Source: Nemania diffusa
Lineage: Eukaryota; Ascomycota; Sordariomycetes; Xylariales; Xylariaceae
NCBI GenBank assembly: GCA_038501195.1
Contig: JBBPUQ010000005.1
Coordinates: 310,001 to 374,000, forward strand
Length of the DNA: 64,000 nt
Reading direction: 5' to 3'
Shown here: in pieces, positions 1-64,000 of the stretch
Layout of the letters: every line of letters starts with the position of its first letter
How positions within the stretch are numbered: position 1 is the first letter of the stretch
Program-made: the position numbers and the translations under genes
Notes under the pieces: generated by a model
The model's input: only the letters and a program-made list of their open reading frames with translations
Database searches by the model: none
Told to the model about the DNA's origin: nothing

Positions 1-634
1 ATCTTATTATCGCATGTTAGCAGTGTATACATTAGTCAACGAGTTTTTTTTTTAAGCACACCCCCACATCATTGTTACTGAAGTAAATAGCTTGTTAGGT
101 ATAAGCCTCTTATTACTTTAATATAAATAGGAGGAGAAACCTATTGCTACATATGGGGGAGTTGGCAGTGTGAACTCTATCATACTGCCCAGCCGCCAAC
201 ATGGGTTGAAGTATGAATCATGAGCTTAATGGAATAGTCTTTAGAGTTATCCGACATAATCATGGATTCCATAATAGTTTTCAGTCTAAGATATATGCAT
301 ATTATTCAGGATTTAATCGACATACTTTGCTATCGCTGCTTTGATATCCCCTATAGAGAACGGTTGATCATGTAGAGCTTGTATACACTAGTAGGAAGCA
401 TTTTAACTACATATATTTAATCTTGTCGACTTATCATATTTTGAGTTATGGGGAGCTAAACGAGCTGAGCAAGCCACAAAAATTTATTTATTTATTTTCC
501 CCCCCTCTCACCCTCCACCCGCCTCGCGCCAAACGAACAGTATAATGGGGCCTTTTGCGTAAGCGAGCAATCACACAAACCCAAAACCCGAGTGAATACA
601 AGTATGGCCACTGCACCACGTTGCAACATCGATC
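1..634. other. AT-rich intergenic stretch
   Basis: No coding frame with splice signals or recognisable motifs on either strand. It holds T- and A-rich runs, a TTTATTTATTTA stretch and a C-rich tract near 500-520, just before the tRNA gene. I see nothing else. Confidence 0.6.
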
Positions 635-764
635 GCCCGGTTAGCTCAATCGGTAGAGCGTGAGACTCTTAATCTCAAGGTTGCGGGTAAGCTATTCTGC
701 CAATAAAAATTCGGTTCCGAATTGTACTAACATCCACAACCAGGTTCGACCCCCGCATTGGGCT
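635..764 (+). tRNA. tRNA-Lys (anticodon CTT) split by a non-canonical intron
   Basis: Removing 687-743 leaves a complete 73-nt tRNA. The acceptor stem GCCCGGT pairs with ATTGGGC and is followed by discriminator T. The D stem is GCTC/GAGC, the anticodon stem TGAGA/TCTCA encloses loop CTCTTAA (anticodon CTT, lysine), the variable loop is AGGTT, and the T stem is GCGGG/CCCGC with loop TTCGACC. The usual nuclear tRNA intron site after position 37 is uninterrupted. The insert instead lies between positions 52 and 53, inside the T stem. The A box (in TAGCTCAATCGG) is intact. The B box GGTTCGACCCC is intact whether or not the insert is present, because the last G of the insert supplies its first base. 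A T-run terminator follows. The gene may be expressed and spliced, or may be a dead copy; sequence alone does not decide. Confidence 0.9.
687..743 (+). other. 57-nt spliceosomal-type intron inside the tRNA T arm
   Basis: The insert begins GTAAGC, carries a perfect TACTAAC branch sequence at 725-731 and ends CAG at 741-743, with 13 nt from the branch A to the 3' end. All three signals match those of the protein-gene introns in this window, and the length is typical of them. It contains a 7-bp inverted repeat, AATTCGG (708-714) and CCGAATT (717-723). Eukaryotic tRNA endonuclease normally cuts next to the anticodon, so it would not be expected to remove this insert. Confidence 0.8.
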
Positions 765-777
765 CAATTCCTAATGC

Positions 778-823
778 CTCCCAGTTTCAACTGGGAGTAC
801 CAACCTATTTTTTTGCTTTTTTT
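778..823 (+). terminator. Pol III-type terminator with preceding hairpin
   Basis: A perfect 9-bp inverted repeat (CTCCCAGTT at 778-786, AACTGGGAG at 789-797) is followed by two T7 runs at 808-814 and 817-823. This lies 14-59 nt after the tRNA 3' end. T-runs are the expected Pol III stop signal; the hairpin is extra. Confidence 0.6.
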
Positions 824-2403
824 ATATTTTATTCGAATTGTTCTGTGCAGTTTGCTATTAAAATATTAGTGAAGACATTCTTTTGAAAATTATTTCATTG
901 TGACGCGGTACGACGGCTGAGTATGCTACTGGTGTACTCCATCTGAGAGGGGTGGAAAACACTGCCTAAACTACCTACTGTCTTCTCTTTTGCCTCAATT
1001 GCGTATTTTTCTCTAACTAAGAGGATGAGTAAAGAATCAGTGAGTATAAATGAGCATTAAACTAGAGAACCAATAGAATAGGAGCAAAGCGATGCGTACA
1101 ATGTCTTCGTCCAGCAGTCATGGCCCGTTCTGGCCACCAGGCTCGGTCTGCCACTGAACCTATTTTTCGTCTCTTCGGGGTCGGGCTTGTAAGGGTCGGT
1201 ATCTACGTCGAGGTGGAGGATATCGGTCACCTTCGGCTCGAGATCCTTGCTCGAACTGTTGTAGGATATCTTGATTCTTTTTGCGAATCTCTTCTGAATC
1301 GGGCTTGTGATTTCTCAGAAATAGGTTTATAAACAATTCTTAATAGTGGTATATGCACTTGAGGAATTTATAGTGAATAAATAAAAATTTACATAGTTAT
1401 TTCAGAGATTGTTATGATAATTTATAAGACCATAATGTTAACAGGTTTTTTATAGATAACCTCTAACTAATGCCACGTATGCTCATAATATTCAGCAAAA
1501 ATAAGGTTTATCGATATGTCATCGTCTTGGAAATCATGAGGAAGGAAGACTGCTGGTTTAAAGAGGTTTATAATATGCAGTCGCCCTCACTTAACGAGAC
1601 CGAAGGGATATTTCGCTGAAATGACCTCTACCACTTTAAAGTAGGAATTCGCTCTTTATTAATAGGCAGAGGATATTACCTCCTAAATTGCTGCAGGGAC
1701 GCCGTAGACGGTATCCCTCCGCCGGGCCCGGAATGCCAACATCAATGACGGCCGTAGCTAAGACATGCTAGCCCCATAAAGATTCCAATACCAACCCGAC
1801 GGCCACCCATCTAGCGCCGTAGATTAAAGAAAATGTAAGACTGCGCCGCACGCGATATAGAGGAAACGCGTGCCAGTCGTGTCAGAGAGACACGCTCGAA
1901 ACGGGTGTAGTCAATCTAAAGTGGGCGATATTGAGTCTCTGACGTTGGCTCCTACTTACTACATTGCATTGCTGCGAACCGCAATGCGCGCCTATAGTAT
2001 GCATAGTAGTGCACGCACGCACGTCATGGCAAGAAGATGGGAGAAGGGATGGGTTGGAAAAGATAGCTCAGGCGCGATCGAGACTGGTGCTCTCCGTTGC
2101 CGCCGCCGCGTGAGGCTTCCTTGAACGATACTTGCTTCTCATTACGTTTTGTGTAAACCTTAGGTCAGAGTTCATAGTTCATACACACGCGATACCCCCA
2201 TGCGCAGGATAGCAGTTGGGTTATTGGCACCGAAAAAAACGAAAGACGACGACGAACTACATCAACCGCTGCGCGCAACTAACTAGACGAAGAATAGATC
2301 GCGGGTTTATACGCTCTTGACGAGTATACGATTAGCGCGACAGATATTCCATGAAAACACCTTACCGCCATCACCGCTATCGCCGCCGAGATTCACTTAT
2401 ACG
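824..2403. other. Intergenic stretch, possible coding remnant
   Basis: AT-rich to about 1700, then more balanced. The minus strand between about 1330 and 1150 reads as a coding-like, charged frame (KKNQDILQQFEQ, then an arginine/proline-rich run) that soon ends in a stop. No family was recognised and no start or splice context supports a live gene. The last 300 bases are the promoter and 5' leader of the AXL2-like gene. Confidence 0.4.
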
Positions 2404-5400
2404 ATGATGGCGACGCGGCGGCGGGCGAGTCCCCGTCCCCGTCGCAGCAGGATCATCACAGGTATCTCACGACACTTACAGTTGTTATTTACGAGCCAGG
2501 TCGCGATTCTACTCTTCGGCTTTACTACGCCCGTGGCGAGCACGCCGATATCATACTTCCCCTTAAATTCACAATTACCACCCGTGGCGCGCGTCGCGGA
2601 GCCATTCTCCTTCATCTTCTCGCCACTCACGTTCTCTTCCGATACTAAGATGAGCTACGCGCTAGCCGACGGCTCACCGCCCTGGCTCTCACTCGACAGC
2701 GCGTCCAGAAAGTTATCAGGAACTCCCGACGATGCCTTGATACCCCCGGGCGACACACTAGTTGGTGTCGTAATCACGCTCGTGGCAAGCGATGACACGG
2801 GCTCGACAGCCGCGAATGCAACACTTGTCGTGTCGCGCGGTCCGGCGCCCATTGTGCGGATACCAATTGAAGATCAGATTGAGAAAATCGGACCGTACTC
2901 GGCGCCCTCATCCCTATTAGTTCATCCGTCAAGCGAGTTCACCTTCAAGTTCGACCCAAATACCTTCGGCATCGGCGCTGCGGGGGATAGAAATGGTCAA
3001 ACCAAGACCCGAGATCTAAAACGAGAGGAGGACGGAGCCGTGAACAGACCAGGGCTGAACTACTATGCGGTATCTGGCGACAACGCGCCCCTCCCATCCT
3101 GGATCGGGTTCGACGCGGAAAAGCTCGCTTTCTCGGGCAAAACACCATCCTCCGAGTCTCTCGTAGAACCGCCTCAGAAGTTTGGGTTTCGGTTAGTAGC
3201 TTCGGATGTTGTCGGATTCTCATCGGCCTTCGTCGACTTCTCCATCGTAGTGGGCCGCCACGAACTCACTGTCGACGAGCCCCTTGTCGAATTAAATGCG
3301 ACGACGGGGAAACCACTAGAGTATACCGATCTACCCACAATCTTAAAATTGGATAAACAACCGTTACAGGCAGATAATGTTTCTTCTATCACTGCAGATG
3401 GACTGCCAGCATGGCTTGCATTTGACGAGAAATCGTGGAAGGTTAGCGGGACGCCGGAAAAAGATGCACAACCCACCAACGTCACGATTGTGGTGGTGGA
3501 CAAGTATTCCGACGCCTTGAACGTGACCCTCGCGATAAATTTCTACACCAAAATCTTCACGTCTGACCTCCCCAGTCTCAATATATCAGCGGGGAAAGAC
3601 TTCTCATTCGATCTTAAAAAGTTCCTCGTCGCCCCTATGGAGACGGAGATCACGGCCGAGACGCAGCCCGCCGGCTCGTGGATCCGATTCGACGAATCGA
3701 CTTTGATCCTCTCCGGGACGGCGCCTAAGGCACCGAGCGGAGGAACTGCACACTATGTGAACGAGCTTCGGACCACGTTTAACGCGACGCATAAGGGCAC
3801 TAAAGATCAGGAAGCGAAAAATTTACAGATTCATGTGAACCTTCCCCCACCGCCGGAAAAGAGTCCCAGTCCCCCAAAGCCAGGTAGAAAGGGAGGAGAC
3901 GACGACTCGCGCAGAAACCTGTACTGGCTCCTTGTCATTCCGGTCTTGCTCATTGCCATTGCCATCATCGTAGCGATCTTCCTGGTGCGCAGACGACGGC
4001 AACAGCCGAGAAAGCTGGACTTTTCAGAGGTCTCGGGGCCGGTGCCGGGTACCTTTGTGGCAAATGGGTTTATGGACACCTCGTTTCAGGGGTTACGGCA
4101 TATGCTGGACACAGGACAGCCGGCACCATCTACACAGCCAAACGGTTTTGTGCCAACGGTCCCTCCAAGTCTTCGCATGTCGCAGACGATGCCGAATCCA
4201 AGCACTGATATAGATCACACCAGCCCACACGCAATGACCACTCAATCTGGGGCCATCAAGCTTGCACTCCCCGGTAACAACATGGGCGAAGCACGAGGGT
4301 CTTGGTTCTCCGGCCGCCAGACAGGACAGACGCGTCCGTCTCCGGCAGTTACGGACGAGGTGAGTCTGCTCTCAGACACCAGCGTCGGGGACGACATGCA
4401 CATCGCGGAAGAGGATCTATCGCCCATAAAGCTACCCGAAAGCATGTATGGAAAGTCAGCTCTCCTAGAGGCCCCGAAGGCGGAGCCGTTGAGCATACAG
4501 CCGACTCCGGAGCTCGCCTACGCGGTGGCCAGAAAATACGACTACGTCTCAGACGATGACACGCCGCCTGCGACCGGATATGTAGAGCGGCGGAGGTCGG
4601 GCTACCAACAAAGCACGCGTGCCAGCCTCCGCGGAGTTCAGCACAGACTCTCCACCGTCTGGAAACGAGGGAGCGTGACTAGGATTTTAGGGGACCAGAA
4701 GCGACACAGCCAACTTAGCGCATCTTCAGGCGTGACAACACGTACGAGTATCCTTACCTCTGGAGTCACGGAAGAAGCGACTACGGCGAGCACGAATGTG
4801 GTGGCCAGACCGACGGTGATCCACATACCCAGTAGGCCCGGCGAGGCGCGACAAGTAAGCAGAAGGACGGATGATTCATCGACATTCTTCGGCGGCCGTT
4901 CTCTTACCAAATCCCAACGGAATTATGGCCTCGCAACAAGCACGATACCAGTACCAGCGGACCCTCCCGCCATGGGAGAAGTAGACCACCCGGCTACTTC
5001 GATGGAGCCAGACCTAGGTCAAGACGCCGTCACAACATGGGATCCGCTATCGAGGAATTCCCTCGGCATCGCGTACGCAGACCTCATCCAAACCGGGCAC
5101 GCGATAGGGGAGCCGTTCGTCAGCCCAGAAGAACCGCCGGTGGGCGTGGCGCAGAGCAAAAACTGGGACAGCCACCACACAAGCAAAGACCTCATGTCTC
5201 CCGACCGGTGGCCCGTGCCAGACGTATTCCTCGGCCTCGGCCAGCGCTCTCCACCCCCTCAACAACACGCCGCCGCTCACGAGCCGCACGCAGCGCCCAC
5301 CGGAGCGGCAGCAGCGAAGAAGAGAAACAGCTTCCTGCGCATGTCGCGCGGGTCCGGGTGCATGCCGACGCCGCTCGCGCACAAGCGCGGCAGCAACAAC

Positions 5401-5835
5401 AACGGCAACGGCAGCACCAAGGCGCGGCGGTCGTCGCGCGAGGAGCGGCTGCGCATCAGCCGGATCCGGGAGCAGAAGGCGCTGGACGAGTTCCGGGCCA
5501 TGATGGCGTCCGCGTCCTCTGCGACGCCCTCGCCCAGCGCGCACCAGACACACACCGAGTGGCCCGGGCCGCGGGCGCGCCAGCTGCCCGAGACGCCCAG
5601 CCGGGGCCCGCTGACGGACCGGCTGAACGAGTCGAGGAGTGGTGGCGGGGGCGGGCTGAAGAGCACGAGGAGTGTGAAGACGGTGCGGAGCGCCAAGAGC
5701 GTTCGGAGCGCGTGGGGAGGGGACGAGGATGATGAGGATGCGTGGGAGGATATCAGGCCGCCGGAGTCGGTGGTGGGGGGTGTGCACGGGTGGGAGCCTG
5801 AGAGGAGCGATGGGAGCTTTCCGGTTTATATCTGA
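2404..5835 (+). CDS. AXL2: Axl2-like axial budding pattern / polarity membrane protein
   Basis: Intronless frame of 1143 aa from the ATG at 2404. The frame is open upstream to an ATG at 2317, but starting at 2404 places a basic stretch and hydrophobic segment (AILLFGFTTPVAS) as an N-terminal signal peptide. The ectodomain has repeated cadherin-like (dystroglycan-type) modules with the recurring pattern PxWLxFD...LSGTP, near residues 60-90, 220-245, 330-350 and 425-440. One transmembrane helix (LLVIPVLLIAIAIIVAIFLV) lies near residues 507-530 and is followed by RRRR. The cytoplasmic tail of about 600 aa is Ser/Pro/Arg-rich and low in complexity. This matches Axl2/Bud10, a plasma-membrane landmark that links septins and Cdc42 to growth-site selection in yeast; in filamentous fungi the role is septin organisation and conidiation. 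The last 600 bp are very GC-rich, giving long false frames in other registers. Confidence 0.85.
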   Translation: MMATRRRASPRPRRSRIITGISRHLQLLFTSQVAILLFGFTTPVASTPISYFPLNSQLPPVARVAEPFSFIFSPLTFSSDTKMSYALADGSPPWLSLDSASRKLSGTPDDALIPPGDTLVGVVITLVASDDTGSTAANATLVVSRGPAPIVRIPIEDQIEKIGPYSAPSSLLVHPSSEFTFKFDPNTFGIGAAGDRNGQTKTRDLKREEDGAVNRPGLNYYAVSGDNAPLPSWIGFDAEKLAFSGKTPSSESLVEPPQKFGFRLVASDVVGFSSAFVDFSIVVGRHELTVDEPLVELNATTGKPLEYTDLPTILKLDKQPLQADNVSSITADGLPAWLAFDEKSWKVSGTPEKDAQPTNVTIVVVDKYSDALNVTLAINFYTKIFTSDLPSLNISAGKDFSFDLKKFLVAPMETEITAETQPAGSWIRFDESTLILSGTAPKAPSGGTAHYVNELRTTFNATHKGTKDQEAKNLQIHVNLPPPPEKSPSPPKPGRKGGDDDSRRNLYWLLVIPVLLIAIAIIVAIFLVRRRRQQPRKLDFSEVSGPVPGTFVANGFMDTSFQGLRHMLDTGQPAPSTQPNGFVPTVPPSLRMSQTMPNPSTDIDHTSPHAMTTQSGAIKLALPGNNMGEARGSWFSGRQTGQTRPSPAVTDEVSLLSDTSVGDDMHIAEEDLSPIKLPESMYGKSALLEAPKAEPLSIQPTPELAYAVARKYDYVSDDDTPPATGYVERRRSGYQQSTRASLRGVQHRLSTVWKRGSVTRILGDQKRHSQLSASSGVTTRTSILTSGVTEEATTASTNVVARPTVIHIPSRPGEARQVSRRTDDSSTFFGGRSLTKSQRNYGLATSTIPVPADPPAMGEVDHPATSMEPDLGQDAVTTWDPLSRNSLGIAYADLIQTGHAIGEPFVSPEEPPVGVAQSKNWDSHHTSKDLMSPDRWPVPDVFLGLGQRSPPPQQHAAAHEPHAAPTGAAAAKKRNSFLRMSRGSGCMPTPLAHKRGSNNNGNGSTKARRSSREERLRISRIREQKALDEFRAMMASASSATPSPSAHQTHTEWPGPRARQLPETPSRGPLTDRLNESRSGGGGGLKSTRSVKTVRSAKSVRSAWGGDEDDEDAWEDIRPPESVVGGVHGWEPERSDGSFPVYI

Positions 5836-8694
5836 GGTGAAGGAGAGATGCCGTGGATAGAGAGCGTGGTGTAATAGGACTGGTCTGGCTGTTTTGTCTG
5901 TCTGTCTGTCTGTTTGTTTGTTCGTAATACCTGGGTGTCTACCTGCCTACCTACCTGAGCTCATCTGCTGTTATTATTATACCTGGCTAGCGAGAGAGCG
6001 TCGAGGTTTGAATCTAAGTGGTTTCTAAATAGGAGCGCTTGCAACCTGTTCCACGGTGACGACGGGTTTATGCTACTTGTGTCGCTGATCGTGAGCTGTG
6101 ATGTGGGATGCAATTGAGGAGCCCATGCACTCCGCGGCCCCTACTTGTTAGTGTACCGCATAGATTCATGGCCCAGGCTACATGCGTATAGATTCACGAT
6201 GCTGGGTCGATGTGGTGGTGTAAGTCACGGGATGGCAGCACGGCGCGCTGCATGCTGGGAAGCCTAGGCTAGGCGTTTCGGGGGGTTGTAGGGGTATCGG
6301 CATGACCGGGATGGCCTGGCCTGGCCCGGCTGGACACGCCTAGGCTCCAGTACCTAACCTACCAGGTCCTACCTACAGTAGATAACTCTGTACCTTAGTA
6401 GACTGCAGTTCGCACTTCTTCTCTATGCGTAGGTACTGTAAGCGCTCACCGCTCCGGACCTCTCATTTCCCCAGCTCACTGGAAACTATTGTGTATTTGC
6501 ATGCTGATTAGGGTAAAATATATATCATCTGTATTTAGTTCCACCCAAGTGTAGGGCCCATGGTAAACCTTGTCTCTGTCCTCACCCCCCGGCGCGCGGG
6601 GAGGGATGAGTCTCATCATGTGACTCCTCCTTGATACAGGACAGGATAGGACAGGACAGGAACATGCTTGATTGACGCCTGAAAGAATAATTTGGAAGCA
6701 CAAGTAAGAAGTAAGGGCGGTTGGGCTGTGCTGGCTGGCTGGCTGGTTGGCTGTCGCTGACGACTCGCGAATGATGAACCTTGAATATTGAATACGCGGC
6801 TATCATATATACCAAGCAAGTATACCTATATATCACTCTGCTCTAGCTACCTATAGTAAGGTACTCTAGCGTGCGACGTCATATTTTATCTTGTGGATTT
6901 TGAGGAGAAATTGAGAACACCCTTTTGGTTTCTACACTTGCAGGCCGATAACTAGAAATTGGGCGTTGACCTTAGTACGGAGATGTAGCACGAAATCCAA
7001 TAAATATCTATCTGTCCTATGATATGTCACCGCTACCTGTCTAGGTACTCTGTACTCTGGTTAGGTATCCCTTGGTCTACTCAGCTGGCTATAACGGCTA
7101 ATTATCTGAAAACTTAGCTACCTACATACTTTCCTGGTAAGTAGACACATTACATGATGACTGTAACAAATCTGGACTTACATCACCTGCATCTATGTAG
7201 GAACCCAGTTTAAGGCTTCAGCCTGAGATTCGTGACCGGCTTCACAAGATATGCACATAGTAGGTACTGCGTAGGTCGCGTGCTAGAGCTACCTACCTGT
7301 AGATAAGGCCATCTGTAACCTAAGGCAGGGTATATAGAGGTAGAGATAGTGCAGCCCACCAGATTTTCTCCATATGCCCACGCCTATTTGCTCCCTCCCT
7401 CCCCCCTGCCCGCGTAAGGTAACTACATGGGTACTTATAGAAGATTTAGGGGGGCAAGCCCCTCACAGCATAGCCTGCAACCTAAGGAGGGGGGCGTATA
7501 CTGTACAGTAGGTACCTACTTAGGTATCAACTCTCTCTGTTTTGTTCAGCTCCTCACTTTCTGTACAACCACTTCCAAAACATTCTACATTCTATTTTAA
7601 TATACAAAACAAACAAAGTTCGTCCTGACTAAATTTCTCAAGTTTTTGGACATGTTTGTCCGGATACTCTGTCTCAGTCAAAGTTATCTAGGAACACCAA
7701 AGATACCTATATAATAGGAGGGGACTGACAATCTCTTAACCTACCTCCGTAGTACAGCGTACATAGTACTTAGTTCGCAACTAAGCCTATATTGCTCTAG
7801 CCCTCTCAACTCTTTCTGTTTAGATAATCCGCGTAGGTACATGTTTTATCCCCAATAATACCTGACAGTCTGCACCTGTTCTTCTGCTCTTGTCTGTACA
7901 TAGTTTGTACCTCGCTCCGCGCCGATGCACTTTTTTTTTGTTCAAGTCATTTGGCATGCTTTGCACCCTGCACGCCTCGCAACCCCGCCCTTCGTCTTCG
8001 TCCTCACGACCTGGGCAAATCCTCGACTGGCCGCTGTAGCCCGCCGCCAGCCAGATCCCATATCATATTCCCAAACCATCATCACCTACCAACAGTTGTC
8101 GTGATTAAACCTACCTACTGTCTTGCCCTATCCTGCCTTGCCTAACCTACTACCACCACCACCTTATCTGGTCTGCAACCTTTTTTTTCCCCCCTCTCTC
8201 CTCCTACCAATACCTACCAGAGAAAAATCGGCAATTGTTATTATTTTTTTTGTTGGGTTCTATTTCCTTCCAGTACTGACCATATTGACCCCTAGTCTAG
8301 TCCTGCTAGTCTCGTGCCGTAGCCGCTCGACACTCTGGTCCCGACCCGATTCTTTTGGCGCGATACGAATCCTTTCTCTGCCTTGACAACACCCATCTTG
8401 CTCTCGGTTTATCCATCGCGCAACTTTCTACGGCCCACGATCTGCGGCACCCCTAAAGTACCTACCGATCTACCCAGGCTTTTTTCTTAGAGTGTGTTCT
8501 GTTCGAGCCACGACCTGTCTAGGCACACATTCCGCACTGCCGACAGCCCAACGACGACCAATCTGCCCCTCCTTCAGCCAGCCCGCCGACGCCCATCTTA
8601 TCCCATCCCAACTGACGACTGACTGACCACCACCGCCACCATCCCCCTTTCTTGAACTGCCACTCCGCCTTCGATTTCAGCATCTCCTGTCGTC
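5836..8694. other. Long intergenic / promoter region with microsatellites
   Basis: No gene seen. It holds GTCTGTCTGTCTGTCTG near 5895, CTACCTGCCTACCTACCTG near 5940, a GGCTGGCTGGCTGG tract near 6727, and many TAGGTA/CCTACC copies. From about 7850 it becomes CT-rich with pyrimidine runs, as expected for the promoter and long 5' leader of the PP2C gene. Confidence 0.6.
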
Positions 8695-10643
8695 ATGGGT
8701 CAAACCCTCTCGGAGCCCGTTGTCGAGAAGGTATTCACTCAGTCTTTTGCACTCCCGCGTCAATTGCGCCGCTTCCATGTCCTAGTAACAACCCCGGTCA
8801 TCTGGGCGCGTGCCCGCCTGCGTAGATGACCTCATGATATGCATTATATTTATTATTATATCTGCTCCTCTTGCATTGTCCCCTTTCATTCCGCCGAGCC
8901 GCCATTGCCGTCTGTCTGGTCTCTCACTGACACCCTTCTCATAAAACTAGACCTCGGACAAAGGTGAAGATGACCGGCTACTATACGGCGTCTCGGCCAT
9001 GCAGGGATGGCGCATCAGCATGGAGGATTCCCATTGCACCGTTCTCGATCTCCTAACGCCTCAAGGCGACGATACCAAGACACATCCTTCGCGGTTATCA
9101 TTCTTCGGTGTATTCGATGGCCACGGCGGAGATAAGGTTGCCCAGTTCGCTGGCAAGCACATACCCGATATTCTCGTCAAGCAGGATACATTCAAAAAGG
9201 GTAACTACGAGCAGTCGCTCAAAGATTGCTTTCTCGCTACCGATCGCGCCATATTGAGCGGTATGTACCTCCCCCGCCCTTGTCGCCCTTGTCGCCCTTG
9301 TCAGTACCATATTCTGCCCACGAATCTGCTAACCTCCCATCTAGATCCCCAGTACGAGGATGAAGTGTCCGGATGTACTGCCTGCTGTGGATTAATCACT
9401 GCTGACAAGGTCTTCATTGTGCGTGGTAACCCCCAAACTGTGACGAGTTGCCCGATTGTGCAAATAGCTAACTGGCTGTCTCTTTCTCTCCCCCTTAGGC
9501 GAATGCTGGAGACTCGAGAAGCGTATTGGGAGTCAAGGGACGGGCGAAACCGCTGTCCTTTGATCACAAGCCGCAGAACGAAGGTTAGCCTCCCTCATCT
9601 TGCTATGCATTGGCGAAGTGCTTACGTGAATGGTTTTACTTCTACAGGCGAAAAGGCCCGAATCACTGCTGCTGGTGGTTTTGTCGACTTCGGCCGAGTC
9701 AACGGCAATCTCGCCCTCTCTCGCGCCATTGGAGACTTCGAATTCAAAAAGAGTGCTGAGCTTGCACCAGAACAACAGATAGTAACTGCGTATCCCGACG
9801 TCGTGATGCATGAGCTTAGCGACGACGACGAATTTTTGGTTATTGCATGTGATGGTGCGTTGCCCATCCACCCTATATTTCTTCGTCATGGCGGCTAGAC
9901 TAACGTTTTGCTAGGCATCTGGGATTGCCAGTCGTCACAAGCTGTCGTCGAGTTTGTGCGTAGAGGCATCGCCGCAAAACAAGAACTAGATAAGATTTGC
10001 GAGAATATGATGGACAACTGCTTGGCCTCCAACTCGGAGACGGGTGGAGTGGGATGCGACAACATGACCATGACCATCATAGGTTTCCTACGTGGCAAGA
10101 CGAAGGCGGAGTGGTATGAAGAGGTTGCCAGCCGAGTAGCTAAAGGTGACGGCCCCTGCGCCCCTCCCGAATACGGTATGCCATCTTAGAGCCCGGGTCT
10201 CCTGGAACGAACTGACTTGCGGTGCCTCAGCCGAATTCCGGGGACCTGGTGTTCATCACAACTACGATGACAGCGATAGCGGCTATGATCACGACCTAGA
10301 AAGCAAATCTAGGAATTACGGTGTTGGTGGGTACAAGGGTCGCATTATATTCCTAGGAGACGGCACGGAAGTTCTGACGGACTCGGACGACGCGGAGATG
10401 TTCGACAACTCGGAAGAGGATAAGGATCTGACAAGTCAGGTTTCGAAAAACATAGCGGATGATGGCGAACTCCCGCCCAGAGCCCCCTCGCCTCCCCCGC
10501 GCGGAACGAAGAAACCACAGGAACCCTCGAATGCAGCAACGGACGAATCGACAAAAAAAGAGACTGAGGCTGACGAATCTGCCAAGGAGAGTTCTGCGGA
10601 AGCTGCGAAACCTACGCCATCGTCTACTGTATCACAAGAATGA
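8695..10643 (+). CDS. PP2C-type Ser/Thr phosphatase (Ptc2/Ptc3 type), seven exons
   Basis: Exons: 8695-8730, 8951-9260, 9345-9418, 9499-9583, 9648-9854, 9915-10175, 10231-10643; together 461 aa. All six introns are GT-AG and keep phase. The first exon codes only MGQTLSEPVVEK, whose MGxxxS start fits an N-myristoylation signal. PP2C motifs follow in order: RISMED (33-38), FDGHGG with metal-binding Asp68, GCTAC, NAGDSRSVL, ACDGIWDC with Asp237, and GCDNMT with Asp286. The C-terminal 130 aa are acidic, then Pro/Ser/Glu-rich. The family removes phosphate from MAP kinases, CDKs and DNA-damage kinases in yeast. Intron 2 carries three tandem copies of CGCCCTTGT, is 84 nt long and has no in-frame stop, so retaining it would only insert residues. 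Confidence 0.93.
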
Positions 10644-11621
10644 TGTAGCTGTTGCAACGGGGCCCCCCGAGGCGGCGGAGCCAGAGCTATATTTGTTAAA
10701 GCATCTCGTCAGCGCTTTGAAAGAGTTGAGACCAAAACCACGCGCAATCCTGAATGCTTAGACGTGAACGTGCCATTGTCGACGACGAAGGAGTCTTTTC
10801 TTTGCTTGGGCCATGCGCGCGGGAATGTCATATGTCAGTAGAAGGGTATATGTGACGACGAATACCCAGGCGAAGGCGAGGGTCTCCTTGGGTGGCGACG
10901 ATAGGCAGAACCTTGAGCATACGATATCGGGTTGGGCAAGCGCATTTTCGGGCGAGGATACCCTGTTCTATGATGGGGACCTTTCTCAAGAGAGCGGCCT
11001 AGATAGCTCGAGTGAAGCTCGCATAGTCCAGATTTTGGGTCTTCACTGTCTCTCGGTCTTGAAAGATATAGCTTGAGGTTTTTGTTACACCTTTGTTTCC
11101 TAGTCTGTTAGTGTTCATCTGCATAAATGGGAATAAATGCATGCTGGTGACTCCTTAAAAATATCTCTGCTCATGCATGTATGTGGTTAGGCTTTGCATA
11201 CAGCCGTGGCCCATGGCGCTTACTCGTTTATTATCAATATTTATTGTTTCCGATTTGTCCTTACTTACTTCCTATCCATATTTCATCTTATGCGGTCAGA
11301 ACCTCAGATATTATACTGAGACAAACTGGGTAGCTGAAACCAAAATTCGAAAGGCGACAGTCCCACTTATACTTAACATCGAAGTTGTATGCGTACAGTA
11401 TCTACTTGGTAGTGTATTTACTGTATTCATACTGTAAGCCCTGGTGGGTAGCAAATCCCGATTAGGACTAGGTAGCTAGATATAAGTACATCGATAAGAA
11501 CTAAAAGTTGCCTACCTACGTTTAAAAACTCTCGACGCAACTAGACAACTGACAAACGCAACGCCGGACATCAGCACGGTTAGAACATACACGATTAACT
11601 AGCATGACGAACTTATAGCTC
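10644..11621. other. Intergenic region
   Basis: 3' region of the PP2C gene and 5' region of the PPR-like gene. Short open frames here lack splice context or motifs. AT content rises after 11080, with TACCTAC elements near 11510. No feature can be supported. Confidence 0.6.
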
Positions 11622-13955
11622 ATGTACCTGGGAGTCAAATCGCTATGGAGGGCTCGGTCTTGCGTTCGCCTCGTTCAAGGGCTCTCCTTGCTTCCTAGGG
11701 AGTCTCGGAATCTGCCGTTCAGCAGTGCATTGCAAACCCGATGCTGGCTCTCTTCCCTCGCCGAGCCCTCTCCACCGGTAGGAGCAGCGGAAGGAGCAGG
11801 AGATGCAGCAGTCTTAGGGGTCGAAGGCGAGCAGGCCGAACGGGGGGTCGTTCGAAAGTGCGAAGTCGGTGGGAGGAGGCCCAAGGCTAGGCCCAAGGTG
11901 CCCGCGACAGCCTCCTACAGCGCGCTTTGGCGACGCTTTGTAAAACGTGCGCAAACGACGCAAGAGCTGGGCTCGCTACCGGCTCCCATGATCAAGAGTT
12001 CTATCGAATATAAAACCCGATACGGCTCCAGTCGAAGTCGGAAAAAGTATATGAAGAGCGTCGGAAGACAAGCGCTACATGAATATGCCCGCGAGGCCCT
12101 CCACAAGCCGCGCAACGACTGGAGGTGGACCTTCGACTTTATGATCCGATCCACGCCCAAATTCGGCGAGGTGCTCGATTTCAAAGTCGGCATCGGTCGG
12201 GCCGCCGCGGCGCGAGCACGTGCAAGCCTTTCCAAGTTGGACACAAATCTCTGGCAGATACAGCAGAGACATAAGTGCAAGATTCGCATAGAGTCGACGC
12301 GTCACGAAGATGCGCCGCTTATTCTGAGCCTCTCAGGCACAACCGTTTCCATTCGGGATGCTCTTTTGGAGCTTGTTAGTGTCGTTGGCAAGGTCACGGC
12401 TGTTCGAGTTCTCGACCCGTCCTTGCAGATCTCGTCGCCCGAAATTTGGAAAGGCGCGAACCTAGGCGAGCGCCCCATTCGACTCCTCCAAGACGGAGAG
12501 TCTGCCGTCGAGGACGAGACAGTTACCGTGTATGGCCACAATATCGACAATATCGACTTTTTCAGGATGGCTCAACGTCCAAGGCTGAAGCCGTATCAAC
12601 TGACTATCCGAGCCGACGAGATTCCCCGGCCCACGGTGTGGACAACATCTTCGTTCGAGCAATATGTGGCAAAATTGGTTCTCGCCCAGGTGCCTACTCA
12701 CCTACACCAGTCGCTCTACCCGGTCGGCTTAAACCACCAAGGCATTGTAGTCCAACTCCTTACGGGACTTTTCACCTCGGAAGATTTGCGAGCGGCCGTG
12801 TCCCTCAGCGCAATGAAAATGGCTCTCCGGTACATACACGCGCGGGACCCGCTCTATCGACCCGCGGCTCGATCCATTTTCTATCAGGTTGAGCTACTGC
12901 ATCTACCTTTAGATGCCGAGACTTTCCAATCCTTCCTGATCAGCGCATCGAAGGCTAGTGATCTCCAGGGGTTTAATAGTGTTCTCAAAGCAATGCATAG
13001 GAAGGGTCTTTACGCGGGAGTCGAGACCTGGACCGCATTTCTAGCCATGATTCAGGACCCTAAAATCAAACTGTTTATCATGAAAAAAATGAAATCGCGC
13101 GGCCTACACCGCCTCCAGCCTATCCTGGCAGAGATGGGTCGGCAGAACATGCTGATAGAGCTCGAACGCCGTCCAAACCCGGGGGTGAAGATCCAGCGTA
13201 TAATGCAGGGACAAGACAAGAACTATGGTACAGCATGGTTAAATACGATAACGCTCAACCGCATGATAAACATAATTGGATCCCGTGGGGATCTCGGAGC
13301 TTGTTACGAGCTGTTAGACTTGGTTGAGCGCGATCAACGCACGCGGCCTGACCAATACACACTCAATACCATGGTAGTGCATACTCGGTCTATCCCACAG
13401 AGGATCGCGCTCCTCTCGCGTTTGCCAAGGGTAGAGCCCGACTCGGTCACGTATGGGCAGTTCTTCCATGTCGCTTGGAAGCAACGCCTTCCCAACATGC
13501 TCCGAGTGGTCTGGCGATACGCCGTCTTTGCGAACATGACCTATTCGCATATGCGCTACACTCTGACGCTCCTCCTGCGTCCGGAGCTAGTTCTGAGCAA
13601 CAACCGCGCGTTCCTCAAGGCGTGGGAAGACGTCATCTTCGGACGAAGCGAACTTGCCGCAGGCAGGCTCTCGGTCTCGGGGACGTCCCGCCAGTGCGGC
13701 TCGGTGCTCCTGATGGAGATATACAAGAAAAACGCGGGCGGTCAGCAGCCTCTAGTCGGGCTGGCAACCAAACTTCAGGAGGCGTACGAGATGGACATGA
13801 AGATTCATAAGATGAACAAGGAAGTTGCCGAATTCACCCCTGAGATGATGGATAGTCTCACGGTCGACATACCTATGGGCTTTAAAAGACGGACAAGGAT
13901 AGTAGCACCCCCTAATCCAGCAAACTTAGGGATTGAGGCCAATGCAGCAGACTAG
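11622..13955 (+). CDS. Mitochondrial pentatricopeptide-repeat-like protein
   Basis: Single open frame of 777 aa with no intron. The N-terminus is rich in Arg, Ser and Leu and lacks acidic residues for about 45 aa, as in a mitochondrial targeting sequence. Residues about 180-260 form an alpha/beta stretch with IQQRHKCKIRIES and a following LILSLSGTTVSIRDALLEL; I tentatively read this as a KH-like or related RNA-binding fold. The C-terminal half has degenerate helical pairs of PPR type, for example near 430-470 (TFQSFLISASKASDLQGFN) and 555-600 (LNRMINIIGSRGDLGACYEL, then DQYTLNTMV). Such fungal proteins bind organellar transcripts and act in mitochondrial RNA processing or translation. I cannot name the orthologue. 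The start is the first Met of the frame; a Met further in is unlikely because it would remove the presequence. Confidence 0.75.
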   Translation: MYLGVKSLWRARSCVRLVQGLSLLPRESRNLPFSSALQTRCWLSSLAEPSPPVGAAEGAGDAAVLGVEGEQAERGVVRKCEVGGRRPKARPKVPATASYSALWRRFVKRAQTTQELGSLPAPMIKSSIEYKTRYGSSRSRKKYMKSVGRQALHEYAREALHKPRNDWRWTFDFMIRSTPKFGEVLDFKVGIGRAAAARARASLSKLDTNLWQIQQRHKCKIRIESTRHEDAPLILSLSGTTVSIRDALLELVSVVGKVTAVRVLDPSLQISSPEIWKGANLGERPIRLLQDGESAVEDETVTVYGHNIDNIDFFRMAQRPRLKPYQLTIRADEIPRPTVWTTSSFEQYVAKLVLAQVPTHLHQSLYPVGLNHQGIVVQLLTGLFTSEDLRAAVSLSAMKMALRYIHARDPLYRPAARSIFYQVELLHLPLDAETFQSFLISASKASDLQGFNSVLKAMHRKGLYAGVETWTAFLAMIQDPKIKLFIMKKMKSRGLHRLQPILAEMGRQNMLIELERRPNPGVKIQRIMQGQDKNYGTAWLNTITLNRMINIIGSRGDLGACYELLDLVERDQRTRPDQYTLNTMVVHTRSIPQRIALLSRLPRVEPDSVTYGQFFHVAWKQRLPNMLRVVWRYAVFANMTYSHMRYTLTLLLRPELVLSNNRAFLKAWEDVIFGRSELAAGRLSVSGTSRQCGSVLLMEIYKKNAGGQQPLVGLATKLQEAYEMDMKIHKMNKEVAEFTPEMMDSLTVDIPMGFKRRTRIVAPPNPANLGIEANAAD

Positions 13956-14845
13956 AGCATTCGACGCCTCTCGACACCACTCAACTTAATTTAAATGTGA
14001 TATAGTTTATTAGGGGCAGGGTCATTGTGCCAAAAGGGGTCCCGGATATGCTTTTCTGTATATATACGGTAGGTATCTATAAGGCGTAGGTTCGAAGGGT
14101 CGGCTTGGACATTTTGCATCTACATACCTATATGTATCTATACACAGCTATGGCATACCAAGGGGGGAGTCAACATAGCTTCAACAACGATATCTGTAGA
14201 ATATTTAACCTACCTATCTCTTGTCTAGTGAAATCAACACGCCTCACAAGCTTCGGCTTTTCGTTCCAAATCTGAAACTCTAGCAAGTATATGTAGAGCG
14301 GATACGAGGTCAAGCAGATAAGCGGCGCAAACGCAGCACATGTGCACGTAAAATAAATACAGAGGCGGCGGGCCTGGCAAAGTACTTAGGTATGTCAACT
14401 TCCGCAAAGGGCAGGCGTTGTGCAAACGCCATTAATAGCCGTGCTAGACTATACTGTAATAATACATACAGTATCTGTCAAGGTGGAGCTTAGCAGCATT
14501 TTCTGCCATGTGAGCAGCGACAAGCCTCCCTATCTAGTAGGTAGGTTTGGCATCTCGGTGTTGCTCTCGAGACCTGCGTCCAATGAGCTAGCTCGCCTGC
14601 CGCAACGGTTGTGTCATTGCTGGTAGGTATTGTGCCTACTGTACCTACCTACCTACCTAGCCTAACCTAACTAACCTACATACTTACATCTACCGAGCGT
14701 ACCTACCAGCCTACCATACGCCTGCAATAGGTGCCATCCAATAGGTCTTACCTAAGTAAGTAGGTAGGTAGGTATTATCTAGCTAATCGATCGCTAATCC
14801 GTTGCCCCTCACTCGGCAGCATCGCATGCCCATAATCATCCCCCA
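13956..14845. other. Intergenic region with opposed CCTACC / GGTAGG arrays
   Basis: No gene. It contains the tetranucleotide arrays listed separately and the CT-rich leader of the DUG1 gene. Confidence 0.55.
14638..14774. repeat. Inverted pair of CTAC / GTAG microsatellite arrays
   Basis: ACCTACCTACCTACCTAG at about 14641-14660 is followed about 100 bp later by AAGTAAGTAGGTAGGTAGGT (about 14754-14773). The arms are complementary and could form a cruciform or hairpin in the DUG1 promoter region. The same tetranucleotide is common in this genome's intergenic DNA. Confidence 0.6.
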
Positions 14846-15160
14846 ATGCCCCGCACCTTGTTTACACGATTATCTCGCCAACAACTCGGACGTCTTGCGA
14901 CACCACCATTCCCATTCCCATTCCATTTACATTTATACCCGAGGGTCAGCGTCAGCGTCAGCTCCAGCTTCAGTGTCTGTCGAATCCCCAGCCGCCACTT
15001 CGCTCTGTCCACCTGCACGTCCTTCTCTCGTACCTATTCGGCTTCAACAGGTGCATCGGGATCTATATCCAGAGCTCGCAGTAGTCACAATAGCCTTGGC
15101 ACAGTCTCGGCTCCCAGGACTTATCTAACGCCCGCCACCCAAGCCCATCAAGCACGCAAG

Positions 15161-16648
15161 ATGGCGCCCCAGCTCGACGGCTACTTTGCCGAGGTCGACA
15201 AGTTGTCGGACCACTTCATCGACCGCCTAGCCCAGGCCGTCGCCATCCCTTCCGTCTCCTCCGATGCCAGCCGCCGTCCCGACGTCGTCCGCATGGGCGA
15301 GTTCCTGGCCGCCGAGCTGAAGAAGCTGGGTGCCAGCGTCGAGATGCGGCCGCTCGGCAAGCAGCCCGATAAGCCCGAGCTCGACCTCCCGCCCGTCGTG
15401 CTAGCTCGCTACGGCAGCGACAAGAGCAAGCGGACGATTCTGGTGTACGGTCACTATGACGTCCAACCCGCCGAGACGACCGATGGCTGGTCCACCGAGC
15501 CCTTCACCCTGACTGTCGGCGACGACGGCCGCATGTTTGGCCGTGGCAGCACCGACGACAAGGGCCCCGTGCTGGGCTGGCTGAACGCCATCGAGGCCCA
15601 CCAGAAGGCTGGCGTCGACTTCCCCGTCAACCTGCTCATGTGCTTCGAGGGTATGGAGGAGTACGGGTCCGAGGGCCTCGAGGAGCTGATTGAGCAGGAG
15701 GGCAAGGGCTACTTCGCCGACGCAGACGCCGTCTGCATCAGCGACAACTACTGGCTGGGCACCGAGAAGCCCTGCCTGACCTACGGTCTTCGTGGCTGCA
15801 ACTACTACAGCGTCGAGATTGCCGGCCCCGGCGCCGACCTGCACAGCGGCGTCTTCGGCGGCACCGCACAGGAGCCCATGACCGACCTGGTGCGCGTGCT
15901 GGGCAGCCTCGTCGATACGCATGGCAAGATCCAGATCCCCGGCATCTACGAGCAGGTCGCGCCCGTGACGTCGGACGAGGAGGGACTGTACGATGGCATC
16001 TCCTTCACTATGGAGACGCTCCACGAATCCCTGGGTTCCACGACCACCATATTCGAGGACAAGAAGGCCACGCTGATGGCCCGCTGGCGGTATCCGTCGC
16101 TCAGCGTCCACGGCGTCGAGGGCGCCTTCTCGGCCCCCGGCGCCAAGACGGTCATCCCGGCCAAGGTCATCGGCAAGTTCTCCATCCGCACCGTGCCCGA
16201 CATGGACATCGACAAGACCAACGAGGCCGTCTACAGCTACGTCAAGGGCGTCTTCGCCAAGCTGAACTCCAAGAACTCGCTCAAGGTCTACGCCCAGCAC
16301 ACGGGCAAGTGGTGGGTCGCCAGCCCGAACCACTGGAACTTCCGCGCCGCCAGCAAGGCCACGGAGCGCGTGTGGGGCGTCGCGCCCGACTTCACCCGCG
16401 AGGGCGGAAGGTGAGTTTCCTTTTTGACGAATCGGGGCGTAACCGTTTACTGACTTGACTTATCTAGTATCCCCGTCACCCTGACTTTCGAGCAGGCCAC
16501 GGGCAAGAACGTCCTGTTGCTGCCGATGGGCAGCTCGACGGATGGCGCACATTCGATCAACGAGAAGCTGGACAAGCGCAACTATATCGAAGGTATCAAG
16601 TTATTGGGCGCATATCTGCACTATGTGGCCGAGGAGCCCCAGAGCTAA
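15161..16648 (+). CDS. DUG1: Cys-Gly metallodipeptidase Dug1 (M20 family)
   Basis: Exons 15161-16410 and 16468-16648; the 57-nt GT-AG intron joins AG|T into Ser. From the ATG at 15161 the protein is 476 aa, close to the 481 aa of yeast Dug1. The M20 metal-site residues are visible: His98 and Asp100 in GHYDVQPAE, Asp132 in STDDKGP, the Glu166-Glu167 pair in GMEEYGSEG (general base and ligand), Asp195 in ISDNYW and His445 in DGAHS. The enzyme cleaves Cys-Gly from glutathione breakdown in the cytosol and is also the metallopeptidase subunit of the yeast Dug1-Dug2-Dug3 complex. The frame stays open upstream to an ATG at 14846, which would add 105 aa rich in Ser, Arg and Thr and nearly free of acidic residues, like a mitochondrial presequence. 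I prefer 15161 because it matches family length. Codon use is strongly C/G-ending, suggesting high expression. Confidence 0.93.
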
Positions 16649-18841
16649 GGTGTGGCGGATGGAACGATATGTGTAAGGGACTCGCTATACTCATACCATA
16701 CGGCCTTTCATATGGAGCCAGCGGGCTTAGTTAGTCGCCAGGACTACTTGGGAGTCTATTGTGGGAAATGGGATATACCATCGTAGGATCTAACGGCGGC
16801 GACAACTATCTAGGCAGTCAGGTAGAGAGTTGCGAATAGCTAGGTTATGACCGTAATATATCCGATCCAAATAATCACTGAGGTCGCATTCATTACGCGA
16901 GGTGGTCCCTGATTACGCATGCCTGTTATATGTCCAGTCTAACTCGTCTAGGCCCTACGTATATATATACAAAGGACTGCCACGACTGGAGAAGGCCTGG
17001 GATGTAGATATCGCCAGCGCTTCCCACAGGTAAAACAATACTTTGACTGTTTGACAGATAACTTGACTAACCAAGGCAAAACAAACGCATTTGAATTGAT
17101 TGCCAGGCAAATCAAAGATTTCTTGTTTACCTGTGTTTGCCAGTTATTTTCAAATAATTTCTTTCTTTTTTTGATTTTTCTTTTGTTGTTTTTTGGTAAA
17201 AAAAAGCTATTCAGAAGGTGTAATACTTTCTTACCTAGGTGGCAGTCTGTTTCAAGACCCACATTAATCCACCAATAGGACCCCTTTCCCAACTAATAAG
17301 CCCACTTACTGACTTAGCCACTTACCTACCTAGCCACTTGCCCTACCTACCACCCTACCTACTACTTTACCTACTACTTTACCTACTACTCTACCTACTA
17401 TTTTACCTACTAACGCACCTAGTAGGTTTATTTGATTGTTTGACTCAAATACCTGTTCAAATCAAACAACAGATTCGACCAAACAAGTCAAATAAGCGCT
17501 TTTTGCGATCAATCAAGGCAAAACACGTCAAAAGCCGTTTATTTGACTTGTTTTAACTGTGTTTAGCGCTGGATATCGCCGTGACACGGACAGTTAGATA
17601 TGACATTGAAAATATGTTGTCATTGTCATTGTATACGTAGGGATGCATCTTCGCGTTACTGTAACGAGCTGCCTGCTCGCCCTTTCTACTTCTCTGTTTG
17701 TTTCATCTGCTCGTCTGGCTTTCCCTTGTAAGATATCATGCGCAAGAAAACCGGGGATTAATATCTGCTGATGCTAATGCTGGAGGGGAATAATGCTAGC
17801 GCCGCTTATCCGCGCGTTTATACCCCTTTTTTACGTAGAGTTTAATCTAGAAAACGAGTTGGATTTCTCAGCTTGCTTCATATTTAGGCTTTTCGGTCAA
17901 TTACACGTGGCAGTTTGTAACAAGCGTCGTAGGTGTTTGTGTTAGATAAAGTAATTAGATTAGTTTAGCTCAATTTAATGTGTAAATCAACGTTTTAAGT
18001 TCTTTATTTTCATTGACGATGATCCCTCGTAGTTGCTGACTTGGCGTATATATTTTATCCCGCTGGACAGGTCATTGGTTTGGTACTGTCCGTGTGCGTT
18101 TGGGGCTGTGGGTTCGGATCTGATCTGATCATGCTGATTAGATCAGAATTATGCCAGCTGAGTTGGCGATACCAGGCGGGCAGCTACTTTCTAGGTGATC
18201 ATGATGGCCTAACTCGGTTAGGGGAGACAACGTCGACTTCTTGAGGTACTGGTAAAGGCATGTGTGTGGTGGCTGTAAGGATATACGGATCGATCCCTCT
18301 GCTTTTCTGGGAACTGCTTATTACAGATACTTGTAAGTCAGGGCTCATTTATGATGGGTTTGTCAGTAAGGCTTAATAGGGATCTGAAGCTTTCTAATTC
18401 TTAATTCCTGTATCTACCTATTGTACAATATTAAGCTAGATAATAGGGAACGGTGCTGCCGGGTCGATCGTACTGCAATAATCCAATAATCCCGAATAAT
18501 AATCCCGAATGGGACAACCTGAGCCACGCCGCTTTTAGCCTGAGGCTGAGCCCTATCCTGGGTAAGACCCGCTCTTTTGTAACCTACCTCGGGGCTAATA
18601 TGAACAAAAACTTGCATAATTTCCAACACATGTCAAGATTGTTAGAAATCACCATTGTGCCAAAAGATGAACTTAATATTCCAATTTTTATTGTAATATT
18701 TGCAACAGGTATTACGGTAATGGCGATTCATTCACAGCGCAGCGCAATCCATCAAGGAGTGAGGGGGGTATACCGGCCATTGGTTCTATCACAATTTCAT
18801 CTTGCTGTCAAATTCAATATTTCAAGCCACTCTTTTGTTAC
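16649..18841. other. Intergenic region with simple repeats
   Basis: No gene seen. It is AT-rich from about 17040, where CAAGGCAAAACA occurs twice (about 17082 and 17513) among TTGACT-rich sequence that may be an old repeat. A GATCTGATCTGATC tract lies near 18117. The tandem array at 17341-17416 is listed separately. Confidence 0.5.
17341..17416. repeat. Degenerate 12-bp tandem array (CTACTACTTTAC)
   Basis: About five units read as ACCTACTACTTT with small changes (CTTT, CTTT, CTCT, ATTT). The array sits inside a longer CTACC-rich stretch beginning near 17305. Confidence 0.7.
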
Positions 18842-18845
18842 AAGT
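18725..18845. repeat. Dispersed repeat copy A
   Basis: Begins GATTCATTCACAGCGCAGCG and includes GTATACCGGCCATTGG and CACAATTTCATC. It aligns over about 120 bp with copy B at 21630, same orientation, with a few small indels and mostly transition differences. It ends at the NACHT-like remnant. Confidence 0.75.
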
Positions 18846-19015
18846 CCCGTGGTGTCTATCAGCGGCTACTTCAGCAAATCGACGACAAGGAGGCGCTGGT
18901 GCCCATTCTTCAATGGATCGTTCTCGCTGCCCGGCCCCTCACAGTGAACGAAATGGCGTCGGCACCTAGTGATATCAATCTGTACAGCCCAGATGAACAG
19001 AGAGAGATTCCATGA
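18842..19015 (+). pseudogene. Remnant of a NACHT/NLR-type gene
   Basis: A 57-codon frame reads SRGVYQRLLQQIDD, then ILQWIVLAARPLTVNEM, then stops at 19013. This is the characteristic winged-helix stretch that follows the NACHT NTPase in fungal STAND proteins (pattern YxRLLxQI...LxWIxxAxRPLTxxE). No Walker A or B region precedes it, and the downstream sequence loses similarity at once. I read it as a fragment of a deleted NLR gene. What removed the rest is not visible. Confidence 0.65.
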
Positions 19016-19111
19016 TTGTCAGTGGTACGAACGTTAGCACCATAGCTATTCAACATGTCTGCCGTGCTTGTCTCTGCTGCTCGGACTTGCGCCTCCGCGG
19101 ACCAAGGACTC

Positions 19112-19255
19112 ACTCAGCCAAGCTCAGATTGCTGGCTTGTGCCGCGTGGTGAAGCTATGTCATTCCCGAGTCGTCTTCGTTCTCCACGTCGAGATTTGTT
19201 ACCAATGCGTCAAGGTACTCTTGGTTAATATGCTCTACGCCGTGGTCCGATGTCG
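19112..19255 (-). pseudogene. Possible ankyrin-repeat remnant
   Basis: On the minus strand a frame reads YLDALVTNLDVENEDDSGMT, one stop, then LHHAAQASNLSLAE. The DxxGxTxLHxAA core is ankyrin-like. It has no start and has a stop inside the repeat. It lies between the NACHT-like remnant, which is on the other strand, and the 3' end of the C2H2 gene. It may be debris of the same lost NLR or of a separate gene. Confidence 0.4.
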
Positions 19256-19288
19256 CGTACAATATATACCGTTAATACTGTAGAAGTA

Positions 19289-21015
19289 TTAACGGCGTCG
19301 TTTTTTCCCCGTCACATCCGAAATACTAATTAGAGCCTCAACGTCGCTCTGGAAGTCTAGATCTTCGTCGTCCAGCATTTCGTCAATATCGCTAGGTAGT
19401 CTTTTCAACGTAAGAAGAGCGATCTCTTCCATGTGCGCGGCGACGTGTAACTGGAGAGCTTCGCTCGAGAATACAGCGCTGGGGTCGACTTTGTCTGGGT
19501 GTTGAAAGTCATCGCCAAACGGACATTCGAGCACCTTGTCGGGGATTGGTTTCCGTCTTATCCAGCTAAGATTCCCGACATGCGCCTCAGGCACACCATG
19601 CTCTTTGATGCAATGTTCTTGATACCGAGACTCCTGATCGAATATAATCGGATCGTGAGACAGAACTTTGCATTCCCAAATACTCTCGTGACCATCCTGC
19701 ATGTGGCTGACCCAAGCTTTTGACGTTTCAAATGTGGGCGGGCCAGTCCCATGTTGGCCAGCTTCCAAGCAGTGTGTGGAGAGACAAATGAAAGGCTCCA
19801 GATCATCGAGGACATGATTGCTAGGGCGCGTTAGACGTTATACTATTACAAGAATGATGATCGGCTTACCGCCACAACGTTGACTTCCCAGTGTTCTTGA
19901 ACTCAATGATAACGCCGCAGTATGGGCACTCGCGTGTCGGTGGTAATGGAGAGAACGACACTTTGTTGTTCACAAGAACAAACTTAGCCTGAGGAACCTC
20001 GGTTGTGGATCTGGCGTACAAAGGCCCAACACCAGTCTGTCGAGTAGTAGTTGCATTCGTTACCGGCACTGACGGAGGGCCCGCTGGTCCCGGTGTTTCA
20101 TCGATAGTCACGGACTTTGGTAACACACTCAGAACAAAACGGACGACCGGGGAAATCCCCTTTATCTTGAGCAATCGAACAAGAGTTGAGGTGGTTTGTA
20201 GTTTCCGAGCACTCGGTTTAATGCGCCTTCGATGGGATCGGTAGTAATACAGTCGTTGAAGTCGCAGCGCATTAGCTTCGATCAATGCTACGCGAAGCGA
20301 ATCCGGCACCATAGGATATCGGGAACGGAGGTAGCATTCTGTATCAAGGCGCAACTCGGCTATCGCGCTATTTGCCTCTTCGTCAACACGATACCCCCCA
20401 ATCTTACGCGCTGGGTTGGCTTCCGCGAATTCTCGAAGAGCAGAAGATAGATGATAGAGCTCTGTCACTGCTTCGCCGATTTTATCGGTAATTTTTGAAA
20501 TGTTCTCCTCTTCTAGGTCCACGTCATCGTCTGAATGGCTTGCATCGTCATCGGCTCTGTGCTTGACTTCCGAGTCACCATGCTCTGATATGCGTTGTCT
20601 CTTTTTACTCGAATAAATTGGCTTCACTACGGTATTGTGGAATTTCACATTAGCATATAGTCCTAGACGTTCAGTCCAGACATATTCAGCGCTACAGGTA
20701 CTTACAAGATGCCAAAGTGTTGCAAATGATATCCAACAGCTTGTGTATCACCTCTACCAATCTAGGCCTGAATCGGAGTCTGTAGTCTAACGAAACATTG
20801 AGCGGCCCATAAACATCCATGTTTATTGCCCACAGTCTAAGGCGTGCCAACTGGTCATCCATGATAGCAGGATCGGGCACGACTTCAGGCATGACTATAT
20901 ATTTATAGAAAAGAGCGAAGCATTGTGTTGCGTGTTCTGCGATGCTCGGGCCAAGATCATCTTGAAGGAAGACATCTTCTATAGAATCATCTTGCATACG
21001 ATCAAGGTTTCCCAT
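19289..21015 (-). CDS. C2H2-type zinc-finger domain protein of the fungal NLR-associated kind
   Basis: Exons on the minus strand: 21015-20706, 20626-19870, 19820-19289; 532 aa. Intron 1 (79 nt) starts GTAAGT and uses the acceptor at 20627; a nearer AG would leave only 43 nt and make a stop. Intron 2 (49 nt) starts GTAAGC with a CTAAC branch. The first exon has the helical region RLRLWAINMDVYGPLNVSLD found at the start of this family. The middle is an acidic linker followed by a helical region. The C-terminal part has CPYCGVIIEF, then WRNHVLDDLEPFIC, ESRYQEHCIKEHG, a second Cys-containing block (LECPFGDDF) and LQLHVAAHMEEIALL, the usual pattern of degenerate C2H2 fingers. Such proteins occur in many paralogues near STAND genes in Pezizomycotina; function unknown. 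It is bracketed by repeat copies A and B. Confidence 0.8.
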
Positions 21016-21571
21016 GGCGAAAGAGTGCTATAGGTGTGCCAAATCCAGGACTGGTCAACTTTTGCGTGAAAAGATTGAGGACAAGCAGGTCGCGACTGAG
21101 GTCGATCAAGGGAAGCGGTTAGAATAAGGGGGTGAATGGAATCAGACGTTAGACACAGAAAATACGTCTTTACAAATGACATAGATTTAAGGCTTCGTTC
21201 GCGACTTCAGGCTTTCCTTCAGAACTCCCCAGATCATTGTGTCCTTAAGTTATTTATACTAGGACTCGTCACTGTCCTCTAATAGGTGGGACGGAAGTGC
21301 ACTCTTTTCTACTACACCACAACTTAGGATTTTGTCATTGCGACTCGTCAGGCTGAAGCGTGTGAGAGGAGGTATCACAACAGGGGTCGGCCCTTGAAAC
21401 TAAGGAATTGAAGTCAACCGGGACACCAATTCTTAGCTGGACAAGTGTAGAGTCTCCGACACGTCGGTATTTAGCGTTCCCAGGAGTTGGACTATGACGA
21501 CGGCAGCTAACCCTCTACCTCAGAACTGAAGCTTCAATAGCAGGGTCATGTGTTTGCTTGTTAGGTTGGCG

Positions 21572-21601
21572 GGCGGTTAGCATGCATCCATGCTAACCGC
21601 C
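21572..21601. repeat. Perfect 13-bp inverted repeat, 4-nt loop
   Basis: GGCGGTTAGCATG (21572-21584) pairs exactly with CATGCTAACCGCC (21589-21601) around the loop CATC. It is not next to a coding end. It could be a structured element, a terminal repeat of a lost transposon, or a factor site. Confidence 0.85.
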
Positions 21602-21629
21602 GTGCCGTCCCTGCTATCTCTGCCAATGA

Positions 21630-21765
21630 GATTCATTCATAGCGTAGCGCAAGGAGTGAGGGTATACCGGCTATTTGGTTCTGTCGCAATTTCATCGTAC
21701 TGTCAAATATGATAGTTCAAGCCAACTCTCTCGGCGCCGAAACACCTCGACAATTCTTTTGTGAC
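21630..21765. repeat. Dispersed repeat copy B
   Basis: Same orientation as copy A at 18725: GATTCATTCATAGCGTAGCG, TATACCGGCTATTTGG and CGCAATTTCATC all align. Differences are mainly C/T and G/A transitions, as expected of old repeats, possibly RIP-affected. The two copies enclose the ankyrin remnant and the C2H2 gene. Confidence 0.75.
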
Positions 21766-21920
21766 AGGTACTCTTCTCTCCCTTAACCCTTGGGTATCCT
21801 AGATCTCCTCTTCATCACTTACCCCTCCTACTATGCTCCACCATCAGCGCAGTTTCAATTTTCGGGAAAGGGACCATGACAAGAGCAGAGCTCAAGCAAC
21901 GGCAGGTGCCGAAAGCCACC

Positions 21921-22956
21921 ATGAGCACCACAAATGACACGAGTCGGCCGGGGGCTCAAGCGCGAACCGTAACTTGGAAGCAGATTTCGGAATGGCAGCT
22001 CGACAATAAGTATATCCTCAGTGGCTATCGGCCAGAGAAGGCAAGCTACCTGGAGATCTTGACCAGCTTGACCTTCTTGCACAATGAGACCTGCAATGTG
22101 TACACTCATCTGATCGGGGCTCTCGCCCTACCACTTGTCGCAGGTACCTTCTTGCGTTACCTGGCTGAGCCTCGATTTCTCAATGTGTCGTCGATGGACT
22201 ACACTATCTTTGGAATCTACTTCTGGTGTGCCGAGATCTGCTTGGTCTTGAGCGTACTTTACCACCTCATGCAGCCCCATTCGCATGATGTAGAACAGTT
22301 CTGGCATGGAATGGATCTGCTCGGTATTGTCATTGTGACAGTGGGCACGTTCTCTTCCGGCATATACTATATCTTCTTCTGTGAAGCAAGCCTGCAAAAG
22401 CTGCACTGGGCCATTGTCAGTCTCCCCGACAAAATGTCATCACTAGGGTCAATCCCACGCACCCATACGCTGACCTGGATCCCAGATCTTAACCACGGGC
22501 ACAATCACCGGTGTGCTCATTTCAAACCCATCACTCAAGACACCGCGCTATCGGAATGTGAAGGCAGGCGCCTTCGTTGTTTTTGGCGCTTCATCATTCA
22601 TACCCCTACTGCATGGAGTTCAGCGATATGGGCTCGAATACATGCTCGAATACGCAGGAATGAAATGGTATCTCCTCGAGCTGACTTTCTATGGCACCGG
22701 AGTCGCCTTGTACGCGGTATGTCTGCCCTCTCACCCATCACCTCTGAGAGACAAGACCTCTGATAAACATCTATAGTTCCGGATTCCAGAGCGTTTGGCA
22801 CCTGGTAAATTTGATATCTGGGGAAGCTCACATCAAATCTTCCATGTGGCTATTTTATTCGCAATGTATACACACTTGACTGCTATGCTGCAAGGTTTTA
22901 CAAGCGCTTATACACTGGATATGTGCCAGCTTCGGGGCGTTAAAGGAGCGAGTTGA
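21921..22956 (+). CDS. PAQR / Izh family (adiponectin receptor-like) membrane protein
   Basis: Exons 21921-22415, 22486-22716, 22777-22956; 301 aa. Both introns are phase 0 with GT-AG ends (GTCAGT, GTATGT). The start at 21921 is chosen over the in-frame ATG at 21876 because it has a strong GCCACCATG context and matches the family N-terminus before TWKQISEWQLDN. Family marks: FLHNETCNVYTHLIGA before helix 1, the metal-site His in SVLYHLMQPHS, WHGMDLLGI, and SSHQIFHVAIL in the last third with the paired metal-site histidines. About seven hydrophobic segments are present. In yeast the Izh proteins are seven-helix membrane proteins tied to zinc and lipid homeostasis and probably act as ceramidases. 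Repeat copy B ends about 155 bp upstream of the start. Confidence 0.9.
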
Positions 22957-23903
22957 AGCTGAATGCGGATCGAATGTTGGGCTGCTCCTCTGGCTCTGCA
23001 TGAACAAGGGGCACACTGCTCTGTACGTCCGCATGGTTAACCTCGACTGTCTCTTATTTCGTAATAATATTAAGCTTCGTTGCTTCAACGTTGCTTATAC
23101 TATATTTATTACAAGGGAGGAGGTAGACTTAGACCCTTTTAAAATAAAAACGATTATTTATTGCGGTGCATTTACGGTTAAACACGTTCAACACATTCTG
23201 GAAGTTCTAACAGTTTTAAGGCCATTAAGGTTCTCTCTGCATAAAATAATGCATAAATGCACACGGAGCAAAGCCTGAGCAAAAGCGGCAAATGCGCTAA
23301 GCATTTTAGGATATGCGGTGTATTTATTTTAGTGCTCTTTTATTCGATGAGGGGGGTCTACTATTTTGATGCATATTCATATTCTAAGATCAACCACCTT
23401 GAAGAATGAGGATGACGATTACCTCTATAAGCTGTAGTGGTGATAAGGTTAACCTACCTACAAAGATACAGAGATAGGAAAATAGGGGGGGCCAAACTGC
23501 GCGAATATGAGATAGGTTCTAGAATTCTACGAGAGAAGTGGGTTGTGGGCTTTATCATTCCCGCACTCGGCGTTCCTAACATTCGCCCAACGAACGGCTG
23601 AAGACATTGGGCAACATATCATATTTCGTAGACACAATCTAGAAGAGGGAAAAATATTCTAGTGAAAAGCCTCTTAGGCCGTTTTGAGATCTGAAACTGA
23701 AGGTGAACTAAGAAAATCATTATCCACTTACATACCTAAGTTAAATAGACTCTCAACAGTATATGACGCTATCATCACATCATACTTAGAAATCCTAACT
23801 ATCACGACTAGGGAACATTACACGAACAGCTAGATAGCTACCTACCCACTCGTATAGCTTCACTTTGTCATACATACACTACCTCGATATAGACACGTAA
23901 TAC
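22957..23903. other. AT-rich intergenic region
   Basis: No intact gene. Just after the PAQR stop (22965-23060) the plus strand has a frame with MNKGHTALYVRMVN, faintly ankyrin-like (DxxGxTxL), then AT-rich sequence. From about 23850 it is the leader of the EFM6 gene. Confidence 0.45.
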
Positions 23904-25128
23904 ATGTCTAACCCAACAGATACCAAAGAGCCGCTCGCCACGGTGGCGGTGGTTCCGGTGATGCCGTCACCGCCATCGACATCACCAGACGCCTCAGACA
24001 CAGAAGGTGAGCTCTTCTCCCCGCTGACCCTCGCCGAGGACTTCACGCCCCTACCGGCGTACAAGGCGGCCGGGACTACGGAGACCGACTTCGACGGCTT
24101 GTTGCCGGCCGACAAGCCGCTACGGCTCCGCGAGGACCTCAAGAATGGATGTGGCGGCCAGCTTTGGCCTGCTGGCATGGCGCTTGCGGGATACATGTTG
24201 AGGTATCATGCGAAGAGCTTAGTGGGCAAGAGGATGTAAGTTCTCTTCTTCATGTTGAATTTCTCCCCACGTGTAATGGTTGGGTTGCCTGCCCCTTTCG
24301 ACTCCTCTCCATGAGATCACGGTAAGGCGAGCAGGTAGCGAGCCAGGTCTATATCATCCCACACACAATAAGCGCAGGGTTGAGCTAGAGTACTAGTATA
24401 CCTTTACGCTTCGACGCGTGGCGATTATGCTAACGAGAATTCAACATGCTATAGATTAGAACTAGGCGCAGGTGGTGGACTCGTCGGCCTCGCCGTCGCC
24501 CGCGGGTGTGATCTGGGAGACAACCCTGCTCCGCTGTGCATCACGGATCAGATGGAGATGTTCTCGCTCATGCGGCACAACATCGCGCTCAACGGGCTCG
24601 AGGGCAAGGTCGAGGCTACGTTGCTGAACTGGTGAGTACATATCACACATCTCTCCTCCAACCTCTCGTTGGCAGTTTCTTTCTCTTTTGGCGACGGTAC
24701 CTATACCACCGCCTTCGGAGATATACATCGTCTGCATCTCGGCATCTCCTCTTCACTTACACTATATTCCCCTACGTGCCCCCACTCGCTCTCGCCTTAT
24801 CTACCTTAAGTACTTACTAACAGCTCCCAGGGGCGAGCCGCTCCCCGCAGCCGTCGTCGCGAACCCCCCAGACGTGATCCTAGCAGCCGACTGCGTGTAC
24901 TTCGAGCCGGCCTTCCCGCTGCTGCAGGCCACGCTCGCGGACCTCCTCGTGCTGCAGCCCGGCGCCGTCGTCTACTTCTGCTTCATGAAGCGGCGGCGCG
25001 CCGACATGCAGTTCCTCAAGCAGATCCGCCGGCGCTTCCGCGTCGTCGAGATCGGGGACGACGGGGAGCGGGACGGCTGGAGACGGCAGGGGCTGTTCAT
25101 GTTTGCTATCTCGGCGAGGGGGGAGTGA
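23904..25128 (+). CDS. EFM6: Protein-lysine N-methyltransferase Efm6 (METTL21-like)
   Basis: Exons 23904-24235, 24455-24631, 24831-25128; 268 aa. Both introns are long for this window (219 and 199 nt), start GTAAGT and GTGAGT, and carry CTAAC branch sites. The fold is a seven-beta-strand SAM methyltransferase: GGQLWPAGMALAGY before motif I, LELGAGGGLVGLAVARG as the SAM-binding loop, ITDQMEMFSLMRHNIALN as the acidic post-I strand, and VILAADCVYFEPAFPLLQ as the post-II DxxY region. The last element shows this is the METTL21 protein-methyltransferase family rather than a small-molecule enzyme. Yeast Efm6 methylates Lys390 of elongation factor 1A. The Ser/Pro-rich first 45 aa are probably disordered. 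Confidence 0.88.
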
Positions 25129-28100
25129 GATGAGATGCGGGAGATGACGGTGGAGAGAGAGGTACACTGCGTCGTTAGATTTGTGCTGTGTACGGGTAAA
25201 GAGGATGCAAGGGAACGCAGACTGGAGGACTCCGATATGATCTGTCTCGTGCATTCATTCATTCGTTGCATGAGTACAGGAGGGGGGAAGTTGCACAGAG
25301 AGAAGGTTCCGGAGTCACAACGTGGGCATTATTTGTGGGAGAGGACATGGTCGCGGAGTACGGAGTCTGGTGTTTACTATCTAGATACGCATAGAGTGCA
25401 TGCATCGCTGGCATATGGCATATGGCATACATAGAGTTGGGGGGGAAGAGGCCTTGGCTGAACTTGCTGGCTAGAATATCGTAGCGTACCTAGGACTTAG
25501 ACATGCATCGCACACCGGTCGGCGGCGGCGGCGGCGGTACTAGATATAGAAAATAAAAATAAAAATTAGGATGAAATGAAAACTAGAAAATGAGGGGTTC
25601 GTTTTCTGTAGATGGCTGGCTCGCTTCTTGTCGGAATCATATTGAACTGATTTGATCAATTGATCGATCATATGGTCTACTACATGCGTACTTACATACA
25701 CAGCCCAAACCCCAGATCAGATCAGATCAATCGTGATCGATGTGAAGATGGGGGGTCACACAAGCATATTATAGGTAGTTGTATGTGTATTCACTTTATG
25801 AATGGATCTTGAGTTGGCCCGCGGAGGTATCTATATATGTATGTATACAGAATGTGTATGGAGAGACACTATGTACTGTATATATACACTATGTTCGCTT
25901 CACCGTTTACGCGCCCGTGCCCGTGCATTAGGAGGCACATAAGTAGGTAAGTCTGCCGAGAAAGGGTAGCATCGATTGCGACGGCATGTCATGCCATGCC
26001 ATGCCCACGTTCCCCCGAGTTCAATTCCGCAAGGGCAGATTCCTATTCCGTACACTACTACTTACTTACTTTACATATATAAGAACTTTAAGATCCGTCG
26101 GATAGCGACAGTTTGGAGGTCCTACCTAGCACTCCACGTTGGAGCCCTCTGGATCAATCCTGGTCCTTTTTCCTCTTTCATTTCCGGTCGTCCTACGCGG
26201 AGACCTAGGGACGGTTTCCTACGTACGTTAAGTAACGACGTAGGTATTCCCTTATACCCTATCTACAGAGTAATAGGTCCCGGCTGTTCAGTGTTGGCAA
26301 TTTCGCTAGTTTATAGTACTCTTTCATCGGTATATTTACAGGTCGGGCCTTTATGCTCGGGGTAAGTAAAGAAAAACCGGATCAGGAAACCAAAGGGATA
26401 CATAGATTGGAATAACAACTCTTCCTCTTCTTGGGCAGTAATAGGTAGGTAATGAGTTCCATGGTATAACGGCATCAAACCTAACGTCTACTCCTGGCCT
26501 GTAGGTTGTTTACTCCGGGTCGGATTCCGCACGTAGCGAACATCTGGGAGCAAGTGACCACCAAGAGTCAAGTGAGCGCTGTGTACACATAGCACCGCAG
26601 CCTTAGTCGGCGACGTGGCCGGCTCTCAAGTCTTTGTGACTGCCGATCCCGTTTGAAATTGACGGTAAAAGGAAAAAACGCCATCGGAGAGGCCAGAACT
26701 AGAGACCTTTGCACTAGCTATTCTCATTGGTACACTAGCAAGGAATTGTGAGGGATTTGACAAGTCACATTTTTTCTCTTACGTTTCCGGGAGGGGGGTT
26801 CTTGTTTTTCACTGCGGATTTCAAGGCCTGGACTACATACAATGAGAGCCAATGAGTGTAAGCTGTTTCAGCTCTGCCTTTTGGAGTCTGTTAAGGCCAG
26901 CAGAATGGGGAGTCAGAAGTACGCAGTAGTGTGAAGATTGGCGTCTGGCGGACTGGAAACAAGTGAGCCAGTAGAATTGAGTGAACGTGGGCATTCGAAT
27001 ATACCAACTGCTGTACTACTATGTATGTAGTCAGTTTACGCGGTAAATTTATCGTGTGTGTGTGGGTGCGTGGTCAGCTTTTGGGGCGTGTTGGGGCGGT
27101 GCTGCGCTGTTCAGAAAAAAAAAGTCCTGTTCTTCCCCGACCCCTGCATCGCTACCGGGGTAAATCATGTACTGTAGGTACTGTACCTGACACTAGGGCT
27201 CTGTAAGTACGCTACACTATGTACAACAGGTATGCCACGCACGGCCGAGGATCGCCCAGGAACGGGGAATATTGTAGGTACCTAAACTAGGTACTACCTA
27301 GTACCCAGTCTAGCCTGTTCTGGGGCCAAATGGCGAAGACCCCTGGCCAGGGGCCAAGACTTATCGGAAGTTAATTGGCCAGATTGGGCTGACAGGCGGA
27401 CAGGCGGATCGGTGCCTTGCATTAGCCCAGGTCCAAGAAAAATTAACGAGGGGGGCGGGAAGAAAGAGTGCAACCTGTTTTGCCGTGACCATCCGTTTCC
27501 TTTTTCTCTTTTCTCTGTCGCTGGGAAAAAGTTGCCCGGGAAGGATGGCATTCTTGTATTATTTTACTCATCTTATCCATTATATAAACAGGCTACATAA
27601 GTACACTAGAGATAATCAACAACCCGCCATTTTAGCTAGCTGTCCAGCTTTATATATGTGCACTACTATGTAGTAGTAATGTACCGGCCATCGCCGCATT
27701 GGGAATCAGGGGAGACAAAGGGATGCCACCTGTTTGTTCCTCAGTAGCATCATGTTAGGTAGGCACTTACTGTAGTAAACGACCAATGGCACTAGAAAAG
27801 AGGGGAGAACAGAACAGAGGAAGAAAAAGAAACAGAGGGACATTCTTACAATAGGCATAGTAACAGTAGGAGGGAGTTTACAGTGCTGTACAAGGTATTC
27901 AGTACCTGACCACTCTCTCTCTCTTGTTGCGCTGTACATTAGGTACACAGCAGGCCAGTCCCAGCTGGACTGAATTGTTTCAGCCCTAGGTACCTACTAT
28001 AAGCAGCCCACAATCATTGGCTGATGGCTGCCACAACTCGAGAAACGTGCTCAATGTACCCTATCACCCCATCATCGTCCTCACCTTGTTTTCTCTCTCT

Positions 28101-28826
28101 CTTCCAAGGTACCTACTCTCACTAGATGTCCCATGCTCTGGGGCTCCCTCCGTAGGCCATTGTGGCTTTGATTTTAGCGTAGGTATATAGACAGGCAGCT
28201 AAGACGTAAGTGGGTTGGTTAGTCCAGTCCTATGTACATCCACAGGGCACCCATCAGCCGTTCTTTTTTTTCTTCTCCCGCTGACAGGGCTACCTGCCTG
28301 CGTTAGGTACCTAGTGTAGGTACTGTACAGGATACCCGGACCGATATAGGTACTGCAGTGCAGGGTATACTGTGCTGTTGGTACCTCTTGTCATAAAGAG
28401 GGCCGGCCTTCCTTTAACTGGCATGCTCCCATCTCATCCTCCTCTCACCTCACCCACCCTTTTGCTTATCCATCCGTCCTCATACAGAGCTACATTCTTT
28501 CAACCTGAGCAGCGCTCACCATATACATTCATTTTCCTCGGACCAACGGCCTGCTCACCACGCTCATTCGTGAAACGAAATAAGAGACTAGGAACTAGAT
28601 TCGAATCCATACGGCAGCACACCCTCACTCGGAATTTGCCTGACCAAGATCAAGAAGACAACAACAGCAACAACAGCAATAGCGCATTCTGTCGTCCTTT
28701 CCGTGACCCTGTTTTAACCAAGATACCCCCTGGCTGGACCTGTCGCATTTGCTCCTCCAAGAAACCAAACAAATAACTAAAGCGTCAATACGACAATACG
28801 ACAAATCCACACGACCGCTAGACACC
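25129..28826. other. Long intergenic region rich in short repeats
   Basis: No gene could be supported across 3.7 kb. It has a (CGG)n tract at about 25519-25537, GATC-rich palindromes (GATCAATTGATC at 25654-25665; GATCAGATCAGATC near 25713), and many TAGGTACC elements near 27270, 27950 and 28310. An uninterrupted 129-codon plus frame (25976-26365) has no motif I know. From 28430 on the sequence is pyrimidine-rich, then CAACAG-rich near 28660, the leader of the next gene. Confidence 0.55.
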
Positions 28827-29708
28827 ATGAAGTCTGTATCTGTTGCCGCTGCCGCCGCCGTCCTGGCTGGCATGTCTATGGCCCAGCCCCATGGCCACCA
28901 CCACCAGCACCCAAAGCGTGAGCTTGTCACCGAATGGGAGACAGTCTGGGAGACGGTGACTGTGCTCGTGGACGAGAGCACCACCGAGACCATCTTCCCA
29001 GCGCACACCACCTCGGGGGCGCCAGGCGAGTTCTTCCAGCCGCCAGCTAGCACTACCACTACCACCTCCGCCATCTCCACCTCCACATCGGAGCCTCAGC
29101 CTGAGCCCACCATCGCCGAGGTCACCACCTCCACCCAGGCGCTGCCCACGACAACATCGACGCCCGCGCCCGCGCCCACAACCAGCACAACCTCCTCAGT
29201 AGCCCCGCCTCCCGCTCCTACCACCACTTCTACGCCTGCTCCCGCGCCTACAACCACGAGTGTCCAGGTCGCCACTACCGCAGCCTCCTCCAACACCGGT
29301 TCGTCTGGTTCTTCTGGCTACAACTATGCCGGTGCAGACGGCGCGTTCGGCAGCTCTAGCATGGACAGCGCCAAATACTCGGGTGACATCACCTATTACG
29401 CCCTTGGTCTCGGTGCCTGTGGATATGATGACTCTGGCCTAGATCTATCCCAACATATCGTCGCGCTTTCGCACGTCGATTGGTACAACCGAGGTTCTGG
29501 AACCAGCCTCGGCATTGACATGCCTAACCACCCTTGGTGCGACCAGACCATTACCATCACCGCCGGTGGCAAGTCTACTACCGCCCTGGTTCATGATATT
29601 TGCCCTGGCTGCGCTGAGGGTTCCATCGATGTCTCCGAGTCTGTCTTCGATGCCCTGTTTGGCGGTCTAGGAGCTGGTCGCGAGCCCGCCTCCTGGTCCT
29701 TCAACTAA
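28827..29708 (+). CDS. Secreted double-psi beta-barrel protein (RlpA/expansin-like)
   Basis: Intronless, 293 aa from the ATG at 28827. The frame is open further upstream, but only this ATG gives a clean signal peptide (MKSVSVAAAAAVLAGMSMAQ) and it has a CACC context. A His-rich stretch and KR (possible Kex2 site) follow, then ELVTEWETVWETVTV, common at the start of this fungal family. Residues about 65-165 are a Thr/Ser/Pro linker with near-repeats (STPAPAPTT), a likely O-glycosylated stalk. The C-terminal barrel has GDITYYALGLGACGYDDSGL, HPWCDQTITIT, LVHDICPGCAEGSIDVS and ends PASWSFN, with cysteines placed as in RlpA-like barrels. Related fungal proteins are extracellular or wall-bound, and some are allergens or are induced during plant interaction. 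Enzymatic activity is not expected. Confidence 0.88.
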   Translation: MKSVSVAAAAAVLAGMSMAQPHGHHHQHPKRELVTEWETVWETVTVLVDESTTETIFPAHTTSGAPGEFFQPPASTTTTTSAISTSTSEPQPEPTIAEVTTSTQALPTTTSTPAPAPTTSTTSSVAPPPAPTTTSTPAPAPTTTSVQVATTAASSNTGSSGSSGYNYAGADGAFGSSSMDSAKYSGDITYYALGLGACGYDDSGLDLSQHIVALSHVDWYNRGSGTSLGIDMPNHPWCDQTITITAGGKSTTALVHDICPGCAEGSIDVSESVFDALFGGLGAGREPASWSFN

Positions 29709-32700
29709 GCCAATTGGGCTCCGATCAGTCCTCCTTTACAGCGAAGAGCGACGCTTGGTCTGGTTGGGTTGAACCGTCTCGCTAATGATGACGATGTTTT
29801 TTTTCGTGTCCATATTGTGATGTATAGAAGCAAGCCAATCTAAACAAACATCATCTTATGAAATATTCCATTTCTTCGGATCGACAGAGATGCGTAAGCA
29901 CAAATCAATTGGCGTTAGGTTTTTGGACAGGATAGGTTCCGGTATAAAAAGTGAAAGAGAAACAGTGAACCTCAGGCGACTTTGGCGTATCTCAACCCCA
30001 ACTTGATTGGGTATCGAAACCTCGGGCTACGAGGACGTTGCGTTAGAGTTCAACGCTTGCGCAATGTAAAATCAAAAACTTAGCCTTTTTAGCACATGGT
30101 CTACACGTGTGTAGCCTGTTGCGAACCTTCTTTTCACCGGGCTGACAATCTCTAAGCTTGTTTGGACCCATTTTATGCCTGGGCAGATAAATAGATTTTC
30201 GATTCTTTGTATATATATTATCCAATCTTGTTGACATCTACATACTTACCTGGCTATCAGGCGAGTAGCTACACGTTTGTCAGTATGGGAAATCTAAATG
30301 AAAAAAAAAAAAATGAATCATATAAAAATATCTACTGATTGTTCTGGCATTGACGTATTGCTGATCGTCATATTACGCTTTTAACCCGGTAAGATGAATC
30401 TCCATTTAACTAGGTATGTAATGATGTGGTGGACACGTTTGTTCATCCCCATCAATATAGTTTCATATCCCTGGTATAGAAACATAAGCAAACAAATGAA
30501 TCCTCGTAACCGGAAACCCCTTGTTTAGATAGCGTGGCTGATGTTTATTTTATCTCACTTATGTAATCGAAAGCGCAAGTTAGAACGTTGATTTAAACAC
30601 AGCACACACACAACGCACACTCGCTAGGGTACACGATTAAGTATGTTGGTAATCAGAAGTGTAACCTCCATCTTCATCTACTACCTACAAAACGATCAAT
30701 TTGAGCCAGGGCGGTAGAATCAAGACAGAAAGAGTGCAACTAGAGTCCCCCTCTCTCCAAGCTTAAATCATTCCTCTATCATACACGTCATATGTAGTAT
30801 TAAGCTGAGCGTCAGGTACTATCAAAAGAGCCGTCGTTTGATTAGCAAGCTCACTATTGCGTGACGACCCATAGACCTTGCCTTGACTAGATTCGTGTAG
30901 TTTATGAAGGCATGGCCTGTTAAAGAACCCTGATATGGATCATCTACCCGTTGACGATCTGTGGGTCTCCTGCGAGGCTGTGCATATGCTCTCAGGGTCA
31001 AGCACAAGCTCGAAAGGACACTTCTTTTTATATATCTAATAGGTACCCGGCCTGCCCGGCATAGGCTCACATACATATATGGATGCCGTTTCCACCCTTA
31101 TTGAGAGCAATACCAGAAGGCCCGTGTCCGTAGCGTCGGTAGAAGCCCTATTCATTCGTTTAGGTCAATTTCTTTCAGGTTAAAGATAGTACTCATTCCG
31201 GTAGTTAGTTGTGCATAACCTGAAAGTCGCGTTTGTCTAACAGAGAAAGGTCTCTTCTTAAAGCTATTTACATATTAGGAGTTCCTCCTACTCAGATGTC
31301 TACATACTTGCCTGAAGGTACTAAGCTACCTACAGCCCATGCGAGCCGAAAACTAGATCTAGATGCAAAATGATGTTCTGCTTGAGCATTTAGCGTTACT
31401 TCATTATCAAGCTATCGAGCCAAGTATATACTGGTACTTTGACATCTATATAGTGATACATACCAGTGCTATTTGTAAAACAGAGCATAAAAGTACCTTT
31501 CAAACAGATTACACCTTGTATATTTGCTTAATCTATCAACTCTAAACTACGTACAGAGCTAGTGCATATCAGTATATTAATTCGTAGTATGGGTGAAAGA
31601 CACTGTTCTTCATAGCTGTAAGCCCTTTAGCAATACACGTAATCAGTTCGGCAAGTGATAATTATAAGCGAATTTTCCTAAAATTCAATAAGCCGTTAGG
31701 ACTAAATGCTCTCATTACAAGTTATAGGAGAAGTACTCTAGTGAGTACTAGTATTGCTACCTTCTTATTTCTAACGAATTCTGTCGCAAGTCTATTTGTT
31801 AGAATGTCACGGAATAGAACTGCAACGCTAAACCACGACACTACCTACAAAAGTAGAACGTTGTCAAGGTCGGGAACCTTGACCGTATGCAGCCACTTAT
31901 AGGCTCATAGATAGAACGAGAAATACAGTAAGTAATAGCCATATATTATCCGTAAGACTACTACTTACCAAGTCCAAAAATATCTCTAGATCCAGAACCT
32001 CAACTCGTTACAACGGTAATACATAACTTACCAGCAACTATAAAACCCAGGCCCTATGTAGTTGCTAACATTCCACTATTTATTTTTATACGCATGCTAC
32101 CATCCACTTAGTAAACTGAGCATAAAGGAAATAGATAGCAGTTAATCCCGCCATAGTGACACCCGATGTCTCGTTAGGACTTGGCATCGTTTTCTCATTC
32201 ACTTCTATTAACCTATATTACTATGTCTAGGAGTGACCTTATAAGGGGGAGAATCGCCTTGATGTCAATAACTTGCTCATAGGACTACTAAGAATCCCTA
32301 GATGATTCACAGCCCTGCCCAAGACCTGCTAGCTTTTTCACGGAGACGGCTTAGAGAAAGGAAGTACGTGGTCTTCCCGACCTGGATGTTCATGCCCTGT
32401 TAAGAAGGACTCTATTTGGCTACCTAGTTTGGCGGGAAATGTATACGACGCTCTACATAAATTTACGATACACAGATGACCGGCGTAGCGAGCCACCTAC
32501 AGGTTCTCCGGATATTATATCACAAGCACTTCGGTGAGGCCAAAGCGAACCAGACCAAGCCAAGCTCGTATCCTTGCTGAGGCAACTTCTTTACAAGTAA
32601 ACCTGACACAAGTGACATTATAACAGGGGGGAGGGATTTTTTCAGAGCTGCAGCACATCCGCTATGTAGTCTCGGGTATCATGGTTGCAGACAATGAGAA

Positions 32701-33507
32701 CATAACAGTTGTCTAAATCACGACGTATATTATCAAGGGGCTGACGAGGTCGACTATAATCATGGAAATATGCGTTTCCTACATTCATTTTCTATACTCA
32801 CTTTAACTCGAAATTGATGCAAGATTTTGTTGACTTCATCGACGTTAAAATAGTAGCGTTTGGCGGCGACGCCTCTCTGCGCATTCGTCGCCATGGTAGG
32901 GATATAACAAAATGCCTCGCTTACCTATCTTTGCTAACATTAGGACTAACTAAGAGTCAGAAGTTGAGTCCCCTTTAGATGAGAACCGTGCCGTCAAACC
33001 AGCCTATAATATGCCTATTATCTATGTCTGTATAGATTAAGCAACACTAACAGGACAGCATCTTCAATGCAATCCCAGTAGATCCTAGGAAGATTGGGCT
33101 GTGTAGGACAATAGAGTGGGCTTCATCACAAAATAGGCGATCTAACTATGGGTTACGACAAGGGACATAGCTATATATTGAAATGGAGTGCTGTGCTCGA
33201 GAGAGATAAATGATATAACCTTAAAATATGAGCGAAGCATTGCGTCCCTTCTACTGCATCCTCTAGTAACTCAGAGGTGTAGCTAGGTGGTATGGTATAT
33301 AAGTTAGATGAAATAGGGGGTTCACTACTGCCCTTAGGATTGACAAGTAATTCATCGTAAGGCGCCGTCGTAACCTCAACCTTCTAATATAACGAGTGCG
33401 CGTTGTATGCAGTTCCAGGGAGTCTTATTCCTTCTCAAGTATCGGGATGCTTTAACTAAGCAAAACACACAAACACACACACAGACATATATATATCTCA
33501 ATACACA
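29709..33507. other. AT-rich region with decayed coding traces
   Basis: No intact gene apart from the weak candidate at 32642. Minus-strand reading of 31850-31900 gives VKVPDLDNVLL between stops, reminiscent of the VLYVPDLxxNLLS stretch after the copia protease. Around 33100-33150 LDRLFCDEAHSIVL occurs between stops. A 65-codon frame without a start occupies about 33400-33200. I interpret the stretch as old transposon or gene debris, possibly RIP-mutated, but no family assignment is firm. Confidence 0.4.
32642..32894 (-). CDS. Possible small two-exon gene or gene remnant
   Basis: Minus strand 32894-32802 reads MATNAQRGVAAKRYYFNVDE..., begins with a good ATG context and ends at GTGAGT. An acceptor at 32741 leads in phase to 32740-32642, reading PLDNIRRDLDNCYVLIVC, then NHDTRDYIADVLQL and stop. 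The product would be 63 aa. The first exon has normal GC content in AT-rich surroundings and both exons look coded. I know no family for it, and it may be the leftover start of a longer gene. Confidence 0.25.
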
Positions 33508-36044
33508 TCAGCGGCCCGAACCAAGTAACCCCTCAATATACCGATTCGTATCAACCCCGATCCCCTGCGCAAGCCGACTAGCGCCATCCGCCCACCCGCC
33601 GCCGCCATTCTCCGTGTACGAGCCAGCCCCCCTGAAACCCGCGTGCTCGCCCGCGCGGCGGATGAGGAAGATCTCCTTGCTGACCGTCGGCCTCGCGCGG
33701 GAGGCGTCGCCGCCGCTGCTCTCCCGGGTGTCGCTCTGTCGCGACGTGGACGCCCTTGGGTGGTCCTCGGACGCGCTTGTAGTGGTGGGAGCGGTAGTGG
33801 TGGTAGAATTTTCCGATTCCGGGTTTGGAGGAGGAGGAGGGGAAGGGGAAGGAGGAGGTTGTGCTGCGACGGTGTCGCGCTCCATGATGCGTGTCCAGAC
33901 GACCCACCACCCCCGGTTTGTCTTGCACGTCCGCTCGAGCTCCGAGGGCTGCTTGAGCGTGGACGCGTGCATGTGCAGGATTTGGTTGTGGGTGTTGACG
34001 GCCTCGGCCCGCGACCAGACGGGTGGTGCTGCCGTCTCATGCAGCATCTCGGCGGGCGTGGGTATGCTCGGTATGGTAGAATGGATCGTCATGGCCTTCT
34101 CGTCCCAGACGAGGTCGAATATGTGGGACGCTTTCTCGCCCACGTCTGGTTTGTCTGGCCGGTAGCCCGTGGACACTGCCAACGGTTTCCGCAGGGGCGC
34201 GAGTTGGTGGTGCAGCGATCGGTACAACCCGTCCCATGCCAACGAATCTGTCCTGTTCCGGAAAAGAAACACGAATACAAATGGCTTGTTGACATATACG
34301 ACCACGCGCATCTTCTGCGTTTTGTTACCGTCTTGGCCGTTGAACTGGGAAATAGGATTCGGATGATCCGGGTTGCTAGATTCTGGCGAGGTTAACTCGT
34401 TGCTCTGGCTACCTAAGTCCTCGACTTGCTGGGCTTCTGCCCGCTCCTCGCCATCGAGCTCTACTGTGAGTGTTCGAACAATAATCCTAGAGTTGTATCC
34501 TGATATTTCGACGTCGTCGCTGGCGGGCTGATTTCTACGTTCGGCCTCGTCGGCGTTGGACTCTTCCATATCCCCCAAGAGTCCGATAAGATAATGCCCG
34601 GAGGCGTCAGAGGGTTTGTGCGAGGCAGATTCAGTGACATTGGTGGATTGAGAAGCCTCTTTCGTGAGTGTGCTTGGTCGCGCTTCATTCTCAGAACCAC
34701 CCAAACTCCAGTGCGTGCCATAACCCATCTTAAGGTAGCTCATGAGTTTGTACACATTACCCTCATCGGGTGTCCCCTCGTCCCGTATAGGCTCACTGGG
34801 TTCTGGCCCAGCGGGTTTCTGCGGCGTTGGATCATGAGCCGGCGAGCCATGGTCAGAGGTCGCCGTCTTGTCACTAGGCTGTGGCTGACTACCACTGCTG
34901 TGCGTCGTAAGGGGATCCGCTCTTTGCCTCCTTTTAGCTTGTCGTGTTGATGTTGGACTATCCTTCACGCCATATGCATTTTCGCCCCATGAATAAATGT
35001 CTTCCATCCAGTACGTGATATCACGCAGCGACCTCCTAGATAAGGCGCCAACTCCTAGGAAAATCGCGCCGTCTTCAGCCCCAGGTTCTTCTCCTGCCCC
35101 TAGCCATGGCAGCGAAGGCGTACCAGACTTCTCATCTTCTGTGGGCTCCGCGTCCGGCGCGGCCTCGGGGGGACCGAACCTCGAGACGACCAGATCTGTT
35201 AGGCCCTCTATTCTACCTACAAACCCCTCAAGCACCTCTCTTTCGCCGCTGCCGCGATTTTCTTCGCCCACGCCCACACCAAGCTCGCCGCACGCTGCCA
35301 TCTTGATGCCCCTATAGATGTTTCTTGCGGGGTTGCCATGGAGCATGACATCCCACGTAGCCAAGAAAAGATTCCAGAACCGACCCAGTAGCCTGACAAA
35401 GTTGGATCGCCTTGATCTGACAAAGAGCGCACTTAGGGATGATGCATGGTGCAGCAAGAATACAGAGTGCGCGCGCAACAGATCTTGCATGAGCAGTGTG
35501 CTTGGTTTCAGTTCCCGTGACGAATACTCGACATTGTCCGGCTGTTCATCTGTCTTCCCAGGACCCGGTGGCCCGAGTCTGGGAGGAAGGGGTATTTTGG
35601 CCAGGTCGATAGACTACATGCAACAAAGGAGAGAAGCCAAATTAGTATGCATCTGCTACAACGGAGTTCTAGACATGTGTGTCTACCTACTGCTACTATC
35701 CACCAGCCGGGTTCGACCTCCTGCAGCACCACCCGCGTCTTCTCGGTCTCTATGGCACTGACTGGCTCGCCATTGGCAAAGCCACGACTGAATTCGACCA
35801 TGCCCTGAGCCAGACCAATCTGACGTAGCCGCTCATTGCGTTCCTCCTGTGAGACATTGTCTGCTGGCTTCCTGTGAGAATGATGATGACGTCGCTTTTG
35901 GGATTGGCTAGTGACGGAGGCGTAGTAGACGATCTGATCATCCATTGTCTCGTCGGTTGCCCCGAGAGACGGGTTGAAGATGGCTAAGAAGCCTAATTGG
36001 GCAGGCACCACGCCCATCTGGCTGACCATAGCCGAGGTTGCCAT
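33508..36044 (-). CDS. CCZ1: Vacuolar fusion protein Ccz1
   Basis: Exons on the minus strand 36044-35691 and 35613-33508; 819 aa. The 77-nt intron (GTAGGT, ATACTAAT branch, TAG) is phase 0 and joins GWWIVA to SIDLAKIPLP. Residues 10-130 form the first longin domain (VPAQLGFLAIFNPSLGATDE, DQIVYYAS, MVEFSRGF, EPGWWIVA). A helical stretch follows, then a long low-complexity middle with acidic and Ser/Pro sequence. A later conserved part contains VVVYVNKPFVFVFLFRN and SLHHQLAPLRKPLA, and the C-terminus has SKEIFLIRRAGEH. Ccz1 pairs with Mon1 as the guanine-nucleotide exchange factor that loads Ypt7/Rab7 on late endosomes, vacuoles and autophagosomes. The ATG at 36044 is preferred to the one 69 nt upstream, which would add an unrelated hydrophobic lead. 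GC-rich 3' sequence creates long antisense frames that are not genes. Confidence 0.88.
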
Positions 36045-37266
36045 GGCCAAGGCTCCCAAGACGAGGGAGACACGAAATGAAAAGTAGTAGCTAAAAGAGT
36101 AAAAGGCTGGCAAAAAAAGATACTATAATATGCATAAGGACAGACTATGCGCTGTCACTGCTGCTATAGCCCGATTAAGACGAAGCGTTTTCGAAGCGTG
36201 AGCCCTCCAGATCAGCATCAGCATCAGTATCAGTATCAGCTGCACAACTACGCATGATACAGCACTGTATCGGTGAATGCCAAACCTTCTAGCCTGGGGA
36301 CTGCTCCAGGCAGGCCCAAGAAAGCCAAAAATACGAGCAGTACGTACCTGGGAGTAGGGAGAGTTTGATTACGAGTAAGTGAGATGGTCATCTATTACGA
36401 TAAAGTAGGTAGATAGGGATGCATAAGCTAAGCAGGTAGAAGGAGGTTGGCTCATCGAAAGATGCTCGTTTAAAGCAATAGGTATAGATACTAAAAATAT
36501 ACATAGTACTGTAGTGTGCACATAGTGCTGTAAACACCTAATCTAGGTGAAGTACTTACCTATGATGCCCCACCGACTTACGTCACAGCTATTATACGGC
36601 ATACCTAGGTACGCAGTAATCGACTCGCAATGTCACCTAAGTATTCAACTACATATTCTCTCTTAAGTGGGTTGAGAATCATAATTCTCATCACGAAGGG
36701 TCGGTTCGAGGTACCTGTCACGGCTATGATGTGTCCCCTTTTATAAAAAAAAATGATCTTCACTTAACAGTACAACACAGTCGTCATAGCCCAAATTCCC
36801 AGTCCAGCTGTCCCTAAATCGCTGGATGCATCGGCCAACCGTGTCTGGCTGACCAGGTGGTATAACTTGTACAACCGTCCGAAAAATAATCCAGCAGGCA
36901 TCCCTACTGTTTTCACCTGACGCCGCCTCTTAATGCTAATGAACGCCTTTGGCGTCGGGGTCGTGAGAATCTCTATCATTTGACCAGGCGAGAATAGTAG
37001 ACTACACCAGCACCCTCAAATGTTACGAGAGTACTGCTAGTCCTCGCCTTCCCCTTCTCCCTGACAAAAAGAAATAAAAGAGCCGTGTGGTGGGCTGTAT
37101 GATTGGAAGCTAGAATCCCACCAAAACATTTCCACTATGTGGATATAGATCAAAGCAGCAAGCAAACAATCCCGTCCCATTTATCATAATTACTCCAATA
37201 TGAACAATAGCTGGCCAATCTACCAGCCTAAAAGAAGCCTCTTGCTTCGGGGGGATGAGCCGCTAC
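36045..37266. other. Intergenic region
   Basis: 5' region of CCZ1 and 3' region of the flavin-carrier gene. A hexanucleotide tract (ATCAGC/ATCAGT) lies at 36210-36240. No gene is visible; a 71-codon minus frame at 36764-36979 has no motif. Confidence 0.55.
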
Positions 37267-39567
37267 CTAATGGTCATACCCTGCACCGCGTTGCCATGGG
37301 CTATATCGCTGTTAGTCACCGTTGGCCTCAATCTAGGGTTGCGAATGAACTTACCTTGCGTTGTGTTGCTGCCTGAAACTTGTAGGGGTGGAGTTGTTTT
37401 GCGCCCGGAACGCGGCCGCCGAAGCAGGGCCATATGGGCTTACTGATCTATTTGAACTACCGTTGGCGGGGAATAATGGTACAGACGGGTCTATGGGAGA
37501 CCGGGGTGGGTTCTGGTGCTGATGCCCCTTAGGTTCGGGGGAAGATCCAATAGGCATGCTGAGACGCGAGCCATCTGTTCGGCGCCTCATTGAATCTGAG
37601 GATATCGACTCGTTATCGTCGTCAAGGTCGAGCCCGGGCTTGTAGTATCCTCCAGCTTTGCGAGCAGTCGCGGCCAGGGCGTCGAGTTCCGTGGTGCCCG
37701 TGAGTTGAGACTGTGACTTCATGAACGATGTTCGGTCATCTGCCATGAACTGATAACGTCCATCAGGATTCTTGCGGTAGAAGACTAGCGCGGTCGAAAC
37801 GATGACCATAATCAACAGAACAGTCGCAAAAATGGCATTGAGGAAGAAGAGAATCAGGCCAATAACTCCATTGACGAGAGCAGGCTGGTCGAAGACATCG
37901 GAGAAGATCAAGAGGAAGATAGCGTTGATGAAGTTGACAGCACAGATAGAGATGTTAAACGAGTTGGTGCTCTTGTCCATCCATGGTCGGAGCACACTGA
38001 CAGCGATGAGAGCACCGGCTTCGATCAAGAGTAGTCCGATTGCCTGGACATTGCCTTTACCTTGGGCAAATGCGATGAAAAGCGACTTGACAAAGGTGTA
38101 GCCAAGAACCGGGATCACGAAATAGTAAGCAGAGGCCCTGAATTGAACGTAGAGGAAACCCCATTTATTCAATGCGTGGGGGTCAGAGAACAGGATGTAC
38201 GCGGGATTGCGGTGCATGGCAACTGAGCGACGTGCGATGCGAATGACCTTGAAAGCAGCCCATCCGAGCGTGACCGTCATACCGACTAAGAAGAAAATCG
38301 CCAACACGACTTCAGCGGGAGAATCGACTTGGGTGAACTCCCATAGGCACAGGATCGTCATCTGTGGGTAACCGATGAGTGTCAGTCGGAACAGAATTCC
38401 CTTGAGAATGGTAAGCCATCCATTGCGGAACTCGAGGAAAGTGTCGCTCTTCATCCACTTCTTCTTGGCGGCCAATTCACAGAAACCCTTGAATGCAGCC
38501 ACACCGCCGACAGTAAAGACAACAAGCAGAGAATAGAAGACGAGACCAGTTAAGAACAGGTTTGTCGACTCAATACCAGCCCTGAATGCAACACGCTGGA
38601 TACCATAGACGATGTAGCTTCCTGATCCTGTCGTGACATTGCCGCGTTTCATCAAGGCGCTAGCAGCGCGCGGAAGAAGAGCTGCAGATCTGCGGTAGAC
38701 ACCAACTGCTGCAGCGGGTAAAACTGACAGCGCACGCTTTTCAACTTGAACGGAGACGGTAGTTAGAGAGTCAAAGATGGTAGAAGGGGTGCCACCAGTA
38801 GCCCGCTGGTACCAGGTAAAAATATCTTGCATGAAATTTACGTTGATAATGCCCATAGTCCATTGAAAATCCTGTGTCCAGGACTGAACAACTGGAGGGA
38901 GATGGACACTCATCATGCCGAGAATAGCTTGGGCTTGGAAGAACCCGAAGAGGGATAGGGCACCTGACGCAATGTGAGCAGCAGCGTTGGAGTGACCGAG
39001 GCCGTTGAGGACAGCAGACGAGCAGAGGACCAGGCCAGCAATGATGGCAAGCACCCATTTCACGGCGAGGAGATCAACGGTCTTGCCGTTTGAGACGTCA
39101 GCCTCGACACAGGCCACACTCTCGTAGGTATCCGTCTTGTTCAAGACAACGCGAACAGTAGCATCCAGGTCGGGGAATGTATAGGCGATTCCGGGAATTT
39201 GGTCGGCGGCAGAGGAGTCGACATCGAAGTTGAATTTGAGGGAGATTTTACCAGCAGTCATAGGACAGAGACCGGCTAGTCCAAGCGTGCAGGGGCTGAG
39301 ACTCTGGCTGATGATCGAGTAGCCATAGGCGACAACATTAATATCAAAGGTGACGTTTCCCTCGATAGACGATGTGGCTACGACGTTAATGGAGGCAGAA
39401 TTATTGTGTGGCGTGTATACGACATTGAAAAGACTGGCGCTGAACTGCGAATCGGTTTGGCAGGAATTCAGCGAGGTAGACGAGAGCATGGCCTCTGCCG
39501 CAGTACTCGAGTGCACTGCGGCGAGGGCGGACAGCAATAATGCTGGCCGTACGTAGGGAAATCGCAT
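37267..39567 (-). CDS. Flavin carrier / TRP-like membrane protein (Flc family)
   Basis: Exons on the minus strand 39567-37355 and 37300-37267; 748 aa. The last exon is only 34 nt and codes SPWQRGAGYDH after a 54-nt intron with a GACTAAC branch; reading through the donor instead would give a truncated tail. The N-terminus is a signal peptide (MRFPYVRPALLLSALAAVHS), then an ML-like lipid-binding lumenal domain of about 170 aa with conserved cysteines (LNSCQTD, SPCTLGLAGLCPM, ESVACVEADV). About nine hydrophobic helices follow between residues 170 and 610, in the TRP-like fold. The cytosolic tail is Ser/Pro/Asn-rich. Yeast Flc1-3 sit in ER and cell-periphery membranes and affect FAD transport, calcium release and wall integrity. 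I cannot tell which paralogue this is. Confidence 0.9.
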
Positions 39568-41881
39568 GATGGTGGAGGATCGAGGTCGTCGTCGTTATGG
39601 TGAAACGGAACTGAATATTAGGAATACGGTGTATGCAAGATATTCTCGCGGTGTTATCGATTATATCCCTTTGCTACGGGGACTCCTTCGTTGGGTTTAA
39701 CTTGAAAGAATGTGAACAATCAATTACATTGGTCAAAGGCTGGTTGGCCTAAGATAAAGAAACCGTGGTGGCTGGGTGTGCCTTCGCCCACGTAACCAAA
39801 TACACGCGAAACCGTTGCGATGTTGTCCGGGTTTGCGAGCGAGCGAGGTCGTTAACCAAGCGGATATTTTCGTCCCTTCGCCTCGTCGATTGATTTTCGA
39901 GAAAGGAAGTTACTTTAACTGCGTAATTGTAACAAGCGAGTGTGTCTACGTGTTGTTTCGAAGAGTCGACGAAAAAAGGGGTCGAACTCGGTTACGAAGT
40001 AGAGTCGACGAAGACGACGAAGGACAACACGACAACTCCCCTTCGCAGAACGGGATGATTGATAGTCGTGATGTAATCGTCGACGAAGATCGGAAACAAG
40101 TCGAAGAGGTCGAAAGCGTCGAAATTAGTGGAGGGTGGCAGAAGAAGAGAAAATGGGTTTCAGAGAGTGACTTTGGTCGGTGATGTAGGAGTGCTTGTTG
40201 GTGGATGTACTAAGAATCTAGGAGGATGAAGATGAGCAGTGAGAGGCGAGCAACAAGTCCTCTGGGGGGACAAGAAAGGGGATGGGTGGGGCGTGCATAG
40301 ATCGGATAAGTGGGACCAGAGAGACCCGAAGAGGCTAGTGACTGACAGATCTAGCAGGTATAGAGCAGGTAATGCACTGTACTGTGTTCTGTACTGTTGC
40401 CTACTTACATAGAGTGGCGACGGGCCGTTGCGGCAGTGCGCCAGGAACTGAAAGGAGGATTTGATATATCTAGTTGCACAGTCTACAGCATGCTACCCTG
40501 CTGTATTCAGTTGTAATCTCGCAATTGAAGGAGTTCGAGGTGTAGCTGGAAAGAGTATTTTAGGTATTATCTATACAGGTACGCTACAGATGGAATGTCA
40601 GGTAAATTACGCGTCAACCTGTAACTCCCTGAGAACATTGTTACAGGTAGGTACGTACTGCTTATGAGGTACACAGGCGCCAAAATCAATTGTTAATGAC
40701 TCGCCTTACATACATATGTACAGAAGGTATCCCTCACTACATTCATAGGGTGCCGAGATTCCGCGCCAAAAAACACTAACCTGGCCAAGTGGTTGGCACT
40801 CGTGTTGCTGACGTCGAGGGGCCAGGCCATGTTACCGTTTATCAAATGTTACTATGGATTTGATTGGATCTTCATCAATCGACAGTGGAATACTCTGTAC
40901 GACTAGGTAGTGTTTATACGCTAGGTAATAGCATACAAAACAGGCGCAAAACAGGTTGTGCAACTCAACTACAGTACCTATGTCACGATGGTAACAATTG
41001 CATCATAGCGTATGCATAGCGTAGTTATGCTGTAGAGCACCTACAGCAAGTTCTGCGCATACTATGTACATGTGGAGGTATTACCGCGTATAGGATTCTT
41101 CTCGGTCGGTCACCATCCACGACCTCGTATACCTACATACGCTCTACAGGTGTACGCGTAAAATGTACGAGAAGGGGGGGTCTAAAATTCAATAAAAAAA
41201 AGCCGAGACAGTCGGGCTCATGACATTAGCAGCAGATGCAATTCTAGCAGTCAGCGGCCTGGGCATTTTCCCAGTCTGCGACACGGCATGTTTGGGAGGA
41301 CAAATGCAGAGCCAATAGCGTGCCTTGGAAGGTGGCATCCTCATTTCATCTCATGCTACCCACCGCAGCACTGCCACCCTCGGCTTCGAACCGCCCGGGA
41401 TGGCGGATGGGCGACGCGTGCGTACCTACATACTGTACTCCGTACCTGAAGACACTAAGAATATCTTACAGTGTACTAAACTGTGTCCACATTAGGCACT
41501 GGGCTATGCCTAACTGGGGCAGTAGACAGCCGCCAGCCATTTGCGTAGGACGGCGCCTACATCACGGCGCATAGCGGTAGGAGACTAACACTTTTTTACC
41601 GGGCATCTGCTACACTACACTACCTAGTTGCACCGCCAAGACATTATGTAGTTCAAAACTCTACTTTACGTATCTGCAATGAACGACACTTATCTGGATA
41701 ACACTTGCATCAACCGGATTGTTCACTAGTTAGATTTAACAAGGTATAGAAATATAAATCGTAAAGCACCTATCACCAACCCAATTATAGCAACGATGAT
41801 AAAAATACATACATAAATCGGCGCTAGCAACGCAGGGCGAGCCCTTCTGCTTCTGCAACCTGCACGCACAAGGTACCTTAC
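39568..41881. other. Intergenic region
   Basis: Upstream region of the flavin-carrier gene and downstream of GH35. At 39965-40125 there is a TCGACGAAG-like run (GTCGACGAAGACGACGAAGG, GTCGACGAAG, GTCGAAGAGGTCGAAAG), similar in composition to the repeat before the Osh3 gene. Otherwise AT-rich with TAGGTA elements. No coding gene is supported. Confidence 0.5.
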
Positions 41882-44262
41882 CTACGCATCCGCATAATCA
41901 GGATCAGGATGATTCCCCCATTCCCGCTCAGCAGCCCCAGCCACGGCCAATCTGTCCGCATCCGGCTCCAGCTCGAGCACCACGACCTCGTTCCCCGCCG
42001 CCCGCAGCACCGTGCCCGGCAAGTACAGCGACTGCTGCGGCCCGACGACCCAGTACCGCCCCAGGTTGAACCCGTTCACCCACGCGTTCCCCTTGACGCC
42101 CCCCGGCACCGCCAGGAACGTGTCCCGCAGCGCCGGGTCCGTCTCGTCGTCTCCGCCCGCGTCGAACGTGGCGCGGTAGAAGACGGGGGGAGAGCCGGCT
42201 TTGATCGCGTGTGTGTTTTGCCGCTGTTGGGGGTTACTAGGCGGGGATGAGGATGGGGATGGAGGCGTGTCGAGCGGTAGGGAGTGCATGCTCCAGCCCG
42301 ACAGCACGTCCGAGCCGATCGTCACGTCGCCCCGGATCCCCTTGTACGGGTCCTCGAGCGCGACGAACGTCCCGGACTCGCGGGACCAGTAGTCCACGCG
42401 TCCGAGGTTCTCGACGAGGAGCTGTAGCTTGTCGCCCGGCTGCAGCGACACGGAGACCTGTGCCGGCCGGGAATACGTGCTGTCGATCACGCCCTTCTTG
42501 CTGCCGTTCACGTACACGATCACGCGATCCCTGGCGCGGTCACCTGGCTGCAAGTTGCCGCTGAGCGTGGCGTTGGCCGTGTGCTCGTAGAGAACTAGCC
42601 CGTACGCCTGCCCCAGCTCTTCCATTGTCAGGGGCGTCTCGTTCGCTCTCGCCTCGCCAAGCGTGTCGAACAGACCAACTAGCGGCGTGAGCTCGAACTC
42701 GGGGATCTCCAACCGGGGCAGGTTCTGCGGCGGCTCAGGAACCGTGCCCTCGGGCACATACTTTAGAATCGTGTCCCGCAGGGCGAAGTACAGCTCGTTC
42801 GTGCGCCCGCTCTCGTCGAGCGGGGAACCGTAGTCGTAGCTCGTGGTGAAGCTCGCCGTGAAGTTCTTCCAGATGGCGCCGTTGGAGAAGCCGAAATTCG
42901 TCCCGCCGTGGAACATGTACAGCGAGATGGAGTTGTTGGCGCCCAGCACGTAGTCCAGGTCCGTCGCGAACTGCGCCACCTGCGCCGGCCGCCCGACGGT
43001 CGTGTTGTGCACGTTGGCCGCGCCCCAGAAGTCGGGCGCCAGCGTGTAGTACTCGCCGTCCATGAGCGGCCCCAGCTCGCTCGCGCGCGTCACGTACCGC
43101 TCGCGCGCCGCGAACCCGCTCCACTACAACCGCTGGAGTCAGTAATTACTCTTTTGCGTAGTTCTACAGCTCTCGAAACATGCTCCCGAGACATTTCGGG
43201 AGCTCTCAAGTTACTAGAAAGGGAAGAAAATGACTCCAGCGGTAACTCACCGGGTCCCCGTCGATCTCGGCCAACACGCCCTCCACCTCGCCGCCCGCCA
43301 GCGTCCAGTCCACGCCGCCGTCGTTGGTGTACAGCGGCACCTCGAAGTTGGCCCGCAGGATGTCCCGCAGCCCGGTCGTGTACACGTGGTCCTCGCCGTA
43401 CGACCCGTACTCGTTCTCCACCTGCACCATGAGTAGCGGCCCGCCGCGCGTGACCTGCACGTCCTGCAGGTCCGCCGCGAGACGCTCTAGGTAGCTCTGA
43501 GCGGCTTTCATGAACTGTGCGTTTGACGAGCGCACCTGCATCCCGGGGACCTGTGCTAGCCACTGCCACACTTCGAATCAGTTGATACTTCCTTGCGTTG
43601 TACATTCTCAAAGTCGCTAGGGCAAGGGGGAAAACGACGTTGGGATTGTCTCACTGCTGGGAATCCGCCCCATTCGCGCTCGCCGCAGATGTACGGCCCC
43701 GGGCGCAGAATCACGCTCAGCCCTTCCTCCTGCGCGATGCGGAAGAACGCCGCGATGTCGTTGCTGATTCCGCTGACATGCTCACTTTCCCCCTCTTCTG
43801 CCCCGTTCTTCCATTCCCCGGGGCTCGGCTCCAGTAAGTTCCAGTACACGTAGCTGAATATCGTGTTGAGTCCCACTACAATCTTCCGAGTCAGCTTGCC
43901 ATTTTCAGCGTACCATGTAAATGTTTCAAAACGGTGAGAAGCTTCTAGGACATGGGATTTGGCCCGAACAGGCGCCAGGAGTGCAAGGGGAAGACGAGCC
44001 CGCGAATTTATGTAGGTAAGTACTCACTTGCTCGCGCTTTGGCCAGCCGGTCCCGCCAGTACGCGGCCGGGATCCGCTGGGGATCCATCTGGCCCCCGAT
44101 TATCACATAGGGCGAGCCGTGCAGGTAGAACGACGTCCGGTCGTACGTAAATGCCGGAGCCGGAGCCGTCAATGTTGGCGTTGGCGGCGGCGCTGAGGTG
44201 GATAAATTCGCACACGCGAGAACACCGGCGAGAAGCCCCGCGCACTGTCTGCTCCAGCGCAT
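41882..44262 (-). CDS. Secreted GH35 beta-galactosidase (GLB1-like)
   Basis: Exons on the minus strand 44262-44028, 43875-43655, 43562-43251, 43123-41882; 669 aa. Introns are 152, 92 and 127 nt with GTGAGT/GTGAGA donors and phases 1, 0 and 0. A signal peptide (MRWSRQCAGLLAGVLACANL) starts the protein. GH35 marks follow: YVIIGGQMDPQRIP, MGLNTIFSYVYWNLLEP, GLSVILRPGPYICGEREWGG, the acid/base Glu203 in VQVENEYGSYG, the nucleophile Glu280 in MDGEYYTLAPDFWG, and MFHGGTNFGFSNGA. The C-terminal half has the two beta-sandwich jelly rolls, with GNAWVNGFNLGRYWVVGPQQ near the end. It should remove terminal beta-galactose from plant or glycoprotein glycans. It is close in size to animal lysosomal GLB1 and shorter than the roughly 1000-aa LacA type common in Aspergillus. 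Intron 3 has inverted terminal repeats, described separately. Confidence 0.92.
43124..43250 (-). other. GH35 intron 3 with terminal inverted repeats
   Basis: The 127-nt intron is bounded by a perfect 13-bp inverted repeat: ACCGCTGGAGTCA at 43129-43141 and TGACTCCAGCGGT at 43231-43243, each starting 5-7 nt inside the splice ends. A second stem (GCTCCCGA at 43182-43189, TCGGGAGC at 43196-43203) lies at its centre. The whole intron could fold as one long hairpin bringing both splice sites together. Confidence 0.85.
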
Positions 44263-45062
44263 GTTTACAGACCTAGTAACGCACCGCACAAGTAGGTAGC
44301 TGTGGATCACCGACTCTTCATATATCGAGGGCCGTAGTTCAGGGCACCATTGCAGCTCCCGCAGATCACAGGACCAGACCCTGTTTATTAAGTACCCAAG
44401 GTATGCGATTTAAACTCGAGATAAGAACACTATAGTACGCATGTAGTAGGTCGCATCCCATCCCCGCTCCCCACGTCCCTCCCCACGCGCCATGACGAGG
44501 TCGCATCGACGAACCCCCTCTGCTCTGGATCCCGCTATGGGCGAGGAATCATGCTATCGCATTACAGCCGAGATCGTCGTGCTGAGCTGCTCCGTTCCTG
44601 ATTCATCCGCGCGAGTCCGTCCGTCGCTACCCCGCTGCTGCTATCACACAGCCTATTCCCCAATCCTGATTCATAGGCGTGCCAATGAGGGACGGGAAGA
44701 GGGAGACAGGTCCTCGGAAATCAAAATCCTACTCTTGAGACTGCATGTAAGTATCTTGAGTGAGGTGTTGTGTTGTATTTTCTAAATAGAAACTAGCTTC
44801 GTCGCGAAAATGCGCGACTGTATTGTCCTACATGCTGGCTCATGAACATGTATATAGATGTATATAGATACGGCCTTGGCCGACCGTGTTGAAAGGTAAA
44901 CTAAAACACCTGGCGCCAACTCTATGCCTGCGAGTCGTGCACTCCGGCCATGATAAATAATTGATGCCCGCAATGCTAAAGACGTGACTTCGCTATGCTT
45001 GACTAAAAATCTCCGTGCTCTCATTACTGGGCCTAGATAGATAGATGGAATTTTCGTAGTTT
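44263..45062. other. Intergenic region
   Basis: 5' region of the GH35 gene and 3' region of the Osh3-like gene. A 97-codon plus frame (44492-44785) shows no family signal. No other feature seen. Confidence 0.55.
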
Positions 45063-48000
45063 TTACTCTGGTACGTCGAAGATCTTCTCGACGCCCTTCC
45101 AATCGCCCCTACCTCTTTCTTCCCAGTAACTGTCTTTTCCGCTCTTGAATCGCCAGAGCTCTTCGCCATCTGGCGTGTCGGCCACCTTGTAGAACCATCT
45201 AGGCTTGTACTCCTCTCCGCTCTCTTCCACGTCTCGCCGTCTTGCGCGCTGCGCTTCCTCGAGCCTGACCTTCCATATCTCAGCCTCGTCCAGGTTCCCT
45301 TGTTCGGCTAGTCGCTGGTCGGGGCGAAGTCTAGTATCCGTAGGGGGTAGCCGGTTCTTTTCGACGTCTGTGATCTCGTTGAGACCCGCTGCGAAAGTCG
45401 TCATGCCGTAGGTGTTGGCTGCATTGGGGACGAGCTGGCCTGCCTTCCAGATCTCCTGCCCTGTGTTCTTACCGCCTTCAACCACCTGCAGGGATTTCGT
45501 CCATGTACCCGTCAGGCTGACGCCTGTAGGTGTGCCGTCTGGTCCGTACAAATCGACATGAACGTCTTCGCAGCGCCCTCCGAACATGCCTTTCGTTTTA
45601 AACTCAATGTTGGCCTTAGCGCCGGTCGACTCGTTCGATATCGTCATATTGCCAACCGGCTCGACGTACTTTTCGCCCATGACCACGTTTCGTAGAAACA
45701 TGGTACCAATGTTCCACGAGTAAAGCTCCTCGGTCCCGTCCGCCAGGTGTAATGCTACACGCACACGTCCATCCGTAGTAATCTCGGCGCTTTTCCCCCA
45801 GAACTTTTGTCCTGGGGCTGGGCTTTGAGCTAGGGACCAATTCTCTGCATCAGCTTGCATAGCTAGGCGGACCGGGCGATGCGTGACCTTTTCCACGAGC
45901 AAGCGAAAGCTACTAGGCACCTCGCTCTCCGTACGAAGCAGTTCGAATGTCTCACCGAGAAGGGGATTGAATGGCTTGCGTATGGCTCGCTCCTTAGCAC
46001 GATTGACGCTGAAAGAGGAAATAGCAAAAGCGGTTACGAAAAGGAGCCTGTCTCTAGGGATTTTCTGCCGGGCTGCTTGATCGAGGAGCTGTGCGTACTC
46101 TAGCTGTTCTGCTACTCTTTGTAACATGGAAGTTGGCTCATTGGCAGAGACAGGCATACTAATGGTACTAAGATCCTTGCCAACGTTTTTACGGACGAAA
46201 GCAATGAGGCTCGGTGGAAGGACAGTGGCAGGGGGGACAGTATTACGGCGATCAACGGCTATGTCGACGGGAAGGGGATGGAGAGTCTTTGGTCTCGATG
46301 GAAAGAGAGCTGCTACGCCGCTCTTGTCACCTAATTCCGTATCGCTCTCGATGGAAGAAACCGACGAGACATCGTCGATAGAGGCCTCGTCCGCCACCGA
46401 CTCGGGAGACTCTGCATCGCTTTCATGGCGATCGATAACTAAGACACTTCCGCTGTTATTAGGTTCCCCTGCTTCTGCGTCAAAAAACTCATCGGCAGAT
46501 AGCGTTGATTCCATGCTCTTTCTCATGGTTGAAGCCCTTGACAATGGCGACCGGCGTCTTTTGCTGTTGGCAATGACATTGGTAAAGTCGGCTACTACAA
46601 GATCCAAGTCATTTAGTAGTGCGGCACAATGATCTTCGGTGCTCCTCTCGGCTTGCCCGCCGCCCTTGGAGAGACGTTTGCGGTGATGACCGTTTGGCCT
46701 ACCAGCGCCAGCAGAGACCGGGAGCGGCACAGCTAGAGACGATGACACTGCTGGTGCCAACACACCCGGCGTGCGGAGTGAAGCACTCGACTTCCTCTTC
46801 CAGAAGGGCCGCCTCTCGGGCTGTGGAGCGGGGAAATACTCCTCGCCCTCCTCGGATATATCTGTGTTACCAGGTGACAGGTGAGAACTCATGGGGCGCT
46901 GGGACTGTTTCTCGGCAGCCATGTCCTTGACTAGACGGCGAAGAGCGTCCCTTGTGCCTACTATACGGCTTACGAGGGTCTCAACCTGTTGCCAGTCTCG
47001 ATCGGCCTCTTGCTGGGTATTCGGAGCGGGGGAATTTAAAGCGGGAGGCACGGTCAGTCTTTCACGGTTCATTCGGCTGGGCTCGGGGGCTGGTTCAACG
47101 CCCCTCGCAACTCTGCTAGCCCTCTCAAGAGCCCGCGCCCACTCCTTGAATTCTCTGTCGTTCGCTGCCCTTAGATGCCAGACCTCGGCACCCGAATCAA
47201 TGGTGATTTCCCGTCTTCGTTCGTCAGCGGCTATGGCAGCTAGGCTAAGGGGGATGGCGCCCCTGAGGGCCGAGCTATTTGGGTTGTGATAGTAAGACAA
47301 TGTACATGACGAGTAGTCCAGTGAGAAAAAGCGGCGTGCGTAGCCCTGACCCTTCTTTCTCCGCCTCTTATACAGAGTGCCTGTGTGATATGGCGATGCC
47401 GATGCCGAAGCTGCTGCATCGCCCCGGCCAGCACTCGACAGCGGCGTCTCTCCGGTAGGATGGCTATGGAGGCTCTCGGCGGAGTCGGCTGCGGTGGCGC
47501 CCAGGCGAGGACTGGGCTTCCCGAGGCTGGTCTTGCTGGCGGTGGCGGCGGAGGCGGCCTGCATGTTGGGCAGGTAGTGGGCGCCCTGGGGTGGTGCGCC
47601 GGTGGGGTATGTGAGGATGACCAAGGTGGCCGTCTTGGAGATCTGCTTGGAGAAGGTATTGTCGAAGATCAGGCCGAACATGCCTCCCTGGCCGGCGGCA
47701 ATGTCGTGCGTGCCCATGGAGACCTTGTCGGCCTCACACTTGCCGTGCCACTTGACCAGGATGAAGCCCTTGCTGGCCAGTTGTTCGCGGGCGGTGCTGG
47801 CGTCCTTCTTGGCGAAGAGGCTGCTCTTGCCGCCACCGCCTCCACCCCCTTCGGAGCCATCGAGTTGTTCGAGCGAGCTGTCGAGGTCGCCGGCGACCGA
47901 GTGGAATTTAGTAGCACCAGAGCCGGGATGCTTGACTATGCCGAAGTTACTGCGAAGCGTCAAGAAAACACACGACTCCTCGTTAGCAAGCGATCCGAAG

Positions 48001-48240
48001 AGAGGGAGACGAGAGACGAGAGGAGACAGAAGGGGGGAAGAGGTTATTACATCGACTTCCTGTCCGGTTGAATGCTCCAAGACAGAGTATGGCCTTCCTC
48101 GACCTTCACCCATCGCACAATATAGGACTACAGGAGACGAGACAGGACGGTTAGCCAAAGGATGACGCGCCTCCCCAATTGTGATAGACAACGCCCAATC
48201 GCACCTTGCTATGAATCTCGAGACGCTCGATTCCGGCCAT
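45063..48240 (-). CDS. OSH3: Oxysterol-binding protein, Osh3 type (GOLD-PH-FFAT-ORD)
   Basis: Exons on the minus strand 48240-48205, 48127-48051, 47949-45063; 999 aa. The true start is MAGIERLEIHSK in a 36-nt first exon. Exon 2 gives SYIVRWVKVEEGHTLSWSIQ and exon 3 starts NFGIVKHPGSG, which is the family N-terminus; both introns have CTAAC branches. An uninterrupted frame running further upstream to 48314 is an artefact of reading through these introns. Domains: GOLD-like (1 to about 200), PH (about 224-320, TGTLYKRRRKKGQGYARRFF to EFKEWARAL), a FFAT-like motif EFFDAEA near 523 for ER VAP binding, and an ORD from about 650 (ERAIRKPFNPLLGETFELLR). The ORP signature EQVSHHPP is replaced by EKVTHRPV. 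Osh3 works at ER-plasma membrane contacts in PI4P exchange and Sac1 activation. Confidence 0.92.
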
Positions 48241-49940
48241 TTTCGATACCGGGTTTTGGGGCGTCGAGAAGTCGAAGAAGTCGAAGGGGTCGAAGAGGTC
48301 GAAGAGGTCGACAATGACGGATGGACGGAGGGACGGACGAACGGTTACGTCAGGTCTCTCGTCAGGGACTCGGGGGTGACAGGTACATATCGATACCGAA
48401 TGCGAATCCGAGATACTGTATAAGTGGATGGCGGGTGATCAAAACAAGTCTTTTCGGAATTGTCGGCGCTGAGGTTTGCTTGTATGTAGTATGTAGGTAG
48501 ATGTTAGGTTCGTTGTTTGTCTGTACGGTAGGTAGAAGATATAATAAGCCTAAGAGCCTAAGGAGGTAGTGGAAAGGACAATTAAGCCTTGGATTTTATC
48601 TATGCAGGTAGGTACGTAGAGTAATATGTGGTAGGAAGGGGCATAGCTAGGATTCTTAAAAGCAGGCAACAGTCAATTAGAAGTCAATCAATCTAATTTC
48701 TAGCTCAATTAAACACGTAAGACCGGTATAGTACCTACCTTACAGTCCTATACAGCATACAGCATAGGTAGTTCCTAGGTACTTTTATAAGGACCGCACC
48801 TACTCTGTAGACTGATGTCGGACGAGTAAGAATCGCGATGCCGATCATCCGCAGTGAGTGGGTGGGCTTACAGCAACCCAGGTCCCTAGCGTGCCTATTT
48901 TAGGTAGTCGAAGTGCCTAAGGCAGCCCCCAAGGCAGCTTGTAGGTATTCTAGCCTATAGCAAATCTCCAATTTAGCATGTGAAGCCAAAGTCCCGTCTC
49001 TATCATACTAATGTGTCCCGTGTCTACGCAACGACTTCAATAAATCTAAATTTTACTGCACTGCTGCCAAGCGACAGCGATTTAAACTCCGCGTATGTAG
49101 CTACTTCTCGCCTTTTGCGCTTCGGGTCAAACAAGGGTCATATCGAACATAATGAGATGAGGGGAGAGGTCTTTATCAAGTATCCGGGATCCTCCTCTTC
49201 GGGCATGCGCCACATATCATGTTGAACTAAAGACGAGACGCCATTGCCTAGTCTGCCTGGTCTATCTATCTACGGGATAGACTGGACTATATAGGTGATT
49301 ACCGGTACAGAGTACACAGTCTAGAGTCTAGATATAGATAGGTCGGGTTGGGTAGGTACATGAGATAAGTATTCGCGCTCCCGGGCTCTCCGAGAAGTCC
49401 GGCTTGCTCTGCATTTTACTTATTTACTTACATACACCAAGGAGGAGTGCGAATGTGCTTTGCTAGTACGTGAGCTCAAGTAGCTAAGTACGTATGTTGC
49501 TACATACCGTGGGTCGTGGCACGCCATACATGGCTTGGTCAGCGACAAGCCCTTGAAAAGCCCTTGGAGAACGGGCGTCGCTATGCAGTAATAAAGAGCC
49601 GTATCGCGCTAGTACGGTGCTCATATAATTGGGAAAGGGGAGTGTAGTCTTTAATTCCTTCTACATTCGAGACTTGACCGGCCAAATATGAACCGAAGCT
49701 CGCGATGGCTTCATTTTCAGGGATATGTCGATTGTGACCTGGGTCAAGGTCTAGGTTTAACATCAAGGGGAAATGCGTCTTACATGCGAAATAGGCATAC
49801 GCAGCCACAGCGAGGCCACCAATGGCGGCCCAGAGCGCGCGTGGTAGTACCCCTCATAGAGCTGTTGCTTCTCAGCCCAAGGTATGCTCCAACACTTGAC
49901 ACAAACATTCCATCTATCTCTCTATTCCGGCCGAGCAAAT
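48241..49940. other. Shared 5' intergenic region of Osh3-like and STAND-like genes
   Basis: The two genes diverge from here. It holds the 9-bp array listed separately, several TAGGTA/CCTACC elements near 48490, 48610 and 48730, and no supported gene. Confidence 0.55.
48262..48311. repeat. 9-bp tandem array (GTCGAAGAG) in the Osh3 leader
   Basis: Five to six units read GTCGAGAA, GTCGAAGAA, GTCGAAGGG, GTCGAAGAG, GTCGAAGAG, GTCGAC. On the transcribed strand it is a CTCTTCGAC pyrimidine-rich run about 20-70 nt before the start codon, so it is 5' leader or core promoter. Confidence 0.75.
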
Positions 49941-51927
49941 ATGGCGGATCCGCTCTCAATAGCTAGTGGTGCGTTGGCCGTCATTACTGCGGCCCAAACA
50001 ACTACTACTGCCATCTACAAGTTCATCCGAGACTGCAGAGACGCTCGCACAGATCTGTCCCAGATCACCGGAGAGCTATCAGAACTTACGGTGCTACTAG
50101 AACTCATTAGGGATGACAATGCCGCCGCCACAAGCGACTGTTTACCGAATGCGCTTCAAGTCCAGGTGCAGGCTATGTTGACTAGCTGCACCACGGCCGT
50201 GCAACAAATCGAAAGTACTCTCGCTAAATGCCGTGGAAAGCCTGGGCCATTGCGCTGGACCCTGCTCGAGAAGGACACGGTAGCGGCATCGAGGAGCTCT
50301 CTCGAGGCGTTCAAGAGCGGCCTCAGCCTTGCGCTTGAAACTGTCAACCTGTTCGTTAACTTTCACCTCTAGCCCCCCTCGTCCCTCCCTCTGCCTACCT
50401 ACTTGCTAGATAGGTCTTTCGTAGACACCTGAGGCAGGCTAACACCCGTCCTCCAGATCCATGACGCGGGAGATAAATAATAAAACGGACATGATTCAAG
50501 ATAGCACTACTGAAATCAAGCGCGATACTAGCCAAATACTGGATGAGATTTATAAGCTGCGAAATCAATTACCCCCCGGATCTCCGCCAGATCAGGAGAG
50601 ACTTCGACTTGAGCACTGGCTTGACAGTTTGACTCATTATGCTGAAACTATTATAACTGCTGAAGAACTCGAGGGGGTTGAAGGTCAAGACGAGTCTGTC
50701 GATGGGGCTGGTAGTCCTCCTATAGCCCTCGTTGGAACGACAGACATGGAAAAAGGAAGCGAAGGTGACATGCCAAGAAAGCAGCCGCAGAGTAAGCGCA
50801 TCCGAGGAGATCAGGGTGAGATACTTTGCCACATAGTAGCTTCGATGCCATGCAGTTCCCCTATCGTAGCGAGCGCGCACTGCGCGGCGCTCGATATGTG
50901 GGCGACGTTGCATCAGGATTGTTTTTTGAGATTGTGGTCACCCGAGAGGAGGGAACTTGTCGTGCTCTTGAGGGTTTTTCGCAAGTTACCCCAGTATCCA
51001 GATCCGCATGCGAAGACTGCCGTGTTTCGAATAGAGTTCTGTCTAGCGAGGTCTGAACTTATTCTTATTCAAGTTTTGCGTTCCCAGATAGAAGTCTGGG
51101 ATTGGCAACGCAGCCACAGAGTCAGCTTAGCACGAGACGCACAGGCGATGGTCAGCCGATATAAAGTTGATTGGGTGAAATTCGTGCCTGGGTCTACCCT
51201 GATATATGCTGCCGATAGCGATGGCCGCATCATGATGGTAGACCTCGATGAACCATTAATATCTCAAGAAATATCGCTAGCTGGGGTGATAAGACGAGCC
51301 AGAGCATTGCTCTACTTAATAAGATTTAAATGTACTGCAGTCTTCTTCCTATCCGACAGCGAAATTTGGACCTTGTGGCAACCCAGATGGTCCGGGTTGC
51401 CTAGTTCCATATGGGTAGCTGAGATGGCTTATCTACCTGTGGCGTCTAATGACCAGAATGGCCAAAGAGCGTCTATTAAAATAAGGTATAACGAAGCTGT
51501 GATTGGGAACGCCTGTGTATCTACGAGCTATCGGATCCAGAGAGAAGGTGAAGGCATACCGCGTATCGTTTTTGACAACAGTACACGAAGGCTGTTGATT
51601 AGAGAGAAGGACGTCAGAGAGGGGCGAAACATGACTCTCGTTCTGGATTTAGCTACAGGCGCCAAGCTGTCTCGGTGTCGTGACTCCAGTGTTTGGAAGT
51701 TCATATATCTTAAGGACGCGTCCTACACACATGGGTACTCTGAGGATCTAAGTGCTACGACAATTAAGATAGTTTGCGTGAAAAATGGACGCGACCTGGG
51801 GGTGCTGCCTTTGTGGTCGGCATGTGCTACAGCAAAATCTGGCAAGCTCACTACTTGGAAACAGGATGGCTCGAATATCGAGTTCGGAGATTCCGAAGCC
51901 ACTTTAGACGAACTTGAAATAATATAA
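49941..51927 (+). CDS. STAND-like protein: fungal N-terminal domain plus propeller-like region, no NACHT
   Basis: Exons 49941-50350 and 50457-51927; 626 aa. The intron (106 nt) has a weak GTTCGT donor but a good GGCTAAC branch and CAG end, and it restores phase (CT|A). The start MADPLSIASGALAVITAAQT is the typical beginning of the helical domain found at the N-terminus of many fungal STAND/NLR and related proteins. A charged coiled segment follows (TTEIKRDTSQILDEIYKLR), then a linker. From about residue 290 there are WD-like beta repeats: FLRLWSPERRELVVLL, SQIEVWDWQRSHRVSLA, TLIYAADSDGRIMMVDL and SEIWTLWQPRW. No Walker A or NACHT sequence is visible, so sensor and N-terminal parts are present without the NTPase. 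It could be a natural NACHT-less architecture or a deletion product. Exact function unknown. Confidence 0.7.
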
Positions 51928-52589
51928 ATGTCAACTTTATTATCGGAAGATACTGACTATCAATATCGATAGACAATGAAGACTCGGTTGGTGGCGATTC
52001 AGAATATCGATGGCACCGGTGACAAGCAGCTCGGAAGGCCCCTGGAGCGAAGTGGTTGCGCTGAAAATGGCTCCACGGCCCTGCCATCTGCATCTCACTA
52101 AGCTCACCCGCCGGCTATGGCTAGAGTGCTCTGATAGAGTCAATCTTAAGGGATTCTAGAAGAAACCGAGGGATAGTAAGTACCCGGAGTTGTTAATGAC
52201 AGCCGAGTTAGATTTTGAACAAGAGGCCGGCCTGACTAGACTACCTAGCAGGACGAGAAACCTCGCACGGAGTATACATAAATGGTCGAGGTTAGGAAGA
52301 CGGTGACTGAGATGAGGTGTATGCTTGCCGAGAAGGGGAATTGTCTTATGTACGATCACACTTATTCAAGCCTGATATCACCGGCCTTTTAATTCTAACT
52401 CTTACATTGTGAGATACGTACTATTCATTCAATTCATCCAATTTATTCCCGTTGCTAGATGAGCAATAGCAAACACAATGGAGTACTATTTTGAACACCG
52501 GCAGGTGGCTAATAACATATTGATACAAAGAGTCATCTCACTAAAACTGGCAACACCCTGCCACAAGTAGATAGGCCTAATAGAGTCGT
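51928..52589. other. Intergenic region between convergent genes
   Basis: 3' flank of the STAND-like gene and of SPT6. Mixed composition; no coding frame with support. Confidence 0.6.
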
Positions 52590-55500
52590 CTATCTCCTGC
52601 CCTGTTGCTGCTGTCTTGTGATTTCGCTGTTAAACCTCAGCTTGAAGCCATTGCAAAGAGCCCGCATGTCGGGGTACTGATTCTTCATCATCTCGAAGGC
52701 TTGGGGCACCACCTTGACGTTCCACATGCCGATCGGAGAGCTGCGGCTAGCCTTGAAACAGAGGTTGAAGTAGCCGGGATGCTTGGGATTTATACAGAAC
52801 ATGTAAATGGATCGGTTCGGGTTGGCGTCCGAGTACGAAGTTAACCAGCGTTCTGTAATTTGTTGTTAGCAAGGTCATAGGCAATGCGATAATGTGATAG
52901 ACGATGAATCTGCTTACCTAAATCCGCCAGGCTTCCCTTCTTGAACTTCTCGTGACCCATCAATTCGTCGACTTTCTTAGCCATCGCCTTCACATGGTCT
53001 ACGATTAGCTCGTCCAGATCGCTGTATTGCCATTTGCCGCCAATACGGAGTTGCCTTCCCAGTGTATACTCCGTCTCTTTGTCCAACTCAAGCACGTCGA
53101 TATGTTGAAAGACACCATCCGCAACCTTCCAAGTGACGGTAAGGTGATCATGACCTTTCGACGAAGGACGTATAACTACATCTCCTGATGCTTGGGACCC
53201 AAGATACTCCTCGGCCTGCGTCGAGTTGAAAGTTCGGAATAAGGGGTGTTTAATGACTCGCTGTGTGCGTCCCGTAGCTTTGTCCTTCTCCTTCATATCC
53301 TCCTGGTCCTGGTCTTCCAATCTAGTGTCCCAGGTGCCGCTATGCTGGTCATATTCTGTGGGTCGCTTGTACGGTTTCTGCACGACTTCCCTACGCACTG
53401 AGAGTTTTGCGTGGAAGTCTGTGCGGTTGATATCGATGAGCTTAGCCTGGATAGTTTGGCCAACGTGTATTGCATCGCGCATCGACCCGTTTCTCAAGTT
53501 AACATCGTGCGCTTCAATCCGTCCTTCGATACCACAGTCTAGCTTGGCAATAGCAAAGTCCTCCTTCACTAGGCGTACGTTGACGGGAATGTTCATGCCT
53601 TCTGCGAGGGAGTCTTTTGTTTCGCCAGTAAACATGACGAATATCTGGTCAGGTGAAAGGGGAGCAATTGGTCGCCGTAGCTCTTCATAGGGGACTTGTA
53701 ATTCTGCCCGGATCGTTTCCAGGGTAGCACGCTTTCTTTGGTTGAAGTTTTTCTCCAGTTGCTCTGCGTATTCTTCCAAAATCAATTCATTGACTTTCTC
53801 CTGTTCGTCGTCTCTAAAGAGCTTGCGAACAATAGCCCCAGGTCCATTTTCATCCGTTTCCGCCTTAACGTCCTCTTCATCCAACTCTAAAGCATCCGCA
53901 GCCATCTTGCGACCAAGTTCGTAGTCTTCAGGATGCACACGAGTATTATCCAGGGGTTCTGATGTAGGATTGGTAGAATCGAACTCGATTGATAGGAAAC
54001 TGGCACAGTTGTTCCAGACACGAGGCCCCACAACAGGTAGCTTTTTGTTGTCAGGGTCTCCTACCAGTTCCTCGCGGGTATTGACAACACCACCGTTTGT
54101 GTTGATAGTTTTAATAACGCTAGTAGCCTTTCGGGGACCAAGGCCAGCAACATAAGGAAGCAGATTTGCTGTGTACGGGTCACTAACGGCCTCGTTAATG
54201 TCGACGCCGCAAAGGTTAACCATGTCAACCATGGATGTCTCGAGGACCTTCCATAGCTTGTCTTGCGGGAGGAGGTGCTGACACGGATTGTAAAGCAGCG
54301 TAGCTACGTCTTTTCCTAGGGCGGCATATTCCTTCATGGGGTTTTGAAGATATTTAGCTAAGGCGATGCAATATCTCGTCACAGAGCTCAAGGTAGGGTG
54401 TTCTGCCTGAGCTCGCGGGCTATCTTTGTAGAGGCGAGCTACTTCATCGTTAACGACAATTATGTCGAGGGGGTCAGTGCGGTAGTCATCCGTCTCCGTA
54501 TCGAGGTACTCGGGGCCCATGAGACGCTTCTCTTGCACGAGCGACTCTAGGTCCCGAACGAGCCGGTGTGTTTCAGTCGAAAAGCCGGAGACGGCGATGA
54601 GGTCCGGCTTCCGGTGCTCGATGAGGTCTGCAAAAGCCTCTCGCTGGCCTTCGTCACGAGCAAGGCTTACGAATTTGCCATGGTCAACAACTCGACCATC
54701 CTCTTCGACCCAAGCCCAGAGTATAGGGTCTCGGTTCGGGTCGCCCATTCCATTTGACAAGGCGAGCACGCGTGGTGTAGTACCTAAGATCATGCCCTTG
54801 GGTTTCAAGGGGGCTTGGTCAAGTCGTTTTAGGTATTCCTCACGGCAAAGCTTCAAGATTTCCTCCTGACATGCTGTCCGAAGTGAATCCTTGACCCCTT
54901 TCACGACGACCCTTTCGAGCTTTGGAAAAGCCAGGTCGATGACCTTTTGGCGCTCCTCATTCCAAGCGTCGGCGAGCTCACTGTAGTTATCCGACGCAAA
55001 CTCGGCGTGCAGCTGCCGGCGGAATTCTCGCTCGTTCTGCAACCGCATTGTCACCTCGACCAAGCCCTCCTCCTCGGCTCTCATCATCTTCAAAAATAGT
55101 TCTGGGCGGCGAGCAAGGTCTCCAATAGTCTGGTTGATAAGATACTTGATCTCATAGTACGGATGTGCATCGTCGATTCTGCGGAGACCTTTGTCGGTTC
55201 TATGACAACTGACCTCGCCCATCTGATAGTACTGTGTTCGGAAATGCTTGCGCATTCTTGGGCTCATGAACAATTCCTCTGCATATGTCTGTCGCGCGTG
55301 ATATAAGACCTGGTCACCGGTTGGGAAATCGGCATCGGTAAGGCTATCAGCCAAGTCAATCGGCAAGCTCTGTTCATCATCTGCGATGACCTTTTTGCCC
55401 TCTCGAAGGGCATTTTGAGCGAGCCTATCTGGGGTTATGCCGTATGCCCTGACCATTTTGTAGGCTCTAGATTTCCGCACCCGGTCGAAAACAGAGGATT

Positions 55501-57129
55501 TTGCGCCGGGCCGTTTGGTGGCCTTGGTGTTTCCATTCATCGCAGCGATGTCCTTAAGCTGGGGCGAGTACTGAAAGTTGATATAGTCTTGAAGGTCTTG
55601 GAGTTGTTCCATATCTATGGCCTGTACTAACATTTTCGGGACCATGTCGTCTTCGACGTTCGCGACGGCTTTTAGGTTATCGTATGTCTTCTCGAGAGCA
55701 TTTCGTTTTTCGATAAGTGAGCGAAATTTGATATCTAGCTCCAAAATGCGCCAAAGATCGTCTTGCGTGAGCAGCTTCTCCGCATTCACAATATACTCGG
55801 GGGCTTCCGGGTCGTCGCGGTGCTCGGGGTTTCGCGTCTTGCGAGCATGGATGAGATAATCCTTGCGATGCTGGAATACGTAGGGTACTTCAAGCTCTTC
55901 GACGACGAAGAATTCGAGTACTTTGCCGACGGCCTTGTGGAAAGGGACCTGCAAGTCGCTGGCAAGTTGCTTCTTCGGCCACATGAGGTTGGCAATCCAG
56001 TGTGATTCTTCCTTGAACTGGTCGACGGAGATCTGTAAATGCTTGAAAGGCTTGCGATCGAGTTGGAATCGCTCAGGCTCGTCGGTGAAGCGGATTTCGT
56101 TGTCTTCGTCGGTCAGGAGCTTCTCGGCTAGCTGGGAAGGCTCGAAGACATCTTTGAGTTCGAGGGTCTGCTCTTCCTGCTTGCGCACTTCCTCGTCCTC
56201 CTCGACGTCGAGGGCCCAGTCGTATTCGGCGCCGTTGCCGAAAATGGCATCCATGTCTTCCAAGGCATCTCTATCAAGTCCGGTGCGGTCGATGACCCTA
56301 CCGGATATGCCCTTGTCACGGGGTCGAGCAACCTCTTCGTCCTCTCTCTGGCGCTGGAGTTCGTCTTCGTCTTCGGGATAGTCCTCCTCGATGAAACCCT
56401 CGAATTCGTCGGCGGCCGCGCGGTTCGATCTTCCTCCGTAAGGGCGGTCTTCGACGACCTCTTCGTCCTCGTCTGAGAACATCTGGTCGAGTCCTCGGCG
56501 TTCGGTACCGCGTGCTTCATCTTCCCGATGACCGCGCTTGAGGCGCTTGAATTTGCTCTTTTTTTATCATGTTAGTTAGGATACTATTACATTATTTCGA
56601 GATCTGAGGCCTGTCCATCCTGAAGTGTATGTAGCTATGGTCTTTCTGGTACGTACCTGAGAGGGTTGTCTGCGTTCCCAGTCCCCGATGGATTCGCCAA
56701 TGAGGTCCAAGTCTTCCTCGTCCAGCTCCTCCTCCTCTTTCCGTTCCTGGCGACGCTTGCGCTTTCGTCTCTTGCGTTCCTCGTCCGAGTTCTCGTCGAT
56801 TTCTTCGTCATCTTCATCTTCGTCGACAATGAAGCCTTCGCGGACCTGTTTGTTTGTGCGCCCGTGATTAGTGTCTATGCTCCTACAGAAGTTCCAAGCC
56901 ACGATAACAGCGGCAACAAGACATAAGACGAAAGGGTGGCTTTCGGTACCTTCTGCATTTCCTCCTCGTCATCGTCATCGTCGTCTTCCTCGCTCGAGTC
57001 ATTCATGTCCTGGTTACGGTTCCGATTCTTCTCACGGGCCTCGCCGGTTTCTTCGTCAAAGGACTCGTCATCCTCCTCGTCATCAAGTTCGGCTTCGCCG
57101 ATGACCAGGTCTCTCATGGAGTTGCTCAT
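52590..57129 (-). CDS. SPT6: Transcription elongation factor / histone chaperone Spt6
   Basis: Exons on the minus strand 57129-56950, 56845-56657, 56557-52918, 52852-52590; 1423 aa. Introns of 104, 99 and 65 nt are GT-AG (the second ends AAAAAAAG) and keep frame. The start MSNSMRDLVIGEAELDDEED begins the long acidic N-terminal region, which is also Lys/Arg-striped in exon 2. The core follows: helix-turn-helix and bacterial Tex-like domains, YqgF-like RNase H fold (VALSNGMG... DLIAVSGFSTETHR), helix-hairpin-helix (LLPYVAGLGPRKATSVIKTI), death-like domain and S1 domain (EGRIEAHDVNLRNGS). The tandem SH2 module ends the protein (HPLFRTFNSTQAEEYL, then LERWLTSYSDANPNRSIYMF in the last exon). Spt6 travels with RNA polymerase II, keeps nucleosomes in order and binds the Rpb1 linker through the SH2 pair. 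The ATG at 57129 is chosen over an in-frame one 48 nt upstream because it matches the family start. Confidence 0.95.
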
Positions 57130-60100
57130 GTTGTTTGAAGAGAGTGGGCGAGGTATAATATTAGGCCGATCGGGCACAATCGATAGGACGCGGGCGCGGG
57201 CACGGTCGATCGATGGTGGCCAATTACTAAAGCGTTGAAGGATGAATGGAAGATGAAGAAGGAACCAGGTATCAGTCCCACTGGGAGCAGATTGTTGTAA
57301 CGTAGAAGTCTACCTAATTAAGAGAGATGGTAGGGCCTGTAGAGAAAGCGTGCAGTAGGTTGCGCGTGGGTATTAAAAGGTGGAGGGATGGAAATTGGGG
57401 ATTGGGATTGAAGGTTTGTGTGCAACGAGAGACGGATGCCTTCATAAAAGTTTCGTTTTATCAGCCTTGCGCGCGACGGGAATCCCTACCAACACAGGTA
57501 GGTACGACGTGCATCAGCAAGGTACGTACATCAGGAGCTGGTTGCTAGCCAAATTAAGTAGTGCCTAGATACATATCTACATGTAACACCTACGTAATTC
57601 GGTATTATGCATTTAGGGAGTATATATCAGTAAACAGTACATCAATCACTGTACAGTGTAATCTGCGACACTCTAACTTCATTAACAGTATGTAAGTATG
57701 TACCTAGCGTAAACCTCTACCTAGGTTCTCTGTAGGTATTTACCTAATTAACCTACCCTACTTAAAGTTATGTTAAAAATAGGTAGACAAATGTAATGTT
57801 GTGATGTCGGATAGAATCTTTAGCGTATTTGTATTTCTGATATATTCACGAGGAGTCTGCGTTCTGAAGAGGGTTTGTGTCGCACTCGCAAATTTCTTTG
57901 TTGTGCTGTGTAATAGAGAACCTCACTGGTTTGGATGACGCTAGTTTGTAGACTCCCTCTAAGTGCAGCTTTGCTCTAGAATTGACCGTTAACTTGTGAA
58001 TGGTTCCTATGTTAATCCGGAGAACAGCGGGAGACAGCTGGCAGACTGGCTGATGATGCTATTGTGTGCTAGAAGAACGCTTGAATAATTAGATTTGCGC
58101 AAGTTGCATGTTACCTAGGTAGGTATTGAAATGATAGCATCTTGAAGCGAGCCGCTCATGCCTCAGACACAAATAATAGAAACTTGCTCTTTAGGGCAGC
58201 TTTCAGCTGTTCAGGCAATTGCGACCCGAGCATCAACTCAGTTGTCGATGTCCTAGTAAGCTACTAGCGCTACCGATGTTAATATAATGAGACCTACCCC
58301 TTTTATAGCTGGGCCTCAACCCCCTCACTTGGATAATTTAATTAGGGTGGTTAGATCTACGAGTAGTTGAGGATTTAGCCATTGTTTTTACTCCTACTAA
58401 GCATAAGTAGGACATGAAACAACTGTCGAGTCAAGCAAGAGTGTCTAGGTCAAGCCATAAAAGGTGGTAGGTCTCCTGCAATTTAGCAGATGCCTTAGGT
58501 ATGCGTAAGTCTCGAGAGCAGCCCTTTAGCGTTACTGAGTTCCAAGAGTAATCAATCACCGCTCTCTTTATGTTACCTCGTGCAACCTTAACCTTCTATC
58601 AACACTCGGTAGGTATTTGTCCAGTGGTGCACAGGCAGTAAGCTAGCCACTGCCTCGTTTGACCCGATTGAGCTAGTGCTCATTAACTTCTAAGTGCTTG
58701 TCCGATAATAATACAGATGCGCTCGCAGCGTCATTTTTTACTGCAGGCCAAGCCTCTAAGGATCAGCCAGTGTTCTGAAATAGCTCTTGTCTCGTCTTCT
58801 CCGAAAGTGTGCTTGACTTCACAAGTAGGATCTCAACTTCATATGTTTAATTTTCATACCATAAAATCGGACAACCTGATGGCTGCTCAAAAGTCACTTT
58901 GGAAACAGCTTGATAAATATCTCTAAACATAGCTCGTCGTTACCTAATGGCTATTAGTTGTTCAATGATGAGGCTTGCAATCTATGCTACATGTTTAGCT
59001 ATGTCTTAGCTTTCTGTCACTTAGTGTTGACCAGCTTTATAGAAGATCCATAGAGACAAGAATACTTGTAGAGAATCTCTTGAGTCGTCGAGTTATTTTC
59101 TGATCACTCATTCCATCTTCCCCAAGTTACTTGGATCTTGCCCAATTAATCTTGCCTTGTTCCCGGTTATCGAGGTTGATTATCTAGCCACTGCGACCAG
59201 CCATATCCATCAATAGGTTCAAAAAATATATTCTTAGAAGCTAAGTTAGAATAGCATAAATATGTCCTTGTAGACTGGGAGTTAAATAAATAATCAACCA
59301 TCCTGAGGCGGAGTTAATCTTGTAGATGATTTGTCTTTAGAGGTGGAAAACTGTACAAGCTAATATAAGTGGTATAACTATCTTTATACATACCAGCATA
59401 TGATGTTAACTTGTCAGGGGAGGAAGTCACAGAGTGAATAGAAGTCCTATAGCGGCTAAGAAGAAGGGTGTAGGAGGGCGTAGTATAGGGCTCAATAGAT
59501 AAATCAATTGATTCCTAACCTCCTAGATCTATAGAGGGAACCGAAGGTCTCTTATATATAGCTAAATCCATAGATATAACTACGCTATAGGGTCTAGTTA
59601 CTTTATCACCTGACATAACTTGTAACTTAGAACATGTTAAAACAGTGAAAAGTATAATCGACTTCGGGGTGAAAAGATTTATTATCTAAACGGTAGCAAT
59701 TCCCATTACAGCATGTAACATATGCTCTTTATTAGTTGCAGGTAATTAAATAATAAGTCTGCAAAACTTTTGAAACATTTTTTTCAATCCATAACTTTAC
59801 GTCGCTATAAGTACTAACCCGCGGCAAAAAAACATGCAATGACCTTAAGATTGGAGATTGGCTGGCTGCCGACTTTGGTCCTAAGGTTACACAGCAACCC
59901 CCTTTTCCAAGCCGCATGAACTTTTCGGTTACTTCGGCCTCGGGCTAGATTCCTGATTTAGACCCTGTCAGATTTAAACGTTGCCACATCTTATATTTTA
60001 ATCTTGACTACATCTAATTATATGCTCTAGCTGGATTAATCAGCTTGATATTTCGTTGATCTTCGCTTATTTTGTCTAAGTCTAGAGCTATAAACAATCT

Positions 60101-60496
60101 TGATATTCGTTGGATTCCGTGTCACTCGATTTAAATCGGTCTAATATTCTGCTTCAGAGCTATAGTAATGATGATTTACGTCATAGCGTCTGACATAGAA
60201 TTAAGTGGCTCTATGAAATATACTGTAAATAAACCATATCGGGAGAGTAAATTAGGGAAGCCTTTTCGTACGAGTGGCGACCCTACAGCTATATATAGGC
60301 TAGAAATAAAGGTTGACCAAGCCACTTGCCGAGAGGGCTACCTCTGGTTCATATATTGCGTAGTCATACTTATTTCATTCTCAACCTTTGCATATTCCTA
60401 AGTATTCCTTAGTTCGGCTGTCACTCTGCCCCTACATGTTGCTTGGTAATTCAATGACTGTCTATATCACCGTTTATATCATCAGCTATCTTCACC
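57130..60496. other. AT-rich geneless region
   Basis: 3.4 kb without a supportable gene on either strand. The first 400 bp are SPT6 promoter. After 57550 the DNA is AT-rich with short frames only and some TACCTAGGTAGGTA elements. It may be RIP-degraded repeat DNA, but I recognise no transposon motif. Confidence 0.5.
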
Positions 60497-61604
60497 ATGG
60501 CAAATCTAGGACCATTGCCAACTGACTTCTTGAAAGTCTCAACATGCGACCCTCATCTATCTGAGATTGCTTCCTATACTTATGGCTTTATTGGCTACCT
60601 TGTCCAAGGGCCAATAGCACAAACCACGTGCTATCCGAACGGATACAATCCGAATACGCAACAGTTCTATTCACCTGCGCACTGCCCAATTGGATTCACA
60701 ACAGCATGTCTGTCCGTCAATAGTATTGGATCACTGCAAGAGACAACTGTAACATGTTGCCCGACGTGCGTATTAGCCGCATCTAAAGCTTCTTTATGCA
60801 TTTCTTACAGCCGAAGATACTCTTTTCCTATGCAATAAAACTCGATCGACGATTACTAATCTTATTTGATGCTCTGATAGTGAGCATCTCTTCAAATGCC
60901 AAACAACTAGTCGTTACCTATGGGAATCAACTTTAGGTTGCGTTCTGCCTTTTACAACGGCAACAATATTGACAGTCATCCCACAGAATGGGTCAACAAT
61001 GCTCAATACTCAAGGAGCGGGCGGTGGATTGAACGCTTTTTCGATTCAAGTACGATATCAATCTACTGACTTCATACAAACAAATATTTCCTCTGTAAGT
61101 CCGAGTGCTACTCGTGTCAGGTCTAGAAGTATAGTAGAGACTAGGCGCTAATATATTTAGACTGCCACAAACACCACTAACGTAGCCCGGAGTAGTAGAA
61201 GTAGTAGTACGGACACCAGTGCGAACTCTAACCACAAGATCGGGGGTTTGACCCCTGGCGTAGCAGCCGGAATTGCAATAGGGGGCTTCGTGTTCCTCTT
61301 AATTATAACAGCTGTGGTGTGGTATCGATTACGACAAAGGAGGCGTCTTCCTGCCATGGGATCGAAACAGCAATTGCAACATAATGAGAACCTTGATCTA
61401 AATTCTAGACCGGCTCTTGCGCAAACTACACCATTGGCAGATGGTATCCCACCTTACCAGCTAGCAGACAATTTCCCAAGTCCTGTGGAAATACCAGGGG
61501 TTAGTAAACTCCATCCACATACCTATAACTATGTATTACTAGATCCCCTATTACTCTTGGGGCTATCGCTCAACTTTTTAACTTTTTTTCCCCCACAATC
61601 CTAG
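60497..61604 (+). CDS. Cys-rich single-pass membrane protein (fungal, unnamed family)
   Basis: Exons 60497-60765, 60881-61094, 61161-61604; 308 aa as modelled. Intron 1 (115 nt, GTGCGT donor, TACTAAT branch) joins ...VTCCP to TEHLFKCQTTSRYLWESTLG, restoring a cysteine pattern familiar from fungal surface proteins. Intron 2 (66 nt) starts GTAAGT. The N-terminal 160 aa has paired cysteines (VSTCDPHL, TTCYPNGYNP, PAHCPIGFTTACLS, VTCCP, FKCQTT, GCVLPF). A Ser/Thr linker, then GIAIGGFVFLLIITAVVWY as the transmembrane helix and RLRQRRR on the cytosolic side follow. There is no clear N-terminal signal peptide. This architecture resembles WSC-like or other wall-sensing proteins, but I do not recognise a WSC domain. 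The 3' end is uncertain: a GTTAGT donor near 61498 could splice to an acceptor at about 61605 and change the last residues. Confidence 0.65.
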
Positions 61605-62845
61605 ATATTACTATCTCCTACACTTATTATACAGGCCTCCACTCTTTCTAACATGCCTGTCATAGGTTGAAAGAGCCTCAGAGATAGATGGAACCAACCG
61701 ACATGAAATGCCCTAGCCGCTTAGAAGGGCCCAGAAAAGTGGCTTCAGCCCTTCTACTGCGGTTAATTGGGCTGTCACCAACAGACGTGGAATGGTATTA
61801 TGGAGATTGGCCCGATACTCGAGCGCAGTGTGTGCCTTGCGGCTGCAACAACGTGAGCCTGCAAGATACGTAGGTGTTATGTCCTCATGACACTTGCGAG
61901 GCGTTTCTTCCCTAGAGTATGGGATTCGAGGCAGAGCCAGAGCTGCTAATTCTCGAGATCACCTCGGGCGTGGCGCTGTTCACCCCTATTCGCCTCTGCG
62001 GCGCAATGATAGGCCGAGAGAATCTCTGGCCGCAGTTAGTGATCCCCCTTTATCTAAAGCCTCTCACTACAATTATGACGTACATGCTCGGTTCTCTTCG
62101 ACCATCCTTATAGCTCTTCTTTCACTCCTGACTGAAAGATGACTTGCTGAAACACTGGGCTTCTTAGTGTAGGCTCTGAATGGCTTCCGCCTACTATTGC
62201 GTTCTTCTACCTACACCTCCTTCCCGCCAGTGCACCCAACCCTTGAGGGTTGGTGGGATCGTTGGAAGCGTATGCATCCCCCCTACCTGAGAGTGTGCTT
62301 GTTGATTGCCTCCCGCATAATGCTCGAGAAGGATTGAGCTAGGATGTAGGTCTTCGTGAATAGTGATAGGGATAGGCATGTTAGTCTCTGTGTACAAACT
62401 TTGGTTCTATGCTTGGTGGAAATGTGATAGGCATTCTAGGGATAAAATTATTTGCTATATTTATAAAGCAAAGATGTTGTCTTGCCGCCCTGTCGGGGCA
62501 GTACATCAGTCTGTCTAAGTTTGTTCCAGCTGATTGGGCGAGCTGCCCACCCACGCCTTGCTATATTCCACTATACTAGTCTCAAAACTTCTATTGCAAC
62601 GTTATAGTTGTTAAAGGATGCCGACTACTTCTAAGTGAAACTTTTATACCTTGTAGGCTTTGTGAGCCTCGGGGGCTGCATCACAAGTGCTGGAGGGTGC
62701 AACGACCATAGCAAATCTTGTGCGACTACTTGGGGTGAAATTAACGACTTTGTGACCACTCACATGTGACCGACCCTGTTATTAGATCCTTGCTAGCCGC
62801 CCGTGCTCGTGCAGGTACGGGTAAGAATATCAACAATGCTTTTAT
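61605..62845. other. Intergenic region with possible gene fragments
   Basis: Frames at 61688-61873 (DVEWYYGDWPDTRAQCVPCG) and 61919-62110 (ELLILEITSGVALFTPIRLC) read like protein but lack splice links and motifs I know. A minus frame near 62380-62290 (MPIPITIHEDLHPSSILLEH) is similar in quality. They may be remnants. The rest is the 5' region of the DUF7924 gene. Confidence 0.35.
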
Positions 62846-64000
62846 ATGTGGACGGTGAACAGCTATGCTAACTCAAAAGCTCTAGAGCTTCCGCAAAACC
62901 CTAGTGAGCAGCCGTCAGATGCCCTCTTGCCGTATATGAAAAGGGCCCTCGACGTGACCTTTGATATGGACCAGTTACCCTCTAAAAGAAACTGGCTGAC
63001 GCGGAGAGAAGGGCCACAGCCTGGAATCGAGAAAGAAGAACAGAGGGATAAAGTAAGTAGACGCTAGACGCCCCCTGGCGCAAATAAACGATTAACAGAC
63101 GAGATCCCGCAGACAACTCTACAACAGCCAGAACCTAGACATCCTAAGCGTCTCTACGCCTCGTTCCTGAAGGACTTCGTCGACCTAGTCCACCCACATT
63201 CCCATCCCGACTCCCTCGACCCCTTCGTGTGCGAGTGGGTCGACGCCGTCGAGTCACGAGAGAAACTCTGTCGGTCAGACAGCCATGTTTACCGTTCAAG
63301 CGTTGACCCTGTTTCGAGGCATCTCACGAGATCAGCTCCGGAGATAGGCTACGCAAAGGAGACCGACGAGTTTCTGGCGCCTCTCACACCCCTTTTTGCC
63401 AAATCACAGTCCTATCCATCTAGTACTGCTAGTTCGTCTTCTAGTATTCGACATCGAGTGTACCGTCAGAACAACTTGCAACTCAACCACATTAACGTCC
63501 GACGCGCTGACGCACCACTACCAAGTATCGTCTCTAGTTCGGTCAATAGCACGTTACACGCTAAGCGGGACTCTCCCGAGCCGTCGGCTGAGGAGACAAA
63601 GGTTGCTATGGACTGGCTAGAAACTCTCGCGGAGGGATGTGACGAGGGCGACGTCGCTACTTTCCTCAGTCGCACAATATTTCCCAACCCCAACGACCGA
63701 GCGTACGGAGCAACTGCGGGTTTAATAAGCAACGCTAGCGCTCCCATATCGCAGCATCTCGTTCCCATCGATCACGCAAGTTGGTACAGGGTTACCCAGC
63801 CTAAACCTGACAAGCTCTATGGGTACCCGGGGATTGCAGACAGAGCATTTACACAGCCACAACTCCTCGCTCAAACTATGCTCGACGCCCAGATCCCACA
63901 CGATCCAGGGGCAACACCACAGGGCCTTCGATTCCCTTTCTTGAGCATCGAGGTCAAAGCGGCCGGAGGTACGCGAGGTGACCTCTGGGTTGCTACAAAC
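62846..64000 (+). CDS. DUF7924-type fungal protein, cut by window end
   Basis: Exons 62846-63052 and 63113-64000 (continues past the window); 365 aa visible. The 60-nt intron starts GTAAGT and uses the CAG at 63112; the nearer CAG at 63098 breaks the frame. The N-terminal part after the intron reads KRLYASFLKDFVDLVHPHSH, FVCEWVDAVES and SAPEIGYAKETDEF, the conserved leader of a large Pezizomycotina family. Further on come NLQLNHINVRR, TIFPNPNDRAYG, YGYPGIADRAFTQPQLLAQ and FPFLSIEVKAAGG...LWVATN, the DUF7924 core, where the Glu of SIEVKA lies in a position that resembles the E-x-K of PD-(D/E)XK nucleases. The function is unknown. Copies are numerous and often subtelomeric or near non-self-recognition genes. 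The first-exon start is uncertain; a Met at codon 31 is an alternative. Confidence 0.75.

Follow-up and report, generated by a model that had tools for sequence, protein, structure and literature searches.

Putative spliceosomal introns in the T stem of nuclear tRNA-Lys(CTT) genes of Nemania diffusa

Nuclear tRNA introns are the textbook domain of tRNA endonuclease and ligase, and we know of no case in which the spliceosome serves tRNA maturation. A tRNA-Lys(CTT) gene of Nemania diffusa, whose T stem is interrupted by an insert resembling an mRNA intron, raises the question whether such a gene can be a working one or is merely a dead copy. The gene lies at the start of a 64-kb stretch of contig C5 (positions 310001-374000), which is called the window throughout. 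In this study, we analysed it together with its relatives in the 55.6-Mb, 16-contig genome, the single genome compared. Our results favor a working gene, and they extend beyond the original prediction in two respects: the interruption runs across the gene family, and the genes carry a structured 3' trailer.

The interrupted gene and its paralogues

The 57-nt insert that the original prediction had described in the T stem, with its GTAAGC, TACTAAC and CAG, is present letter for letter, and the B box is intact with the insert in place (Table 1). We take TAGCTCAATCGG to be the A box and GGTTCGACCCC to be the B box from their consensus sequences. The Rfam tRNA match (50.1 bits) bridges the insert and spans exactly the whole gene; it is the only gathering-level Rfam match within the window, in which ARAGORN called no tRNA at all. 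Because G repeats at the boundary, the intron can be shifted by one base each way, and only one register gives GT...AG.

Table 1. Features of the interrupted tRNA-Lys(CTT) gene and its trailer, in window positions
Feature	Position	Strand	Remarks
tRNA-Lys(CTT) exon 1	635-686	+	tRNA positions 1-52; anticodon CTT at 668-670; identical in 11 of 11 copies; Rfam
A box (TAGCTCAATCGG)	642-653	+	Internal Pol III promoter element, by sequence
Spliceosomal-type intron, 57 nt	687-743	+	GTAAGC 687-692, TACTAAC 725-731, CAG 741-743; same site in 9 of 11 copies
tRNA-Lys exon 2	744-764	+	tRNA positions 53-73, discriminator T; identical in 9 of 9 intron copies
B box (GGTTCGACCCC)	743-753	+	Its first G doubles as the intron's last base; AGGTTCGA in 9 of 9 intron copies
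Trailer hairpin H1	755-777	+	755-762 (tRNA 64-71) pairs with 770-777; competes with acceptor stem and T stem
Trailer hairpin H2	778-797	+	778-785 pairs with 790-797; changes on both sides in 4 of 7 counted pairs
Trailer motif CAACCT	801-806	+	Complementary to exon 1 678-683 (AGGTTG), just 5' of the 5' splice site
T run	808-814	+	Presumed Pol III terminator, by sequence

The number of other CTT genes had been taken by the original prediction as bearing on whether this copy is alive. A 23-base anticodon-arm pattern, with up to two mismatches allowed, found 11 tRNA-Lys(CTT) genes in the genome, all with zero mismatches; no decayed copy was seen, there being no match to the 23-mer with one or two mismatches genome-wide. 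Two genes (L044 and L047) are intact, and nine, including the window copy, carry an insert at the same site, 52/53, as had been placed for the first gene. With default settings ARAGORN called Lys(ctt) in none of the nine interrupted copies. Once the inserts were excised in silico it did so in all nine, as in the two naturally intact genes, so that the restoration of the tRNA claimed for one gene holds for the family. When introns of up to 100 nt were allowed, L039 was called Lys with a differently placed intron and L042 was called Thr (one of nine each).

After splicing, 73 of 73 exon positions would be identical across the nine intron copies, and the intact pair differs from them solely at position 68 (C for T). 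In BLAST comparisons of the nine 3-kb loci, all 36 pairs showed homology over 172-284 nt, with an identity of 74-84% when the invariant exons are counted. This homologous stretch corresponds approximately to the gene and its trailer and to little else, apart from upstream homology of about 50 and 80 nt that L037 has with L041 and L042. As related sequences, the nine copies are not nine independent observations. Chance is excluded because the same site and the same signals recur in 9 of the 11 genes, and fixed exons and fixed splice signals with a drifting remainder indicate selection for the spliced product. These results argue for nine selected, spliceosome-dependent genes rather than dead copies. 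The alternative that gene conversion keeps the copies alike would require conversion to halt exactly at the splice sites, and conversion would be expected to erase the difference at position 68. The nine genes probably go back to a single gain of the intron, after which the gene was duplicated and dispersed; the two intact genes seem to form a lineage of their own, judging from position 68 and their different trailer.

It could be argued that the interrupted copies are dead or decaying, or belong to a tRNA-derived, SINE-like repeat, and that the two intact genes do all the work. The interrupted copies are indeed dispersed, a SINE-like repeat with a B-box-like core exists in the same genome, and the intact genes could in principle supply tRNA-Lys(CUU). 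However, the tRNA part of a pseudogene or SINE diverges, whereas here all 73 exon positions are the same in nine copies while intron interiors drift, the splice signals are kept in 9 of 9, hairpin H2 of the trailer is maintained by changes on both sides, and the 23-mer has no near matches. We therefore consider this explanation very improbable. The original prediction had allowed that intact CTT genes together with a lack of conservation would mark a dead copy; the intact genes do exist, but conservation is not lacking, since the nine paralogues keep both exons and splice signals. AAG is used 102 times and AAA 38 times in four long open reading frames of the window; demand for tRNA-Lys(CUU) is therefore to be expected, which fits the 11 genes.

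Some further matches were seen around these genes. In the L037 cluster, two more tRNA matches (2003-2083 and 2123-2213) lie downstream of the intron-bearing tRNA-Lys, and the intron-bearing locus L042 has a weak antisense tRNA match at 1492-1546 on the minus strand (32.7 bits; gathering score 29). The exon, the exon-intron junction and the trailer had no matches in prokaryote genome contigs or viral contigs, neither of which contains fungi. A 16-base junction pattern gave 53 viral-contig matches, 5 of which passed a loose tRNA-context filter; none was tRNA-like by eye, and these were taken as chance.

Splice signals, promoter elements and the responsible machinery

The nine inserts are 54, 55, 57, 57, 57, 60, 61, 63 and 64 nt long. 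Their 5' splice sites are GTAAGC (one copy), GTAAGT (four) and GTGAGT (four), all GTRAGY and fitting the GTRNGY-like U2 type. The branch motif is CTAAC in eight copies and CTAAT in one, the terminal AG is present in 9 of 9, and the distance from the branch A to the intron end is 13 nt in seven copies and 12 and 9 nt in the other two. In anchored columns, all nine copies agree at positions 1, 2, 4 and 5 of the 5' site, at CTAA and at the terminal AG. Apart from position 3 of the 5' site, which is A in five copies and G in four, the splice-signal columns overall reach 8-9 of 9, against 3-7 of 9 in neighbouring columns. Intron interiors are hardly more alike than shuffles, whose 95th percentile is exceeded by 11 of the 36 pairs. 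All nine inserts thus have the attributes of U2-type introns, namely the 5' site, CTRAY at a suitable distance, the 3' AG, and a product restored by exact removal. At the level of sequence, positions 635-764 are accordingly best read, as originally predicted, as a nuclear tRNA-Lys(CTT) gene with a spliceosomal-type intron; the signals and the nine sets of invariant exons support this reading.

The inserts differ from canonical nuclear tRNA introns, which lie at 37/38. Another conceivable route is excision at an ectopic bulge-helix-bulge by tRNA endonuclease and ligase, as in Cyanidioschyzon, and atypical nuclear tRNA introns of that type do exist (PMC3978253, as far as its available text goes). 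We looked for the motif in the nine copies in three registers, the GT-AG register and its two neighbours, and did not find it at the splice sites. In the GT-AG register a central helix of 4 pairs is possible in four copies, but only 3 of its 4 pairs form in the other five and the flanking helix has 1 of 3 pairs in 9 of 9; in the neighbouring registers the central helix has at most 2 of 4 pairs. Moreover, the conserved GTRAGY, CTAAY and AG would be needless for bulge-helix-bulge cleavage. Endonuclease removal is thus extremely improbable, and a spliceosomal route is preferred.

The mRNA introns of the window offer a comparison, albeit a small sample. In its PP2C gene, four introns, though not one further gap, were resolved with relatives' proteins and a splice-signal pattern. 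Their 5' sites are GTATGT, GTGCGT, GTGCGT and GTATGC, none of them GTRAG; three have CTAAC and a TAG end, and the fourth has CTGAC and a CAG end. The PP2C and tRNA-Lys introns share the general type and differ in the GTRAG start. They are also unlike in composition: the tRNA-Lys introns are rich in A (39%, against 25% T) and seven of the nine contain A runs of 4-8, while the four PP2C introns have 15-19% A. The PP2C reading frame has its best matches in Nemania and other Xylariaceae, and a TRP-domain protein encoded in the window shares 88% identity with a Xylaria cf. heliscus protein, its best named matches being in Xylaria and relatives.

The sequence elements of a functional tRNA gene, a cloverleaf, an A box, a B box and a T-run terminator, are all present. 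The B box borrows the last G of the intron, and all nine intron copies retain AGGTTCGA; the intron therefore sits between the A and B boxes without damaging either. A T run of at least five starts 38-46 nt 3' of the tRNA in 11 of 11 copies. From these boxes and the T run, we infer that the interrupted genes are transcribed by Pol III. Within the introns, TTT runs are rarer than in shuffles (1 against 4.5; P 0.03, in one of six run tests), T4 (1 against 1.0) and T5 (0 against 0.24) runs show no significant depletion, and A runs are enriched (A4, 10 against 3.8; A5, 5 against 1.3). Alternatively, the introns may be spliceosomal and the loci transcribed by Pol II within longer RNAs, as spliceosomes usually act on Pol II RNA and some copies (L037 with L041 and L042) share upstream sequence. 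The intact A and B boxes, the T run downstream of every copy and the depletion of TTT speak against this, as does the interruption of U6, which by general knowledge is a Pol III gene. Pol II transcription is thus unlikely, and Pol III remains the preferred polymerase for these genes.

The U6 genes bear directly on this point. Both full-length U6 genes found (L068 and L069; 1501-1653), among 47 of 2665 candidates scored, carry a GTAAG...CTAAC...AG intron after ACAGAGAAGAT, and small RNAs of Pol III type are therefore evidently spliced in N. diffusa. The U6 introns contain a B-box-like AGTTCGANTYC stretch, as in fission yeast U6. A third U6-like match (L070, 1501-1569) is partial, on the reverse strand and without intron, and is possibly a retroposed spliced U6. 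No inserts were seen in the 40 of 40 5S matches (108-120 nt) or in the sole match to SRP RNA (278 nt; model of 293 positions). For U3, which is known to carry introns in fungi, the Rfam model had no match in the genome, an uninformative result.

Other tRNA isotypes were searched genome-wide for CTAAY within 30 nt before AGGTTCGANNCC, which gave 28 places against 3 for the reversed control: the nine Lys genes, 15 copies of a dispersed repeat, and L071, L077, L080 and L094. No 52/53 intron in another isotype was found among these places; introns elsewhere in tRNA genes, or beside other B boxes, may exist, the tRNA family search having scored 63 of 1964 candidates. By reading, L077 is an intronless tRNA whose variable arm is long; L071 is perhaps a diverged copy of the repeat, and L080 and L094 are isolated matches. 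The repeat (near position 1500 of L072, L074-L076, L079, L082-L085, L089, L090 and L095-L098) has a B-box-like core near CTAATCGGGGTTAGGTTCGATTCC and unrelated flanks, most copies ending near TTTTAGCTCATCT, and is possibly a SINE-type element. Two other interrupted tRNAs of the genome, Glu(CTC) (L061) and Ile(AAT) (L032), have conventional anticodon-loop introns by reading.

The structured trailer and a proposed course of maturation

In all 11 genes, the trailer folds together with the tRNA 3' end into two hairpins, H1, in which tRNA positions 64-71 pair with the trailer, and H2. Pairs were counted in the nine intron copies only, because MAFFT misaligned H2 of the intact copies, where it is known from their folds. 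Every cell of H1 is paired, seven of its eight pairs being invariant and one varying between U-G and U-A. In H2, 98.4% of cells are paired and four of the seven counted pairs have changed on both sides, which none of 500 shuffles reached. A further helix, P, pairs GGTTGC of exon 1, directly before the 5' splice site, with GCAACC, GTAACC or CAACC in the trailer. In the combined structure of H1, H2 and P, 98.9% of cells are paired and four pairs, all in H2, have changed on both sides; paired cells, both-side changes and the covariation score were each reached by 0 of 500 shuffles, and the number of further pair types, one of five structure measures, was no higher than in shuffles (493 of 500 reach it). 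Helix P itself shows conservation without covariation, with four of six pairs invariant and one cell unpaired. Its match is 6-7 bases long in 9 of 9 intron copies and 4 bases in both intact copies, a length reached by 28-315 of 2000 shuffles per copy. In the predicted ensemble of the unspliced RNA, P has a probability of at least 0.62 in seven of nine copies, of 0.03 in L037 and of 0.00 in the window copy; H1 is weak in L037 (0.28). The first 17 bases of the trailer, with up to two mismatches, occur at 83 places in the genome against 51 for the reversed control. No exact copy was seen standing alone in the genome: the nine exact matches and two others are the 11 Lys genes.

When folds were forced, the H1 fold was favored over the cloverleaf in all nine intron copies, by 2.1-6.9 kcal/mol in the spliced and 1.3-6.3 kcal/mol in the unspliced RNA, and the cloverleaf was favored in the two intact copies, by 2.7 and 4.7 kcal/mol. 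In the unspliced RNA, the trailer brings the predicted pairing of the acceptor stem down from 0.83 to 0.03 (mean of nine). It does not open the splice sites in silico, the 5' site being unpaired at 0.44 without and 0.39 with the trailer and the branch site at 0.52 and 0.49. Since acceptor pairing is lowered and the splice sites are not opened, the role suggested for the trailer is to delay end-processing rather than to expose splice sites, and we infer from these predicted folds that it may hold back end-processing until splicing. A switch driven purely by the RNA goes beyond the folding evidence, because the alternative fold is still favored after splicing; the cloverleaf would have to win afterwards by something else, such as trailer cleavage, La or tRNA modification.

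That the alternative fold beats the cloverleaf in 9 of 9 copies, even when spliced, and that the trailer is conserved and structured would also suit a regulatory RNA that contains a tRNA-Lys moiety but is not a tRNA, the spliced or alternatively folded RNA being the product. Such an RNA would leave unexplained why 73 tRNA positions are invariant in nine copies, including the acceptor 5' strand, the D arm and the anticodon arm, which H1, H2 and P do not use, and the intact CTT copies have a similar H1/H2 trailer. We regard a regulatory RNA as improbable.

Taken as a whole, and as far as can be read from the DNA, we judge it highly probable that the interrupted nuclear tRNA-Lys(CTT) genes are functional, with a T stem that holds a U2-type spliceosomal intron and a maturation that is splice-gated. 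In the proposed scenario, Pol III, directed by the internal A and B boxes, would transcribe through the intron and the structured trailer to the T run. The trailer of the intron class would fold back, H1 taking the 3' strand of the acceptor and the CAACC-type motif being able to pair with the part of exon 1 next to the 5' splice site, and this refolding may delay end-processing until splicing is done. The spliceosome would excise the 54-64 nt intron, as its signals and their conservation suggest, and join positions 52 and 53. Only then could T stem and acceptor stem form normally, followed by end trimming and charging. It is a more tentative proposal, and on balance a somewhat doubtful one, that the main source of tRNA-Lys(CUU) is an obligate spliceosome substrate with a co-evolved trailer that makes trimming, export and charging await splicing.

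Implications and comparison with known systems

Exact phrases for spliceosomal introns in nuclear tRNA genes gave no literature matches, and no precedent was seen among the matches listed, mostly from non-subscription literature, which leaves priority unproven. The available part of a 2021 study of 17 structural RNAs in fungi (PMC8216456) shows no element of this kind; for what is known, we cite the accessible portion of a 2026 review (PMC13149111). The structured 3' trailer of the tRNA-Lys genes is new here.

If the proposed reading is true, 9 of 11 genes that need the spliceosome break the division of labour between endonuclease and spliceosome, and the spliceosome can act on a Pol III transcript whose promoter boxes are internal. 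Translation capacity would then be linked to splicing, the supply of a major tRNA being coupled to the capacity of the spliceosome. The origin of mature tRNA would be readable at position 68, with U68 from the intron genes and C68 from the intact genes. As ARAGORN by default misses all nine genes, other annotation pipelines may miss them too, and the phenomenon could be wider.

Canonical nuclear tRNA introns, cut at 37/38 by tRNA endonuclease and ligase and by reading present here in Glu(CTC) and Ile(AAT), likewise interrupt tRNA genes, but differ from the tRNA-Lys introns in position, motif and presumably machinery. A close likeness is the mRNA-type intron of fungal U6 snRNA, reportedly first found in fission yeast: U6, like tRNA-Lys, is a small Pol III RNA with a GT...CTAAC...AG intron, although U6 is itself a component of the spliceosome. 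The introns of fungal U3 snoRNA are also spliceosomal and also lie in a small structured RNA; U3 is not a tRNA, however, and the source, in its available part, names no tRNA and describes U3 and U6 as the only small structured RNAs so far known to be often interrupted by introns (Canzler et al. 2017, PMC5832005). In Cyanidioschyzon merolae and in nucleomorphs, too, ectopic and permuted tRNA genes are disrupted outside the canonical site. According to the accessible text of a 2014 review of permuted tRNA genes (PMC3978253), ectopic nuclear introns are bulge-helix-bulge-mediated, or in Guillardia often have no defined motif, whereas the tRNA-Lys introns of N. diffusa have mRNA-type signals.
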